Part shown: positions 1-64,000 of the stretch, in pieces | Layout: every line of letters starts with the position of its first letter | How positions within the stretch are numbered: the stretch's first letter is position 1 | Source: Anaerolinea thermophila | Lineage (GTDB): Bacteria; Chloroflexota; Anaerolineae; Anaerolineales; Anaerolineaceae | DNA: 64,000 bases | Direction of reading: 5' to 3' | Assembly (NCBI RefSeq): GCF_020723905.1 | Contig: NZ_DYHZ01000002.1 | Coordinates: 62,001-126,000 of the forward strand | Position numbers and translations under genes: made by a program | The notes under the pieces: model-generated | Told to the model about the DNA's origin: nothing | The model's input: only the letters and a program-made list of their open reading frames with translations | The model's database searches: none

Positions 1-4
1 ACTC

Positions 5-907
5 ATGCCCAAAAACTTTGTGTTTTACAACCCGCAGGAACATCAGCACATCATTGCTCTGCTGGAGCAAAAGCAGCCCGCTGCACTGGTGTGCGCCACG
101 GGTAGAAACGCGGCGGTGGCGGGTGGAGTGTATCCCTTCCCGCTCATTGAAGATGGCGATTTTGACATCCCCTCGGTGTACCTGACGGCAGAAGACGGGC
201 AGGAATTGCTGTCCTGCGTGGGCACAATCGTGCAACTGGAGTCTCGTTCGGATCGCATTCCGGCGCAAGCCTATCAGGTGATTGCCCGCAGGGGAGAAAA
301 CCCTGATCAACGCATCGTAATTTCTGCCCACATCGATGCCAAAAAAGGCACACCCGGCGCCATGGATAATGCCTCCGGTGTGGTGGTTTTGCTGTTGCTG
401 GCTGAACACCTTCGGTCGTATCAGGGAGGAATTACCCTCGAACTGATCCCGTTCAATGGAGAAGATTACTATGCGGTGCCGGGGCAAATGGCGTTCCTGC
501 GACAGAATCAGGGGCGCCTTCATACCATCCGACTCAATATAAACATCGACGGGGCTGGTTATAAAGAGGGCAAAACCGCGCTGTCCTTTTTTAACCTTCC
601 CGAAGCCCTGCACGCTCATATGGTGCAAATCCTCACCCGGTATAAGGGATTGACAGAAGGCGCTCCATGGTATCAGGGGGATCACAGCATCTTTCTTCAG
701 CAGGGCATTCCTGCCGTGGCAGTCACCTCTCAGTGGTACCTGGAGAATATGGAAACTCAGGATATCACCCACACGCCAAAGGATTGTCCCGAGATTGTCG
801 ACCCCTGGAAACTGGTGGAGGTTGCCGAAGCGCTCAGTGCTTTCATCCATGGGTTGGCAGATGCACCACAGGATCGCTTTCTCCGTGATTCGTCCCCATC
901 TCTCTGA
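5..907 (+). CDS. M28-family metallopeptidase (PA-like N-terminal part plus peptidase domain), probably 5'-truncated by the window edge
   Basis: ORF of 300 aa; ISAHIDAKKGTPGAMDNASGVVVLLLLAE and FNGEDYY motifs typical of M28 zinc peptidases; the ORF begins at the window edge. Confidence 0.8.
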   Translation: MPKNFVFYNPQEHQHIIALLEQKQPAALVCATGRNAAVAGGVYPFPLIEDGDFDIPSVYLTAEDGQELLSCVGTIVQLESRSDRIPAQAYQVIARRGENPDQRIVISAHIDAKKGTPGAMDNASGVVVLLLLAEHLRSYQGGITLELIPFNGEDYYAVPGQMAFLRQNQGRLHTIRLNINIDGAGYKEGKTALSFFNLPEALHAHMVQILTRYKGLTEGAPWYQGDHSIFLQQGIPAVAVTSQWYLENMETQDITHTPKDCPEIVDPWKLVEVAEALSAFIHGLADAPQDRFLRDSSPSL

Positions 908-1339
908 CTGGCTTTCGCAAGCAGGTGCTTCAGTGACTGCGGTCAGGCGCACACGAAAATTTAAAAATAATAAATTATTATCAACAATTCGTCTTATGAT
1001 GGATTGAATAGACAGGTCATCATAAGGACGATGCGCCAGGCTTCCATCATAGGAGCCCTTCCCCACAACCTGGCGTGCGGTTTTTTCTTCACGCCCGAAG
1101 ACCTGCCCCTGTGCCGTAGATTAGCCCATGCGCTGTAGGAAAAATCGAGGAGCAAAGTCCGCCGGGCGTTGCAGGAGTGCGCCGATATGACCACCTCTCG
1201 CGCATGGGAGTTGCCGAAACAACTGTGGGAAACTGCCAGCAAGCCCCAGAACAATCCCGTGCATGGGTTTCCGGCGATCAAGTTCGAGTACTTCTTTCTA
1301 TTGCTGGATTCCTGCCCTGCCTTCCCGTATAATCAGGGT

Positions 1340-1987
1340 ATGGACATTCCTTCAGGTTTCTGGGGCACACTCATTGCCTGCGCCCTGTACGGCGCAGTTC
1401 ATTCGGCGCTGGCTTCTCATACCGTCAAGGGATGGGCGGAGCGCCGCTTTGGCGCATGGGCACAGCGCACTTACCGCCTGTTTTTTGTCTTCATGGCTTC
1501 TCTGACCACGCTGGCACTGGCGGCGGTTCCCCTGATTCTGCCTGACCGCCCGCTGTATGTCATTCCCTTCCCGTGGGTGGTGCTGACGCTGGCTGTGCAG
1601 GCGTTTGCCGTGTGGGGACTGCTGATGGCATTGCGTCAAACCGATGCGCTTTCTTTTCTGGGATTGCGGCAGTTATCTGATCCCCAGCCTCTGCGCCGCC
1701 GCGCGCAGAGCGGAGAACTGATCACCGGCGGGTTTTACGGCATGGTGCGTCATCCGCTGTACCTGTTCTCGCTGATTCTCATCTGGCTGTTTCCCGTGGT
1801 GACCTGGAACATCCTTGCGCTGATGATCGGGATTTCGGCGTATCTTTATGTGGGCACTCTGCTGGAAGAGCGCAAATTGCTGGACGAATTTGGCGAAGCC
1901 TACGCCCGGTACCGGCGCGACACCCCGATGATTTTCCCCCGCCTGTTTCCCCGGCGTCCTAAAACGCCACGCCCAGAAGGAGAATGA
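1340..1987 (+). CDS. Integral membrane methyltransferase-like protein (NnrU / isoprenylcysteine carboxyl methyltransferase type)
   Basis: Hydrophobic protein with GFYGMVRHPLYLFSLILIWLFP and LLEERKLLDEFGEAYARYRRDTPM (ICMT/PEMT-like C-terminus); start moved from 1169 to the ATG at 1340 (MDIPSGFWG). Confidence 0.7.
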   Translation: MDIPSGFWGTLIACALYGAVHSALASHTVKGWAERRFGAWAQRTYRLFFVFMASLTTLALAAVPLILPDRPLYVIPFPWVVLTLAVQAFAVWGLLMALRQTDALSFLGLRQLSDPQPLRRRAQSGELITGGFYGMVRHPLYLFSLILIWLFPVVTWNILALMIGISAYLYVGTLLEERKLLDEFGEAYARYRRDTPMIFPRLFPRRPKTPRPEGE

Positions 1988-3257
1988 GCATCTCGGTGCG
2001 GCTCAATCCGCCGTGGCGTCCCAGCAGGGAATTTTCCTTCAACCCAAAGTACCAGTAATCCCCCTCGTGGGGCAGGATGACAAAATCGCCGATGCGATCC
2101 CACAGACAGGGAGTGGGTTCGGTATTTCCCAGCCAGCCCGCCCGCACGAACTCTGCCGCGGGCAGAACCTCAAAGCGCCCATTCCAGATGCTGGTTACGG
2201 CTTCCTGAAACGCGGCTTCTTTGCCTGCGCGGACGAAGGCAAACGGCAGGCGCGCTTCACCGGAAGGTACCATGGTCAGGCAGTCCATTAATCGGGGATG
2301 GCGGCGGACCTCGAACTCCGCCCGCCGCGGGGTGGAGATGTGCCCGTGATCGGCGGCAAACAGCAGGAGGGTTTTTCCGCGGCTTTGCCGGTGAATCTGG
2401 CGGAAGAACAGGTCAAACTGCTGGGTGAACATCAGCCATTCGCGCCATGCCCGTGGATCGGCGGGGGAGAAGCGGTGCATGGCTTCATCCACTGCCCCCC
2501 AGTAGGCGTGGATGTAGCGCGGGTAGGGGGTATGACGAGCTACCAGTTGCTCCAGGGTGACGAACAAATCGCCCAGCGAACCCACCGGGAAAATTTCCGC
2601 TCCGGGGTAAAGCATTTGTGAGAGGCTTGAGCGGGCAATGGAGCGGTGCAGAAGCACCTGCACACCCACCCCCTGTTCGTTCAGGGCTCGACTGATGGTC
2701 GGGACGGGCAGGAAGGTTTCGGGGTTGAACCCCGCCAGCCGCAGGGTGGCACTGCCCTCGGTATATACCGCCGGTTGCAGGGTGATCATGTTGGTGAGGA
2801 TGCCGTATTCCTTCAGGAAAAGTTCATACCCCACCACACCGTGCGCGGCAGGGAGCGCGCCCGTCCACAGGCTGACCAGTGCGGTGGCAGTGGTGCTGGG
2901 AACCACGCTCGTCAGAGGTACGGCGAGGCTGTCGGCGGGCAACTGCGTCCAGAAACGCAAATCATCATCTCGCGAAGCGCGTTCCAGCGTGTTTTGCATC
3001 CAGTCCAGACCGATGCCGTCCACCAGAATCAGAATGACCGTGTCGAAACACTCGTTCCACTGCTGGAGATCGGGCATTGCCAGCGGGGGGCACATGGCTG
3101 GTAGAGGTTCAGCGCCCAGCCAGCGGAATATGCTGGCTGGCAGGTTGACCAGCGAGTAGCCTTCGTAGAGGGGGAAGAAGCGTTCGCTCCCGGCAGGCAA
3201 GATCTGCGTCTGCCGGCGCTCCATCTCGTTCAAGATTGCTTCTATGGCATTTTTCAT
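1959..3257 (-). CDS. Alkaline phosphatase superfamily protein (type I phosphodiesterase / nucleotide pyrophosphatase-like)
   Basis: VILILVDGIGLDWMQ, VPSTTATALVSLWTG and LLLFAADHGHIST motifs; start chosen at MKNAIEAIL. Confidence 0.75.
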   Translation of the reverse strand: MKNAIEAILNEMERRQTQILPAGSERFFPLYEGYSLVNLPASIFRWLGAEPLPAMCPPLAMPDLQQWNECFDTVILILVDGIGLDWMQNTLERASRDDDLRFWTQLPADSLAVPLTSVVPSTTATALVSLWTGALPAAHGVVGYELFLKEYGILTNMITLQPAVYTEGSATLRLAGFNPETFLPVPTISRALNEQGVGVQVLLHRSIARSSLSQMLYPGAEIFPVGSLGDLFVTLEQLVARHTPYPRYIHAYWGAVDEAMHRFSPADPRAWREWLMFTQQFDLFFRQIHRQSRGKTLLLFAADHGHISTPRRAEFEVRRHPRLMDCLTMVPSGEARLPFAFVRAGKEAAFQEAVTSIWNGRFEVLPAAEFVRAGWLGNTEPTPCLWDRIGDFVILPHEGDYWYFGLKENSLLGRHGGLSRTEMLILLLGVAF

Positions 3258-3270
3258 CCACGCCCTCCTT

Positions 3271-4011
3271 TCAGCGCACCTGCCAGCGGCACAGGCGTCG
3301 CTCCAGTCCATCTACCAGAAAATACAGTCCCAGCCCCAGAAAACTCATGGCGAGAATCCCCGCATACATGGCAGGGTAATTCAGCAGGGTACTGCCCTGA
3401 AAGTAAATGTAGTATCCCAGCCCCACGCGGGTGGCAAAAAGTTCTGCCACATACAGCACCGCCACCGCCGTGCCGATGGACTGGCGTAACGCGGTGAGGA
3501 TTCCGGGCAAACTGGCGGGCAGGTACACAAAGCGGAACAGGGCGCGCCTGCCCGCCCCCAGACTGCGCACCGAAAGAATCAGTTCCGGGCGCAGGGCGGC
3601 GGCTTGATCGCGCACCAGCACCAGAATCTGGAAGAAGAGGATGAGGAAGATGACCAGAATTTTGGAGAGGTCGCCAATCCCGAAGAAGAGCAACAGCACC
3701 GGCACAAACACCACTTTGGGGATGGGGTAAAGCAGATAAATGATGGGGGTGAACAGGCGGTTGAGTCTCTGGCTTTGCCCCAGCACCAGTCCGGCGGGCG
3801 CGGCAAGCAGGATGGACAGCAGGGTGCTGGCAACCACACGCCACAGACTGGCAAGGAAGTGTATGGGCAAATCGCCGGAGAGGGTTTCCTGAATCAATGC
3901 GCCGAACACGCGCCATGGATCGGGCAAAATAGGCTGATTCACCAGCCATGCCAGCACCTGCCACAGGGCAAGCAGTGCCAGAAGAGCCAGAAGAAAATCA
4001 CGGCGTTTCAT
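3271..4011 (-). CDS. ABC transporter permease (SsuC/TauC/nitrate type)
   Basis: Multi-TM; EAA-like loop 'RSLGAGRRALFRFVYLPASLPGILTALRQSIGTA'; adjacent to ATPase and binding protein. Confidence 0.85.
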   Translation of the reverse strand: MKRRDFLLALLALLALWQVLAWLVNQPILPDPWRVFGALIQETLSGDLPIHFLASLWRVVASTLLSILLAAPAGLVLGQSQRLNRLFTPIIYLLYPIPKVVFVPVLLLFFGIGDLSKILVIFLILFFQILVLVRDQAAALRPELILSVRSLGAGRRALFRFVYLPASLPGILTALRQSIGTAVAVLYVAELFATRVGLGYYIYFQGSTLLNYPAMYAGILAMSFLGLGLYFLVDGLERRLCRWQVR

Positions 4012-4769
4012 GTGCGGTTCAATGCCTCCCGCAGGAACTGACAGATTGCCTGATATTCCGGGGTGGCGCGGTAATGGGCTTCACCGGCGCCCGGATTGTC
4101 CAGCACCAGCGCCTGCGTGTTGGGCGGGTTGCCCAGCACCAGAATGCGCTTACCCACCATCGCCGCCTCTTCAATGGCATGGGTTACCAGCACCAGGGTA
4201 AGGTGCTGGTCTGCCCACAGTTCCATCACCAGCGATTGCAGTCCTTCGCGGGTGGGGGCGTCCAGTGAGGAAAACGGCTCATCCATCAGTAAAAGGTCGG
4301 GCTCCAGCGCCAGGGTGCGGGCAATGGCGGTGCGCTGACGCTGTCCGCCGGAAATTTGCGCGGGGAAATGCCCGGCAACTTCCAGCAAACCCAGGCGTTC
4401 CAGCCAGTGGGTGACATCCGTTCGGGGAACGTAGTCTTTCGGGGCATGAATGCCATCGGCGCCGTACAGGTTACGAACCCGCAAGCCCAGGGCGGCGTTT
4501 TCACGCACGGTTGCCCACGGCAACAGCCCGTAATCCTGAATGATTAAACCGGTGTGCGGACGCGGGCGGGTGAGGGGTTGTCCTTCCACCAGCACCTGTC
4601 CCTGAGTGGGGAAGAGTAAACCCGCCGCCAGCGCCAGCAGGGTGGATTTTCCGCATCCGGAAGGTCCCAGCACTGCCCAGGCATCGCCCTTTTCCACCCG
4701 CCAGTTGAAGTTCAGAAAGAGGGGCGCGCCGTGGCGGTATTGAAACGTAACCTGTCGAAATTCCAGCAT
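4008..4769 (-). CDS. ABC transporter ATP-binding protein (SsuB/TauB/nitrate type)
   Basis: Walker A GPSGCGKST, signature ISGGQRQRTAIAR, Walker B LLLMDEPFSSLD. Confidence 0.92.
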   Translation of the reverse strand: MLEFRQVTFQYRHGAPLFLNFNWRVEKGDAWAVLGPSGCGKSTLLALAAGLLFPTQGQVLVEGQPLTRPRPHTGLIIQDYGLLPWATVRENAALGLRVRNLYGADGIHAPKDYVPRTDVTHWLERLGLLEVAGHFPAQISGGQRQRTAIARTLALEPDLLLMDEPFSSLDAPTREGLQSLVMELWADQHLTLVLVTHAIEEAAMVGKRILVLGNPPNTQALVLDNPGAGEAHYRATPEYQAICQFLREALNRT

Positions 4770-4788
4770 TCCTTATATCTCAATCAAA

Positions 4789-4825
4789 AATGGGTTATGA
4801 GGATTGTACTCCATCATAACCCATT
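4789..4825 (-). terminator. Perfect 12-bp stem with 13-nt loop between the binding-protein gene and the ATPase gene (attenuator / leaky terminator candidate)
   Basis: AATGGGTTATGA (4789-4800) / TCATAACCCATT (4814-4825); on the minus strand the stem ends CCCATTTTTG. Confidence 0.65.
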
Positions 4826-4846
4826 CGCCAAAGTGGGCGTTGAACC

Positions 4847-5815
4847 TTACTTTTGGGGCAGGAACGAGGCGTTGATGACGTCCTGATAGGTTTGATCTGC
4901 CTTCAGGAAGCCCTTTTCTTTTGCCCAGGTGAGCGTATCCATGAACTGCTCTTCGGTGGGTACGCCCGCCGTTACAAAGGGCGGAACCACAAAAGTCTCC
5001 GCCAGCGGAGCGGGCAGGATTTTGTTCTCCACCAGCAGTTGCTTCCATTCGGCTCTGGCAGGGTCGGCATTGATAAGCGCCACGGCGTCTTCCAGCGCCA
5101 GCAGGAAGCGTTTGACGGCTTCCGGATTGTTCTTGAGCACCTCGTTGCGGAAAGTCCAGGTGCTGAACGAGTACTGTGGATAGGCGGCATCGGAGATGAT
5201 AGCAACACTGCCTTCTTTGACGGCAACACTGGCAAGCGGTTCGGGCAGGACGGCGGCATCCAGTTCGCCGCTCTTGACCAGCGCCAGGCGGGCGTCAATC
5301 TTGGGCACCGAGGTCAGTTTGACTTCCTGCGGATTCACACCTTCCGCCGTGAGCAGGCGCTCGGTGACGTACTGGATGATAGTGCCTTCGGAAATGCCCA
5401 CCGATTTTCCCTTCAAATCGGCAACCGACTTCACGCCGCTGTTGGGGTTGGCAACCAGAGTGAAAAGGGCGGCGTCTTTGGTGGCGGCGCGGGCATACCG
5501 CACGACCTGAACGCGGGCGCTTTCCTTGTTAAAGTACAGTGCAGAGAGTACTTCGTTGAGCATACCATCTGCCTGCCCTGCCGCAACCAGTTGATCGCGT
5601 TCGGGGGCAGAGCCAGCGGGGATGAACTCAACGGTCAGGTTGTACTTGCTGAACAGTCCCTGCTGTTGGGCGACCAGCACAGGCATGGTGTCCAGAATGG
5701 GCAGAGCCACCACCTTGAGGGTGGCAGGCTGGCTGGTGGGAGTTGCCTGCGGCGCACAGCCCAGCAGGCTCAGCACCACCGCCAGGATAAAAAACAACAC
5801 AAACGTCTTCTTCAC
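4847..5815 (-). CDS. ABC transporter substrate-binding lipoprotein (NMT1 / SsuA-like)
   Basis: Lipobox LSLLGCAPQ; VVALPILDTMPVLVAQQQGLFSKYNLTVEFIPAGSAPERDQLVAAGQADG. Confidence 0.85.
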   Translation of the reverse strand: MKKTFVLFFILAVVLSLLGCAPQATPTSQPATLKVVALPILDTMPVLVAQQQGLFSKYNLTVEFIPAGSAPERDQLVAAGQADGMLNEVLSALYFNKESARVQVVRYARAATKDAALFTLVANPNSGVKSVADLKGKSVGISEGTIIQYVTERLLTAEGVNPQEVKLTSVPKIDARLALVKSGELDAAVLPEPLASVAVKEGSVAIISDAAYPQYSFSTWTFRNEVLKNNPEAVKRFLLALEDAVALINADPARAEWKQLLVENKILPAPLAETFVVPPFVTAGVPTEEQFMDTLTWAKEKGFLKADQTYQDVINASFLPQK

Positions 5816-5913
5816 ATATCCTCCACAAAGCAGACAAATTTCGGCAGGATTATACCCACTTAACAGTTACTTTACAATCTTTGATAGAGGGCGAAACTGG
5901 CTGGCTGGCTTTC

Positions 5914-5942
5914 TTGACTCTGAAAAAAGGCTGTGTTAAAGT
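5914..5942 (+). promoter_or_regulatory. Candidate sigma-70 type promoter of the Roadblock/V4R/RR cluster
   Basis: TTGACT - 17 nt - TAAAGT, about 60 bp upstream of the 6003 start. Confidence 0.5.
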
Positions 5943-6002
5943 ATCATATAAGGGCGTTAGTCCTGTCAAACCGATCCAATCCCACTTTTAAGGAGTGTTG
6001 CT

Positions 6003-6374
6003 TTGACGAAATCCCGCACCCAAATGATGGTTGATCGGCTGCGTGAGTTGCAGGCTTCGTCGCCCGATATCGAAGCCTCGGCGGTAGTCAGCGTGGATGG
6101 GCTGACGATTGCTTCTGCGCTCCCGCAAGGGGTTGAGGAAGATCGTGTCTCGGCAATGTCGGCGGCAATGCTCTCGCTGGGCGAACGCATTGCCAATGAA
6201 CTGGGGCGCGGCTCCCTCGAGCAGGTGTACATTAAGGGCGAAAAAGGCTACGTCGTCCTGATGTCGGTTGGTGAAGAAGCCGTTCTTACGGCGCTGGCAC
6301 GCGAACAGGCAAAACTGGGTTTGATCTTCCTGGATATGCGCCGAGCCGCGGAAGACCTGACCAAACTGATCTAG
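6003..6374 (+). CDS. Roadblock/LC7 (MglB-like) domain protein
   Basis: VDRLRELQASSPDIEASAVVSVDGLTIASALPQGVEEDRVSAMSAAMLSLGERIANEL typical Roadblock/LC7; TTG start. Confidence 0.85.
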   Translation: MTKSRTQMMVDRLRELQASSPDIEASAVVSVDGLTIASALPQGVEEDRVSAMSAAMLSLGERIANELGRGSLEQVYIKGEKGYVVLMSVGEEAVLTALAREQAKLGLIFLDMRRAAEDLTKLI

Positions 6375-6390
6375 GAGGGAACCCTGCCTC

Positions 6391-7023
6391 ATGGAACCCA
6401 TTCCGAAGAGTGGCTTGTACTACTCCAATAAAATGGCACGTCTGGCGCTGCTGGCGCTGGAAGAAGTCATGGGCAAGAATGGCTTGAACGCCATTCTCAA
6501 CCTGGCGAACCTTTCTCATCTCATTGATAACCTGCCTCCCGATAACCTGAACCGCGAGTTTGATTTTGCCGACTTTTCCATGCTCAACGGCGCGCTGGAA
6601 GAAATGTACGGTCCGCGCGGTGGGCGTGGGCTGGCAAAACGCGCCGGGCGGGCGGTCTTTATGGAAGGCTTGCGCAACTTTGGCGCGCTGGCAGGCGCCG
6701 GCGATCTGGCGTTCAAAATCCTGCCGCTCTCGACCAAACTGCGCATCGGCATCCCTGCCATGGCAAAAATCTTCAGCACCACCAGCGATCAACACACCAC
6801 CGTTGAGGAAAAAGAAGACCACTTCGTGTACACCATTCACAAGTGCCCGGTGTGCTACGGTCGCCACACCGAAAAACCGTGCTGTCACATTGCCACGGGC
6901 GTGATTCTGGAAGGCTTGCGCTGGGTCTCGGGTGGTCACGAGTTCAAGGTAGAAGAGGTGCGCTGTATTGCCTGCGGCGACCCGACCTGTGATTTCATTA
7001 TCTACAAAGAGCCTGAGTCCTGA
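6391..7023 (+). CDS. V4R (4-vinyl reductase) domain protein
   Basis: C-terminal Cys-rich CPVCYGRHTEKPCC...VEEVRCIACGDPTCDFIIY, typical of V4R/4VR domains. Confidence 0.8.
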   Translation: MEPIPKSGLYYSNKMARLALLALEEVMGKNGLNAILNLANLSHLIDNLPPDNLNREFDFADFSMLNGALEEMYGPRGGRGLAKRAGRAVFMEGLRNFGALAGAGDLAFKILPLSTKLRIGIPAMAKIFSTTSDQHTTVEEKEDHFVYTIHKCPVCYGRHTEKPCCHIATGVILEGLRWVSGGHEFKVEEVRCIACGDPTCDFIIYKEPES

Positions 7024-7107
7024 TTCTTCCCACCCGGGAATGTTTGTCTTTGAGCGTGGGAGGCGCCCTGGGGCTCTCCCATTCCTCTTTTGTGTGCAGG
7101 TGAGCCG

Positions 7108-7959
7108 GTGAACGAGAAAAAGTCAACCCTTTTGATTGTGGAAGATGATCTGGACATCGCCGATATGCTGAACGCGTATTTTCGCGTCCAGGGGTACGAA
7201 GTCCAGACGGTGAACTGGGGCGAGGATGGGGTGCGCGCCGCACAGAGCGGCATGCCCGATCTCATCATTCTGGACATCCGCTTGCCCGATATTGATGGCT
7301 TTGAAGTTGCCCGCCGCCTGCGCACCAACCGCCGCACCCGCGATATTCCCATTATCTTCCTCACCGAAAAGCGTGGGCGCGACGACCGCCTGAAAGGGCT
7401 GGAACTGCAAGCCGATGACTACATCACCAAGCCCTTCGACATCGCTGAACTGCGTCTGCGGGTGCGCAATGCTCTGCAGCGGGCTTCGCAGGAGACCCTC
7501 ATTAACCCCGTCACCGGGATGCCGGAAGGGAAGCCGGTGGATGAAGCCCTGGAGAGCAGTCTGCATCAACCCGATGCCGTGTTGCTGGTGGCGCAACTGA
7601 AAAATCTGGAACGATTCCGCGATGTGTACGGTTTTGTTGCCGGGGATGACCTCCTGCGCGCCGTCTCGCTGATGATGCGCGATACCGTCATCCAGATGGG
7701 CGGGGAAGAGGATTTCTTCGGACACCTGACCCCTTCTACCTTTGTCATCGTCACCCGCGAAAACCAGGTCCACGCCATCAGCGAGCGCATCCGCCGCCAG
7801 TTGGAGCAGTCGTTCGATTACTTTTACAGCGATCAGCACCGCGAGAAGGGCCTGTTTGCCGATCATCCGCTTTCCATCGAATTGCACACATTGAAACCTT
7901 CTGCCCTCCAGACCCATCTGGAGGGGTTGAAAGCGGCGCTCCAGCAGTTCTATCACTGA
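7108..7959 (+). CDS. Response regulator: receiver domain plus degenerate GGDEF-like output domain
   Basis: LLIVEDDLDIADML, DLIILDIRLPDIDGFEV, LTEKRGRDDRLKGLELQADDYITKPFD; C-terminal YGFVAGDDLLRAVSLMMRD...GHLTPSTFVIVT lacks GG(D/E)EF; GTG start at 7108 assumed. Confidence 0.85.
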   Translation: MNEKKSTLLIVEDDLDIADMLNAYFRVQGYEVQTVNWGEDGVRAAQSGMPDLIILDIRLPDIDGFEVARRLRTNRRTRDIPIIFLTEKRGRDDRLKGLELQADDYITKPFDIAELRLRVRNALQRASQETLINPVTGMPEGKPVDEALESSLHQPDAVLLVAQLKNLERFRDVYGFVAGDDLLRAVSLMMRDTVIQMGGEEDFFGHLTPSTFVIVTRENQVHAISERIRRQLEQSFDYFYSDQHREKGLFADHPLSIELHTLKPSALQTHLEGLKAALQQFYH

Positions 7960-7973
7960 TCCCCGCCGGTTTT

Positions 7974-8702
7974 ATGAAAATCACCTTTGTTATCCCCACC
8001 TACAACGAAGCGGAGAACCTGCCTAGGCTGGTCTCCGCATTGTTTTCATTGCCCGTACCCGATTTTCACCTTCTTATCGTGGACGACAACAGCCCCGACG
8101 GCACCGGTCAACTGGCTGACGAACTGGCAAGCCAGTCCGAAGGACGGTTGAGCGTTCTGCATCGCAGCGGCAAACTGGGACTGGGAACAGCCTACATTCA
8201 GGGCTTTCAGCGCGCTCTGGAGGAGGGCGCCGATGCTGTCGGTCAGATGGATGCCGATTTCTCCCATCCCATTGAGAAGATCACTGCGCTGGTGAACGCG
8301 CTGGAAACCTGTGACTGGGTAATTGGCTCGCGCTACGTCCCCGGCGGTCAACTGGATGAGCGCTGGCCCCTGTGGCGCAAATTCCTCTCTTGGTTTGGCA
8401 ATTTCTACGCCCGCACCATTCTGAACCTGAAAGTACAGGACGTCACCGGTGGGTTCAAACTGTGGCGGGCAGAGACGCTGCGCGCCATGCCACTGGAGCG
8501 TATCCGTTCCAACGGCTATGTTTTTCAGGTGGAGATGAATTACGTTGCCAGCCTGCTGGGGTTCAGGTTCAAAGAAATTCCCATTTACTTTGCCGACCGG
8601 CGCTGGGGGAAAAGCAAGATGAATTTCCGCATCCAGATCGAAGCCGCCCTGCGCACCTGGCAGTTGCTGTGGATGTACCGCGACCTGCGCCGCCGGTCTT
8701 AA
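7974..8702 (+). CDS. Family 2 glycosyltransferase, polyprenol-phosphate mannosyltransferase (DPM1-like)
   Basis: FVIPTYNEAENLPRLVSAL, LIVDDNSPDGTGQLADEL, GADAVGQMDADFSHPIEKI, VTGGFKLWR. Confidence 0.88.
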   Translation: MKITFVIPTYNEAENLPRLVSALFSLPVPDFHLLIVDDNSPDGTGQLADELASQSEGRLSVLHRSGKLGLGTAYIQGFQRALEEGADAVGQMDADFSHPIEKITALVNALETCDWVIGSRYVPGGQLDERWPLWRKFLSWFGNFYARTILNLKVQDVTGGFKLWRAETLRAMPLERIRSNGYVFQVEMNYVASLLGFRFKEIPIYFADRRWGKSKMNFRIQIEAALRTWQLLWMYRDLRRRS

Positions 8703-9622
8703 GATTCCTTTTCTGCTCCCCCTTCCAGTTGTTCATACGCTTCCACCAGTGACGCCCATTCCTCAAGCGCCAGGCTTTCGGCGCGTCGGTTCGGGTCAAT
8801 GCCTGCCTGCTGGAGCAGGGCTTCGGTGCGTGCGCCTGTCCATCCCAGCCCGCCGGAGAGGGCGTTGCGCAGGGTTTTACGCTTCTGACTGAACCCGGCG
8901 CGGATGAGGCGGAAGAAAATCTCCAGCCGTCCGGCAGGGATGCGCGGCTGGGGGGATAAATCCACCCGCACCACCGCCGAATCCACTTTGGGGGGAGGGT
9001 AGAAGGCTCCAGCGGGAATGCGCATGGCAATGTGCGGTGTCCCGTACACCTGCACCGAAAGCGCCAGCAGACTCATCTCGCCCGGCACCGCGCAGATGCG
9101 TTGTGCCACCTCGCGCTGAACGGTCAGCACCACCCGTTGCGGGCGGACGGGTGCTTCCAGCAGATGGCGCATCACCGCCGATGTGATGTAATAGGGGATA
9201 TTGGCAACCACAAAGTACCCCGCTGCGGGCATCAGTTGAGCGGGGTTGAACTTCAGAATATCGCCGTGAAGCACCTCGACGTTGCCATACGGGGCAACCA
9301 CCTCTTCGAGCAGGGGGATGAGGGTGTGATCCAGTTCCACCGCTACCACGCGGCGGGCAACCTGCGCCAGTACACGGGTCAAACTACCCAGCCCGGGACC
9401 AATCTCCAGCACCTCTGCCTGCGGGGGCAGTTCCGCCGCCTCAACAATGCGCCGCAGGATGGCGGGGTCGGTGAGAAAATTCTGCCCCAGGCTTTTTCGG
9501 GGCGCCAGCCCGTGAGTGCGTAGCAGCGCCGCCACCGGCAGAGGCGGCAGGTTCAGGGGAGAATCGCCGGAGGGTTGGGAGGCGCCGGCGTCAGGAAATA
9601 CATCGTCACGTTTTGCGACCAT
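8699..9622 (-). CDS. rsmA: 16S rRNA (adenine(1518)-N(6)/adenine(1519)-N(6))-dimethyltransferase
   Basis: RKSLGQNFLTDPAILRRIVEAA, VLEIGPGLGSLTRVLA, VVANIPYYITSAVM; start uncertain (overlaps upstream ORF). Confidence 0.93.
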   Translation of the reverse strand: MVAKRDDVFPDAGASQPSGDSPLNLPPLPVAALLRTHGLAPRKSLGQNFLTDPAILRRIVEAAELPPQAEVLEIGPGLGSLTRVLAQVARRVVAVELDHTLIPLLEEVVAPYGNVEVLHGDILKFNPAQLMPAAGYFVVANIPYYITSAVMRHLLEAPVRPQRVVLTVQREVAQRICAVPGEMSLLALSVQVYGTPHIAMRIPAGAFYPPPKVDSAVVRVDLSPQPRIPAGRLEIFFRLIRAGFSQKRKTLRNALSGGLGWTGARTEALLQQAGIDPNRRAESLALEEWASLVEAYEQLEGGAEKES

Positions 9623-10929
9623 CGCACATAATCCTCTTCACTGTAGCCAAGGTCTACCCAGTAGGTGCCGGGGATGCCCCCGCCCACGTCGCCAATCACC
9701 CCGAAGCCGTAGCCGGGGATGTACACCCGTGCCCCTTTGAAGAGGCGGTACCAGGAGAGCGTCACCGCCACCACCCCTTTTTGCAGGCGCATCCCGCTGG
9801 ATGTGCTCCACGAACAACGTCCCAGCCCCTGCTGACAGGGGGAATAGGAGGTGGCGTACACAGTCACCTTGCGGTAGTACTCGATAGTGCCGTCGGGGGT
9901 TTCGGCGGTTTGCACGCGCACCTGCGTGCCGTAGCCCACCACCTGATTCACCGGTTCGGCGGCAACCCACTCGCCTTCAGAAATTCGCGCCACTTCCACA
10001 TTGTTTTCATAGCGCACGCGCTCACGGATCACCTGAACGCCGTATGTTCCCGGCTGAATGACGCGCCGCTCGTCCAGCGGAAGGCTGGAATCGGGTTGAA
10101 GGGTGGAGGAGTACGGCAGGTTTTTCTGCTGGAGGACGATTTCTTCGCGCACCCGTACCACGCGGATGCGCCCGTCGGCGGGGATCGGCTCGTGCTCATC
10201 CGGCTCAGCGCGATCCAGCCCCTGTAGAGAGATACCTGCTTCTGCCAGTGCTGTTCCCACAGTGGGCGCCGCGCTGAAGGCAGGAATTTCCCTGCCGTCC
10301 ACCTCAATCAGGATAGGACGGGCGCGCCGCAGGGATACCTGCGCGCCGGTGGAAAGCGGCGTATCGGGGTCAGACGAGAGCATATCGCCCGGTAAAAGCG
10401 GCACCCCGGCGCGCCATAACGCCTGCCGCAGGGTATGGGCAGCGGCAAACAGGGTGCTCTGCCTGTCCTCTTCGGTCAGGTGCACCGCGCGGGCGCGCTG
10501 AATTTGCAGATAAATGGGGGTGTTCCCCTCAAGGGGTTGGACGGGATTCACCGGCACGCCATTGTGCAGAATCACATCGCCGGGGAAGAGCAGGAAGCCC
10601 GCCTGCGCCGCCAGCGCCGCCGGAGCGCGCGCCACACTGTAGAAATTGAAGGGCTGTCCATCCACAAGCAGATGCACGGGCACCGCGCGGTGTACTTCGA
10701 TGGCGCCGTTTGCCGGAATCGACGCGGTTAACGGCGGAATCACCAGGTCTTCGGAAAAAATTTCCACCCCTGCCTGATCCAGCGCCGCGCCAACCGTCAG
10801 CGCCAGGGGATGGGCAGTGATGCTCTGCCCATCCACGGTAATGGACACCGGCTGGGCAAAGAAGACACCCATCAAGGCGATCCCCAGGAATACCAGCAGG
10901 GGAGGAAGCCAGCGGAACGGGTTGCGCAT
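9553..10929 (-). CDS. YabE-like cell-wall protein: repeated DUF348, G5 and C-terminal 3D domain
   Basis: Repeated ITVDGQSITAHPLALTVGAALDQAGV-like units, G5-like segment, 3D segment SSGMRLQKGVVAV...GFGVIGDVGGGIPGTYWVDL. Confidence 0.85.
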   Translation of the reverse strand: MRNPFRWLPPLLVFLGIALMGVFFAQPVSITVDGQSITAHPLALTVGAALDQAGVEIFSEDLVIPPLTASIPANGAIEVHRAVPVHLLVDGQPFNFYSVARAPAALAAQAGFLLFPGDVILHNGVPVNPVQPLEGNTPIYLQIQRARAVHLTEEDRQSTLFAAAHTLRQALWRAGVPLLPGDMLSSDPDTPLSTGAQVSLRRARPILIEVDGREIPAFSAAPTVGTALAEAGISLQGLDRAEPDEHEPIPADGRIRVVRVREEIVLQQKNLPYSSTLQPDSSLPLDERRVIQPGTYGVQVIRERVRYENNVEVARISEGEWVAAEPVNQVVGYGTQVRVQTAETPDGTIEYYRKVTVYATSYSPCQQGLGRCSWSTSSGMRLQKGVVAVTLSWYRLFKGARVYIPGYGFGVIGDVGGGIPGTYWVDLGYSEEDYVRWSQNVTMYFLTPAPPNPPAILP

Positions 10930-10940
10930 GGGTTAACAGG

Positions 10941-12029
10941 TTATCCCGGATACTGCTCGAACAACTGCCCCCAGGGACTTTCGCGCTTCCAGCGTTCTAC
11001 CACCGGTTTGCCGTAGAGGGGATACCAGAAGTGGTCGTGGTAATACTCGCTGGCAAAGATGAAGATGTTCACCAGCGGGGTATGGAAGAACAGTTTCTGG
11101 AACACCTTCAGCGGCGAGTGCCACAGTAACCGTCCCGTGCCGGTGCCGAGATTGACGCCAACCTTGAAGTTCCAGCGCTCTTCTGCCACTTCGGGCATAC
11201 CCACAATTTCAATGTCGCGCGGGTTGCCCTGGCCCAGACCGCGTTCGGTGGCGTGGGCAATGTAATCAATTTTCATCGGGTCAAAGCCCATCATCTGCGC
11301 GGCAACGGCGTCAATGGCAACCTGATCCGCCGAGGCGAGGATGACATCTTTCTGATGGGGAATGAGCGTGCGCGGACCGGGTCCACTGCCGGCGGTGGTG
11401 CCATCCATGGTGGCGAAGATGCCGGTGTGAATCTCTCGCTGGATTGCCAGCAAATCCACCAGCGTGTCATGAATCCAGGTGTGGGTGTAGTGGCGATTGA
11501 CGTTGAGCAGTCCGCCGAAGGCGTTCTTCATTGCGCCGGTGGTCACCGTGTAACTGTGTGTCTTCACCGTGGGCAGGTGGACAATGTTCTTGCCGATGAA
11601 GAAATCGGGGATGTAAATGCCGTGGGGAAAAATTTTATCCAGCACCGCCATGCGGGCTTTGGGCTTGATCTCCACCCAGCGCATGTCCTCATCGCGGAAG
11701 TTGTATTTTTTGGGAATGCCGTACTTTTCCAGCACCGGGCCAAACTTATTGTAGCGGTCACCCAGGTCAGCAATGGTGACCACGGTTTTGTTGTGCACGT
11801 CTACCAGGTCGTGAAAACCGGCATCGTGGAGGGCGAGGATGGTGCCTTCCAGTTGCCACGGCGTGGTGTTGGAACCGGGGTACATCAGGTGCCAGGAGAT
11901 GTTGTCTTTCAGAATTGTGGTTGCCCCCGGGTCGAGGGCTTCGCGCAACCCCGCCAGCGCGCACAACCGGCGGTAATCGTCCAGCACGGTCTCCGGACGG
12001 GTGCGTAAAACGGCAACTTTTGATTTCAT
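10941..12029 (-). CDS. DUF362-family protein
   Basis: DNISWHLMYPGSNTTPWQLEGTI, HLPTVKTHSYTVTTGAMKNAFGGLLN, AAQMMGFDPMKIDYIAHA; start moved to MKSKVAVLRTR because the longer ORF runs through the tRNA. Confidence 0.8.
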   Translation of the reverse strand: MKSKVAVLRTRPETVLDDYRRLCALAGLREALDPGATTILKDNISWHLMYPGSNTTPWQLEGTILALHDAGFHDLVDVHNKTVVTIADLGDRYNKFGPVLEKYGIPKKYNFRDEDMRWVEIKPKARMAVLDKIFPHGIYIPDFFIGKNIVHLPTVKTHSYTVTTGAMKNAFGGLLNVNRHYTHTWIHDTLVDLLAIQREIHTGIFATMDGTTAGSGPGPRTLIPHQKDVILASADQVAIDAVAAQMMGFDPMKIDYIAHATERGLGQGNPRDIEIVGMPEVAEERWNFKVGVNLGTGTGRLLWHSPLKVFQKLFFHTPLVNIFIFASEYYHDHFWYPLYGKPVVERWKRESPWGQLFEQYPG

Positions 12030-12119
12030 GCCATACCACTCCTTTTGCTTTCCACCGCTTATTACGCTTATTATAAAAGAAAACAGCCCGCGGAATGGGG
12101 CTGTCAGGATTCTGCAAGG

Positions 12120-12192
12120 TGCCGAGGGACAGGATCGAACTGTCGACACCGCAATTTTCAGTCGCGTGCTCTACCAACTGAGCTACCTCGGC
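12120..12192 (-). tRNA. tRNA-Phe (anticodon GAA)
   Basis: Reverse complement GCCGAGGTAGCTCAGTTGGTAGAGCACGCGACTGAAAATTGCGGTGTCGACAGTTCGATCCTGTCCCTCGGCA folds as a cloverleaf; anticodon loop CTGAAAA; CCA not encoded. Confidence 0.96.
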
Positions 12193-12375
12193 TTGCCAAC
12201 CGGCGAGGTTGATTTTAACCGCATGGCGGGCGCATGTCAAGCCTTGAAGTGAAGTTCCAACCCGGGTGAGGACATCGGTGGGAAAGAACCTCGTCCTCCA
12301 AATGCTGTTTTCCCAAACTTGAATTCCTTTTCCGCCTGTGCCCCCAGCCCATCCCTGAATTTCAGAAGTTCCCTC

Positions 12376-12409
12376 TTGCATTTCCGAAACGGTAATGCTA
12401 TAGTTACCG
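12376..12409 (+). promoter_or_regulatory. Promoter plus operator of the Lrp/AsnC-family gene
   Basis: TTGCAT - 17 nt - TATAGT, overlapped by TTCCGAAACGG (12382-12392) and the dyad CGGTAA-N8-TTACCG (12390-12409). Confidence 0.6.
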
Positions 12410-12446
12410 CTATATTCAGATCTCCGGTAGAGGTGAGATCAATTCC

Positions 12447-12926
12447 ATGCAACGCTATTCTTTTGATACGGTTGACTATCAAATCCTGCAAGAATTGAAA
12501 GCAGATGCCCGTAAATCAGCCGCTGAAATTGCGCGTAAACTGGGCTTGAACGAACGCACGGTGCGGAATCGGATTGACCGTATAGTCGAGGCGGGAGCGG
12601 CTCGATTGACCTGCATCGTTGATCCGGCGTATTTTGGGTATGTCATCACCGCAGATATTTTTCTGGAAGTTGATTATGAGCAAGAACAGGCGGTGATTAA
12701 TGCCCTGCTGGCGATACCCGCGGTCTCTTATCTGGCATTTGGCCAGGGGACACAGGATCTTTCCATTGAGGTGCGCTTTAAGAATAACGAACAACTGCGC
12801 GAGTTCTTGCGCAGTGTGCTGCCCGCTATCCCCGGTGTGCATGTAAAGGGCTACGCCCTGGTGCCGCGTATTCTGCGCAACATTGACGAATGGATGCCTC
12901 CTGCCGAAGAGTTTATCGAAGAATGA
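12447..12926 (+). CDS. Lrp/AsnC-family transcriptional regulator
   Basis: VDYQILQELKADARKSAAEIARKLGLNERTVRNRIDRI HTH plus RAM-like C-terminus. Confidence 0.9.
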   Translation: MQRYSFDTVDYQILQELKADARKSAAEIARKLGLNERTVRNRIDRIVEAGAARLTCIVDPAYFGYVITADIFLEVDYEQEQAVINALLAIPAVSYLAFGQGTQDLSIEVRFKNNEQLREFLRSVLPAIPGVHVKGYALVPRILRNIDEWMPPAEEFIEE

Positions 12927-13353
12927 TTGCCTCAGGAAATGCGCCCTGAAGGGGGACTTAAGGGTTAGGCGGAGCGTCGTTCAGATCGAGCCGGACGTGT
13001 CGTTGTTCCATCCTGCGTGATTTCACCACCGTATAAAAATAAGAGAGAGACTTAAGCCTCTTCCCGTCCATGAACCACTGCTCAAAAAAGCGTGGGAAAA
13101 GGATGGGGTCGGGTTGATGTTGTTGCCCATATTCCATTTGCCAGGGTCTGGCGGATCCCATCCCGGTTTCCAGTTTCGATCATTGACCTTTGCGCACAGC
13201 CTTTTTATTCAGGCAGGGTTATTGCCGGTGCGCAATGAACCGGATTTTCCCCGTACCGATAATGCTATTTGTCATCTTGGAGCCGGAAATTGATCATATT
13301 TATTCCGATACCGGTTGAATTTAATGGTTAATTGGAATATATTAATATCGTAA

Positions 13354-13380
13354 TCGGAATTTTTAAATTCCGAAACGGAA
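13354..13380 (+). promoter_or_regulatory. Overlapping palindromic operators upstream of putrescine carbamoyltransferase
   Basis: TCGGAATTT-TT-AAATTCCGA (13354-13373) overlapped by TTCCG-AAA-CGGAA (13368-13380); shares TTCCGAAACGG with the Lrp promoter. Confidence 0.6.
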
Positions 13381-13402
13381 AAAATATATAGGAGAGGATC
13401 AT

Positions 13403-14422
13403 ATGACCGTACGACACTTCATTGACACGCAAGACTTTACCAAAGAGGAATTGCTCGATTTAATTGCGCTGACTCGTTTGATTAAAGAGGCTGACAAACA
13501 GGGATGCACTCCGGAATTGCTCAAAGGCGCCAGTCTGGGGATGATTTTTGAAGAGCCCTCCACCCGCACCCGGGTATCATTCGAGGTGGCAATGACAGAA
13601 CTGGGTGGACATGCTCTTTACCTCAAGCCGGGCGAAATCCATCTGGGGGTGCGTGAGTCGCTCAAAGATACAGCCCAGGTGCTTTCGCGCATGGTGGACG
13701 TCATTATGGCGCGCACGCTGAAACATGAGACCATCACAGGGCTGGCTGCGGGAGCAACCGTGCCGGTCATCAATGGCTTGACCGACTATAACCATCCCAC
13801 GCAGGTGGTGTGCGATGTATTGACGATGATGGAGCACATGCCGGAGGGAAAGCGCCTGGAAGATCTGCGGGTGACCTTTATTGGCGATTCTACCAATGTG
13901 CTTTCCTCCCTGATGCTGATCTGCACACGGTTAGGGATGCATTTCACCCACGCGGCTCCCAAGCGTTATCAACCCCCCGAGGCATGGGTTAAGATGGCGT
14001 TAGAAAATTGCCGGGTGTCGGGCGGTACGTTGCATATTACCGAAGATCCCATCGAAGCGGTTAAGGAGGCTGATTTTATTTATACTGACCTGTGGTGGTG
14101 GGTTGGTCAGGAAGCCGAGATTCCCGAACGAAGCAAGGCGTTCATGCCGCGCTATCAGGTCAATATGGAATTGCTCAAATATGCCCCGGCGCACTGCAAA
14201 TTCATGCACTGCCTGCCTGCCTCGCGCGGAGTAGAGGTCACGGATGAGGTGATGGACTCAGATCGCTCGATTATTTATGATCAGGCGGAGAACCGATTGC
14301 ACACCGAAAAGGGAATTCTGGTCTGGCTGGTGTATCCCCGGTTAAAGCGTCCTGGTGCGGAACTGCAGGCTTATCATGCCGGTCGGATTCAGGCGTTTCT
14401 GGCGGAGCGGATGGGTTTTTAA
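13403..14422 (+). CDS. ptcA: Putrescine carbamoyltransferase
   Basis: SLGMIFEEPSTRTRVSFEVAMTELGGHALYL, INGLTDYNHPTQ, KFMHCLPASRGVEVTDEV; PTC-like sequence and agmatine deiminase context. Confidence 0.85.
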   Translation: MTVRHFIDTQDFTKEELLDLIALTRLIKEADKQGCTPELLKGASLGMIFEEPSTRTRVSFEVAMTELGGHALYLKPGEIHLGVRESLKDTAQVLSRMVDVIMARTLKHETITGLAAGATVPVINGLTDYNHPTQVVCDVLTMMEHMPEGKRLEDLRVTFIGDSTNVLSSLMLICTRLGMHFTHAAPKRYQPPEAWVKMALENCRVSGGTLHITEDPIEAVKEADFIYTDLWWWVGQEAEIPERSKAFMPRYQVNMELLKYAPAHCKFMHCLPASRGVEVTDEVMDSDRSIIYDQAENRLHTEKGILVWLVYPRLKRPGAELQAYHAGRIQAFLAERMGF

Positions 14423-14473
14423 TACCCATCCCTCCTTTTCTTTTTGGGGAATCGATTTTGGGAGAGGTATGCC

Positions 14474-15895
14474 ATGACAAGAGAGGATGAGATCAAAAAG
14501 TCTGGGGGTTTTAAGAAGACTTTACGTCGTTTTGATATGATTTTGTTTACGGTTGCAGCGATTCTGGTGGTGGATACTCTTGCCCCCGCTGCTGCCATTG
14601 GACCTTCAGCGGTGTCGTGGTGGATCATCACGCTGATTTTCTTCTTCATTCCTTACGGGCTCATCACGGCAGAATTGGGTTCCACTTACCCTGAACAGGG
14701 GGGGATTTTTGCCTGGGTTCGTCGTGCTTTTGGCGAGACCTGGGCGGCGCGAGTCACCTGGCTTTACTGGGTGAATGTGGCTTTATGGATGCCCTCTGTC
14801 TATATTCTGTTTGCCGGGATGTTCTCGCAACTGTTTTTCCCGGATATGGCCCTGTGGGGGCAGATTGGCATCGGGATCCTGATGACCTGGATTACCGTGT
14901 GGATTGGGATCATTGCTCTGGATGTGGGTAAATGGGTGCCCAACATTGGGGCAATCCTCAAAATCACCATCATCCTGGTCATTGGACTTGGCGCATTTCA
15001 CTATGCCTCGAAGCATGGAGTTGCCAACGACCTTTCGCTCCGCGCCTTGCTGCCCACCTGGGATGCAGGTCTGGCTTTTTTGCCCGTGATTGTCTTCAAT
15101 TTCATGGGCTTTGAGTTGATGTCTGGAGCAGGTGAGGAGATGGAAAACCCGCAGCAGGATGTGCCCGTAGCAATCATTACTGCGGGGATGCTCATTGCGG
15201 TTTTCTACCTGCTGGGTACCCTCGGCATGTTAATGGCGTTACCACTGGATCAGTTGGGTCTGATCTCCGGCATCATTGACACGCTGCGGATCTTGCTGGG
15301 TGAGAGCGCCATTGGGAACGGGCTGGTTACGTTGCTGGGAATTGGCGCGCTGTACACCTTCCTGACCAATATGGTGGTGTGGACTATGGGAGCGAATCGC
15401 AGTGCGGCTGAGGCGGCAAATGAAGGCGTGCTCCCTGCTGTGTTTGGACGCCTTCACCCGGTCAATAAGACCCCGCTCGGGGCTTACCTGATTACCGGCG
15501 TGATCTCGACCGCGGTGATCATTCTCTACGGTTTCTTTGCCGCCACGGCTGAGGATCTCTTCTGGAGCCTGTTTGCTTTCAGTTCCATCGTTTTCCTGCT
15601 CCCTTATCTCATCATGTTCCCATCCTTCTTAAAACTGCGGCTGACGGATACCACCAGCCCGCGTCCTTATCAGGTGCCTGGTGGAATATCAGTTGCATGG
15701 ATTCTTACGGCACTGTGTGAGGTGTTCATTGCCCAGGCCATTCTTTTCTTCGTGTGGGTGCCGGGGCAACCCATTGACTGGCAATTTGCCATCCCCGTCG
15801 TTGCAGGGGTGATTGTAACCCTGATTGTGGGTGAGGTACTGGTTGCACGACGGCGTCGGAGTCTACAGGCTGAGCGGGCAAGCGAGACAATCTGA
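14474..15895 (+). CDS. aguD: APC-superfamily amino acid/polyamine antiporter, probable agmatine:putrescine antiporter
   Basis: About 12 hydrophobic segments; APC N-terminus and [17 protein letters not shown]; located between ptcA and agmatine deiminase. Confidence 0.72.
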
Positions 15896-15921
15896 ATCAT
15901 TTTTTGATGGGAGGATTTGTT

Positions 15922-17019
15922 ATGTCACGGCGGTTAGATTCGACACCCCGACAGGACGGTTTTCGGATGCCGGGAGAGTTTGAACCCCATGCGGGTTGCT
16001 GGATGTTGTGGCCAGAACGACCTGACAACTGGCGGTTAGGGGCAAAGCCGGCACAGCGCGCCTTTGCAGAGGTTGCCAGTGCCATTGCTCAGTTTGAGCC
16101 GGTCACCATGGGGGTTTCGGCGGCACAGTTTCTCAATGCGCGCTCATTGCTGCCCCCGCACGTGCGGGTGGTTGAGATGTCTTATAACGACTCATGGATG
16201 CGCGACTGTGGCCCGACCTTTGTGACCAGCGGGCGCGAGATTCGCGCTGTGGACTGGGAGTTCAATGCCTGGGGAGGTTTAAAAGGAGGCCTGTACTTCC
16301 CCTGGGATCAGGATGACCTGGTAGCCAGCAAGGTTGCTGAGATTGAGCGGGTGGATGTTTACAGAGCCCCACTGGTGTTAGAGGGCGGCTCAATCCATGT
16401 GGATGGTGAAGGGACGCTGATCACCACAGAGGAATGTCTCCTTAACCCCAATCGCAATCCTGAGTTAACCCGTGAAGAGATTGAGGGTTATCTGAAAGAA
16501 TATCTCAACATTGAGACGATTATCTGGTTGCCCCGGGGCGTTTACAACGATGAAACCAGCGGGCATGTAGATAACCTGTGCTGTTTCATTCGCCCCGGTG
16601 TCGTAGCCTTAACCTGGACGGACGATAAAAGGGATCCCCAGTATGAAATTTCAGCAGAGGCTTTTGAAGTCCTCTCTCAGGCGAAGGACGCGCGGGGACG
16701 ACGCCTGCAGGTGTACAAGATTCATCAACCCAATCCTGTTACCATCACCAGGGAAGAGAGCGAATGGGTAGATGCTATTGAGGGAACCCTGCCCCGGCGC
16801 GAGGGTGACCGGCTTGCGGCATCCTACATCAACTTCTATATGGCGAATGGGGGAGCCGTGGTACCTGTATTCAACGATCCCCATGACAGAGAGGCTCTGG
16901 CTGCGCTTCAGGAATTGATGCCGGAACGGAAAGTCGTTGGCGTTTATGCGCGTGAGATTTTGCTGGGCGGAGGAAACATCCACTGCATAACCCAGCAGCA
17001 ACCCCGCCCGCTGAGTTAG
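15922..17019 (+). CDS. aguA: Agmatine deiminase
   Basis: [81 protein letters not shown]. Confidence 0.94.
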
Positions 17020-17038
17020 TCTGTATTTTGACCGTCAA

Positions 17039-17078
17039 ACCCCGGGATACACCCTCATGTGTCCCGGGGATTTTTTTT
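17039..17078 (+). terminator. Rho-independent terminator of the agmatine deiminase cluster
   Basis: CCCCGGGATACA CCCTCA TGTGTCCCGGGG then A and T8. Confidence 0.85.
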
Positions 17079-17423
17079 GACAGGGGGAATAAGGGTTGAA
17101 GGGTATGTTGAGAGTTAATCTGAGAGGTGGAGGGGCAGACCAAGATATGGCTCTGGCATTTTATGACCAGAACGTTTTGGCTTTATCTACCAGCGTTTTA
17201 AGGCGCATCTCGCCAGTATCTTGAGTGCAGGACGTTCCATAGCCCGGGCAGACGATTTACAGCGTCAGTTTTTATTATATGACGCCTCTGTTAAGAAAAA
17301 TATCAAAAATTCACTTATTGTTTTAATAATTTTAAATACATATTGACAAAATTTAAATATTCCTTATAATAAGTTTTGTATTTCAAAAGAATGACTGTGA
17401 TTTTTAAAACCGGAGATGAATCC

Positions 17424-18461
17424 ATGTCCGACTATGCCATTGAAGCCCTTGATCTGGTAAAGAAATTCCCCCGGCGGGCGCCCGCGGAACAGACACCCGC
17501 GCCGAAGAATCCCCTTGCCCGCCTGTTTCACCGCCCGCCCCCGGGTGAGTTTACCGCCGTGGATCATGTCAGTTTTCAAATCCATCGCGGCGAGATTTTC
17601 GGTTTGCTGGGACCGAACGGCGCAGGCAAGTCCACCACCATCCGCATGTTGTGCACTCTGCTGGAACCGACCAGCGGCACGGCGCGCATCAACGGGTACG
17701 ATGTGGTGCGCGAAGCCAACCGCGTGCGTCAGAGTTTGGGCATTGTTCTGGCAGGCGAGCGCAGCATTTACTGGAAACTGACCGGACGCGAGAATCTGGA
17801 GTATTTTGCCGCCCTCTACCACATCCCGCCGGAGGTTGCCCGCAGGCGCATTGACGAATTGCTGGACTACATGGAACTGACCAGCCGCGCCAATGAACTG
17901 GTAGAGAAGTACTCCACAGGCATGCGTCAGCGCATTGTCCTCAGCCGGGCTCTGCTGGCGCGCCCACCCATTATTCTGCTGGACGAGCCTACCCTGGGGC
18001 TGGACCCGCAGGCGGCGCGGCGCATCCGCGAGATGGTGCTGGACCTCAAACGGCAGGGGCATACCATTCTGCTGACCACCCATTACATGGAGGAAGCCGA
18101 TCAACTCTCCGACCGCATCGGGATTATTGATCAGGGGAAAATCATTGCTCTGGATACGCCCTCGGCGTTGAAACAGCGCATCCGCCAGCAGGACGTGATC
18201 AAGATGGAAGTGGCGGGCTGGAAGCCTGAAATGGCAGAGGCGATTCAATCCCTTTCAGGGGTGAGCCAGATGGTCTCTCGCTATCTGGAACAGGACGGCA
18301 TCTGGGAGATTCACCTGCAAACCGGCAACAGCCGCGCCATCCTGCCCCGCCTGATCGAACACGTTAACACCAATGGCACCCATCTGGTCAACCTGAACAT
18401 TGTCGTTCCCACGCTGGAAGACGTGTTCATCCATTTGACCGGCAAAGCCCTGCGCGATTGA
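17424..18461 (+). CDS. ABC-2 type (DrrA-like) exporter ATP-binding protein
   Basis: GLLGPNGAGKSTTIRML, YSTGMRQRIVLSRALL, IILLDEPTLGLDP, LLTTHYMEEADQLSDRI; start at ATGTCCGACTATGCC. Confidence 0.92.
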   Translation: MSDYAIEALDLVKKFPRRAPAEQTPAPKNPLARLFHRPPPGEFTAVDHVSFQIHRGEIFGLLGPNGAGKSTTIRMLCTLLEPTSGTARINGYDVVREANRVRQSLGIVLAGERSIYWKLTGRENLEYFAALYHIPPEVARRRIDELLDYMELTSRANELVEKYSTGMRQRIVLSRALLARPPIILLDEPTLGLDPQAARRIREMVLDLKRQGHTILLTTHYMEEADQLSDRIGIIDQGKIIALDTPSALKQRIRQQDVIKMEVAGWKPEMAEAIQSLSGVSQMVSRYLEQDGIWEIHLQTGNSRAILPRLIEHVNTNGTHLVNLNIVVPTLEDVFIHLTGKALRD

Positions 18462-18473
18462 GGGAGGCGCATC

Positions 18474-19355
18474 ATGGAAACCACCCTTTCCTCTGGCACC
18501 CACCTGACTTCGCTCAGCCGCACCACCGGGCTGGCGCAACTGCGCGCCTTTGGCGCGATCATCTGGCGGGAGTACCTGCACTTCGTGCGGTATCCTACCT
18601 GGGTCATTGCCTTCATCATCTGGCCCATCCTCTTCCCCGCCACCTACATCTTCAGTTCCTTTGCGCTGGCGGGACCCAGCGGGGTAGGGGTAACACGCTT
18701 CCTGGAAGTGGCTGGCACCGATAACTTCCTGGGTTATATCGTCGTGGGGACTTCGGTGTGGATGTGGGCGAACACCCTGTTGTGGAATGTGGGCTTTGCC
18801 CTGCGCGGCGAGCAGATGCGCGGCACGCTGGAGTCCAACTGGATGACCCCTACCAGCCGTTTCCTCTTTTTGCTGGGTTCGGGTCCGGTGCATGCTGTCA
18901 GCATGCTGATGTTCTTCCTGTTTACTGTGGTGGAATTTCGCATCTTCTTTCACCTGACCTTCAACGCCAACCTGTTCAGTCTGCTGGCGGTGTTTCTGGC
19001 GGCTCTCCCAGCGCTGTACGGACTGGGGTTCACTTTTGCCAGTCTGGTCATCACCGCCCGCGAAGCCAATGCCTTTGTCTTCCTGGTGCGCGGCATTGTG
19101 ATGATTTTCTGCGGTATCACCTACCCCCTCGCGGTCATGCCGCCGTGGATGCAGGCGGTGGCGGAGTGGCTGCCGCCCACGTTGATTATCCGCGCCGCGC
19201 GCCTTGCCGCCCTCAACCATGCCTCGCTGGAGGTCATTGCTCCCGATCTGGTGCGTTTGCTGGCTTACGGCGCCTTCTGGCTGGCACTGGGTTATCTGAC
19301 CTTTTCCCAAATTGAACGGCGGGCGCGTCTCAAAGGGGCGCTCAACCAGTACTAG
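18474..19355 (+). CDS. ABC-2 type transporter permease
   Basis: Multi-TM; follows the ATPase gene; MRGTLESNWMTPTSRFLFLLG and FCGITYPLAVMPPWMQ. Confidence 0.85.
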   Translation: METTLSSGTHLTSLSRTTGLAQLRAFGAIIWREYLHFVRYPTWVIAFIIWPILFPATYIFSSFALAGPSGVGVTRFLEVAGTDNFLGYIVVGTSVWMWANTLLWNVGFALRGEQMRGTLESNWMTPTSRFLFLLGSGPVHAVSMLMFFLFTVVEFRIFFHLTFNANLFSLLAVFLAALPALYGLGFTFASLVITAREANAFVFLVRGIVMIFCGITYPLAVMPPWMQAVAEWLPPTLIIRAARLAALNHASLEVIAPDLVRLLAYGAFWLALGYLTFSQIERRARLKGALNQY

Positions 19356-19370
19356 AAAGGACATTCTGCC

Positions 19371-20225
19371 ATGCAACCTCAATCTGCACTGTCTCAACCT
19401 TCCTGGCGATCTCATCTGCGCGCACTGTGGATGATTGCAGTGAATAACTGGAAGCATCACTGGCGCTACCCGCTCAACGCTGTTTCAGATATGCTTCAAC
19501 CGCTGGTGTGGCTGGCGCCGGTGTACTTCATGGGGCAAGCCTTCAGCGTCAATGGTAAAGCGGAGGGTTTTGCCGGGTTTGCCGGCACGGATGATTACAT
19601 GTCCTATATCCTTCTCGGAACGGCACTGACCAACTTCATCATGGCAGTGTTCTGGGGTATGGGCTTTTCGCTCAAATGGGATATGGATGGCGGTGTGCTG
19701 GAAGCCAACTGGACGGCGCCGCTCCCCCGCCCGTTGATTCTGGTGGGGCGCACCCTGAGCAGTCTGGCAACCACCACGCTCACCTCGCTGGGGATGATTC
19801 TCATCGGTGCGCTGGTATGGGGGTTCCACCCTACCGGCAATGTCCTCTCAGCAGTGCTGGTCACCATCCCCCTGCTCATCGGGCTGTATGGCTTTGGGTT
19901 CGCCTTTGCTGCGCTGGTGATGATCCTGCGCGAAGCCAACACACTGGTGGATTCGGGTAGTTTCATCGTCATGCTGCTCTCGGGCGCCAACTTCCCCGTC
20001 ACCGTCCTGCCCCGATGGCTTCTGCCGCTTTCGCTGGCGCTCCCGCTCACCTACGGCTTTGACGCGGTGCGCGGCTACCTGCTGAAAACGCGCACGCTTC
20101 TACCGCTTAACGTGGAAATCGCCATTCTGCTGGTCTCGATGGTGTTGATGATCGTCATCGGTTTGCGGGCGTTCTACGCGCTGGAGCGGCGCGTGCGTCA
20201 ACTGGGCACGGTGGGGCAGTACTGA
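19371..20225 (+). CDS. ABC-2 type transporter permease (second subunit)
   Basis: Multi-TM; MDGGVLEANWTAPLPRPLILVGRTL and LSGANFPVTVLPRWLLPLSLALPLTYGFDAVRG. Confidence 0.85.
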   Translation: MQPQSALSQPSWRSHLRALWMIAVNNWKHHWRYPLNAVSDMLQPLVWLAPVYFMGQAFSVNGKAEGFAGFAGTDDYMSYILLGTALTNFIMAVFWGMGFSLKWDMDGGVLEANWTAPLPRPLILVGRTLSSLATTTLTSLGMILIGALVWGFHPTGNVLSAVLVTIPLLIGLYGFGFAFAALVMILREANTLVDSGSFIVMLLSGANFPVTVLPRWLLPLSLALPLTYGFDAVRGYLLKTRTLLPLNVEIAILLVSMVLMIVIGLRAFYALERRVRQLGTVGQY

Positions 20226-20276
20226 GCCGGTGAGAAGGGCGATTCGATCGGGAAAAATAGAAGAACATCATCTTTG

Positions 20277-20314
20277 AGCGGGCAAATCGGGAAGCATTTG
20301 CCCGCTTTTTTTTT
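20277..20314 (+). terminator. Rho-independent terminator
   Basis: AGCGGGCAAAT CGGGAAGC ATTTGCCCGCT then poly-T. Confidence 0.88.
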
Positions 20315-20362
20315 GGAAACACGGGGAGAAGGGCTTTCTCAACCCGTGCTAAAATCGATTCT

Positions 20363-21286
20363 ATGAGCGAACAACCTGCTGAATTTAAGTCTGGTTTTGT
20401 TGCGGTGGTAGGACGCCCCAACGTGGGCAAATCCACCCTGATGAACCGTTATCTGGGGCAAAAGATTGCCGCCGTTTCGCCGCGTCCGCAGACCACCCGC
20501 CGCCGGCAACTGGGCATCCTCACCCTGCCGCAGGCGCAGATCATTTTTGTAGACACGCCCGGCATTCACAAACCGGTGCACAAACTGGGTGAGTACATGA
20601 ATCAGGTGGCGCTGGATGCCCTGCGGGATGCCGATCTCATCCTCTGGCTGGTGGATGCCAGCGTCAAGCCCACCGATGAGGACCGCCTGTGTGCCCAGCG
20701 CATCACCGAGGCGCTGGGGGAGACTCCCGAAAACGTCCTCCTGGCGCTCAACAAGGTAGATCAGGTGCCTGAAGATCAACGTCCGGCGCGCCTGAAGAGT
20801 TATCAGGACCTGCTCCCCGCGGCATGGGTGGTGTGGATTTCTGCGACCAGCGGCACCGGCACACAGGACCTGCTGGATGAAATCCTGCGTCGTTTGCCCG
20901 CTGGTCCGCCGTACTACGAAGAGGAACAGATCACGGACCTCTACGAGCGCGAGATTGCCGCCGATTTAATTCGTGAAGCCGCGCTGATCCATCTCAAGGA
21001 TGAAGTGCCGCACGCCATTGCCGTGCGCATGGACGAGTACAAAGAGCGCAGTGAAGACACCGCCTACATTGCCGCCACGCTTTTACTGGAGCGCGAAGCC
21101 CACAAGCCCATTGTCATCGGGAAAGGGGGCGAGATGCTCAAGCGCATTGGCACCACCGCGCGCCAGGAAATTGAAGCCATGAGCGGGCGCAAGGTGTACC
21201 TCGATCTGCGCGTCAAGGTGATGGAGAACTGGCGCGACAACCCCGCGTTGCTGCGCTCTCTGGGATATGTGGTGCGAAAGGAATGA
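20363..21286 (+). CDS. era: GTPase Era
   Basis: GFVAVVGRPNVGKSTLMNRYLGQKIAAVSPRPQTTRRR, FVDTPGIHKP, NKVD, C-terminal KH domain PIVIGKGGEMLKRIGTTARQEIE. Confidence 0.96.
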   Translation: MSEQPAEFKSGFVAVVGRPNVGKSTLMNRYLGQKIAAVSPRPQTTRRRQLGILTLPQAQIIFVDTPGIHKPVHKLGEYMNQVALDALRDADLILWLVDASVKPTDEDRLCAQRITEALGETPENVLLALNKVDQVPEDQRPARLKSYQDLLPAAWVVWISATSGTGTQDLLDEILRRLPAGPPYYEEEQITDLYEREIAADLIREAALIHLKDEVPHAIAVRMDEYKERSEDTAYIAATLLLEREAHKPIVIGKGGEMLKRIGTTARQEIEAMSGRKVYLDLRVKVMENWRDNPALLRSLGYVVRKE

Positions 21287-21290
21287 GATC

Positions 21291-21953
21291 ATGAATCTGC
21301 CACTGCTGGGTTTGACCTTTGTTGCCTGTGTGCTGGAATGGGTGGTCGTTCTGCGCAAGAGCCGCTGGCATGATCTGACCAAACCCCTGCCGATGATCCT
21401 GCTCATCCTGTGGTACAGCCTGAGCGGGGGCTGGAGCGGGCAGGGATTGTGGTTCGGGCTGGGACTGAGCGCGTCTCTGCTGGGAGACATCCTCCTCTTG
21501 AGAGAGCGCACTTTCCTGCCCGGCATGGGTGCATTTTTCCTGGCGCATGTCTTTTATATTGTCGGGCTGTGGCACGGATTACCACCCCAGACAGGGCTGG
21601 CGGTTCTTTTCTTTGTGCTGGTGGCTTCTGCTTTTGGCTGGCTGGCGTGGCAGGCGCGCGGAGAGGCATGGCACAGGCTCACCCGCTCGGGCATGGCGGT
21701 GCCGGTGACCGCTTATGCGCTCATCCTCTCGGCAATGACCTTCTCCGCCCTGCTCACCCTGGCGCGCCCGGACTGGAATCGTCAGGGGGCGCTTCTGCTG
21801 GCGCTGGGGGCGGTGATGTTTTTCCTTTCCGATGCCATTCTGGCGTGGGATCGCTTCCTGCGTCCCCTGCGTGCGCCCGGAACGTTGATGATTCCCTATC
21901 TGCTGGGGCAGGTGGGCATTGCCGTGGGCGCCTGGCTTGCCTTTGTGGGATAA
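21291..21953 (+). CDS. YhhN-family (lysoplasmalogenase-like) membrane protein
   Basis: GLGLSASLLGDILLL, LGAVMFFLSDAILAWDRF; multi-TM. Confidence 0.7.
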   Translation: MNLPLLGLTFVACVLEWVVVLRKSRWHDLTKPLPMILLILWYSLSGGWSGQGLWFGLGLSASLLGDILLLRERTFLPGMGAFFLAHVFYIVGLWHGLPPQTGLAVLFFVLVASAFGWLAWQARGEAWHRLTRSGMAVPVTAYALILSAMTFSALLTLARPDWNRQGALLLALGAVMFFLSDAILAWDRFLRPLRAPGTLMIPYLLGQVGIAVGAWLAFVG

Positions 21954-22031
21954 CCCCAGCTTGAGATCATCCTGTTTGCGATCTGGCTTTTTTCGACTTT
22001 CAGGAAGCCCTGAAGGATGGGAAAACTCCTC

Positions 22032-22092
22032 TTGACGCTCTGGAAAAAGCCCGGTATTATTTAGCCGGCTAATCATTAGTCGGCTAAATAAT
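22032..22092 (+). promoter_or_regulatory. Promoter with overlapping large palindrome upstream of the MarR gene
   Basis: TTGACG - 17 nt - TATTAT; perfect arms ATTATTTAGCCG (22056-22067) / CGGCTAAATAAT (22081-22092) with inner CTAAT-C-ATTAG. Confidence 0.75.
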
Positions 22093-22113
22093 TTTGAAAC
22101 AGGAAGAATTTCC

Positions 22114-22560
22114 ATGCATTTCCCCGATACACTGGATTTTTTACTGCATCAGGTATGCCACCTGCATCATCACCGCGTGAGGCAGGTATTTGAAAGTCTG
22201 GGATTGTACCGTGGACAGCCACCCATCCTGCGCATTCTGTGGGATGAGGAAGGCTTGACCCACAACGAACTGGCTTTGCGCCTCCATGTTACCCCCGCTA
22301 CCATGTCCAGAACGCTTCAGCGTATGGAAAAAGCCGGTTTTCTGATGCGCAAGCCCGACCCCGCCGACCAGCGCGTTTCGCGGGTGTACCTTACCGGGCA
22401 TGGGCGTGCCGTCCAGGAACAGGTTCAGCAGGCTCTTCAGCGCATTGAAGCCGATACCTTTGCCGGCTTTACCGCAGAGGAGTTGACCATCCTGCGTGGA
22501 TATCTGGAGCGCATTCGCGGGAATCTGTGGCGGGCGACAGAGGAGAAAGATCCCTGTTAA
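22114..22560 (+). CDS. MarR-family transcriptional regulator
   Basis: LTHNELALRLHVTPATMSRTLQRMEKAGFLMRKPDPADQRVSRVYLTGHGR wHTH. Confidence 0.92.
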   Translation: MHFPDTLDFLLHQVCHLHHHRVRQVFESLGLYRGQPPILRILWDEEGLTHNELALRLHVTPATMSRTLQRMEKAGFLMRKPDPADQRVSRVYLTGHGRAVQEQVQQALQRIEADTFAGFTAEELTILRGYLERIRGNLWRATEEKDPC

Positions 22561-22666
22561 GGGAGTGCCTCCATGCGGGGGGAAGGTTGCCGCAAAGACG
22601 GCAGAAGAAGTTTCCCCTCATGACCCCATTGTCCGCTTTGAACTTTTGTACACACGGAAACACACC

Positions 22667-24415
22667 ATGAAATCTTCTGGCTGGAAGATATTTACATTTC
22701 TAAAACCATATCTCTTGTGGATCATTCTCGCTCCCCTGTTGATGCTGTTGGAAGTCATCATGGACTTGATGCAGCCGCGCATGGTCGAGCGCATTGTGGA
22801 TCAGGGCATCGCTCGCCTGGATTTGACCTTTGTTTTGCATACCGGTTTGCTGATGTTCGGGCTGGCGGTGATCGGTGCCATGGGCGGGATGAGCAACGGC
22901 ATCTTTGCCGAGATGACCGTGCAGGGCTTTGGCGCCGACTTGCGTGAAGCCCTTTTCCGTAAGGTGCAGTCTTTCTCGTTCCGCAATCTGGACGCCTTTG
23001 AAACCGGTCAACTCATCACCCGTCTGACCAGTGACGTGGCTCAGTTGCAGGAAGGGGTACTCATCACCCTGCGCATGCTGGTACGTGCGCCGCTTTTGCT
23101 CATCGGCAGTTTGATCATGGCAATTGTCACCAGTCCACAGTTAGCCTTCCTGCCGCTGGTGCTGATGCCCATCGAACTGCTTGCGGTCGTATGGATTGTG
23201 CGCAAAGCCACCCCGCTGTTCACTCTGGTGCAGGAAAAACTGGATGCCCTCAACGGGGTAATGGAAGAAAACCTCTCCGGGATGCGCGTGGTCAAAGCCT
23301 TTGCCCGCTCTGCGCATGAGAAACAACGCTTTTCCCGCGCCAACAAAAACCTGACCGATCAGGCGGTGCGCGCCGGGCGTACTGTGGCGGTGATGCCCTC
23401 ATTCATGATGCTGACCATGAATCTGGGCGTTGTAGGGGTGCTGTGGTTCGGCGGGGTGCAGGTCGTGCGCGGCAGTATGCAGGTAGGGCAGATTATCGCC
23501 TTCGTCAATTACCTGATGACCACACTCTTTTCGCTGATGATGGTCAGTCAGATGGTCATCCAGTTCTCCCGTGCGGAAGCCTCGGCGCGGCGTATTGAGG
23601 AAGTTCTGTCTGCCGAACCGGATATTCAAGACCTGCCCGGCGCTCTCTGCGATGTGCGCCTGAAAGGGCACGTGGTCTTCGATCGCGTTACCTTTGGCTA
23701 TGACGGAGAAAACAGTGAACCGGTGCTCAAAGAGGTCAGTTTCAGCGCCCAACCCGGGGAGACCGTTGCAATTCTGGGGATGACCGGCGCGGGCAAAAGC
23801 ACACTGGTTCACCTCATCCCGCGCTTCTATGACGTGCTGGATGGACGCATCCTCATTGACGGGATGGATGTGCGTCAACTGGACCAGAAGACCCTGCGCC
23901 GCAATATCGGCATGGTGTTGCAGGAAACCGTGCTCTTCAGCGGCACGATTCGCGACAACATCCGCTATGGCAAGCCTGACGCCAGCGAGGATGAGGTGAT
24001 TGCCGCGGCAAAGGCGGCGCAAGCCCACGAATTTATCCTCAACCTGCCCAATGGCCACGACACGGTCATCGGGCAACGCGGGGTCAACCTCTCGGGAGGA
24101 CAAAAGCAACGCATTGCCATTGCCCGCGCCCTGCTGATTCAACCGGCGATTCTCATTCTGGATGACAGCACCAGCGCCGTGGACGTGGAAACCGAGACCA
24201 GAATTCAACAGGCGCTGGATGACCTGATGCGCAACCGTACCTGTCTGGTAATTGCTCAGCGCATCAGTACAGTGCTGAAAGCCGACAAAATCCTCGTGCT
24301 GGATGACGGGCGGATTGTCGCGCAGGGTACACATGCCGAACTGCTGGCGAGCAGTCCCATCTATCAGGACATCTTTGAATCACAACTGGGCAACGGAGTG
24401 AAATTCTATGGCTGA
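22667..24415 (+). CDS. ABC exporter half-transporter (degenerate Walker B: ILILDDSTSAVD)
   Basis: TM domain, GMTGAGKST Walker A, LSGGQKQRIAIARALL; start at MKSSGWKIFTF. Confidence 0.92.
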   Translation: MKSSGWKIFTFLKPYLLWIILAPLLMLLEVIMDLMQPRMVERIVDQGIARLDLTFVLHTGLLMFGLAVIGAMGGMSNGIFAEMTVQGFGADLREALFRKVQSFSFRNLDAFETGQLITRLTSDVAQLQEGVLITLRMLVRAPLLLIGSLIMAIVTSPQLAFLPLVLMPIELLAVVWIVRKATPLFTLVQEKLDALNGVMEENLSGMRVVKAFARSAHEKQRFSRANKNLTDQAVRAGRTVAVMPSFMMLTMNLGVVGVLWFGGVQVVRGSMQVGQIIAFVNYLMTTLFSLMMVSQMVIQFSRAEASARRIEEVLSAEPDIQDLPGALCDVRLKGHVVFDRVTFGYDGENSEPVLKEVSFSAQPGETVAILGMTGAGKSTLVHLIPRFYDVLDGRILIDGMDVRQLDQKTLRRNIGMVLQETVLFSGTIRDNIRYGKPDASEDEVIAAAKAAQAHEFILNLPNGHDTVIGQRGVNLSGGQKQRIAIARALLIQPAILILDDSTSAVDVETETRIQQALDDLMRNRTCLVIAQRISTVLKADKILVLDDGRIVAQGTHAELLASSPIYQDIFESQLGNGVKFYG

Positions 24416-26270
24416 AATTCGACGCACATCTGCACAACAACCCGCCACCCCACCACCGATAATGGGCTTTCGCCCCGGGGGTGGTCCGCCGTTTGCCTTT
24501 CTACAGGGTGGCGAAAAATCGCGTGATGCCCGTGCTACCCTCTTGCGCCTTGCCCGTTATCTGCGTCGGCAGCGCTGGGTGCTTCTGGGCACGGCTGTGC
24601 TGGTCCTTTTCGTCACTGCGGTGGATTTGCTGGGTCCCTACCTGATGAGCCTTGCCATTGACCGCTTCATCAAGGGCGGCGACCTGCCCGGTCTGGCACG
24701 GCTTATTGGCTGGATGATTCTGGCTTATCTGGTGGCGGCAGGCGGCACCTGGCTGCAAACCTACCTGATGGTTGGGGTGGCACAGCAATCGGTGCGCGAT
24801 CTGCGGGATGACCTCTTTGGGCGCATGCAATCTCTGCCTCTGCGTTTTTTCGACCAGCACGCTCACGGCGATTTGATGAGCCGCCTGACCAACGACATGG
24901 AGAACATCAGCAATGTGCTGGCGACCAGTTTCAGCCAGTTGATCTCCAGCATTGTCGGTCTGATCGGCGTGCTGATTCTCATCTTCATGCTCAACGTGCC
25001 GCTTGCTGTCGTCAGCCTGATCGTCATGCCGCTGACTTACGTGCTGACCCGCGCCATTGCCCGGCGCACCCGCCGCGGCTTTCGCGAGGTGCAGCAGGCG
25101 CTGGGTGAACTCAACGGCATCATTGAAGAAACCATCACCGGCGAGCGCACGGTAAAAGCCTTTGTGCGCGAGGAGATGGTGGTGGGGCAGTTCTCGGAAA
25201 CCAATCAACGGTTACGCCGCGTGGCTTTGCGAGCCCGCATCCTCACCAGTTTCATGGGACCGCTGATGAACATGGTCAATAATCTGGGGCTGGCAATTGT
25301 TGCCTGCACCGGCGGGGTGCTGGCAGTCCAGGGCATGGCAACTGTCGGCGAGATTGCCGCGTTCATTAACTATGCCGGCAGGCTGGGACGCCCGCTGAAT
25401 CAGATTGCGCAGTTGTTCAGCACCATTCAATCGGCGCTGGCAGGAGCAGAGCGCGTCTTCGAGTTGATGGATCAACCCCCTGAGCAGGACGCGCCCGATG
25501 CCCGACCGCTGAGGCATGTGCGTGGAGAGGTGGAGTTCGATCACGTTTCTTTTTCCTATGAGCCCGGCGTGCCGGTGCTGAAAGATATCTGCCTGCACGC
25601 CCAACCCGGCGAGATGATTGCGCTGGTCGGACCGACCGGCGCGGGGAAAACCACTATTGCCAATCTGCTCACCCGCTTTTACGATGTGGACGAAGGTGCC
25701 ATCCGCATTGATGGGCAGGACATCCGCACACTCCGCATGGACGACCTGCGCGAAAAACTGGGGCTGGTGCTTCAGGACACCTTCCTCTTCAGCGGCACCG
25801 TGATGGACAACATCCGCTACGGACGGCTGGATGCCAGCGATGAGGAAGTCATCGCCGCGGCACAACTCGCCAACGCCGATCCGTTCATCCGCCGTTTGCC
25901 ACACGGCTACCAGACTGTTCTGTCGGAGCGGGGCAGCAACCTGAGTCAGGGGCAGCGTCAATTGCTGGCGATTGCCCGCGCCGTGCTGGCAGACCCCGAG
26001 ATTTTGATTCTGGACGAAGCCACCAGCAATGTGGACACACGCACCGAAAAGCACCTTCAGGAAGCCCTGATGCGCCTGATGAAGGGACGCACCTCGTTTG
26101 TCATTGCGCATCGTCTCAGCACCATCCGCGATGCCAGTCAGGTTCTGGTGATTCACGAAGGGCGCATCATCGAGCGGGGCACGCATGCCAGTCTGCTGGC
26201 GCAACGGGGCTTTTACTACCGCCTGTATCAGAGCCAGTTCAAGGGCTTGCCGGTGTCGGTGGGCGTTTGA
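24408..26270 (+). CDS. ABC exporter half-transporter (canonical Walker B: ILILDEATSNVD)
   Basis: GPTGAGKTT, LSQGQRQLLAIARAVL; overlaps the preceding gene by 8 nt. Confidence 0.92.
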   Translation: MAEIRRTSAQQPATPPPIMGFRPGGGPPFAFLQGGEKSRDARATLLRLARYLRRQRWVLLGTAVLVLFVTAVDLLGPYLMSLAIDRFIKGGDLPGLARLIGWMILAYLVAAGGTWLQTYLMVGVAQQSVRDLRDDLFGRMQSLPLRFFDQHAHGDLMSRLTNDMENISNVLATSFSQLISSIVGLIGVLILIFMLNVPLAVVSLIVMPLTYVLTRAIARRTRRGFREVQQALGELNGIIEETITGERTVKAFVREEMVVGQFSETNQRLRRVALRARILTSFMGPLMNMVNNLGLAIVACTGGVLAVQGMATVGEIAAFINYAGRLGRPLNQIAQLFSTIQSALAGAERVFELMDQPPEQDAPDARPLRHVRGEVEFDHVSFSYEPGVPVLKDICLHAQPGEMIALVGPTGAGKTTIANLLTRFYDVDEGAIRIDGQDIRTLRMDDLREKLGLVLQDTFLFSGTVMDNIRYGRLDASDEEVIAAAQLANADPFIRRLPHGYQTVLSERGSNLSQGQRQLLAIARAVLADPEILILDEATSNVDTRTEKHLQEALMRLMKGRTSFVIAHRLSTIRDASQVLVIHEGRIIERGTHASLLAQRGFYYRLYQSQFKGLPVSVGV

Positions 26271-26324
26271 GGGCAGGGTCTTCCCGCCTGGCTTTGAAAA
26301 AGCCCCCAAAAATTTTATAGATAT

Positions 26325-26344
26325 TTGAACAAATGTGCTATAAT
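26325..26344 (+). promoter_or_regulatory. Candidate SOS/LexA-like box abutting the recA -10 element
   Basis: TTGAACAAATGTGCTA (26325-26340) overlapping TATAAT (26339-26344); matches 13/16 positions of TAGAACAAATTTTCTA at 53614. Confidence 0.55.
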
Positions 26345-26430
26345 GTGATTATTCTTTGCAGGTGTCTTTTTCTACAGAACGCATTGAATGTATAATCAGA
26401 AAAAGAGTTCGTTCACAGGAGTACACCTAT

Positions 26431-27519
26431 ATGGCACGTAAATCGCAACCCCCGGTCCCGATCCCCTCGCGTCCAGACCCGCTGGATGAAGCCCGCCGTG
26501 CGGTGCTGGATAAAGCCCTGGGGGATATCACCAAACGCTATGGCGAGGGCGCCATCATGCGCATGGGCGAAGCCCAGCACATGGCGGTGGAAGCCATTCC
26601 TACCGGTTCCCTCTCGCTGGATATTGCCCTTGGGGTTGGCGGCGTTCCGCGCGGTCGCATTACCGAAATTTACGGTCCCGAATCGTCCGGAAAGACCACC
26701 ATCTGTCAGCACATTGTTGCCGAGGCTCAACGCATGGGTGGAGTTGCCGCTTACATTGACATGGAGCATGCCCTGGACCCGGCTTACGCCGCCCGCTGTG
26801 GGGTAGATGTCGAAAATCTGCTCATCTCCCAGCCCGATACCGGCGAGCAGGCGCTGGAAATTGCCGAGACGCTGGTGCGCTCCGGCGCGGTGGACGTGGT
26901 GGTGATTGACTCGGTGGCGGCGCTGGTGCCGCGCGCGGAAATCGAAGGCGATATGGGCGACGCCAGCATGGGCATGCAGGCGCGTTTGATGTCGCAAGCC
27001 CTGCGCAAACTCTCGGGCGCCATCAACCAGACCAAGACCACGGTGATCTTTACCAACCAGTTGCGCCAGAAAATCGGGGTGATGTTCGGTAATCCCGAAA
27101 CCACCACCGGCGGCATGGCACTTAAATTCTACGCCTCGGTGCGTCTGGACATTCGCCGCATTCAGTCCATCAAACTGGGCGCGGAGATTATCGGCAACCG
27201 TGTGCGCGTGCGCGTGGTCAAGAACAAGGTGGCACCGCCCTTCCGCACAGCCGAGTTTGACATCATGTACAACGAGGGCATTTCCAAAGTGGGTGATGTG
27301 CTCGATCTGGCGACCAGCCTGGAAATTGTCACCAAGCGTGGGGCGTTCTTCTCCTACGGCGATGTTCGCCTTGGACAGGGACGCGAAAACGCCAAAGAGT
27401 TCCTGCGCCAGAATCCTGACCTGCTTCAGGAAATTGAACTGGCAGTGCGTCAGCGTGCCATGAGCGGCGAACTGCCTCTGCCGCTTGCCGGTGGGGATGA
27501 GGATGCCGAAGAACTCTAG
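26431..27519 (+). CDS. recA: Recombinase RecA
   Basis: [63 protein letters not shown]; start at ATGGCACGTAAATCG. Confidence 0.98.
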
Positions 27520-27535
27520 ACCGTGGGCAATCAGG

Positions 27536-28036
27536 ATGAGCCTTGCGCTCATCCTGTTGATTCTGTCGGGGTGTGGAGGACTGCCTGCACGGGGGACTCC
27601 CACACCAACGCTGGCGCCATTTCGTCCTGCGCCGCCTCTGCCTGCCTCGCCCACGCCACCCGCCAACCCGGAAGAACTGGTTCTGCCGCTTTCCACCCCG
27701 GTCTGTCTGGATAATCTGACCTTCCTCTCGGATGTGACCATCCCTGACGGCACAGAAGTGGAACCTAACTCCACGCTGGATAAGCGCTGGGAGGTACAGA
27801 ACAGCGGCAACTGCAACTGGGACGAGCGCTACCGCCTGCGTTTGATTGCCGGTCCCGCCATGCAGGCATCTGAAGAGCAAGCCCTCTTCCCGGCACGGAG
27901 CGGCACCAGAGCCATCATTCAGGTGGTGTTTCAGGCGCCTTCCGAGGCCGGTACATACCGCTCTGCGTGGCAAGCCTATAACCCCGACGGACAGCCCTTT
28001 GGCGATGTCATTTTCATTGATATTGTGGTGAAGTGA
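27536..28036 (+). CDS. Lipoprotein with NBR1-like (FW/Ig-like) domain
   Basis: Lipobox ILLILSGCGG; VTIPDGTEVEPNSTLDKRWEVQNSGNCNWDERYRLRLI...YRSAWQAYNPDGQPFGDVIFIDIVV. Confidence 0.72.
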   Translation: MSLALILLILSGCGGLPARGTPTPTLAPFRPAPPLPASPTPPANPEELVLPLSTPVCLDNLTFLSDVTIPDGTEVEPNSTLDKRWEVQNSGNCNWDERYRLRLIAGPAMQASEEQALFPARSGTRAIIQVVFQAPSEAGTYRSAWQAYNPDGQPFGDVIFIDIVVK

Positions 28037-28110
28037 GCCGAATCCCATCTATGAGATGGGTTCAGGGCGGTGGGGAATTCCCGCCCTGAACGGTTCAATG
28101 AGGAAAGAAG

Positions 28111-28665
28111 ATGCGTAAAATCACCCTGTTGTTCCTTGTTCTCCTCGTGGCGCTCAGCGCCTGTACCTCTACCGCAGAACCCCCGTCCCCTGCCGTTCCC
28201 ACGCTGGGAGAGACGCGGGAGGTCACCGCAGGGGGCTTTTCCTTCCAGGTGCCGCCGGATTATGCCGCGCGGGTGGTGGAGGGAAAAGTGGACCTCTCCG
28301 ATTCGCAGGGATCGTTAATCCTGCATCTCTATGGAGAACCTGCTGATGTAGGGGATCAGCCTTTTGAACAAATTGTGGATTCCATCGTCAGCGAAGCCAT
28401 GCTGCGCGGTAACGGGGTGTATGAGAAAAGCGCCGTGTACGCGGTCACTGTTGGTGGAATTAAAGGAGATGGCTACAATCTGAGCGGTACGTATTTTGGC
28501 GCGCCTTTTGAGGGTCAAGCCGTCATTGTGCCGCGCAAGGGTGGCGGTTTCTTCTTTGGTATGGGTCTGGCGTTAGGACAGGGAGAACAGGGACGCTGGC
28601 AGAAAGAGGGGAAGGCAGTTTTTCAATCCATTCTGCAAACGGTTCAGTTCACCGACAAGCCGTGA
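28111..28665 (+). CDS. Putative lipoprotein, function unknown
   Basis: Signal peptide and lipobox LLVALSACTS; 184 aa. Confidence 0.65.
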   Translation: MRKITLLFLVLLVALSACTSTAEPPSPAVPTLGETREVTAGGFSFQVPPDYAARVVEGKVDLSDSQGSLILHLYGEPADVGDQPFEQIVDSIVSEAMLRGNGVYEKSAVYAVTVGGIKGDGYNLSGTYFGAPFEGQAVIVPRKGGGFFFGMGLALGQGEQGRWQKEGKAVFQSILQTVQFTDKP

Positions 28666-28697
28666 AACAAACCGACTGCCGGTGATCGCTGGAAGGG

Positions 28698-28937
28698 TTA
28701 ACTGGAACTGCCCTCTGCCACGCCCAGCCAGAGATGATTGGGCAGGACCTGTTTGCTGGTGCGCAGTTCAATCGTACCGGCTTTGGGGTGTTCTTCCGCT
28801 ACCATGGAAGGGTGCACAAAGCACAGGGTGGGCATGATGCCGTATTTCTTCTGGTAATACGCCGCTGCGCGCTGTACTTTGGTCTGTAAATCGGCGTGGG
28901 TATCGCCATCATACCAGAGCATACCGGTTCGCATCAT
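28698..28937 (-). CDS. Small conserved-looking protein of unknown function (79 aa)
   Basis: ORF 4 bp downstream of the 28941-29798 gene on the same strand, apparent operon. Confidence 0.6.
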   Translation of the reverse strand: MMRTGMLWYDGDTHADLQTKVQRAAAYYQKKYGIMPTLCFVHPSMVAEEHPKAGTIELRTSKQVLPNHLWLGVAEGSSS

Positions 28938-28940
28938 CTT

Positions 28941-29798
28941 TCATTCCTCCATTTTTTCCACATCAGGCAGGGGTTTGCCTGCCAGTTCAAATTTCAGCCA
29001 GCCTTCCGGCAGGCGCACGCAGAACTGCTCACGGTGATCAAGAACAGGAAGGTTTTCCTCCACCAGCGGCAGGGCGGAATAGGTGTTTCCCTCGCTGGAC
29101 CAGCCCAGAATGCGCGTCTTGAACAGACGCACCCACCGGGCAAGGTTGGGAATACGAGCGGCGGGGGCAGTTGCCACTACCCAGACGCCTGCTTCTGCAC
29201 CCTGTTTGATGAGCCAGTCCAGTTGCACGAGACCATCGTATCCCAGCGCCATCACCGATTCGAGATCGTCAATCAGGATGAGCACAGCAGGACCACCGCG
29301 AACCCCCATGCGGCGCTGTTCCACCAGTTCTGACATGGATTTCAGCCAGCGGGTGCAGGGTTCGCTCTCCAGGGGTTCAATGGCAAGGCAGTGGCGATCA
29401 GCGTTTTGATCACTGCGCCAGGACCACCAGCGTTCGGGTTGTGAAGACAGAATCAGGTATTGCAGGCGGTGAGGTGGATTGCAGGCAATGCCGCTCTCCA
29501 GAATACTGCGCAGAATGTCTCGCCGGGAGGCGCGGTGATCGCTGAGAATCAATACTGCACCGGGAGTAGGATCGTTCAGGTCTAACAGCACGGGTAAGCC
29601 GTCCTCGCCCACTCCCAAAAGGGTGGTGTTGGGTGGAAGTCGTCTCGGTGTGGCGGGACGCTGCCGGGTTCCGGAAGCAGTTTGGGCGCGTGATTGCAGG
29701 GAATCTCCCACACGCTGAGCAACACGCTGTCCGGTTTCCCTCAAACTGGGAAATGGACGCAGAGGTTGAAGCGGGGGCATGGGACGCATGGAGTTCAT
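28941..29798 (-). CDS. FtsK/SpoIIIE-like ATPase-fold protein lacking a recognisable Walker A
   Basis: Arrangement resembles FtsK-type core: GAVLILSDHRASRRDILRSIL in the Walker A region (no GxxxxGKS/T), Walker B-like AVLILIDDLESV, GVWVVATAPAARIPN sensor-like strand. Confidence 0.5.
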   Translation of the reverse strand: MNSMRPMPPLQPLRPFPSLRETGQRVAQRVGDSLQSRAQTASGTRQRPATPRRLPPNTTLLGVGEDGLPVLLDLNDPTPGAVLILSDHRASRRDILRSILESGIACNPPHRLQYLILSSQPERWWSWRSDQNADRHCLAIEPLESEPCTRWLKSMSELVEQRRMGVRGGPAVLILIDDLESVMALGYDGLVQLDWLIKQGAEAGVWVVATAPAARIPNLARWVRLFKTRILGWSSEGNTYSALPLVEENLPVLDHREQFCVRLPEGWLKFELAGKPLPDVEKMEE

Positions 29799-29827
29799 GA
29801 GTGTTTCTTTCTTTATATTTACTGATT

Positions 29828-29875
29828 TAGAACATTAGTTCTATTACAGTATACAGTGAATCTCGCGCTTGTCAA
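29828..29875 (-). promoter_or_regulatory. Promoter with SOS/LexA-like palindrome upstream of the FtsK-like operon
   Basis: Minus strand TTGACA - 16 nt - TATACT (29875 to 29848) followed by TAGAACTAATGTTCTA (29828-29843; perfect TAGAAC-N4-GTTCTA). Confidence 0.65.
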
Positions 29876-29943
29876 GTGGTTGTTAACAAAAAGGCTCAGT
29901 ATTTTCTGTACCCGGATGGATTCCACCCGGAGCCTTTAAACAC

Positions 29944-29973
29944 ACAGGGGAGAGGTGCATTCCTCTCCCCTGT
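29944..29973 (-). terminator. Strong hairpin downstream of the M28 gene
   Basis: ACAGGGGAGAGG TGCATT CCTCTCCCCTGT perfect 12-bp stem. Confidence 0.55.
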
Positions 29974-29998
29974 TCTGGTTTCCGTTTCTTGAAGGGGT

Positions 29999-31174
29999 TT
30001 ATTCCGGGCGGTCCAGTTCCTGAAGAATTGCCCAGGTAAAGGTTTCAGCGTCGCTGAGCGCTTGCGGTTCAAGCGCTTCAGGCACATCACTCATCTGATG
30101 CCAGCGCGCCGAAGTAGTCTCCCCTGATGGTGGGATGGCGCAAACTGTCAGAGCAATACGTCCCTGCAGGGTGGCGGGCAGGGCATCGGTATACGCCGTC
30201 CCGACTATCTCCTGACATGCCAGTGGTTGAGCGCGGAGCGCTTTCCGCGCCCATTTCAGCGCCTCCGGATGGGTGGGGTGTTTGAAGATCAGCCCATCGC
30301 GGGTAAGGATGCGCAGTTCGCCCGCGCCTACCTGATCGAGGATGACGTACAGGGCATTTTTGTCTACCTCTTCCGCATGCCGGTTGAGAAATGCCCGCAT
30401 TCCCCAGGCGCCGGTTTCCTCGCAGTCGGTCAACAGCACCCACACGCAGGTTTGACGGAGAGGCTGGTTCATCAGCCGTTCTGCCATGCTCAGAATTACC
30501 CCGATGCCCGAAGCGTTGTCGTTAGCGCCGGGCGTATGCGGGGTACGCAGGGCGTGCACCATCATCCCCGCGGCAAAGGACTGTACCAGGAAAAGGGGCA
30601 AAGCCAGTCCGCGCATCCATTCCCAGCCGGCGAAAGCCGCCAGCCCCAGCGCCAGTGTCCCCAGCGCCATGCTGAGGAAGCATCCTGTGACCAGCGCGCC
30701 GAATGCCTTCAACCACGCGCCGGTGGAATAGAACACCGGCGTACGATGAGTATCCAGATGGGCGCACAATACCACCGACCGGCGGGGTCTTTCCAGCGGA
30801 TCGAAGCGGGCAATCAGGTTAACCGTTTCCCGCCGCGGCAGCAGCGGTGTTGCCCAGTGAGGACGGAATTCGCTTTCTGCCAGCATTGCCCACACCCCCA
30901 GCGCATTGAGAACGGCTCCCACAGCGAAAAATCCCGATGATGCGCCCAGGAGAGCAAGCAGAGACCCCAGCGCGGCGGCTCCAAATGCCCACAGGAAGGG
31001 CAGGTACGTTTCCGGCACTCCCCGGAACGATTGCAGGCGTGTTTTGACCGCGCCGCAGGCTTCCAGGAGACGGGCGCACTCCAGCGCCGCATGACGCACC
31101 GCCGGAGAGCAACTGGCTCGCGCGCCGACGGTCGAGATCAGGTGACGAATATGGGTGAGACTGCGTGGTTCCAT
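29999..31174 (-). CDS. M28-family metallopeptidase with transmembrane segments
   Basis: VVLCAHLDTHRTP, GANDNASGIGVILSMAERL, LLTDCEETGAWGMRAFL. Confidence 0.8.
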   Translation of the reverse strand: MEPRSLTHIRHLISTVGARASCSPAVRHAALECARLLEACGAVKTRLQSFRGVPETYLPFLWAFGAAALGSLLALLGASSGFFAVGAVLNALGVWAMLAESEFRPHWATPLLPRRETVNLIARFDPLERPRRSVVLCAHLDTHRTPVFYSTGAWLKAFGALVTGCFLSMALGTLALGLAAFAGWEWMRGLALPLFLVQSFAAGMMVHALRTPHTPGANDNASGIGVILSMAERLMNQPLRQTCVWVLLTDCEETGAWGMRAFLNRHAEEVDKNALYVILDQVGAGELRILTRDGLIFKHPTHPEALKWARKALRAQPLACQEIVGTAYTDALPATLQGRIALTVCAIPPSGETTSARWHQMSDVPEALEPQALSDAETFTWAILQELDRPE

Positions 31175-31282
31175 GAGAATCAGTATAGCATGGGCAGAAA
31201 AAGAGGAAATACCAAAAAGGTTGATTCTGAGTCACGCCAGTCTTCCCTGTGTTAAAATGGGGCTATCAAGGAGGCTGACACG

Positions 31283-32107
31283 ATGAGTTTTTCCAAACGA
31301 TTAGAAGACGCCCGCAAGGGTTTTTTGAGCGGCAAACCTGAACTTTCGGCACAGGCACATGACCTGGAAACCATCCGCCGTGCCATGCAGCACCGCGAAC
31401 GCCATGCTTCGGCGGGGTCGGAGTACCTGGGCAGCATGGTGTACGGCGGGCTGGACGGCATCATCACCACCTTTGCGGTGGTGAGCGGCGTGGCAGGCGC
31501 CGGACTCAAACCCGAGATCATCATCATCCTGGGACTGGCAAATGTCTTTGCGGATGGTTTTTCCATGGCAGTTGGCGCTTACCTTTCCGAAAAGAGCGAA
31601 ATGGAACTGTACGAGCGCGAACGCCAGCGTGAATCGTGGGAGGTGGAGTATTTCCCCGAGGCAGAGAAGGAAGAACTGCGCCAGTTGTATCTGGCGCAGG
31701 GATACCCCGAAGAGGACGCCAACCAGATGGTGGAGATCAAGACCCGCGACAAAACCCGCTGGGTGGATGCCATGATGCTTGAGGAACTCAATCTGCTCCC
31801 CGCCGATACGAAACCGCTCACCAGCGCGCTGGTCACCTTCGGAGCGTTTGTGATTGCCGGTTTGCTCCCCATGATGGTCTTCCTGCTGGACTGGCTGTTG
31901 CCCTTCACCCTGAGCGGACAGAGCGCCTTCTGGATTTCGGTGGGCGTTTCTGCGCTGGCGTTGTTCGGTTTGGGCGCCGCCAAAGTGCTGGTGACCGAAC
32001 GTCCCCCCCTGCGCAGTGGGCTGGAGATGCTGGTGGTAGGCGGGCTTGCCGCCGCGGTGGCGTATCTGGTAGGCATGTTCCTGCGCAGTCTGGGTTTGAA
32101 CGGATAA
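31283..32107 (+). CDS. VIT1/CCC1-family transporter
   Basis: YLGSMVYGGLDGIITTFAVVSGVAGAGL, LANVFADGFSMAVGAYLSEKSEMEL. Confidence 0.88.
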   Translation: MSFSKRLEDARKGFLSGKPELSAQAHDLETIRRAMQHRERHASAGSEYLGSMVYGGLDGIITTFAVVSGVAGAGLKPEIIIILGLANVFADGFSMAVGAYLSEKSEMELYERERQRESWEVEYFPEAEKEELRQLYLAQGYPEEDANQMVEIKTRDKTRWVDAMMLEELNLLPADTKPLTSALVTFGAFVIAGLLPMMVFLLDWLLPFTLSGQSAFWISVGVSALALFGLGAAKVLVTERPPLRSGLEMLVVGGLAAAVAYLVGMFLRSLGLNG

Positions 32108-32145
32108 GTTCTCCCCCGGGAAAAGGCTGTGATATACTCTGCCCC

Positions 32146-33054
32146 ATGCGCATTGCCTGCTGGGGTGTGATTCTTGTGTTCCTGCTTGCCGCTTGCGGCG
32201 GGAGCGTTCCGCCTGCGGCGAGCCCCGCCGTGGTTTCTCCCGCGCCATCCCTGACCCTTCTGGGGGCGACGGGGATATCCCCGTCACCCTCGCCGACCCT
32301 TCAGGCTTCCCCCACATCCATGCCTGTTTCCACCCCCACGCCATGCCCGGAACGGCAGGGGCATTTTGAAGATGGCGAAATGGACTCACGCCTGATGGAT
32401 CGTCCCCTGTACTACCGCATCTATCTGCCGCCGTGCTTTGATGCCCGTTCCGACACCGCCTACCCGGTGCTGATTCTGCTCCACGGGCAGAGTTACCGCG
32501 CCGATCAGTGGGAACGGCTGGGCATGGGCGCCGCCGCCGACGCCCTGATCGCCGCCGGGCAGATGCGCCCCTTCGTCATCCTTCTGCCGGAAGAGTGGAA
32601 TACCGGCATTGCTCAGCGTGAAAGCCCCTACGGCAGGGCGCTGGTGGAGGAACTGCTTCCTTTCGTTGAATCGCACTACGGACTGTGTCGCGAACGCGCC
32701 TGCCGTGCCGTTGGCGGGTTATCCCGCGGGGCGGCATGGGCGCTGGATCTGGCTTTTGAGCATCCCGACCTGTTCTCGGCGGTGGGGGCGCACAGCCTTG
32801 CTCCGTATTACGGGCAGGAAACCCATCTCCGTCAGATCATCCTCTCCCATCCGGAAACGGTTTTCCCGCGTGTGTATCTGGATACCGGGCGCGCTGATCG
32901 CTACCGCGCGGAAGCCATCTCGGTGGAGGAGATGTTTACCCGCCTGAGCGTGCCGCACGAGTGGTATTTCAACGAGGGCTTGCATGATGAAGCCTACTGG
33001 CAGGCGCATGTTCCCGCCTACCTGCGCTGGTATACCCGTGACTGGTTGCCCTGA
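32146..33054 (+). CDS. Putative esterase (alpha/beta hydrolase), lipoprotein
   Basis: Lipobox LLAACGGS; YPVLILLHGQSYRADQWERLG, VGGLSRGAAWALDLAFEHPDLF (GxSxG), HDEAYWQAHVPAYLRWY. Confidence 0.82.
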   Translation: MRIACWGVILVFLLAACGGSVPPAASPAVVSPAPSLTLLGATGISPSPSPTLQASPTSMPVSTPTPCPERQGHFEDGEMDSRLMDRPLYYRIYLPPCFDARSDTAYPVLILLHGQSYRADQWERLGMGAAADALIAAGQMRPFVILLPEEWNTGIAQRESPYGRALVEELLPFVESHYGLCRERACRAVGGLSRGAAWALDLAFEHPDLFSAVGAHSLAPYYGQETHLRQIILSHPETVFPRVYLDTGRADRYRAEAISVEEMFTRLSVPHEWYFNEGLHDEAYWQAHVPAYLRWYTRDWLP

Positions 33055-33127
33055 GGTTGAGCGGGGAGAAGTCGGCGCGCTTCCCCTTGTATGAAGTGAA
33101 AGGGCTTCAGGGTGTGCCCAAAATAAA

Positions 33128-33166
33128 AAATCACCCTCTTCCCATTCAGGAAGAGGGTTTGATTGT
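33128..33166 (-). terminator. Intrinsic terminator of the GH13 gene
   Basis: CCCTCTTCC CATTCA GGAAGAGGG; minus strand followed by TGATTTTTTATTT. Confidence 0.75.
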
Positions 33167-33180
33167 TAATCTCTTAAGCC

Positions 33181-34806
33181 TTACGCGATTTGATAGGCAA
33201 TGCCGCTGACGGGCGGGAGGTGCAGTATCCAGCCGTCTCCTTCGCGGGTCAGAGCGTTCTTCGCGCCGTACAGTTCTTTCACCACCTGGCTGAAGCGTTT
33301 GCCGTCCAGATTCACCTCGACGGAGTACGCCGCCGGGTTGATTGCCACCAGCACGGTCTCATCGCCCTGTTTGCGCTGATAGACAAAGGGCAGTTTGCCC
33401 GCTTCGGCATATACCACCTCGAAGGCGCCGCTGGCTTGCAGGGCGGGGTGACTCTGGCGCAGGGCGATCAAGCGGCGCACGCGGTTGAGCAGAGAGTTGG
33501 GATCGTTTTCCTGCGCGGCAACGGTGGGACGTCCGGGGCGCTCATCCACCGGCAGGTAGAGATGCTCACGCGGCGCGGTGGAGAAGCCGGCATTGGCTTC
33601 GTCGCTCCACTGCATGGGTGTGCGCGATCCGGTGCGCTCGTACCCGCCCTCTTTGGAGGGCAGATTCAGCGTCTGCATGCCGATTTCATCGCCGTAGTAA
33701 ATGTACGGCGTTCCGGGCATGGTCATCAGGAACAGGTAAATGACTTCCAGATCGTCCCAGTCGCGGTTGATGGCAATGCGCGGGTTGATGTCATGGTTGC
33801 CGGTGGGGATGGCAATGTATCCCTTTCCGGCAATTTTGTTGTAGTGGTACAGGTACTCATCCAGAAATTCCATGATGTTGCCATGACCGGACTTATCGAA
33901 GAAGGCAAATCCGTAGGGGTCTCCGCCGGGACGGCCTTTGGCGTACTGCTTGCGCATCAGCGAGGTATAGCCGCGCGAGGCAAAGTGCAGAAGGAAGTCC
34001 ATGTGGTAGCCGCCCAGTCCAATGGCTACTTCGGGGTTGCTCCACTCGGAGACCATGGCGGCTTCGGGGAATTCGGCGCTCAGCCAGTCGTGAATCCAGC
34101 GCCAGAAGCGCGCCGTCTCCACCTGACCGGGGTCGTTCTTGACCAGCGAGCCAGCCATATCCACGCGGAAGCCATCGGCGCCCATTTCCAGCCAGAAGCG
34201 CATGATATTCTTGACTTCCTGGCGCACTCGCTGAGGTCCGGGGGCGGTCACGGGCTGCTGCCAGGGCTTGCGCGGATCGGGATGGGCAAAGCCGAAGTTG
34301 AGCGCGGGCTGGGAGTAGAAGAAGTTGGTCAGCGGGTTACCGTGGCGGTCGGCGTAGCCATGCACCACATGGAAACCCGGCTCATCCCAGCGCCAGGGGT
34401 CGTCATTCCAGATGTACCAGTCGGTGTACTCGTTGCGCTCGGCTTTGCAAGATTCCTTGAACCAGGGATGTTCGATGGAAGTGTGTCCAACCACCAGGTC
34501 GAGTAAGACGCGCATACCGCGCCTGTGGGCTTCTTCGAACAGACGGCGGGCGTCTTCATTGGTGCCATAGCGCGGGGCGATTTTGTAGTAATCGGCGACA
34601 TCATACCCGGCGTCGTAAAAGGGCGAGACGAAGCAGGGGTTGAGCCAGATGGCATTACAACCCAGCGATTTGACGTAATCCAGTTTGGCAATGATACCGG
34701 GTAAATCGCCAATGCCATCGCCGTTGCTGTCGAAGAAGGACTGGGGGTAAATTTCGTAAAAAACGGCATTTTCGAGCCATGCGGGCTTGGATGTGGATGT
34801 GTTCAT
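33181..34806 (-). CDS. GH13 alpha-glucosidase / oligo-1,6-glucosidase-like protein
   Basis: FYEIYPQSFFDSNGDGIGDLPGI, MGADGFRVDMAG, PTGNHDINPR. Confidence 0.88.
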   Translation of the reverse strand: MNTSTSKPAWLENAVFYEIYPQSFFDSNGDGIGDLPGIIAKLDYVKSLGCNAIWLNPCFVSPFYDAGYDVADYYKIAPRYGTNEDARRLFEEAHRRGMRVLLDLVVGHTSIEHPWFKESCKAERNEYTDWYIWNDDPWRWDEPGFHVVHGYADRHGNPLTNFFYSQPALNFGFAHPDPRKPWQQPVTAPGPQRVRQEVKNIMRFWLEMGADGFRVDMAGSLVKNDPGQVETARFWRWIHDWLSAEFPEAAMVSEWSNPEVAIGLGGYHMDFLLHFASRGYTSLMRKQYAKGRPGGDPYGFAFFDKSGHGNIMEFLDEYLYHYNKIAGKGYIAIPTGNHDINPRIAINRDWDDLEVIYLFLMTMPGTPYIYYGDEIGMQTLNLPSKEGGYERTGSRTPMQWSDEANAGFSTAPREHLYLPVDERPGRPTVAAQENDPNSLLNRVRRLIALRQSHPALQASGAFEVVYAEAGKLPFVYQRKQGDETVLVAINPAAYSVEVNLDGKRFSQVVKELYGAKNALTREGDGWILHLPPVSGIAYQIA

Positions 34807-34897
34807 AGAATACTCCTTTCTCTGGCAGGAATCATACCCTGTTTAAACAACTTTCCATGCTGATGAAACTCTCTGTTTCTTAAGAAGCCTTTCCCTG

Positions 34898-35701
34898 TTA
34901 CGGGGTTGGGCTGGGGATTGGCGTGGCGGTGGGGATGCGCGAGGCGTCCAGGGCGCGCACTTCCAGCGCTGTAAACGTTACCGTGAGCGGGGAGGACCCG
35001 GCGGCGCGGGCATACACCCCGATGCTCCCTTCCGTCCACACCGGGTCACGCACGCTGAATTGATACACGTCGTTGACGAACAGGCGCAGTTCCTGCCCTG
35101 CCATCCACACCCCCAGGCGGGCAGGCAGTAACCCCGAAGGCAGTCCAGCCACCGGCGTCCAGTCCTGCAGAAGGGCAATCTTGCCATCCTTCAGGCGCTC
35201 GGCGCGCAGGAAACCGCCGCAGTTGAACAGGAGACGGTAGCCATCCCGGGGAGAGGCGGCGCGTACCAGCACGCCGTACACATCTTCCGGACGGCACAGA
35301 CTTGCCTGAAGGGTGATCTCCAGATACCCTTCGCCGGGAAGGGTGCCGTTGCGCAGACTGGTTAAAATGCCTCTTTCGGCAGTCACCGCCAGGGTCAGTT
35401 TGCCGTGGCTCAGGGTGATGCGTCCGGCTTCACTTTCACCGGTCTTCCAGTTGTTGCCGGTGAAATCATCCCCTGCCACGACTTCGCCAACCCCCGGACG
35501 CATATCCAGTGTTGGCACCGGCGTGGCGGTGGGAATGGGGGTGGGGGTTTCGGTGGGGGGAAACCACACCGGCGTGAGGGTGGGGGTCAGCGTTGCCGTT
35601 GGGGTGTTAGTGACCCGCGGGGCGCTCTCCACTGGCTGGATGGCACATGCCGCCAGACCGAGCAGAACAATGCCCGTCGCCCACACTTTCCACAGTCTCA
35701 C
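34898..35701 (-). CDS. Lipoprotein with concanavalin/LamG-like domain
   Basis: GTG start overlapping the purA stop; lipobox LLGLAACAIQ; Thr/Pro-rich linker; ...GILTSLRNGTLPGEGYLEITLQASL...FNDVYQFSVRDPVWTEGSIGVYARA-like beta-sandwich. Confidence 0.6.
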   Translation of the reverse strand: MRLWKVWATGIVLLGLAACAIQPVESAPRVTNTPTATLTPTLTPVWFPPTETPTPIPTATPVPTLDMRPGVGEVVAGDDFTGNNWKTGESEAGRITLSHGKLTLAVTAERGILTSLRNGTLPGEGYLEITLQASLCRPEDVYGVLVRAASPRDGYRLLFNCGGFLRAERLKDGKIALLQDWTPVAGLPSGLLPARLGVWMAGQELRLFVNDVYQFSVRDPVWTEGSIGVYARAAGSSPLTVTFTALEVRALDASRIPTATPIPSPTP

Positions 35702-36987
35702 AGATCCACCACCTGCTCTCGCTCTGGACCAACGGAAACCTGACATACCGGAACACCGCACAGTTCAGAAATCCGCGAGAGGTAGCGCTGGGCTTCCATG
35801 GGCAGGTCGTTCCACGAGCGCGCACTCCGCACATCGCTCGTCCAACCGGGAAGTTCCTCATAGACGGGTTCAAAAGGCGAGAGATCGGCGGGACCCAGCG
35901 GCAGGTCGGTGTAAGTGGTCCCGTTGATGCGGTAGCCGGTGCACAGCAAAATGACGGGCAAGCCGGTCAGCACGTCCAGTTTGGTTACCACCAGATCGGT
36001 GATGTTGTTGATGCGCACGGCGTAGCGTAACAGTACGCCATCCAGCCAGCCTACCCGGCGCGGACGTCCGGTGGTGGTGCCGTACTCGTCCCAGGGGTTG
36101 GCACCGGTGCCGCGCAGGCGGGTTGCCATCTCGCCGCTCACCTCGGTGGGGAAGGGACCCGCACCTACGCGCGTCTGGAAGGCTTTGGTCACACCAATCA
36201 CGCGGGTGGCAGTGCCAGGACCCAGTCCCAGTCCCACCAGCGCGCCGGCGGCGGTGGGGGTGGAACTGGTCACGAAGGGGTAAGTGCCGTGATCCAGGTC
36301 CAGCAGGGTGCCCTGGGCTCCTTCTGCCAGTACGGTTTGACCGTTCTGAAGCGCCTGCCAGAGGAACAGGGAGGTGTCGGTAATGTAGGGGCTCATTTTT
36401 TCGGCGTAACCGGCGTATTCGTCGGCAATAGCCTGCGGATCGAGCGGTTCTGCCTGATACACGCCTACCAGCCACTGATTGGTCTCTTCTACGTGCGCCA
36501 GGATGCGTTTGTGGAAGGCATTGGGGTTGAGCATTTCTTCCAGGCGGATGCCGCGGCGGGCGGCTTTGTCGGTGTAGGCGGGACCGATGCCGCGCCCGGT
36601 GGTGCCAATCTGTCCTGCGCCGCGGGCGGCTTCCTGGGCGTGGTCAAGGGCGCGGTGCGCCGGCGTGATCAGGTGGGCGGCATGCGAAAGGCGCAGGCGT
36701 TCGGGCGAGGCGTTCACGCCGTTTTCCTGAAGCATGTTGATTTCGCTGAACAGCGTGGGCGGGTACACCACCACCCCGTTGCCAATCACTCCGATGGTGG
36801 TGGGATGGATGATGCCGGAGGGGATGAGATGCAGTTTGAAGACTTTTTCGCCCACCGTGACGGTATGACCGGCGTTGTCGCCGCCGTTGTAACGGGCAAC
36901 GATGTCGGCGCGGGCGGAGAGCAGGTCCACTACCCGTCCCTTGCCTTCATCTCCCCACTGTGTGCCAATAACGATTTCCAGGGGCAT
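35698..36987 (-). CDS. purA: Adenylosuccinate synthetase
   Basis: VIGTQWGDEGKGRVVDLLS, RYNGGDNAGHTV, GTTGRGIGPAYTDKAARRGI. Confidence 0.97.
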   Translation of the reverse strand: MPLEIVIGTQWGDEGKGRVVDLLSARADIVARYNGGDNAGHTVTVGEKVFKLHLIPSGIIHPTTIGVIGNGVVVYPPTLFSEINMLQENGVNASPERLRLSHAAHLITPAHRALDHAQEAARGAGQIGTTGRGIGPAYTDKAARRGIRLEEMLNPNAFHKRILAHVEETNQWLVGVYQAEPLDPQAIADEYAGYAEKMSPYITDTSLFLWQALQNGQTVLAEGAQGTLLDLDHGTYPFVTSSTPTAAGALVGLGLGPGTATRVIGVTKAFQTRVGAGPFPTEVSGEMATRLRGTGANPWDEYGTTTGRPRRVGWLDGVLLRYAVRINNITDLVVTKLDVLTGLPVILLCTGYRINGTTYTDLPLGPADLSPFEPVYEELPGWTSDVRSARSWNDLPMEAQRYLSRISELCGVPVCQVSVGPEREQVVDL

Positions 36988-37211
36988 GGGTTTTCCTCCA
37001 GAGGATGGTGCTTGCAGGACAGGATGACCGGATCGGTCTGATATGGCTCATCAGGCATACCCTGCATTCGCAGAACGCTGTGCATGGAGAGAACGGGATG
37101 CCATTCCTGTGGATGAAAGGTTCAGCCTGTCCGGCGTTCGATTTCATTATACCGAACTTTGACCGCAAAAAACGGGTAGCCAGTTGGCTTCAGAACGAGT
37201 ATCATGTGGGT

Positions 37212-38291
37212 ATGGCGATTGAAACGCATGATGAAGAAACGCTCTGGCAGGCGGTGATGGCGCGGGACGCCGCCCGGGACGGCACGTTTGTTTTTGCAGT
37301 GCGTTCTACCGGCGTGTACTGCCGTCCGTCCTGCCCTTCGCGTCGTCCGCATCGCGATCAGGTGCGCTTCTTTGCCACGCCAGCCGAAGCCCGCGCCGCC
37401 GGATTCCGCCCCTGTAAACGCTGTGCGCCGGATGACCCCCTGCCGCCCCCGCAGATGTGGGTGCTGGAAGTGTGCCGTCTGCTGGAAGAAGCCGGACGAC
37501 CGCTTCCATTGAGCGACTTGAGCCGCGCGGTGGGCATCAGTCCTTCTCATCTGACGCGCGGGTTTAAATCTGCGCTGGGGGTCACTCCCCGACAGTACGG
37601 CGAAGCCCTGCGTCGTCAGGCGCTGCGTCAGGAATTGCGGGCGGGTGACTCGGTCACGGCGGCGGTGTATGCCGCCGGCTATGGCTCTCCGGCGCGCATG
37701 TACGCTGGCGGAGCGGTCACGCTGGGGACCACACCGCATCACTACCGCATGGGAGGTAAGGGAATGGACATAACCTACACGCTGGTAGACAGTCCGCTGG
37801 GACGCCTGCTGGTGGCAGGCACGTCCCGGGGGATCTGTTTTCTGAGCATGGGCGATGAGGATGATGTCATGCTGGAGGCGCTCCGGCAGGAATACCCGCA
37901 GGCGCAGATTCGTCCCGCGGGGGAGGAAATGCGCGCCTGGGTGAGCGAGGTACTGGCTTACCTGCGGGGTGAATTGCCGGATGTGAGTCACCTGCCGCTG
38001 GATGTGCGCGCTACGGCGTTTCAGTTGCGGGTGTGGGAGGAACTGCGCCGTATCCCGTCGGGTGAGACGCGTACCTATGCGCAGGTAGCAGAAGCGCTGG
38101 GCAATCCCAGAGCGGTTCGCGCGGTGGCGCGGGCATGCGCTACCAATCCGGTCTCGCTGGTCACTCCCTGTCACCGGGTGGTGCGCGGGGATGGCTCGCT
38201 GGCGGGGTACCGCTGGGGGGTATCGCGCAAGCGCCGTTTGCTGGAACGGGAAAAGCAAATTGCCCGGTCCGCGCCAGAGCCAGAAAATTGA
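37212..38291 (+). CDS. ada: Ada-type bifunctional methylated-DNA methyltransferase / AraC-like regulator
   Basis: VFAVRSTGVYCRPSCPSRRPHRDQVRFFATPAEARAAGFRPCKRC, AraC HTH, VTPCHRVVRGDGSLAGYRWG. Confidence 0.93.
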   Translation: MAIETHDEETLWQAVMARDAARDGTFVFAVRSTGVYCRPSCPSRRPHRDQVRFFATPAEARAAGFRPCKRCAPDDPLPPPQMWVLEVCRLLEEAGRPLPLSDLSRAVGISPSHLTRGFKSALGVTPRQYGEALRRQALRQELRAGDSVTAAVYAAGYGSPARMYAGGAVTLGTTPHHYRMGGKGMDITYTLVDSPLGRLLVAGTSRGICFLSMGDEDDVMLEALRQEYPQAQIRPAGEEMRAWVSEVLAYLRGELPDVSHLPLDVRATAFQLRVWEELRRIPSGETRTYAQVAEALGNPRAVRAVARACATNPVSLVTPCHRVVRGDGSLAGYRWGVSRKRRLLEREKQIARSAPEPEN

Positions 38292-38298
38292 CCCGGGG

Positions 38299-39035
38299 CT
38301 AGCCGTTGCCGGTCTCTTTGCCGTTCATGGCGTGATGCAGGGAATGTAAATGCGCCAGAGCGATGAACAGACTTGCCAGTTCGACCAGAACCTGTTTGCG
38401 CTGTGGGTCGTCGGCAGGCGGCTTGCCTTCCTGGGGGTCGGCAGAAGCCATGGTCTGACGGTAAATTTCAGTCTCCAGCCGGGTGATTTCCTGTAAGACG
38501 CGGGCAATTGGCTCCAGTTCTTCCAGGGTGATGCCTTCCTGAGCGAAACGCTGAATCAGTTGCCCCATCACCACGCTGTCGGAGTGAAAGTGTTCGGGTG
38601 CCGTTTCACCATCCCGCGATGGGTAGATTAATTTCAGGGCAATCAGGTGCTCCAGTTGCGCATTGGTTAGCCCGGTTTTATGCAGTAATTCCTCGCGCGA
38701 AACCGTTTGTGCCTCACGGGTCGGCGCGCCGGACGGAAGACGCGGTTGCGTACTTCCAGCGCCAGGCTTAGCAGGTTTTCTTCCAGCGAGTGGGTGAGTA
38801 ATTCCCGAATCTGGGTCAGGGAAAGACCATAGCGCGAACGCAACTGATGAATCAGGCGCAGACGGCTGACCGTCTCGGCGTTGTAGTATGCCATGTTGCG
38901 CGCGGTCTTCTCCGGTTCGGGCAGCAGTCCTTCCCGAATGTAAAAGTTGATGGTCATGCGCGTTAAGCCAGTTAACCGCTCCAGTTCGCGCATGGGAATG
39001 CGATCTGGATTGCGTTTCTCTCCACCTTGCCCCAT
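38299..39035 (-). CDS. MerR-family regulator, split over two frames (frameshift near 38720-38745)
   Basis: N-terminal MerR HTH (ERLTGLTRMTINFYIREGLLPEPEKTARNMAYYNAETVSRLRLI) in the 39035 frame; continuation REAQTVSREELLHKTGLTNAQLEHLIALKLIYP... in another frame. Confidence 0.75.
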
Positions 39036-39110
39036 ACGTCCTCCACTCCATTTCTGTTTTTATTGTAACCGGAATCCATTCAGCGCAGGCGGGATGGGAA
39101 AAAAGGCAGG

Positions 39111-39141
39111 TGTTAAATAGTGTAGAGTGTCACTATATACT
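39111..39141 (+). promoter_or_regulatory. MerR-type promoter with dyad in a 19-bp spacer
   Basis: ATAGTG-N8-CACTAT (39117-39136) between a weak -35 (TGTTAA) and TATACT (39136-39141). Confidence 0.5.
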
Positions 39142-39208
39142 TTAAAATAAACGGGGCAAAATCATACCGAAACTTTGATGGAATGCCGTTTTTCTCAAGG
39201 AGGTACTT

Positions 39209-40609
39209 ATGGCATGGAATTCCCTTTCCCGGCTTGCGCAGGAGCAGAGCCTGTCTGCCCTGCTGACCTTACTGGAGCACGCATCCGATTCGGATGTGGA
39301 GCGTATTCTTTCCCTGGCTGAGCACATCGCCGGAGATAACCCCACCGCCCGACAGCAAATCCCCGCCATTCGGCGGTTGTGGCAGGAAAAGCACCCCGGC
39401 GCGTTGTTGATTCGCCGTTTTTTGAAGGAGTGCAATCCGCAGGTCAAGCGCGCGTTGATTCGCAATGTGGTCTTCAACAACAGTTACGGTCCCGCCGCAC
39501 AGGTGCGCACCCGCCTGATGGAAACGGAAGGCTTCCGACCGCCCTTTACCATGCTCATCAGCCCCACCATGCGTTGTAATCTGCACTGTGTAGGCTGTTA
39601 CGCCGCCAATTACACCCGCAAAGATGACCTGCCCGCCGAGACTTTTGACCGTCTGCTTCGCGAGGGCAAGGAACTGGGCATTTATGTGGTTACCGTGCTG
39701 GGCGGCGAACCGTTCGTCTACCCCGAACTGTTTGATCTGTGCGAACAACATTCGGATGTGGCTTTCATGATTTTCACCAATGGAACTTTGCTCAACGAGA
39801 AAACTGTTGAGCGCATTGCCCGACTTGGCAATATTGCTCCGATGATCAGCGTGGAAGGTTTCCGCGAGGAGACTGACACCCGCCGCGGCACCGGCACCTT
39901 TGAGCGTTTGAGCCGGGCGATGCAGGACCTGCATCAAGCCGGTGTGTTCTTTGGCTTCTCCAGCATGGTCACCCGCCACAATCTGGAAACGGTCTGCAGT
40001 GACGCCTTCAACGACTGGCTGGTGGAGCAGGGCGCCTTCATCGGGTGGCATTTCATGTACATGCCGGTAGGCGATCACCCCAATCCGGAGTTGATGCCCA
40101 CACCTGCTCAGCGCGAATGGATGCGCCTCAACGGCGCGGCGCGCATCCGCAATACCCGCCCGCTCTTCGTGATTGACTTCTGGAACGATGCCCCCTGGGT
40201 GGGCGGATGCATTGCCGGAGGCAAGGAGTACTTTCACATCAACTCGCGCGGAGATGTCGAGCCGTGCATTTTCACACACTTTGCCACGCACAACATTCAT
40301 CAGGTCAGTTTACGCGAGGCGCTGGATACGCCCTTCTTCCGCGCTATCCGCGAGCGGCAACCCTTCAACCCCAATTTGCTGTTACCCTGCCAGTTGATTG
40401 ACAACCCCCACGTCTTCCGGCAGATCGCCGCTCAATATCATCCCTATCCCACGCACCCCGGCGCAGAGACGCTGCTCACCGAACTGGCTCCGGCGCTGGA
40501 TGAATACGCGGCCTGTGTCCAGCAGATTTTAGCGCCGGCATGGGAGAAGGATTTTGTTCAGAAAGGCTTCCGCGTGCCGCAATCTCAGCCAGAGCCGGCA
40601 ACCGTATAA
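39209..40609 (+). CDS. Radical SAM protein
   Basis: MRCNLHCVGCYAANY (CxxxCxxC), VTVLGGEPFVYPELFDLC, MIFTNGTLLN; C-terminal Cys-containing extension GDVEPCIFTHFATHN. Confidence 0.88.
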   Translation: MAWNSLSRLAQEQSLSALLTLLEHASDSDVERILSLAEHIAGDNPTARQQIPAIRRLWQEKHPGALLIRRFLKECNPQVKRALIRNVVFNNSYGPAAQVRTRLMETEGFRPPFTMLISPTMRCNLHCVGCYAANYTRKDDLPAETFDRLLREGKELGIYVVTVLGGEPFVYPELFDLCEQHSDVAFMIFTNGTLLNEKTVERIARLGNIAPMISVEGFREETDTRRGTGTFERLSRAMQDLHQAGVFFGFSSMVTRHNLETVCSDAFNDWLVEQGAFIGWHFMYMPVGDHPNPELMPTPAQREWMRLNGAARIRNTRPLFVIDFWNDAPWVGGCIAGGKEYFHINSRGDVEPCIFTHFATHNIHQVSLREALDTPFFRAIRERQPFNPNLLLPCQLIDNPHVFRQIAAQYHPYPTHPGAETLLTELAPALDEYAACVQQILAPAWEKDFVQKGFRVPQSQPEPATV

Positions 40610-40711
40610 AAATGGTTTTCCTCCGAAGCGACATGGCATCCTCCCTGTGAGGATGCCATGTCCTGTTCTCAGAGAAAATTCCTTTGCTTTCCTTCATCCA
40701 GAGAGGGTTTC

Positions 40712-43240
40712 CTACAGCAAAGAGGGTGGGTCAATCTGCACCTGCCAGCCTTCCAGCGGCTTGCCGCGCAGCAGTGCCGCCGGATCTCCGCCGCGCAGGA
40801 TGATCTGCCAGCGGTACAGCCCGGCGCGCCTTGCAAAGAAGCAGGGCGTTGGACCGCTCATTTCCAGAGTGGTCATTCCGCTCTGCTCTATCCAGGCATG
40901 AATTTGATTTGCCATGCGATGGGCTTCCTCGCGGGCGTGTGTCGGGTCGGCATGGCGCAGTTCCAGCCGTGCCAGCCGGACAAAGGGCGGGTAGCCCAGT
41001 CGCCGCCGCTCGTGCAGTTCGCGCTCCAGAAAGGCATTGTAATCGTGCCGGCTGGCAGTCTGAATGGCGTAGTGACCGGGCATATAGGTTTGCAGAATCA
41101 CCCTGCCGCCCAGCGGACTGCGCCCGGCGCGCCCTGCAACCTGCGTGAGCAACTGAAAACCACGTTCGGCGGCGCGATAGTCCGGCAGGGTCAGCCCGAT
41201 ATCTGCCAGAATCACGCCCACCAGAGTGACCAGCGGCAGGTCCAGCCCTTTGGCAATCATCTGCGTGCCGATGAGGATATCCGCCTCATGATGGCTGAAG
41301 TGCCGCAGGAGCAGTTCGTGTGTGCCTTTCAGACGGGTGGTCTCGGCATCCCAGCGCAGGACGCGGGCACCCGGAAAGCGCGCTTTGACCTCGGCTTCCA
41401 CTCGCTCGGTGCCCAACCCCACCTGACGGATGGCACGGCTGGCACACTGCGGGCAGGTGGTGGGCATCTTGCGGGAATAGCCGCAGGTATGACAGATCAG
41501 CGCAGTGGCGTCGGCATGGTACACCAGCGGAACTTCGCAGCGCGGACAGCGCAGGGTGAAGCCGCACTCCCTGCAAAACACATGGGTGGCACTCCCGCGG
41601 CGGTTGAGGAACAGGATGGCTTGTTCCTGCTTTTCCAGCACTTCTTCCAGGGCGTTCTCCAGCGCGCGGGAGAAGATAGAACGGTTACCCGCTTTGAGTT
41701 CCTGGCGCATGTCCACCACCTGCACGGGAGGCAGGTCCAGGCGGGCGCTCTCCCCTTCTCCCACTTTCAGCAGAGAGACCTTCCCCAGCCGTTCCAGTTG
41801 CTTCTCCACGGCTTGACGGTGCGCCAGAATGCGTTCGGGCAGGTGCAGGATGCGCCACGAAGACCGCTGCGCCCGCTCCATCAGAGACACGTCGGGCGTG
41901 GCAGAGCCGAGCAGGATCAGACTGTTGGTCAGGCGTGCCAGCATCAGCGCGGCTTCCACCGCGTGATAGGTGGGCGGTAATTCATCCTGGTAGAAGGACT
42001 CATCGTGAAACTCATCTACCACAATCAACCCCGGTTGAGGAAACGGGGTGAACAGGGCACTACGCGGACCGACAATGATGGGCAATTGACCGGCGCGGGC
42101 GCGCCGCCAGGTATCGTAGCGCTCACCCTGTGAGAGTTTCGAATGGATGACGCCCACCTGTCCGGGGAAGCGTGCCGCAAAACGCTGTACCATTTGTGGG
42201 GTGAGCGAGATTTCCGGTACCAGAATCAGAGCCTGTCTGCCCATTTTCAGGGTTTCTTCCACTGCGCGCAGGTAAATTTCCGTCTTACCGGAACCGGTAA
42301 TGCCGTACAGAATGTGCGGAGGATTGCTCTGCCCGTTTTCCACGCGCCTCAGGGCGGTTTGCACCTCGTCCCAGACGGCTTGCTGTTCGCCGGTCAACTG
42401 CGGCGCCTCGCTCAACGGGGGAATATCCATGCGCTCCAGCGGGTTGCGAATCACCTCGCCCACCAGCGAGCGAATCAAGCCGTGCTCTTCCAGCCAGCGC
42501 AGATCGGCGCTGGTGCCGCCACCGGCTTCGGTGAACAGCCATGCCGGAGCCATTGGCTCGTGTTGAGCCGCCAGCACCCGCAACAGGGTCAGTCGCCGTT
42601 CATATGCGGCAGTGCCGGGACGTCCCAGCCGGGTGCAGTGGGCTTCGATCTGTGCAGGGGGAATGGCAAGGGTGATCAGGCGCTCACGGCGGGGCGCCAC
42701 TGTCGGGGCAGGCAGGATGGGTCTGGCTTCCAGCCAGCCGCGTTGGGTCATGCGGCGGGCGACAGGGCGCCAGTCTACCCCTTTGATGTGAGTATCAATT
42801 TGAGCGCCGCGTAAAGCGCCGCGTTCTTTCAGCAAGTCCACCAGCCGCCGCTGAATGGGGGAGAGGCTTTCCAGAGGCGGCAGAGCCTCCAATCGCAGAG
42901 AGAGAAGGGTATCTGCCTGACGGGATAACCCGGGGGGGATCATCAGCGCAATGCAGGCTGGAAGCGGCGCCAGATAGTGCTGTGAAAGCCACTCCGCCAG
43001 TTGCTGTTGCGCCGTCGTCAGCACCGGTTGCGGGTCCAGAAGTGCACCGATGGGGCGAGTTTCGCTCACCTGTGGGGCAGAGACGTAACGCCAGACCACG
43101 CCCTGCATCACCTGCCTGCCGAACGGCACGACCACCAGACTGCCCGGCTGGATTTTGCCTTCCAGTTCGGCGGGTACGTGGTAATCGTACAATTCGGGAA
43201 GGGTTGTAAGATTGACGGCAACCTGCACGTAGGTTGTCAT
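40712..43240 (-). CDS. priA: Primosomal protein N' (replication restart helicase)
   Basis: LYGITGSGKTEIYLRAVE, VDEFHDESFYQDE, CRECGFTLRCPRCEVPLVYH zinc-binding region; start at MTTYVQVAV. Confidence 0.95.
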   Translation of the reverse strand: MTTYVQVAVNLTTLPELYDYHVPAELEGKIQPGSLVVVPFGRQVMQGVVWRYVSAPQVSETRPIGALLDPQPVLTTAQQQLAEWLSQHYLAPLPACIALMIPPGLSRQADTLLSLRLEALPPLESLSPIQRRLVDLLKERGALRGAQIDTHIKGVDWRPVARRMTQRGWLEARPILPAPTVAPRRERLITLAIPPAQIEAHCTRLGRPGTAAYERRLTLLRVLAAQHEPMAPAWLFTEAGGGTSADLRWLEEHGLIRSLVGEVIRNPLERMDIPPLSEAPQLTGEQQAVWDEVQTALRRVENGQSNPPHILYGITGSGKTEIYLRAVEETLKMGRQALILVPEISLTPQMVQRFAARFPGQVGVIHSKLSQGERYDTWRRARAGQLPIIVGPRSALFTPFPQPGLIVVDEFHDESFYQDELPPTYHAVEAALMLARLTNSLILLGSATPDVSLMERAQRSSWRILHLPERILAHRQAVEKQLERLGKVSLLKVGEGESARLDLPPVQVVDMRQELKAGNRSIFSRALENALEEVLEKQEQAILFLNRRGSATHVFCRECGFTLRCPRCEVPLVYHADATALICHTCGYSRKMPTTCPQCASRAIRQVGLGTERVEAEVKARFPGARVLRWDAETTRLKGTHELLLRHFSHHEADILIGTQMIAKGLDLPLVTLVGVILADIGLTLPDYRAAERGFQLLTQVAGRAGRSPLGGRVILQTYMPGHYAIQTASRHDYNAFLERELHERRRLGYPPFVRLARLELRHADPTHAREEAHRMANQIHAWIEQSGMTTLEMSGPTPCFFARRAGLYRWQIILRGGDPAALLRGKPLEGWQVQIDPPSLL

Positions 43241-43299
43241 AAGATTCCGCTCCGTGTGTAGTATATCACCCGTGCAGGCTTGCGTCAGCGAACATGGAT

Positions 43300-43331
43300 A
43301 AAAAATCCCCCTGAACTTCAGAGGGATTTTA
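43300..43331 (-). terminator. Intrinsic terminator downstream of OsmC
   Basis: AAAATCCCTCTGAAGTTCAGGGGGATTTTTTA on the minus strand. Confidence 0.7.
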
Positions 43332-43335
43332 CTGT

Positions 43336-43734
43336 TTACTCCACAACACGGGTGTAGGTGTTGAATTTGGGCGGATTCTCCAGATGCTTCTTGACCGCAC
43401 ACATATTTGCCGAGCGCACCAGGGATTCATGGTACTTCTCCGGGAAGGTGGGCGGAACTTGAATTTCCAGTTCAATGGTGCCGATCAAACCGGTGGTGAA
43501 ATCGCGGTACGCCCGCTGGATAATGCGAATGCCCTCGGTGGGCAAGCCGCGCTGACGGCAGAAGCCCAGCACGTAAATGCCTGCGCAGGTACCGATAGAG
43601 GCAAGGAAGACCTCAAAGGGCGCGGGCGCGGATCCATCTCCGCCGCCCATGGGGGGCTGGTCGGTCTTCACTGTAAACTGACCAAAATGGGCGTCCACTT
43701 TGGCGCCGCCGGGAAAATCGATGATCATTTCCAT
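43336..43734 (-). CDS. OsmC-family protein
   Basis: PAPFEVFLASIGTCAGIYVLGFCRQRGLP and CAVKKHLENPPKF. Confidence 0.85.
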   Translation of the reverse strand: MEMIIDFPGGAKVDAHFGQFTVKTDQPPMGGGDGSAPAPFEVFLASIGTCAGIYVLGFCRQRGLPTEGIRIIQRAYRDFTTGLIGTIELEIQVPPTFPEKYHESLVRSANMCAVKKHLENPPKFNTYTRVVE

Positions 43735-43920
43735 AAGAGTGTTTTATCTCCCAGTTTCTGATTGTTTAATCAGTTATTGGATGCGGTCAGAGACAAAAGG
43801 TTACATGGAACGACCCTGATGGAATAGCGCACAATGAAATTAATTGACTGGATTATTGTTGTAAGACTTTGCGCTGATATTGCACCTTCAGTACAATGGA
43901 GATGCACGTCTGTGAGGAGA

Positions 43921-46239
43921 ATGGAAATGCTATCAGAAACGGATTCACGCACAACCCGCGTTCTAAATACTCTCATCACCGTGAGCGTTGCGACTGGGAT
44001 GTTTCTTGCTACCGGGAATATGGTTCTCTGGAAATTCAGCCCGGTGATGTGGGGCATCTCTCTGGTGTTTTTTACAGTGGCGAGCCTCGTCTTTGTGGGA
44101 AGCATGGGAAAAGAGATGCTCCCGCGCACCGGATTGGAAGGAATTTTTGTGCTGGGAGCCATTGCGTGGGGGCTTTCACTGGCTTTTGCTCGCCATCCGC
44201 AACGGGGATGGGAGCCTCTTGCCATGACCACGGGATATGTCATTCTGTTTTACGGCGCGCTGGTGTTGTTAGGTCGTGGCGTTTCACATCAGCGGGTTGT
44301 GGATGGGCTTTTGCTGGTCAGCGGTTGGGTGGGCGCCATGGCAGTGGCAGAAATTTTCTGGTGGTACGAAGGCTTCTGGCAGGTGGCTGGTAGTCGTTCC
44401 ATTCTTCCTCCCTTTCCCTACCGGGTGATCAGCATCATTGGGCATCCCAATCCTTTCATGGCAGTGATGAATCTCTATGCTCCTCTGGCAGCACTTCATT
44501 TACGCCGTGGTGGGGTGGGGCGTCGCACAGGCGCTTTCCTCTGGCTTGTACTGTACGCCTTTGCGTTGCCTTTTTCCAGTTCACGCTCTGGCTGGCTGGG
44601 CGCTCTGGTTGGCTGGGGAAGTCTGATGCTCTTTTGGGGCTGGGACGTCCGGCACAAAGTCTGGGAAGTGTTACGGCGCCATTGGAAGCGCATGGTACTG
44701 GTAGTGGTGCTGTGTTTTGTGATTGCCTTTGGGGTTGCAAGACTGGGATACACGTATTTTAGCGCTCACCCTTCACATGGCGCAGGCACACTGGCGCAAT
44801 CGCGCACAGGCATTTGGGGGTTTGTCCTGCAAGCATGGCGGGAACATCCACTCACGGGCGTTGGGGCAGGCAATTTCATGTTAGCGTACTTAGAACACAG
44901 CCGGGATTTTCCCGGAGGATTTCTGGCACCGCATGCCCATAATGTGTACCTTCAGGTGCTCACAGAGTTTGGCATTATCGGGCTGGTCGTGTTTATTCTT
45001 CTGATCGTGAAACTGTTCTATCGTTTATGGATGGTTTGGCGGCATACTCCGCTCAATTCCCCTCTCCGAATGGAGAGGGCGGTATTTATGGCGTCGCTGC
45101 TTACCCTGATCGCGCATGGGATTGGGGATGATATTTCTTTCTCTCCGGTTATTATAGGTGGAGCCGTATTGATTACCGCCATGGCGTGGGATGACGGAAA
45201 GCCGAATGCGCCGCGCTTGCCCTTGCGAAGTATCTGGTTACTTTTGCCCATGGTATTTGTCATCGGGCTGGGTGTAAGAGCATGGTGGGGAGCTCTGCCT
45301 GCTGTGAAGGCGGCGCAGGCATTTCAGCAGGGGGATGCACTCTCAGCCGCATTGCGGTATGAGGAAGTCGTCCGGCGAAATCCTGCGGATTTTCTATATC
45401 GTCAGCAGGCGGGAATGGCGGCGGCGTGGGCATGGCAAGCCAGTGGAGATACACGCTGGCTCGAACTTGCCCGTCAGCGCATGGAAAGTGTATTGAAAGA
45501 AGAACCTGCTCCCGCGCACTGGCATGCTACTCTGGCAGGGATATATGTTGCTGAGGGGAAATTGGAAGCGGCGTGGCAATCCATCAAAGAGGCGCGGGCG
45601 CGCGCCAGAAATGAGCCCTCGTTTGCGCTGTATGCTGGCTGGATTGCCGAACAGTTGGGCTGGCAGGAACAGGCACTGGAAGCCTATCGCGAGGGTCTGC
45701 GTCTTGACCCTTTGCTGACAAGCAGTCTTTTCTGGGAAGAAACTCTTCTACGACGTCAGGCGAGGGATGACGCAAGTCTACCGCGCCAGGATCCTTTCTA
45801 CTGGCAGGAAGCACTTGCTGCGCTGGAAACGGGCAAGATGGACAAAGCCCGGCAGTGGATTGCCTTCAGCCGTGCCGCCGGTGAAAAAGGTTTTTCACCT
45901 CAAGTGGCAGAGTGGCGGGTGGCTCTGGCAGTTGGAGATATGGATTGGGCATTACGCAGTGCCCGTTACCTCCGTGATGGGCTGGGGCGGGTTTTCACCG
46001 GCTCGCGGGGGTACTATCTGGCAGGATATCTTGATCGTGCCGTGTTTCCCGTTGATATACCGCCGAATTTCCTGTTCCTCTCTCCGCAGGATGGGCGACT
46101 GGAAGCGCTGGCGTGGCTTTGGGAACAGGAGATGCGCGCGGGCAATTGCACCGAGGCTCAAAAGACGTGGAAGGTCGAACAGGGTATCCGGCAGTATGGG
46201 ATGCTTTCATCTCTCCTGGAAGTCCCTGCCTGTCCCTGA
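43921..46239 (+). CDS. O-antigen ligase/polymerase-like membrane protein with C-terminal TPR-like repeats
   Basis: Wzy/WaaL-like multi-TM core with SGWLGALVGW and HPLTGVGAGNFMLAYLEHSRDFPGGFLAPHAHNVYLQVLTEFGIIGL; C-terminal helical repeats. Confidence 0.82.
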   Translation: MEMLSETDSRTTRVLNTLITVSVATGMFLATGNMVLWKFSPVMWGISLVFFTVASLVFVGSMGKEMLPRTGLEGIFVLGAIAWGLSLAFARHPQRGWEPLAMTTGYVILFYGALVLLGRGVSHQRVVDGLLLVSGWVGAMAVAEIFWWYEGFWQVAGSRSILPPFPYRVISIIGHPNPFMAVMNLYAPLAALHLRRGGVGRRTGAFLWLVLYAFALPFSSSRSGWLGALVGWGSLMLFWGWDVRHKVWEVLRRHWKRMVLVVVLCFVIAFGVARLGYTYFSAHPSHGAGTLAQSRTGIWGFVLQAWREHPLTGVGAGNFMLAYLEHSRDFPGGFLAPHAHNVYLQVLTEFGIIGLVVFILLIVKLFYRLWMVWRHTPLNSPLRMERAVFMASLLTLIAHGIGDDISFSPVIIGGAVLITAMAWDDGKPNAPRLPLRSIWLLLPMVFVIGLGVRAWWGALPAVKAAQAFQQGDALSAALRYEEVVRRNPADFLYRQQAGMAAAWAWQASGDTRWLELARQRMESVLKEEPAPAHWHATLAGIYVAEGKLEAAWQSIKEARARARNEPSFALYAGWIAEQLGWQEQALEAYREGLRLDPLLTSSLFWEETLLRRQARDDASLPRQDPFYWQEALAALETGKMDKARQWIAFSRAAGEKGFSPQVAEWRVALAVGDMDWALRSARYLRDGLGRVFTGSRGYYLAGYLDRAVFPVDIPPNFLFLSPQDGRLEALAWLWEQEMRAGNCTEAQKTWKVEQGIRQYGMLSSLLEVPACP

Positions 46240-46271
46240 GGGAAGGTTTTTTTCTCACCTGTTCCATCATT

Positions 46272-46314
46272 AGCCATCCATTCCCATAAACTTTGGGGGA
46301 TGAATGGCTTTTTC
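46272..46314 (+). terminator. Intrinsic terminator
   Basis: AGCCATCCATTCCC...GGGGGATGAATGGCT then T run. Confidence 0.75.
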
Positions 46315-46437
46315 CCTATCAATACCAATCCTGATAGTTTTTGCCAGTGTCGAAACCTTATATATAAAGCAGTTTGACCTTTTTTCTACGGGTAGAAGAA
46401 AGTATATTGGTTATACAAACCATGTACAGGTTGGAGG

Positions 46438-47721
46438 ATGAGAATGGCTGAGCCGGGTTTGAAGTTTTACGATTTGCCGCTGGAGGAGCGCCGGCGCTGG
46501 GTTGCCGAGCAGGCAGGCATTCCCCTGAGTGAAGTGGAGATGCTCAGTGGACTGCCCGGCTTGACTCCCGAGCAGGCTGACCACATGATTGAGAACGTCA
46601 TCGGGGTGTACGGCTTGCCGCTGGGGATTGCCCGCTATTTCCGCGTCAATGGACGGGATGTGCTCGTGCCCATGGCGCTGGAAGAGCCTTCGGTGGTTGC
46701 CAGTGCCTCTTTCATGGCGAAACTGGCGTTGCAGGGCGGGGGCTTCTTTGCCACCACCAGCGCGCCGGAGATGATCGGTCAAATGCAGGTGCTGGATCTG
46801 GACGACCCGGCTAGCGCCCGTCTTAAGATTCTGGAGCATCGTCAGGAATTGCTCGACGAAGCCACTGCGGTGGATCCCGTGCTGGCAAAACTGGGCGGGG
46901 GAGGGCGGGATCTGGAGGTGCGTCTGATTGCCGACTCGCCCATTGGGTCTTATCTGGTGGTGCATTTGATTTACGATGTGCGCGATGCCATGGGCGCCAA
47001 TGCGGTTAACACCGCGATGGAACGCCTGGCTCCGCGGGTGGAGCAAATCAGCGGGGGGCGGGTGCACCTGCGCATCCTCACCAACCTTGCCGAGCGGCGA
47101 GTGGCACGGGCGCGCTGTACCATCCCGGTGACAGCGCTGGCGTTTGGCGACTACGCTGGCGAGCGCGTGCGTGACGGCATCATCGAGGCATGGGCGTTTG
47201 CCGCCTCTGATCCCTACCGCGCTGCTACCCACAACAAGGGTATCATGAACGGCGTGGATGCGGTGGTGATTGCCACCGGCAACGACTGGCGTGCTGTGGA
47301 AGCCGGCGCGCATGCCTACGCCGCCCGTTCGGGACGCTACACCTCATTGAGCACATGGGGCAAAGACCGCGAGGGTAATCTGGTGGGGACGCTGGAGATG
47401 CCCATGGCAGTGGGCATCGTGGGTGGGGCAACCCGGGTGCATCCTGCGGCGCGCGCCGCCATCCAGTTGATGGGGGTGAAGAGCGCCGCCGAACTGGCGC
47501 AGATTATCGTTTCGGTGGGGCTGGCGCAGAATCTGGCGGCTCTGCGGGCGCTGGCAACCGAGGGCATTCAGCGCGGACACATGACTCTTCATGCCCGGCA
47601 GGTTGCCATTGCTGCAGGGGCAAGCGGGGACCTGATTGACCGGGTTGCCAGCCGAATGGTTGAAGAAAAAGTGGTGCGCATTGACCGCGCCCAGGAAATT
47701 TTGAAAGAACTGACTTCATAA
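46438..47721 (+). CDS. mvaA: Hydroxymethylglutaryl-CoA reductase, class II type
   Basis: [88 protein letters not shown]. Confidence 0.95.
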
Positions 47722-47746
47722 CTCTGGAGAGGATGGACAAAACGTT

Positions 47747-48808
47747 ATGAGCGGACGTGTATTGAAATCGAACCGACCGGTGGGAATCATCGGCTATGGT
47801 GCATACATCCCGCGCTACCGCCTGCCTGCCAGCGAAGTTTCGCGGGTGTGGGAAGGCGGTAAGGGCAGCGGTCCGGTGAAAGAAAAAGCCGTTGCCGGGC
47901 TGGATGAGGACGTCATCACCATGTCCATTGAAGCCGCGCGCAACGCGCTGGCGCGGGCGCAGATGGACGCATCCCTCTTGCGTGCTGTGTGGGTGGGTTC
48001 AGAATCGCATCCGTATGCCGTCAAACCCACCGGCACGGTGGTGGCAGAAGCCATTGGCGCGGGTCCCTCCATTGAGGCGGCAGACTGGGAGTTCGCCTGC
48101 AAAGCCGGCACCGAGGCGCTGGTGGCTGCGATTTCTCTGGTGGGATCGGGCATGGGCGATTACGCCATGGCAATTGGCATGGATACGGCACAGGGTAAGC
48201 CCGGCGATCAACTGGAGTACACCGCCGCTTCCGGCGGAGCGGCGTACATCGTCGGTCCGGCGGAAAATGCTCTGGCAGTGTTCAATGGCTCGTATTCGTA
48301 TGTCACCGATACGCCCGATTTCTGGCGGCGCGCCAATCAGAAGTATCCGGAGCATGGTCAGCGGTTCACCGGCGAACCGGCGTACTTCAAACACATTGTT
48401 GAAGCCGGGAAAGCCCTTATGGAAGAACTGGGCACGCGCGCGGAAGATTACCGCTTTGCTGTTTTCCACCAGCCCAACACCAAGTTTCCCCAGCGTGCCG
48501 GGCAACTGCTGGGATTCAGCGATGAGCAGATCAAAACCGGCCTGCTTGCGCCGGTCATCGGCAACACGTATGCCGGAGCGGCCCTGGTGGGCTTGAGCGC
48601 GGTGCTGGATGTTGCCCAACCCGGCGACCGCATCCTGGTGGTTTCCTTTGGCTCGGGTGCCGGTTCGGATGCCTTTGACTGGGTGGTAACGGACAAAATC
48701 GAAGCGCGGCGTAATCTGGCGCCGCGGACTGCCGACTACATTGCCCGCCGTACCGAGATTGATTACGCTACCTACGCCCGCTTCCGCGGCAAGATTGATA
48801 TGGGGTAA
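47747..48808 (+). CDS. Hydroxymethylglutaryl-CoA synthase (archaeal-type)
   Basis: [73 protein letters not shown]. Confidence 0.92.
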
Positions 48809-48812
48809 GGGT

Positions 48813-49976
48813 ATGAGCGACGTTGTCATCGCAGGTGTTGGTCAAATCCCCGTTGGGGAACACTGGGATGTTTCTTTGCGTTCGCAGGCTACCCGCGCAG
48901 TGCTGGCGGCGATCAAAGATGCCGGTGGGTTGAAGCCGCAAGCCATGTACATTGGCAACCTGCTGGCTCCAACGGTATCGCATCAGAGCAATCTGGGTGC
49001 GCTTCTGCCCGACTGGAGCAATCTGACGGGCATTGAGGGTATCACCGTGGAGGCGGCAGGGGCTTCAGGCGGTGGAGCGTTTCGCCTGGGGTATCTGGCG
49101 GTTGCCTCCGGGTTTGTGGATGTAGCCATTGTGGTGGGTGTGGAAAAAATCACCGATGTCGTTGGACCTGAACTGGAACGCGCCATTGCTGAAAGCACTG
49201 ACTACGACTACGAACTGGCGCAGGGGTTGTCCCTGACGGGCCAGGCGGGGCTGGTGATGCAACTGTACCTGCACGAGTACAAAGCCCCGCGGGAAGCCTT
49301 TGCAGCCTTCCCCATCCTTGCCCATGAGAACGCTGTGGGCAACCCCTTTGCCATGTACCGTAAACCCATCAACCAGAAAGCCTATGACAGTGCGCCCATG
49401 CTCAGCGAACCGGTCAACCTGATGGACATGGCGCCCTATGCCGACGGTGCGGCGGCGGTGGTGCTCACCCGTCGAGAACTTGTTCCTGAGTCGATCAGGC
49501 ATCCGCTGGTGAAGGTTTCGGGCTCCAGCGTTTCCAGCGACACCCTTGCCCTGCACGACCGCACTGATCCGCTGGCGTTCGATGCCGCGCGGCTCTCCGT
49601 CGAAGGAGCCTGCCGCCAGGCGGGCATTCTTCCGCAGGATGTGGACTTCTTCGAATTGACCGATTCCTTCTCCATCTACGCGGTGCTTTCGCTGGAAGCG
49701 GCGGGTTTTGCGCCGCGCGGCGAGGGCTGGAAACTGGGACAGGATGGCACTCTGCGGCGGGATGGTAAACTGCCGATTCTGACTATGGGCGGCTTCAAAG
49801 CGCGGGGTAATCCGCTGGGCGCCGCCGGGATCTATCAGGTTGTTGAGGCAGCCTTACAATTGCGTGGCGAGGCGGGGAGCAATCAGATCCCCAACGCACG
49901 CCGTGCGCTGGTGCAGAATCTGGGCGGTCCAGCCTCAACGGCGGTAGCGCACGTGCTGGAACGGGTCAACGGATGA
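48813..49976 (+). CDS. Thiolase-family protein (acetyl-CoA C-acetyltransferase-like)
   Basis: VVIAGVGQIPVGEHWDVSLRSQATRAVLAAIKDAG, TVEAAGASGGGAFRLGY, ELTDSFSIYAVLSLEAAGF, MGGFKARGNPLGAAGIYQ. Confidence 0.88.
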   Translation: MSDVVIAGVGQIPVGEHWDVSLRSQATRAVLAAIKDAGGLKPQAMYIGNLLAPTVSHQSNLGALLPDWSNLTGIEGITVEAAGASGGGAFRLGYLAVASGFVDVAIVVGVEKITDVVGPELERAIAESTDYDYELAQGLSLTGQAGLVMQLYLHEYKAPREAFAAFPILAHENAVGNPFAMYRKPINQKAYDSAPMLSEPVNLMDMAPYADGAAAVVLTRRELVPESIRHPLVKVSGSSVSSDTLALHDRTDPLAFDAARLSVEGACRQAGILPQDVDFFELTDSFSIYAVLSLEAAGFAPRGEGWKLGQDGTLRRDGKLPILTMGGFKARGNPLGAAGIYQVVEAALQLRGEAGSNQIPNARRALVQNLGGPASTAVAHVLERVNG

Positions 49977-50105
49977 AATTTGATAGGTTTTGATAGGGTT
50001 TCAGGCGACAATGATAGCCATTGAGAGCCACGCAGCCCTATAGTCAACCTTGAACTTGTCAAAAAGAACACGGCTTAATGGTCCGAGAGAAAAGGAGTAA
50101 GAAAG

Positions 50106-50513
50106 ATGGAAAATCCACGCCATTGGAGAATTCGTAAACAGCGTTACGCCCTGGTGGGCGAGGTGTGCCCGCACTGTGAAGCCAAAATCTTCCCTCCGCG
50201 GGATGTCTGCCCGAACTGCGGCGGCGAAGCCAAGACGCAATTTAACTTTAGCGGTAAAGGCACTGTATTCTCATTTACCGTCATGAACGACGCCCCCGCA
50301 GGCTATGAAAAGAACCTGCCCTATGCGGTGGCGCTGGTTAAACTGGAAGAAGGTCCCATTGTGACTGCTCAGTTGACCGATCTGGGCGATCAGCCGGTGC
50401 AGATTGGTATGCCCGTGGAGATGGTCACCCGCCGGATTCGCGATGATGGCGATGAAAAGGGCATCATTGTGTACGGCTACAAGTTCCGCCCGGCGATGTC
50501 CAGCGCGCAGTAA
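50106..50513 (+). CDS. DUF35 / Zn-ribbon OB-fold protein
   Basis: RYALVGEVCPHCEAKIFPPRDVCPNCGGEAKTQFNFSGKGTVFSFTVMNDAPAGYEKNLPYAVALVKLEEGPIVTAQL. Confidence 0.93.
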   Translation: MENPRHWRIRKQRYALVGEVCPHCEAKIFPPRDVCPNCGGEAKTQFNFSGKGTVFSFTVMNDAPAGYEKNLPYAVALVKLEEGPIVTAQLTDLGDQPVQIGMPVEMVTRRIRDDGDEKGIIVYGYKFRPAMSSAQ

Positions 50514-50535
50514 ACATTAAATCACGCCTGATTCA

Positions 50536-50570
50536 CCGTGCCTTCTGCAAGAGGAAGGCACGGTTTTTTT
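50536..50570 (+). terminator. Rho-independent terminator of the mevalonate cluster
   Basis: CCGTGCCTTC TGCAAGAG GAAGGCACGG TTTTTTT. Confidence 0.92.
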
Positions 50571-50816
50571 AATGTGGCGCTGATTTTCTCCTCCTGAAAG
50601 CGCCTGGAAACAACCGGGCTGGCTTTCCTCCCTCACGGGATGGAGAGAAGCCCCGCAGTTGAAACGTTTGGCCTAAACCAAAATCCGGATGATCAGCCTG
50701 TTGTCCAGATTCATGTCCGGTTTTGGGAAAGAAATGATTGATTTTCCTTCTACAATAAGTTACATTGATTACAAGTTCACCTCTTAAGATCAAAGATTAG
50801 GAAAAGGGGGACACAA

Positions 50817-53198
50817 ATGAAAAAGAACCTTTTTTTCGTGATGGGACTGTTATTCCTGTTGATTTCAGCGTTTGCTCCGTATGGGGAAGTTGCCCGGTTG
50901 GGAAATGAGCAGTCCGAAGCGAGGGGAAAGGAGGCAGTCTTCTCCGCGCTGGAGGAGAGCAGGGACGCTCTGCGTTTGGGGGAAGGAATCTCTGCCCGGC
51001 GCCTCCTGACATTCGAACCACTTGAGGGGGTGACTGCGATAGCCGTGGGGTACAGTCACACCTGTGGGCTGACGGACAGTGGGGGAGTGCTGTGCTGGGG
51101 AAATAACGAGTACGGTCAGTTAGGAAACGGAATGAATGAGGATCGGGCGACGCCCGTGGCGGTGAGCGGACTTTCCGGCGGGGTGACTGCGATAACCGCG
51201 GGATACAGTCACACCTGTGCGCTGACGGACAGTGGCGGGGTGCTGTGCTGGGGAAATAACGAGTACGGTCAGTTGGGGGATGGGACGACGTTGGGGCGGC
51301 TGACGCCTGTGGGAGTGAGCGGACTGTCCAGCGGGGTGATTGCGATCGCCGCCGGGGGGTACCATACCTGTGCGCTGAAGAACAGTGGCGGGGTGGTGTG
51401 CTGGGGAGATAACTGGAATGGTCAGTTGGGAGATGGGACGAAGGAGGATCGGCTGACGCCCGTGGCGGTGAGCGGACTGTCCGGCGGGGTGACTGCGATA
51501 GCCGCAGGGTACAGTCACTCCTGTGCGCAGAAGAACAGCGGCGGGGTGGTGTGCTGGGGAAGCAACGCGTTTGGTCAGTTGGGAGATGGGACGACATTGG
51601 AGCGGCTGACGCCTGTTGGAGTGAGCGGTCTCTCCAGCGGGGTGGTTGCGATCACTGCGGGGTACGGTCTCACCTGTGCGCTGACGAACAGCGGTGGGAT
51701 GTTGTGCTGGGGAGACAACCGGTACGGTCAGTTAGGGGATGGGACGACGTCGGGGCGGCTGACGCCCGTGGCGGTGAGTGGTCTCTCCGGCGGGGTGATT
51801 GCGATCGCCGCAGGGGATGGTCACACCTGTGGGCTGACGGACAGTGGCGGAGTGCTGTGCTGGGGAAATAACTGGAATGGTCAGTTAGGGGACGGGACGA
51901 GAGAGAACCGGCTGACGCCTGTTGGAGTGAGCGGACTGACCGGCGGGGTGATTGCGATCGCCGCAGGTGGGTCTCACGCCTGTGCGCTGACGAACAGCGG
52001 CGGGGTGCTGTGCTGGGGCAAAAACTGGAATGGTCAGTTAGGGGGTGGAGCGCTGGGGTACCGCGTGTTCCCTGTAGCGGTGAGCGGACTGTCCGGCGGA
52101 GTGACTGCGATAACCGCGGGGTACAGTCACACCTGTGGGCTGACAGACAGTGGTGGAGTGCTGTGCTGGGGAGATAACTGGAATGGTCAGTTAGGGGATG
52201 GAACGAGGGAGGATCGGCGGACGCCTGTGGGAGTGAGCGGACTGTCCAGCGGGGTGGTTGCGATCGCCGCAGGAAGGTACCATACCTGTGCACTGACGAA
52301 CAGCGGCGGGGTGCTGTGCTGGGGAGATAACCGGTACGGTCAGTTAGGGGACGGGACGACGCTGGGGCGGCTGACGCCCGTGGCGGTGAGTGGTCTCTCT
52401 AGCGGGGTGACTGCGATAACCGCGGGGTACAGTCACACCTGTGCACTGACGGACAGTGGTGGGGTGCTGTGCTGGGGAACCAACTTGTATGGTCAGTTAG
52501 GGGACGGGACGACGTTGGGGCGGCTGACGCCCGTGGCGGTGAGCGGACTGTCCGGCGGAGTGGTTGCGATCTCTGCCGGATGGGATCACACCTGTGCAAA
52601 GACGGACAACGGCGGGATGCTGTGCTGGGGAAGCAACCGGTTCGGTCAGTTAGGGGACGGGACCTGGGAGGATCGGCGGACGCCCGTGGCGGTGAGCGGA
52701 CTGTCCACCGGGGTGAGATCGATAGCCGCGGGTGGGTACCACACCTGTGCGCTGAAGAACAGCGGCGGGGTGGTGTGCTGGGGAAGCAACCGGTATGGTC
52801 AGTTAGGGGACGGGACCTGGGAAGATCGGCTGACGCCTGTGGCGGTGAGCGGACTGTCCACCGGGGTGATTGGCATCGCTGTGGGGCAAAATCACACCTG
52901 TGCGCTGAAGAACAGCGGCGGGACAGTGTGCTGGGGAGATAACCGGTATGGTCAGTTAGGGGACGGGACGAGGGAGGAGCGACTGACGCCCGTGGCAGTG
53001 AGCGGCCTCTCCAGCGGGGTGAGAGCAGTAGCCGCGGGTGGAGATCATACCTGTGCGCTGACGGACAACGGCGGGGTGCTGTGCTGGGGAGATAACCGGT
53101 ACGGTCAGTTAGGGGATGGAACGTCAGGGTACAGCAGTGTACCTGCGCCGGTAGTTATCTATCCCTTCAAGGTCTTTTTGCCCGCAGTGCGGAAGTAG
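50817..53198 (+). CDS. Secreted RCC1-like repeat protein (14 tandem 51-aa repeats)
   Basis: Signal peptide; 14 copies of GYSHTCALTDSGGVLCWGDNxYGQLGDGTxxxRLTPVAVSGLSSGVxAIAA; C-terminus YPFKVFLPAVRK. Confidence 0.9.
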   Translation: MKKNLFFVMGLLFLLISAFAPYGEVARLGNEQSEARGKEAVFSALEESRDALRLGEGISARRLLTFEPLEGVTAIAVGYSHTCGLTDSGGVLCWGNNEYGQLGNGMNEDRATPVAVSGLSGGVTAITAGYSHTCALTDSGGVLCWGNNEYGQLGDGTTLGRLTPVGVSGLSSGVIAIAAGGYHTCALKNSGGVVCWGDNWNGQLGDGTKEDRLTPVAVSGLSGGVTAIAAGYSHSCAQKNSGGVVCWGSNAFGQLGDGTTLERLTPVGVSGLSSGVVAITAGYGLTCALTNSGGMLCWGDNRYGQLGDGTTSGRLTPVAVSGLSGGVIAIAAGDGHTCGLTDSGGVLCWGNNWNGQLGDGTRENRLTPVGVSGLTGGVIAIAAGGSHACALTNSGGVLCWGKNWNGQLGGGALGYRVFPVAVSGLSGGVTAITAGYSHTCGLTDSGGVLCWGDNWNGQLGDGTREDRRTPVGVSGLSSGVVAIAAGRYHTCALTNSGGVLCWGDNRYGQLGDGTTLGRLTPVAVSGLSSGVTAITAGYSHTCALTDSGGVLCWGTNLYGQLGDGTTLGRLTPVAVSGLSGGVVAISAGWDHTCAKTDNGGMLCWGSNRFGQLGDGTWEDRRTPVAVSGLSTGVRSIAAGGYHTCALKNSGGVVCWGSNRYGQLGDGTWEDRLTPVAVSGLSTGVIGIAVGQNHTCALKNSGGTVCWGDNRYGQLGDGTREERLTPVAVSGLSSGVRAVAAGGDHTCALTDNGGVLCWGDNRYGQLGDGTSGYSSVPAPVVIYPFKVFLPAVRK
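51048..53135 (+). repeat. 153-bp tandem repeat array encoding RCC1-type repeats
   Basis: Units begin at 51048 and every 153 bp to 53037, in frame. Confidence 0.92.
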
Positions 53199-53574
53199 TC
53201 AACCCCGAAAGGATATGGTTTTCCTGTAGAGATTGAAAGAGCCGATAAAGGGATGAAAAGGAGCCTCTCGCCCGATGAAGGGGTCGCATAAAACCCCGAT
53301 CAGGGGGAGGTTCCTGTGGAACCATTTAGCCCTCTGCACCGATGGGAATGGGCTGTCCCGTTTGTAAAGGGAAGTCTTGTGCTTCCTGGTGCCGATTCAA
53401 ACAACCAGCAACAGCCGCAGGAAGCGTTCTTCGGGTGGTTATCCGGTATCACTGGATGACGCCACCCCTTTCCGGTGGGGGAGGAATCATACCTGCCGCC
53501 GGATTGCTGGCTTTTTCTGCCTTTGATCAACTCTATAGTTCCGCCCGATTTCTGGAATCTGGAAAAAATCATCC

Positions 53575-53629
53575 TTGACATTATAGAACATATATTCTAT
53601 AATCACTTTACACTAGAACAAATTTTCTA
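53575..53629 (+). promoter_or_regulatory. Consensus sigma-70 type promoter with two SOS/LexA-like palindromes
   Basis: TTGACA - 17 nt - TATAAT (53575-53603); TTATAGAA-N6-TTCTATAA (53581-53602) fills the spacer; second TAGAA-N6-TTCTA at 53614-53629. Confidence 0.75.
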
Positions 53630-53668
53630 ATCTGTTCTGTTCTTTCCAGGAGTAAGGAGGCGAACGGT

Positions 53669-54475
53669 ATGAACAACAACAGTCGTGCCATGAGCGCGCA
53701 ATTTCGCTCAGCCATTTCCCGCGCGGACCCGAGTGTGGTGTTCCTGGTGATGATCCTGGGGGCGTTGGTTGCCTTCGAGATCTTCAACTACAGCACCACC
53801 GATCACGCCCTGCGGGACCTGCTGGGTGACCTCAAATTTGGCGGGATGTACTGGTCCACCATTCTCGCAATTGCCTTTTGCGGGATTGATTTTGCCGGGA
53901 TTGCCCGCCTGTTCACCCCCGAACAGGGCGCTGATGAACCCCGCGAAATCTGGTATCTGTTCGGGGCGTGGTTGCTGGCGGCAACCATGAACGCCATCCT
54001 CACCTGGTGGGGGGTGTCCATGGCAATCACCAATCACAAGGTGCAGAGCGCCGCTGTCATCAATCCCAAGACGATTGCCACGGTTGTGCCGATCTTCGTT
54101 GCCATCATGGTGTGGGTCATCCGGGTGTTGATTATTGGCACGCTTACCGTGGCGATGGATCGGGTGCTCCGTGGAGAAAGTTCTCGTTCCCGTTCATGGA
54201 GGAGCACAGCGGCAACTTCTGCCGGTTTGCCCACCCCTGCACCTCTGCCCACTGCCCCATCCTTTGCACCGCGTCCAACGCCCACCCCATCGTTGAGCCG
54301 CAGTGCCGCACCCACTTCGCGGGCTTCTTCCAGCGCCTCATTCTCTGCGCCTGCGCCTGCTGAGTCTGCGCCGATCCCTGAACCCACCTATCACAGTCTC
54401 TCCATGAGCGGACGCGCTTCCAGCGCTGCACCTGTGGGCAGTCGCCCTGCACAAACACCCACCCGCCGATTATAA
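53669..54475 (+). CDS. Membrane protein of unknown function with Pro/Ser/Ala-rich C-terminal tail
   Basis: About 4 TM segments, then low-complexity tail; strong promoter and RBS upstream. Confidence 0.75.
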   Translation: MNNNSRAMSAQFRSAISRADPSVVFLVMILGALVAFEIFNYSTTDHALRDLLGDLKFGGMYWSTILAIAFCGIDFAGIARLFTPEQGADEPREIWYLFGAWLLAATMNAILTWWGVSMAITNHKVQSAAVINPKTIATVVPIFVAIMVWVIRVLIIGTLTVAMDRVLRGESSRSRSWRSTAATSAGLPTPAPLPTAPSFAPRPTPTPSLSRSAAPTSRASSSASFSAPAPAESAPIPEPTYHSLSMSGRASSAAPVGSRPAQTPTRRL

Positions 54476-54503
54476 AAACAGGGATGAAAAATTGAATAGC
54501 GAT

Positions 54504-55916
54504 TTATTCCCGTGACGCGCCTTCGGGCGCGTCACTGCTTTTCTGGGGCTGGGTGAGCGGCAGGTGAATGACAAAGGTGGTGCCTTTTCCAACCACCGAG
54601 GTCACGTCAATTCTTCCCCCATGCACCTGCACAATCCAGTAGGCGATGGAGAGCCCCAGTCCAAAACCGCTTGCCTGCCCCTGACTGCGCGTGCGCGACT
54701 TCTCCCCGCGGTAAAAACGTTCGAAGATGTAGGGCAGGTCTTCCTCGGGAATGCCGGGTCCGGTATCGCTCACTGTGATACGGGCATATCCGTCGCTCTG
54801 GGTCAGTCCAAGGGTCACCACCCCGCCTGCCGGAGTGTACTGCACCGCATTGCCCACAATGTTAAGAAGCACCTGCTTGAGGCGGTCCCGATCGCCAATC
54901 AGGGAGACCTGCTCCAGCGGATTCACCTCGATACGCACCCGGTCTCCTGCCAGCGTGCGCATTTGCTGGAACACTTCCAGCAGGATGGTATCCATCTCCA
55001 CCGGTTTCAGATCCAGCGGCAGGCGTCCCGATTCTGCCTGAGCCAGTAACAGCAGGTTGCCAACCAGCCGGGAGAGGCGGTCCACCTCCGACTCAATGCT
55101 CTGGAGCGATTCCTCGTCGCCACATTTCATCTTGCGCATCAGGCTCACCTCACCCTTGATGACCGTCAGCGGGGTGCGCAGTTCGTGGCTTACATCGGCG
55201 ATGAAGCGCCGCTGGGTGGTGAAAAGGCTTTCCAGTCGGCTGAGAGTCTGATTGAAGGCTTGAATCAGGCGTCCCACCTCGTCATCGCTATCGGGCGGGG
55301 TGGGAATGCGCCGCGAGAGATCATCGGCACGGGTGATGGTGGTGGCAACTTCCGTGACCATCTCCAGCGGTTCCAGTGTGCGCCGCACAGCCACCGATGC
55401 CAGCAAGGCGGAGAAGAAGGTCGAAATGAGCGAAAGGAAAATGAGAATGGATGCCAGCGTGGAGCGCACCGCATCCACCAGCGCCAGACTCAACCCTACC
55501 TGTAAAATCCCCACCGGACCACGTCGGGAGACCAGCGGTACCGTCAGCACGCGCATGTGCTGATCGTTGCTGAAGGCGGCGCTGAACATGGTCCTGCCGG
55601 ATTGACGGGCGGCGGGATCGAGCGGTTGCGTCCAGGTGCGCGGGCGGGCAAACTGCAGACGGCGGTTGTTGTCCCAAACCTGAATGACCAGGGTGCCTTC
55701 CGCCGGCTCAAAGGCATCCAGCCAGCGGCGGTCAAACTGCCCCATGGTATTCACTCCCAACCCTTCAATCAGGCGGGCGGCTTCCCGTTCCAGAACGCTG
55801 TCCACCTGTTCGGTTAAAACAACGCTCACCAGTCCGTAGACCAGCGAGCCAAAGATAAGCAAAGTGCCCCCCAGCACAAGCGTGAAGAGGAGGGCAAGCC
55901 GGGTGCGAAGCGACAT
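54504..55916 (-). CDS. Sensor histidine kinase (HAMP, HisKA, HATPase)
   Basis: FIADVSHELRTPLTVIKGEVSLM H-box, VLLNIVGNAVQYTPAGG N-box, VSDTGPGIPEEDLPYIFERFYRG. Confidence 0.95.
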   Translation of the reverse strand: MSLRTRLALLFTLVLGGTLLIFGSLVYGLVSVVLTEQVDSVLEREAARLIEGLGVNTMGQFDRRWLDAFEPAEGTLVIQVWDNNRRLQFARPRTWTQPLDPAARQSGRTMFSAAFSNDQHMRVLTVPLVSRRGPVGILQVGLSLALVDAVRSTLASILIFLSLISTFFSALLASVAVRRTLEPLEMVTEVATTITRADDLSRRIPTPPDSDDEVGRLIQAFNQTLSRLESLFTTQRRFIADVSHELRTPLTVIKGEVSLMRKMKCGDEESLQSIESEVDRLSRLVGNLLLLAQAESGRLPLDLKPVEMDTILLEVFQQMRTLAGDRVRIEVNPLEQVSLIGDRDRLKQVLLNIVGNAVQYTPAGGVVTLGLTQSDGYARITVSDTGPGIPEEDLPYIFERFYRGEKSRTRSQGQASGFGLGLSIAYWIVQVHGGRIDVTSVVGKGTTFVIHLPLTQPQKSSDAPEGASRE

Positions 55917-56593
55917 CAGGGGGTTTCTCTCAGCACGTATCCTACCCCGCGCACGGTATGGAGCAGGCGGGGCTCTCCGTCACTTTCCAGTTTTTGCCGT
56001 AGATAGCGAATGTACACGTCCAGGACGTTGCTTTCGCCGCCAAAGTCATAGCCCCACACGCGGTCGAAAATCATCTCGCGGGTAAGCACCTGCCGCGGAT
56101 GCCGCAGGAAGAGTTCCAGCAAGTCGTATTCCTTGGCGGTCAGGGGAATGGTGCGGTTGCCGCGGGTGGCTTGCCGGGTGGATGTGTCGAGAGTCAGGTC
56201 GGCAAACGAGAGTACCGGAGCGCGTTCCATCTGGGTGCGGCGCAGGAGAGCGCGAATGCGGGCAAGAAGTTCTTCCAGTTCAAAGGGCTTGGTCATGTAA
56301 TCATCGGCGCCCGAGTCAAGCCCCTGCACGCGGTCCTGCAGGGTGTCTTTGGCTGTCAGCATCAGGATAGGGGCATTGCAGAGGGTGCGCAAACGCTGGC
56401 AGACTTCCAGTCCATCCATGCCGGGAAGCATCCAGTCCAGGATGATCAAATCGGGGCGATGCTCGCGCGCCAGTTGCAGTCCACTTTCCCCTTCCAGCGC
56501 ACTTTCCACCAGATAACCCTCATAGGTCAACGCCCGCTTTAGAACGCGAACGATGCCCTCATCGTCTTCAATGATTAAAATGCGTTCCTTCAT
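55916..56593 (-). CDS. OmpR/PhoB-family response regulator
   Basis: [36 protein letters not shown]-terminal winged helix [28 protein letters not shown]. Confidence 0.95.
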
Positions 56594-56749
56594 GTGCCCC
56601 TCCTCTGAAATTAATATACCATGATTCGCGGTTGGAAAGTATGCTTTATCCTCACTCTCTCAACAGGAGGGGGCAAAAAGGGGCGGCGGCATGGGTGGAT
56701 GCCGCCGCCAGAAAGAAGGGAAGGGAAGAGATGATGAAGAATGGGGAAT

Positions 56750-56983
56750 TTACGCTGAATGCCCCGTCCAGGCAGAAACCAGTTGCAGGGCTTCGCCGGC
56801 GTATTCAGCAGGAACGCGTACCTCAAAACGCCCGTCCGGAAGGCGTTTCATCTTTTTTGCCAGGCGGGCGGGCAGATGGGCGCACTTCAACCGTTCGCAA
56901 ATCTCCACTGCCAGCGCCAGTGCTACCGTGCGGAAGACCGGTGTATCCGCAGGTGTCTCATCAGAAGAAGGGGGATGACTCAT
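56750..56983 (-). CDS. Hypothetical protein (start at MSHPPSSDE)
   Basis: Short ORF on the minus strand with plausible start; no recognised family. Confidence 0.45.
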   Translation of the reverse strand: MSHPPSSDETPADTPVFRTVALALAVEICERLKCAHLPARLAKKMKRLPDGRFEVRVPAEYAGEALQLVSAWTGHSA

Positions 56984-57078
56984 AGGGATTACCTCCGTCC
57001 AAAAGGATTGCAGTCTGAACAACCTTCTGAACAGAGATAACCCCGCAAAATGGACAAAGTGACGGGGAATTTTTCCCG

Positions 57079-57441
57079 TTACCGGTGCGTGGGAATGGGG
57101 TGTAAATCGGGAAAGCGCACAAATGCGCCATCGCCAGCGGGGGTCAGGGTTCCCACTGCGCGCACGGCGTCCAGGTTCAGCGCGCCGTACAGGTGGGGGA
57201 ACAGTTCTTTCCCTCCCTCCAGTGGTGGTTCCAGACGCAAAGGCGCCTGAAGCAGGGCGCTCTCCACCTCCAGCACCACCAGATCCCGTTGACCTCGAAA
57301 GAGAGTATTCGCCACCCGCAGGAGTTGATCGCGCATGGAAAAGTGGATGAATCCCTCACGGTTGAGCGACTCGGGACGGTACATCCCCGCTTCACGGGCG
57401 CTTTCCCAGTCCGAAGCGGTCAGTATGTGAAATAGAATCAT
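57079..57441 (-). CDS. DUF952-family protein
   Basis: ILFHILTASDWESAREAGMYRPESLNREGFIHFSMRDQLLRVANTLF...FPHLYGALNLDAV. Confidence 0.85.
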   Translation of the reverse strand: MILFHILTASDWESAREAGMYRPESLNREGFIHFSMRDQLLRVANTLFRGQRDLVVLEVESALLQAPLRLEPPLEGGKELFPHLYGALNLDAVRAVGTLTPAGDGAFVRFPDLHPIPTHR

Positions 57442-57471
57442 GGTGCAACCTCGTTGTAAACGGTATTGTCC

Positions 57472-58425
57472 CTATTTTAAGACCACTTCGCCCCAGGTGG
57501 TAGGATCGGTGAGCGCGCGGCGCGGTGCGCTGGACACCATGCTCTGCTGAACGGCATTGCCGGGCAGGTCGTTATCCGAAACCGAGAGCGCAAACCCCAG
57601 ACGCATTCCCCGTGTGGGGGTGATGCCAAACACCGACCAGGGGATGGCAATCTCGGCGCGGTAAATGGCGCCCTCATAACGGGCGGCGATCTTTACTCCG
57701 GAAGGCGTGCCACTCTTTGAAGATGGATACCACAGGTAGGCTTCCGGATTGCCGGAGGCTATTTCCGGGCGTCCGAGGGCAAAACCCAGTTGAAAATCAT
57801 CCCCGTTGAGGCGGTCGGTGGAAAAATCGCCCAGCAGATCGGTGTCCAGCAGGAGTTCGATGCTGTCGCCTTTGTAGATCATCTCCCCGGAAGAAGTTTG
57901 CACGTAGCGGTCATCGCGCACCTTGACGGCAAGGTAAAGATAAGTATTGTCCCATCCCACATAGTACGAACCGGCAAGGTCGTCCTCGTTCTGCCACTCA
58001 CTCTTGCCGAAAACCACATGGGTGGCGGGATACTCCCTTGCCACTTTCTTCCATTCACTCCAGTCGCCGTCCAGCGTTGGTGCCGGACTCATGAAGGTGG
58101 CGTTCGAGACCACGCTCCGCCGCGGGGGAGAGGTGGGAGTGGGCGGCACGGGGGTGGGAGGCACGGCTGTCGGCACTGCCTGGGTAGCCGTGGGAGCGGG
58201 CAGTGTGGGCGAAGCCTGCGCCGGCGGGACGCTCGTGGCGGTGGCAACCGGTGGGAAGGTGGGCGTTGGCGGAATAGCCGACGCCGTCTGGTACAGAGCG
58301 GCTAAAGTCTGCTCCAGCGGGGGAACGGTAGGGGTTGCCGCCTGCCTGCCGAACGATGGAAAGTTGCATGCCGCCATCGCCACCAGCAGGGCAACAAACG
58401 GAATCAACAAACGCAAGCGTTTCAT
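57472..58425 (-). CDS. Lipoprotein with CBM9-like / DOMON-like domain
   Basis: Lipobox VAMAACNF; Thr/Pro linker; PTLDGDWSEWKKV...NTYLYLAVKVRDDRY...GDSIELLLDT...EIAIPWSVFGI. Confidence 0.78.
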   Translation of the reverse strand: MKRLRLLIPFVALLVAMAACNFPSFGRQAATPTVPPLEQTLAALYQTASAIPPTPTFPPVATATSVPPAQASPTLPAPTATQAVPTAVPPTPVPPTPTSPPRRSVVSNATFMSPAPTLDGDWSEWKKVAREYPATHVVFGKSEWQNEDDLAGSYYVGWDNTYLYLAVKVRDDRYVQTSSGEMIYKGDSIELLLDTDLLGDFSTDRLNGDDFQLGFALGRPEIASGNPEAYLWYPSSKSGTPSGVKIAARYEGAIYRAEIAIPWSVFGITPTRGMRLGFALSVSDNDLPGNAVQQSMVSSAPRRALTDPTTWGEVVLK

Positions 58426-58666
58426 GTTCTTCTCCTCACTTTCCAGCATCCTGAACGCGATGCGGAATCTTCCTTCTGGTTAGACGTAAAGCATTGCTGG
58501 AAGGTTCCCATGCGGTGATTTCAATTTAATCTTACGGCATTACGCCCGCTTTGGCGCCGGGGATTTTGCCTTTTGGGGGTCAATCTGTCCCGTTCCAGGA
58601 GGTGGTCAGACTCTGGCGGGCTTCGTCCCATTGCTCATCCACCCCGGTGGTCTGCCCTCTATGTGG

Positions 58667-58866
58667 CACATCTGGGCAAAGTGAACCTGCGCGGTTTCTT
58701 TGCCTGGCTGATGTGGGTGGCGGTGCACATCTTCCAGTTTATTGGCTTTCACAACCGTCTGGCAGTGATGCTTAACTGGGCATGGGATTATTTTCTCTAT
58801 GACCGTGCGCTGCGCTTGATAGAACAGCCCGAAGAGAAGCCGGAAGAGCAGCAACTGCCGGTATGA
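58667..58866 (+). pseudogene. C-terminal remnant resembling type II NADH dehydrogenase (NDH-2)
   Basis: LGKVNLRGFFAWLMWVAVHIFQFIGFHNRLAVMLNWAWDYFLYDRALRLI resembles the NDH-2 C-terminal membrane-anchor region; no FAD/NAD-binding N-terminus upstream. Confidence 0.6.
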
Positions 58867-58875
58867 GGCGCGGGT

Positions 58876-61689
58876 TTACCCTCCGGCAGAGAAGAAGGGA
58901 CTCAAATACAGCATGTCTTCGGTCTGCTCGCCGCGGTACAGCGCTTCGATAACCGCCGCATAGCGCTGATTCACGATGGGACGGCGCAGTTTCATACTGC
59001 TGGTCAGACTTCCGTCTTCAATCGTCAGGGTATCGCGCAGAACTGCCCAGCGCTTGACCTGTTCCGGATGCGAGAACTGGGCATTGATGCGGGCAATTTC
59101 CTTCTCATACAAGCGGGTTTTGTCCTCGTTCCAGCATGGCTCTTCCAGCCAGAACAGTGCGGCGCAGTAGGGTTTGCTCTCTCCTACCAGCATGACCTGT
59201 GCCACCCCCGGCAGCATGCGCAGTTGCGCTTCGATGGCGGCAGGGTAGATTTTCTTGCCATAGGATGTGACCAGTAAATCCTTCTTTCTACCCTGCAGGC
59301 TCAGGAATCCGTCTGCAGAGAGTTCTCCCATATCGCCGGTATCCAGCCAGCCTTCGGGGAAGGGGATGAAGCGCCCACCTGTGTGATACCCGTCTGCCAC
59401 CTGAGGACCGCGCACATACAGCACCCCCTCGGCATCGCGGCGCACCTCAGTTTCGGGGAGCAGTTCACCCACCGTTCCCAGGCGGTTTCGTCCCAGACGG
59501 TTCATCGAGACCAGCGGTGCTTCGGTCAAGCCATAGGCGTCGTGCACTTCGATGCCCAGTTCGCGGAAGAATGCCAGCAGAGAGGGGTCGGATCGGGCTG
59601 AACCCACAATCATTTGGCGACATCCGCGCAAACCGGCTTTGCGCAGCAGTCCCCAGCGCAACACTTTGCCCACCCCGCGGCGCAGGCGTCCCGGCGGCAG
59701 GGAGAGGTAGCGCTTTCCCAGCGAGGTTTCCAGCACCGCCTGATGCAGTTTCTCAAAGAAGCGCGGCACTGAGAAGAAAATCGTTGGCTCGGCCATTCGC
59801 AGTCCGAGTGGCAGGTCGTTGAAATCCTGCAGGTAGTACAGATCCAGCGCCGCGGGAACAAAATACGGCGAGAAGGTTGCCAGAATGCCCTCTACCACAT
59901 GGCTCAGCGGCAGGAAGGACAGGTAAGACCCCCAGCGGTTGCGTTCCTTCCACGGGTACATGGATGCCAGCGTTTCTGCCACCCAGCGCAGTTGTCCCTG
60001 ACGGTAGAGCACCCCCCGCGCGTGTCCAGTGGTTCCTGAGGTGTAGTACAGCGCGGCGGGGTCGTCCATGCTCAACGTCGGCGGCTGGAAGGAATGCCCG
60101 GCGCCCTTTTGCAGGAAAGATTCCCAGTCCAGTCCATCGGTGAGCGGACTTTTGCCCTCCTGCCGCAGGGTAAAATCTACAATCAGCCCGTGGAAGCGAA
60201 CGTGGTGCAGTTTTGCCAGCGCGGCTTCGTCTCCCACGAAGAAGATGCGCGCGCCGCTGTCTTCCAGCAGGCGGGATATTTCCGCCGGCGGGCAGGTGAC
60301 GTACAACGGCACGCTGACCACTCCGGCAAGCCCGCAGGCAATCAGCAGGGAAAAATACCGGCTGGTGTTGCGTCCCAGAATTGCCACCCGCTCGCCGGGT
60401 TGCATGCCCAGTGCCTGAAGCGCCGCGGCACCGGTGAGAATCTCCTGGCGCACCTCAGCGGCAGAGCGCACCTGCTCGACAAGTTTGCCCCGCCCGCCGC
60501 TGGCAGGCAAATCGTGATACACCACCGGCTTGCGGCGGCTTTGCAGACGGAAGAGCACCTGTTCGTACACTGTGCGCCCGCTGCGATGCCAGAACGAGTA
60601 CCGCACGGCATAAGCCAGCAGATGGGGCAGAAACGCGCGCCAGTCGCGATAAGGATAATCTCCCAGCAGGGCTTGCACGGCATCGCGCCGGAAGATGGGT
60701 TGTTTCTGGAAGTACGGGAGCAGGCGCATCAATGAGGCAAGGTCATCTTTCAACAGGGTTTCCAGCGCCGCCGAAGGGCGAATCAGTTGGTGTAAGGGCA
60801 GGTAGAGCGGCTGGGGCAGGCGGATGCCGAGATGTTCGGCAGTCCATTCGCGCACAAAGGCAACCATTTCTCCAAGGGTGGGCATGGCATCGGGTGGCGG
60901 GGTGAGATGAAACGTCCTGCCCACCGCCTGTGGATGTTCAAGCAGACGCACCACGGCGTCGGCAACGAAATCCACCGGCACCAGATTTACCCGCAGGGTG
61001 GGCGAAGCCGGCGCCACCCGCAGATTGCCGGTCATGTACAGGCGTAAGGGGTAGTACAGGGTGTTGAAAGTCTTGATAGCGCCGGTATGTCCATCGCCGA
61101 CAATCATGCCCGGGCGGAAGACGCTCACCGGTAGACGCGTCATGGCTTCGCGTACCAGGATTTCGGCTTCGTATTTGCTTTGTTCGTAAGGACTGGAAAA
61201 GCCGTAGCGGTCGCTGAGTTCTTCCTCGGCAACTTCATCGGAACGGTTGCCGCACACATAGGCAGTGGAAAGATGCGCCAGGCGCGTCAAGCCATGATGA
61301 TCCTGCACCGCATGAGCCAGTTCCAGAAGATGGCGTGTCCCTTCGACGTTGATCCGGCGCAGTTCTTCCAGCGGCGCAAACAGGCGCACATCCGCCGCTG
61401 CATGGATGATATGGGTCAGCGAAACCGTTAAGCCGTGGTACTGCTCATCGCTCAGCCCGAGGCGGGGCTGGGTGATATCTCCACACAGCACTTCCACGCG
61501 GGAGGGATCCACGCTGCGCAGTTCGGGCAGGTACCACCATTCCCGTTCCAGACGGCGGCGGGCATCTTCACGATCCCTGCCGCGAACGAGCGCCACCAGA
61601 TGGGTATGGGGATCCTGCAAGAGGCGCCGCGCCACCTGCGAACCCAGTACGCCGGTTGCACCGGTCAGCAACACTACCCGTGAGGCCAT
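58876..61689 (-). CDS. Fusion protein: N-terminal thioester-reductase/FAR-like SDR domain plus C-terminal AMP-dependent synthetase
   Basis: LLTGATGVLGSQVARRLL, HLSTAYVCG, SPYEQSKYEAEILVREA; then LYYTSGTTGHARGV, DAYGLTEAPLVSMN, WLDTGDMGELSADGFLSLQGRKKDLLVTSYGKKIYPAAIE. Confidence 0.88.
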   Translation of the reverse strand: MASRVVLLTGATGVLGSQVARRLLQDPHTHLVALVRGRDREDARRRLEREWWYLPELRSVDPSRVEVLCGDITQPRLGLSDEQYHGLTVSLTHIIHAAADVRLFAPLEELRRINVEGTRHLLELAHAVQDHHGLTRLAHLSTAYVCGNRSDEVAEEELSDRYGFSSPYEQSKYEAEILVREAMTRLPVSVFRPGMIVGDGHTGAIKTFNTLYYPLRLYMTGNLRVAPASPTLRVNLVPVDFVADAVVRLLEHPQAVGRTFHLTPPPDAMPTLGEMVAFVREWTAEHLGIRLPQPLYLPLHQLIRPSAALETLLKDDLASLMRLLPYFQKQPIFRRDAVQALLGDYPYRDWRAFLPHLLAYAVRYSFWHRSGRTVYEQVLFRLQSRRKPVVYHDLPASGGRGKLVEQVRSAAEVRQEILTGAAALQALGMQPGERVAILGRNTSRYFSLLIACGLAGVVSVPLYVTCPPAEISRLLEDSGARIFFVGDEAALAKLHHVRFHGLIVDFTLRQEGKSPLTDGLDWESFLQKGAGHSFQPPTLSMDDPAALYYTSGTTGHARGVLYRQGQLRWVAETLASMYPWKERNRWGSYLSFLPLSHVVEGILATFSPYFVPAALDLYYLQDFNDLPLGLRMAEPTIFFSVPRFFEKLHQAVLETSLGKRYLSLPPGRLRRGVGKVLRWGLLRKAGLRGCRQMIVGSARSDPSLLAFFRELGIEVHDAYGLTEAPLVSMNRLGRNRLGTVGELLPETEVRRDAEGVLYVRGPQVADGYHTGGRFIPFPEGWLDTGDMGELSADGFLSLQGRKKDLLVTSYGKKIYPAAIEAQLRMLPGVAQVMLVGESKPYCAALFWLEEPCWNEDKTRLYEKEIARINAQFSHPEQVKRWAVLRDTLTIEDGSLTSSMKLRRPIVNQRYAAVIEALYRGEQTEDMLYLSPFFSAGG

Positions 61690-61769
61690 CAGAAGAGCCC
61701 TTTCCCAGAGGCATGAAATCAGCAGTCCCCTTTCCGCCAGTCCTGATTTTACCAGCGTTAAACGCATCC

Positions 61770-61790
61770 GCCCGAAATTTTCGGGCGGAT
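61770..61790 (-). terminator. Hairpin between the 61819-63258 gene and the fusion gene
   Basis: TCCGCCCGAAA/TTTTCGGGCGGA inverted repeat. Confidence 0.5.
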
Positions 61791-61818
61791 TGTTAAGCGG
61801 AAGTAAGCCGTTTTATTT

Positions 61819-63258
61819 TCAGAGGGTGGACTTTTTGTAGAGAACTACTCCCACAATCAGAAAAACCACTATCACGGTGGGCAGAAAGCCGAACAGCACA
61901 ATTTGAAGCAGGCTGGGCGGTTGGGTGGGCTGACGGGAGATTTCAGTGGGCAGGACGCGGGTAGGTCCTGCCAGAGAAGATGCACCGCCATCTGTCTTCC
62001 CTGAAAAATCTGCCACCTCGCCCTGAATCTGGACGGGGAGAGGCGTAGGAGAAATGGTGGGCGAGGCAGTAGGCATGGGCGTTGCTGAAGGAACTGCGGT
62101 GGGCGTGGCAGGGATGGGCAGAGGAGTGGTTTTCATGGGGGTGTCCAGAAGTTTCTCGCTAAAGAGCAGGCGTTGAATCGTCCCGTTATGGATGACATAG
62201 ACGGCTCGTAATCCCTGGGCATCGAATACCCAGACGGGATGGTGAACCTCTTGCGCCTCGTCAAAACAGAAGGGGCGTTGCCAGCCTTGATCTGTGCGGG
62301 TGAGATACCAGATACAGCCGGTATCTGCGGTCAAAACGTGCAGCACGCCGTTGACATCCACACCCACTTGAGGGGCGCCTGCTGTTCCATTCCCTGCCGC
62401 AGGGGAGAAATTCTCAACGGGTTGCCATGTCCCATTCAAGGAAAGCGCCCGGAAATACCGTCCGCGCGTCGAGGCTGTGCCATTCCACAGCACTGCCAGT
62501 TGATTCGAATCGGCGAGCAGATTGGGCGATACCCCGGGGGTTTCGTTAATTTTTACCGGCAGGTTCCAGACTTCTCCGCTTTGTTGCGCGGCAAAGAAAA
62601 TCTGTTCCTGTTGCTCCCATACCAGTATCATCTGACCGGTGGCAGGGAAGAATGCCATGCGCATGTTTTGAATCCCATTGCCGTCCGGGAGGGGGTAGTT
62701 TTGCATCCACCATTTCTGTCCATCGGTGGAGTAGTAGAGCAAAAACCCCTCGCCACTGGGGTTTGTAAAAACAGCGCGCAGGATTCCAAAGGCGTCCATT
62801 GCCAGCGCACCGTTTCCGGTGCCTCTGCCAATCGGCGTGGGGCTGCTCCAGGCGGTAAGCGTCTGACTCTGAGTAACTTCCACCCTCCGGGCAAGAACCA
62901 CTCCATCCACTTCATACAGCAGGTGCAGGACACCGCTGGCATCTACCACTGGCTGGGGGGCACCAATTTGTGCTCGCTCATCCAGTGTCAGGACATCGCT
63001 CCATTTACCATCGCGGCGAGAGCGTGTCAGCAGGCGGTCTTCCCCGGTGTGGCGTTCCACCCAGAATACCTGCAGGTTGCCAAAGGGATCTTCCACCAGC
63101 GCCGGGGAAAGAATTTCTGCCTCTCCGCCTGCCAGTTCCACCGGCTCGCTCCACCCCTTGCGATCCCGTGCCTGTCCCGTTGAAACCCAGAGGGTGAGAC
63201 AGATCCCTGCCAGAACAACTACCCGGATCCACACCTTAAGCCAGCGTGTCCTGTCCAT
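61819..63258 (-). CDS. Secreted/anchored sialidase-like (BNR-type beta-propeller) protein with C-terminal TM helix
   Basis: Repeated LVEDPFGNLQVFWVER / VVDASGVLHLLYEVDG / AMDAFGILRAVFTNPSG blades; C-terminal Pro/Thr linker and VLFGFLPTVIVVFLIVGVVLYKKSTL. Confidence 0.72.
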   Translation of the reverse strand: MDRTRWLKVWIRVVVLAGICLTLWVSTGQARDRKGWSEPVELAGGEAEILSPALVEDPFGNLQVFWVERHTGEDRLLTRSRRDGKWSDVLTLDERAQIGAPQPVVDASGVLHLLYEVDGVVLARRVEVTQSQTLTAWSSPTPIGRGTGNGALAMDAFGILRAVFTNPSGEGFLLYYSTDGQKWWMQNYPLPDGNGIQNMRMAFFPATGQMILVWEQQEQIFFAAQQSGEVWNLPVKINETPGVSPNLLADSNQLAVLWNGTASTRGRYFRALSLNGTWQPVENFSPAAGNGTAGAPQVGVDVNGVLHVLTADTGCIWYLTRTDQGWQRPFCFDEAQEVHHPVWVFDAQGLRAVYVIHNGTIQRLLFSEKLLDTPMKTTPLPIPATPTAVPSATPMPTASPTISPTPLPVQIQGEVADFSGKTDGGASSLAGPTRVLPTEISRQPTQPPSLLQIVLFGFLPTVIVVFLIVGVVLYKKSTL

Positions 63259-63351
63259 GAAACCTTCTTTCTCTTCTATATTAAGACAAAACAGGGCGTT
63301 AAGTGCATGAGGATGGGTAAACACAACGAAACTGTAATCCGGCGGGAAAAT

Positions 63352-63384
63352 GGAAAGCCGCCATCCCCGGGGATGACGGCTTTT
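63352..63384 (-). terminator. Intrinsic terminator of the GH94 gene
   Basis: AAAGCCGTCATCCCCGGGGATGGCGGCTTT inverted repeat (minus strand). Confidence 0.65.
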
Positions 63385-63405
63385 GATGGGGGGAGGGGGA
63401 GGGAA

Positions 63406-64000
63406 TCAGCCCAGTTCTACCTCAATGTGGTGTGTGCCGGGGGGAAGCACCGGCAGGAGGTTGCCCTGCCAGGGCTTGCCATTAATCTGCACGCCTGTCA
63501 CTCCTTTGCTGACATGCCGGGGATTGCGTACTTCAATCAGGTACTCGGCGCCGCGGAAACGGCGCTGGAAGGTGAAGCCTTCCCATTCGGGCGGTATGCA
63601 CGGATCAATGCGCAGTCCATCCAGTTCAGGGCGCACGCCCAGAATCCACTGGGTGATGGCAACGTAATTCCACGCCGCGGTGCCGGTGAGCCATGAGTTC
63701 TTGGCTTCACCGTGCGTGGGAGCATCCTTTCCGGCAATCATCTGAGCATAGACGTAAGGCTCACACCGGTGCACTTCGCTGATGGCTTCTCGCCGGGATG
63801 GATTGATGCGCAGGTAGTAATCCAGCGCGCGGGCTCCGTTGCCCACGCGGGTCTCGGCGATTATCACCCACGGGTTGTTATGGCAGAAAATGCCGGCGTT
63901 CTCTTTGTACCCCGGCGGGTACGAGGAAATCTCGCCCAGATGCAGGTAGTAGCGCGAGTATGCCGGCTGTTGAAGAACGATGCCGTGCGGGGTTGCCAGC
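63406..64000 (-). CDS. GH94 / glycosyltransferase-36-like phosphorylase, C-terminal part only (runs off the window)
   Basis: [107 protein letters not shown]. Confidence 0.88.

Follow-up and report, generated by a model that had tools for sequence, protein, structure and literature searches.

A predicted LexA-controlled operon in an Anaerolineae lineage pairs a putative FtsK-derived pseudo-motor with a conserved small protein

Why would a bacterium keep a relative of the DNA translocase FtsK that has no GK[ST] P-loop, and why is its gene joined to one for a protein of 79 residues under a shared operator? The locus that raises this question lies in the window, by which we mean the whole stretch of 64,000 nucleotides that was analysed (G000:C10:62001-126000 of a 3.29-Mb genome in 13 contigs). 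Our analysis indicates that, in the Anaerolinea group of Chloroflexota, the operon probably connects cell division and the handling of the chromosome to DNA damage. We hypothesize that it encodes an SOS checkpoint module that acts on FtsK or the septum and uses the motor-like protein as an adaptor, a reading to which we assign a probability of about one half.

Table 1. Features of the operon and of the recA promoter used for comparison (positions in the window)
Feature	Position	Strand	Basis or remark
285-aa FtsK/SpoIIIE-family putative pseudo-ATPase	28941..29798	-	motor fold only; without alpha domain, gamma domain or TM segment
79-aa conserved small protein	28698..28937	-	homologue searches, alignment, predicted fold
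-35 hexamer TTGACA	29870..29875	-	promoter scan
-10 hexamer TATACT, spacer 16 nt	29848..29853	-	promoter scan
Predicted LexA/SOS box TAGAACTAATGTTCTA, arms TAGAAC/GTTCTA, core GAAC-N4-GTTC	29828..29843	-	conserved; also at recA, lexA, uvrA
Lost Walker A, SDHRASRR, residues 86-93	29520..29543	-	alignment with relatives
Walker B-like VLILIDD	29265..29285	-	Asp177 kept; FtsK catalytic Glu replaced by Asp
Shine-Dalgarno GGAGG of the small gene	28946..28950	-	within the 3' end of the FtsK-like gene
recA LexA box TTGAACAAATGTGCTA	26325..26340	+	same window, overlaps -10; control identifying the operator

The sequence-only reading of this DNA had described a 285-aa ORF followed by a 79-aa ORF. Both are present at the claimed place, on the minus strand, which that reading had not given, and the second ORF lies directly downstream of the first, at a gap of 3 nt (TGA-AAG-ATG) and not the 4 bp stated. 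The GGAGG sequence is located 8 nt 5' of the second ATG, and translational coupling of the small gene to the FtsK-like gene is likely. The promoter boxes also noted at that stage hold up well: TTGACA-16-TATACT (29875-29848) agrees with the consensus at 11/12 positions, and the expected number of such promoters in the region is 0.5. What had been called a perfect 16-bp palindrome has perfect 6-bp arms around a 4-bp centre that is not palindromic (TAGAAC-TAAT-GTTCTA). It does lie over the expected start site, as it begins 4 nt downstream of the -10 hexamer. The "tight-looking operator" is real, and what had gone unrecognised is its identity as a LexA/SOS box.

In Firmicutes and Actinobacteria, LexA has the motif GAAC-N4-GTTC (PMC3323433), and the genome studied here encodes a LexA with LexA_DNA_bind and Peptidase_S24 domains (L132:982-1707). 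The perfect pattern TAGAAC-W-N3-GTTCTA occurs at only 2 sites in the 3.29-Mb genome, at the operon described here and upstream of an operon with a family-B DNA polymerase. Near-match boxes are present at recA, lexA and uvrA, those at recA and lexA with 2 mismatches. The strict core is found at 42 genome sites compared with 19 for a control pattern and is uninformative in one genome, so that the TAGAAC/GTTCTA arms and conservation across genomes are needed. Genome-wide, sites with 2 mismatches show no excess over the control pattern; we accepted them only at promoters of expected genes or if conserved across genomes, and the case for LexA therefore rests on position and conservation.

This conservation is extensive. 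Within 260 bp upstream of the chromosomal orthologous loci, a box with at most 1 mismatch was found in 58/76 and with at most 2 mismatches in 68/76, whereas the same loci yield a background rate of 0.002 sites per search window for matches with at most 1 mismatch. The box is present at a similar distance from recA at 21 of 30 loci from this genome and its relatives, and upstream of LexA homologues in 12/30 stretches. The aligned operon sites give a clear TAGAAC-N4-GTTCTA consensus, which partly reflects their selection by likeness to this pattern. Many of the more distant members of the small-protein family, in other classes, are likewise preceded by a LexA-type box. Some distant small-gene loci have no detectable box and neither do the copies on mobile elements (0/23 viral contigs), and both results count against our best explanation. 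Given the position and conservation of the box, LexA very probably represses the two-gene operon.

The search for boxes led to further candidates in the same genome. The other perfect box is followed by overlapping ORFs on the minus strand (L152:2801-6216), the last of which encodes the family-B DNA polymerase; this is likely an SOS polymerase operon. In the window, two LexA-like boxes with one mismatch each are located 30 bp apart (53584-53599 and 53614-53629), and 3' of them lies a gene for a 268-aa probable membrane protein without a Pfam match (about 53669-54475, plus strand), possibly a further SOS gene. The sequence GAACATATGTTC, at about position 2015 of L112 (G000:C4:136612-136627), overlaps the start codon of mraZ, the first dcw gene, and could reflect either LexA control or chance. 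Separately, a stretch outside the window (L161, G000:C10:155000-160000) gives, on translation, a repeating pattern of the kind expected from a long CRISPR array.

What kind of protein is the 285-aa product? It contains the motifs LILSDHRASRRDILRSIL, AVLILIDDLESV and GVWVVATAP and no GK[ST] P-loop, which bears out the FtsK-type layout without a P-loop that had been read from the letters. At the site of SDHRASRR, P-loop-bearing relatives have GDxxCGKT and the alpha-type motors described below have GxTGSGKT. A profile search matched EccC5 (1.7e-15) and FtsK (1.1e-5). In the predicted structure (pLDDT 85, core near 97) residues 1-50 are of low confidence and are followed by one motor domain, which resembles the EccC ATPases 2/3 and FtsK motor domains at E-values of 1e-11 to 1e-9, an ASCE/FtsK-like fold. 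No Pfam FtsK_SpoIIIE match above the cut-off was obtained for this protein, while the P-loop-bearing relative L007 reaches 27.2 bits at a cut-off of 24. Alpha, gamma and TM domains were not matched either, and single-protein searches of Pfam, NCBIfam, PHROG and PADLOC returned nothing useful for the 285-aa or the 79-aa protein. Peptide patterns recovered no relatives of the 285-aa protein, as it diverges too fast. Several non-catalytic residues are nevertheless conserved (P55, G62, P69, G80, D177, W206, F226 and G232). The profile, the predicted fold and the P-loop-keeping relatives confirm the proposed kinship to translocase motors, and from sequence and model the protein is almost certainly an FtsK-derived pseudo-motor, for which a regulatory or scaffold role is plausible.

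The relatives suggest how such a protein arose. In other Chloroflexota families the related gene encodes a soluble FtsK of about 330 to 510 aa with the Pfam domains FtsK_alpha and FtsK_SpoIIIE (alpha-type). A LexA box lies close upstream in most copies examined; none was found at the alpha-type genes of two f23 genomes (L340 and L342) or at the 2 canonical FtsK genes checked. Most alpha-type genes are followed by a gene for a two-TM protein, whose N-terminus has two hydrophobic segments and which also contains a Pro/Gln-rich stretch and, at the C-terminus, an R(R/K)FxVIG-like motif. This family, seen downstream of alpha-type FtsK at L093, L095, L096, L017, L023 and L338-L348, resembles an FtsK anchor and linker that have a gene of their own. 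The order FtsK, TM protein, small gene is found in L082, L332 and L338.

All 20 alpha-type sequences have both the GK[ST] motif and the D-E pair. Among the 45 short-type sequences, GK[ST] is kept in 24 and D-E in none, which argues that the catalytic Glu was lost before the P-loop. On the tree, the P-loop state must be inferred to change 7 times, with well-supported branches forcing at least 3 of these changes, and the four Anaerolinea-type sequences form one P-loop-less clade in which the frames stay open. As judged from these alignments, in the window's lineage the alpha domain and the catalytic Glu of the motor disappeared first, and the P-loop was then lost several times. The short type likely descends from a LexA-controlled soluble FtsK; the branch leading to it is long, and the argument for descent rests on homology and shared context.

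By distribution, the widely conserved core of the module is the 79-aa protein rather than its FtsK-like partner. It has the motif M-x-x-GMLWFDND...YYxKKYGxxPxLCFVHPSM...VLPNHxWxGV and no TM segment, and is predicted to fold as strand-helix-three strands (pLDDT 80). The model has no confident structural match; the best PDB match has an E-value of 0.48, and none is to a protein of known function. In a library of viral structures, only weak similarity to phage proteins of roughly 80 aa without assigned function was found. The lack of a TM segment and of a match to any protein of known function both weigh against our best explanation. No Pfam family matches more than one of 33 members, and a search of named phages and plasmids gave no match. 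The protein is present in 31/41 relatives, in 65 of 301 genomes sampled from the phylum, at 236 places in GTDB genome contigs and on 23 IMG/VR contigs. The best 80 of the 236 matches are all labelled Chloroflexota or a subgroup of it and, being the best, over-represent close relatives. The genes in these loci were called mechanically as ORFs, and the names of their neighbours come from reading the translations except where a domain call is given.

Among these 80 best chromosomal loci, the FtsK-like gene is directly upstream of the small gene in 39 (gap -29 to +55 nt), and the two genes of the operon are conserved together, as the sequence-only reading needed them to be. The box precedes the FtsK-like gene in paired loci and is otherwise found immediately upstream of the small gene. 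In about half of the chromosomal small-gene loci no FtsK-like gene adjoins; the two genes need not occur together, a result that counts against our best explanation. In some genomes (L318-L327, families f49 and f58) the small domain is N-terminal in longer frames of about 145-550 aa, often with a LexA-type box upstream; these frames are possible fusions.

The small gene also occurs in two other settings. In 5 genomes it is placed between mraY and murD and has no LexA box (L083, L085, L086, L251 and L260; L260 and L301 come from one genome). Three genomes (G026, G028 and G228) have this copy and a second one outside dcw, which in G028 is preceded by a LexA box and in G026 and G228 lies downstream of a LexA-controlled alpha-type FtsK. 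The dcw copies cluster together in a poorly resolved tree and possibly have one origin, so we do not count the five cases as independent. An FtsK/SpoIIIE gene, with an intact Walker A where checked, is located within roughly 5 kb at 9 of the 23 viral or element loci (two of the 9 are near-identical), and in L166 the FtsK gene ends 66 nt before the small gene. The IMG/VR contigs (L165-L186) also hold primases, ParB-like/methyltransferase proteins and an integrase, and some of them may be integrative elements rather than phages.

How could the module work? DNA damage would lead to RecA-driven cleavage of LexA, which would free the promoter so that both proteins are made together. The 285-aa putative pseudo-motor retains the motor fold without the residues for ATP binding and hydrolysis, and the 79-aa protein would be the conserved effector, most likely one that binds FtsK-type motors or the surrounding septal machinery. 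The pseudo-motor could serve as the adaptor of the 79-aa protein or, as a partner that does not hydrolyse ATP, could modulate the FtsK of the cell itself. As a result, septum closure would be delayed or chromosome clearance altered until repair, and the module would do with unrelated parts what SulA, YneA or SidA do. The sequences give good support to the ancestry and to the steps from damage to LexA cleavage. The complex between the two proteins, the target and the checkpoint effect are steps that we infer, the target from the recurrent linkage to FtsK-family genes and from the mraY-murD position. That the 79-aa protein acts on FtsK or the septum is a suggestion that we make tentatively. It is possible, and more speculative, that the checkpoint is common to the Chloroflexota, with the small-protein family acting on FtsK or the septum, and that a "split FtsK", a LexA-controlled soluble translocase whose membrane anchor and linker is a protein of its own, turned into the pseudo-motor adaptor of the Anaerolineales by repeated loss of the P-loop.

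Could the operon instead serve DNA repair? An FtsK-derived DNA-binding clamp, together with a small protein that modulates RecA or repair enzymes in the manner of DinI, would leave division unaffected, and recA, uvrA and a DNA polymerase do share the LexA box. The small protein is also DinI-like in size and SOS control and occurs on mobile elements. However, the listed PDB matches include no DinI fold, we saw no recurrent repair-gene neighbourhood (holA adjoins in some loci), and the place of the small gene between mraY and murD in several genomes also speaks against it; we regard this explanation as rather doubtful. Mobile elements could also have supplied the whole module, as an SOS-induced transfer or packaging motor with its accessory that the host kept for transfer-like or anti-element functions. 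The element-borne small genes near intact FtsK/SpoIIIE, primases, ParB-like/methyltransferase genes and an integrase are in line with such a source. Yet the module and its LexA box have long been conserved by vertical descent across Chloroflexota, no integrase was noted beside the chromosomal copies, and PADLOC, named phages and plasmids gave no match. We consider such a source improbable, and it accounts for the origin of the module better than for its present function.

The remaining explanations concern the FtsK-like protein itself. Its repeated loss of catalytic residues, and its absence from about half of the small-gene loci, could mean that the ORF is a functionless, decaying gene that rides along on the promoter from which the small gene is expressed. 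A decaying gene is hard to reconcile with frames that are open in the orthologues examined, even in old clades that have lost the P-loop such as the four Anaerolinea-type sequences, with the confident core fold of the window protein and with the conserved non-catalytic residues, and we give this idea very little credence. The best profile and fold matches, to EccC domains that are themselves degenerate, would fit an accessory of type VII-like secretion, in which a relative of EccC ATPase domain 2/3 works with a secreted or Esx-like small partner. We rejected this reading as extremely improbable: no EccB- or Esx-like neighbours were seen when the neighbourhoods were read by eye from ORF translations, the small protein is predicted to be alpha/beta and not a helical hairpin, and soluble FtsK motors that carry the FtsK alpha domain appear to be the origin of the gene family. 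The SOS checkpoint on FtsK or the septum is the reading that we carry forward.

No description of an SOS response in Anaerolineae was found in the literature searched, and our analysis now predicts both the LexA operator of this lineage and its core regulon, among whose most constant members is a small-protein family without a Pfam entry. The intermediates appear to show a damage-controlled DNA pump turning into a non-catalytic partner. If the checkpoint role is true, the module would represent an FtsK-based way to halt division after damage outside the model phyla.

The 285-aa protein has the ASCE motor fold and homologous sequence in common with the FtsK/SpoIIIE translocase, and E. coli ftsK is also SOS-induced, from the SOS promoter dinH (PMC4080785). 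Compared with E. coli FtsK, the 285-aa protein lacks the TM, alpha and gamma domains, Walker A and the catalytic Glu, and its gene is predicted to be co-transcribed with that of an unrelated small protein. The best fold matches are the EccC/EssC ATPase domains 2 and 3 and the EccC DUF domain, and the degenerate FtsK-family ATPase domains of EccC are thought to be regulatory (PMC11154593). In contrast to EccC/EssC, the 285-aa protein stands alone, is predicted to be LexA-controlled and is encoded outside any secretion locus.

DinI is a LexA-controlled protein of about 80 aa with relatives on mobile elements. The 79-aa protein resembles it in length, in its predicted LexA control and in having relatives on mobile elements, but the predicted order of its structural elements is different and the listed PDB matches hold no DinI fold. 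Like SulA, YneA, SosA and SidA, the 79-aa protein is small, lineage-specific and, by its sequence context, LexA-controlled, and we propose a checkpoint role for it as well. No relation to these proteins in sequence or known fold was found; unlike the YneA and SidA kinds, it has no TM segment and is paired with a putative pseudo-motor.
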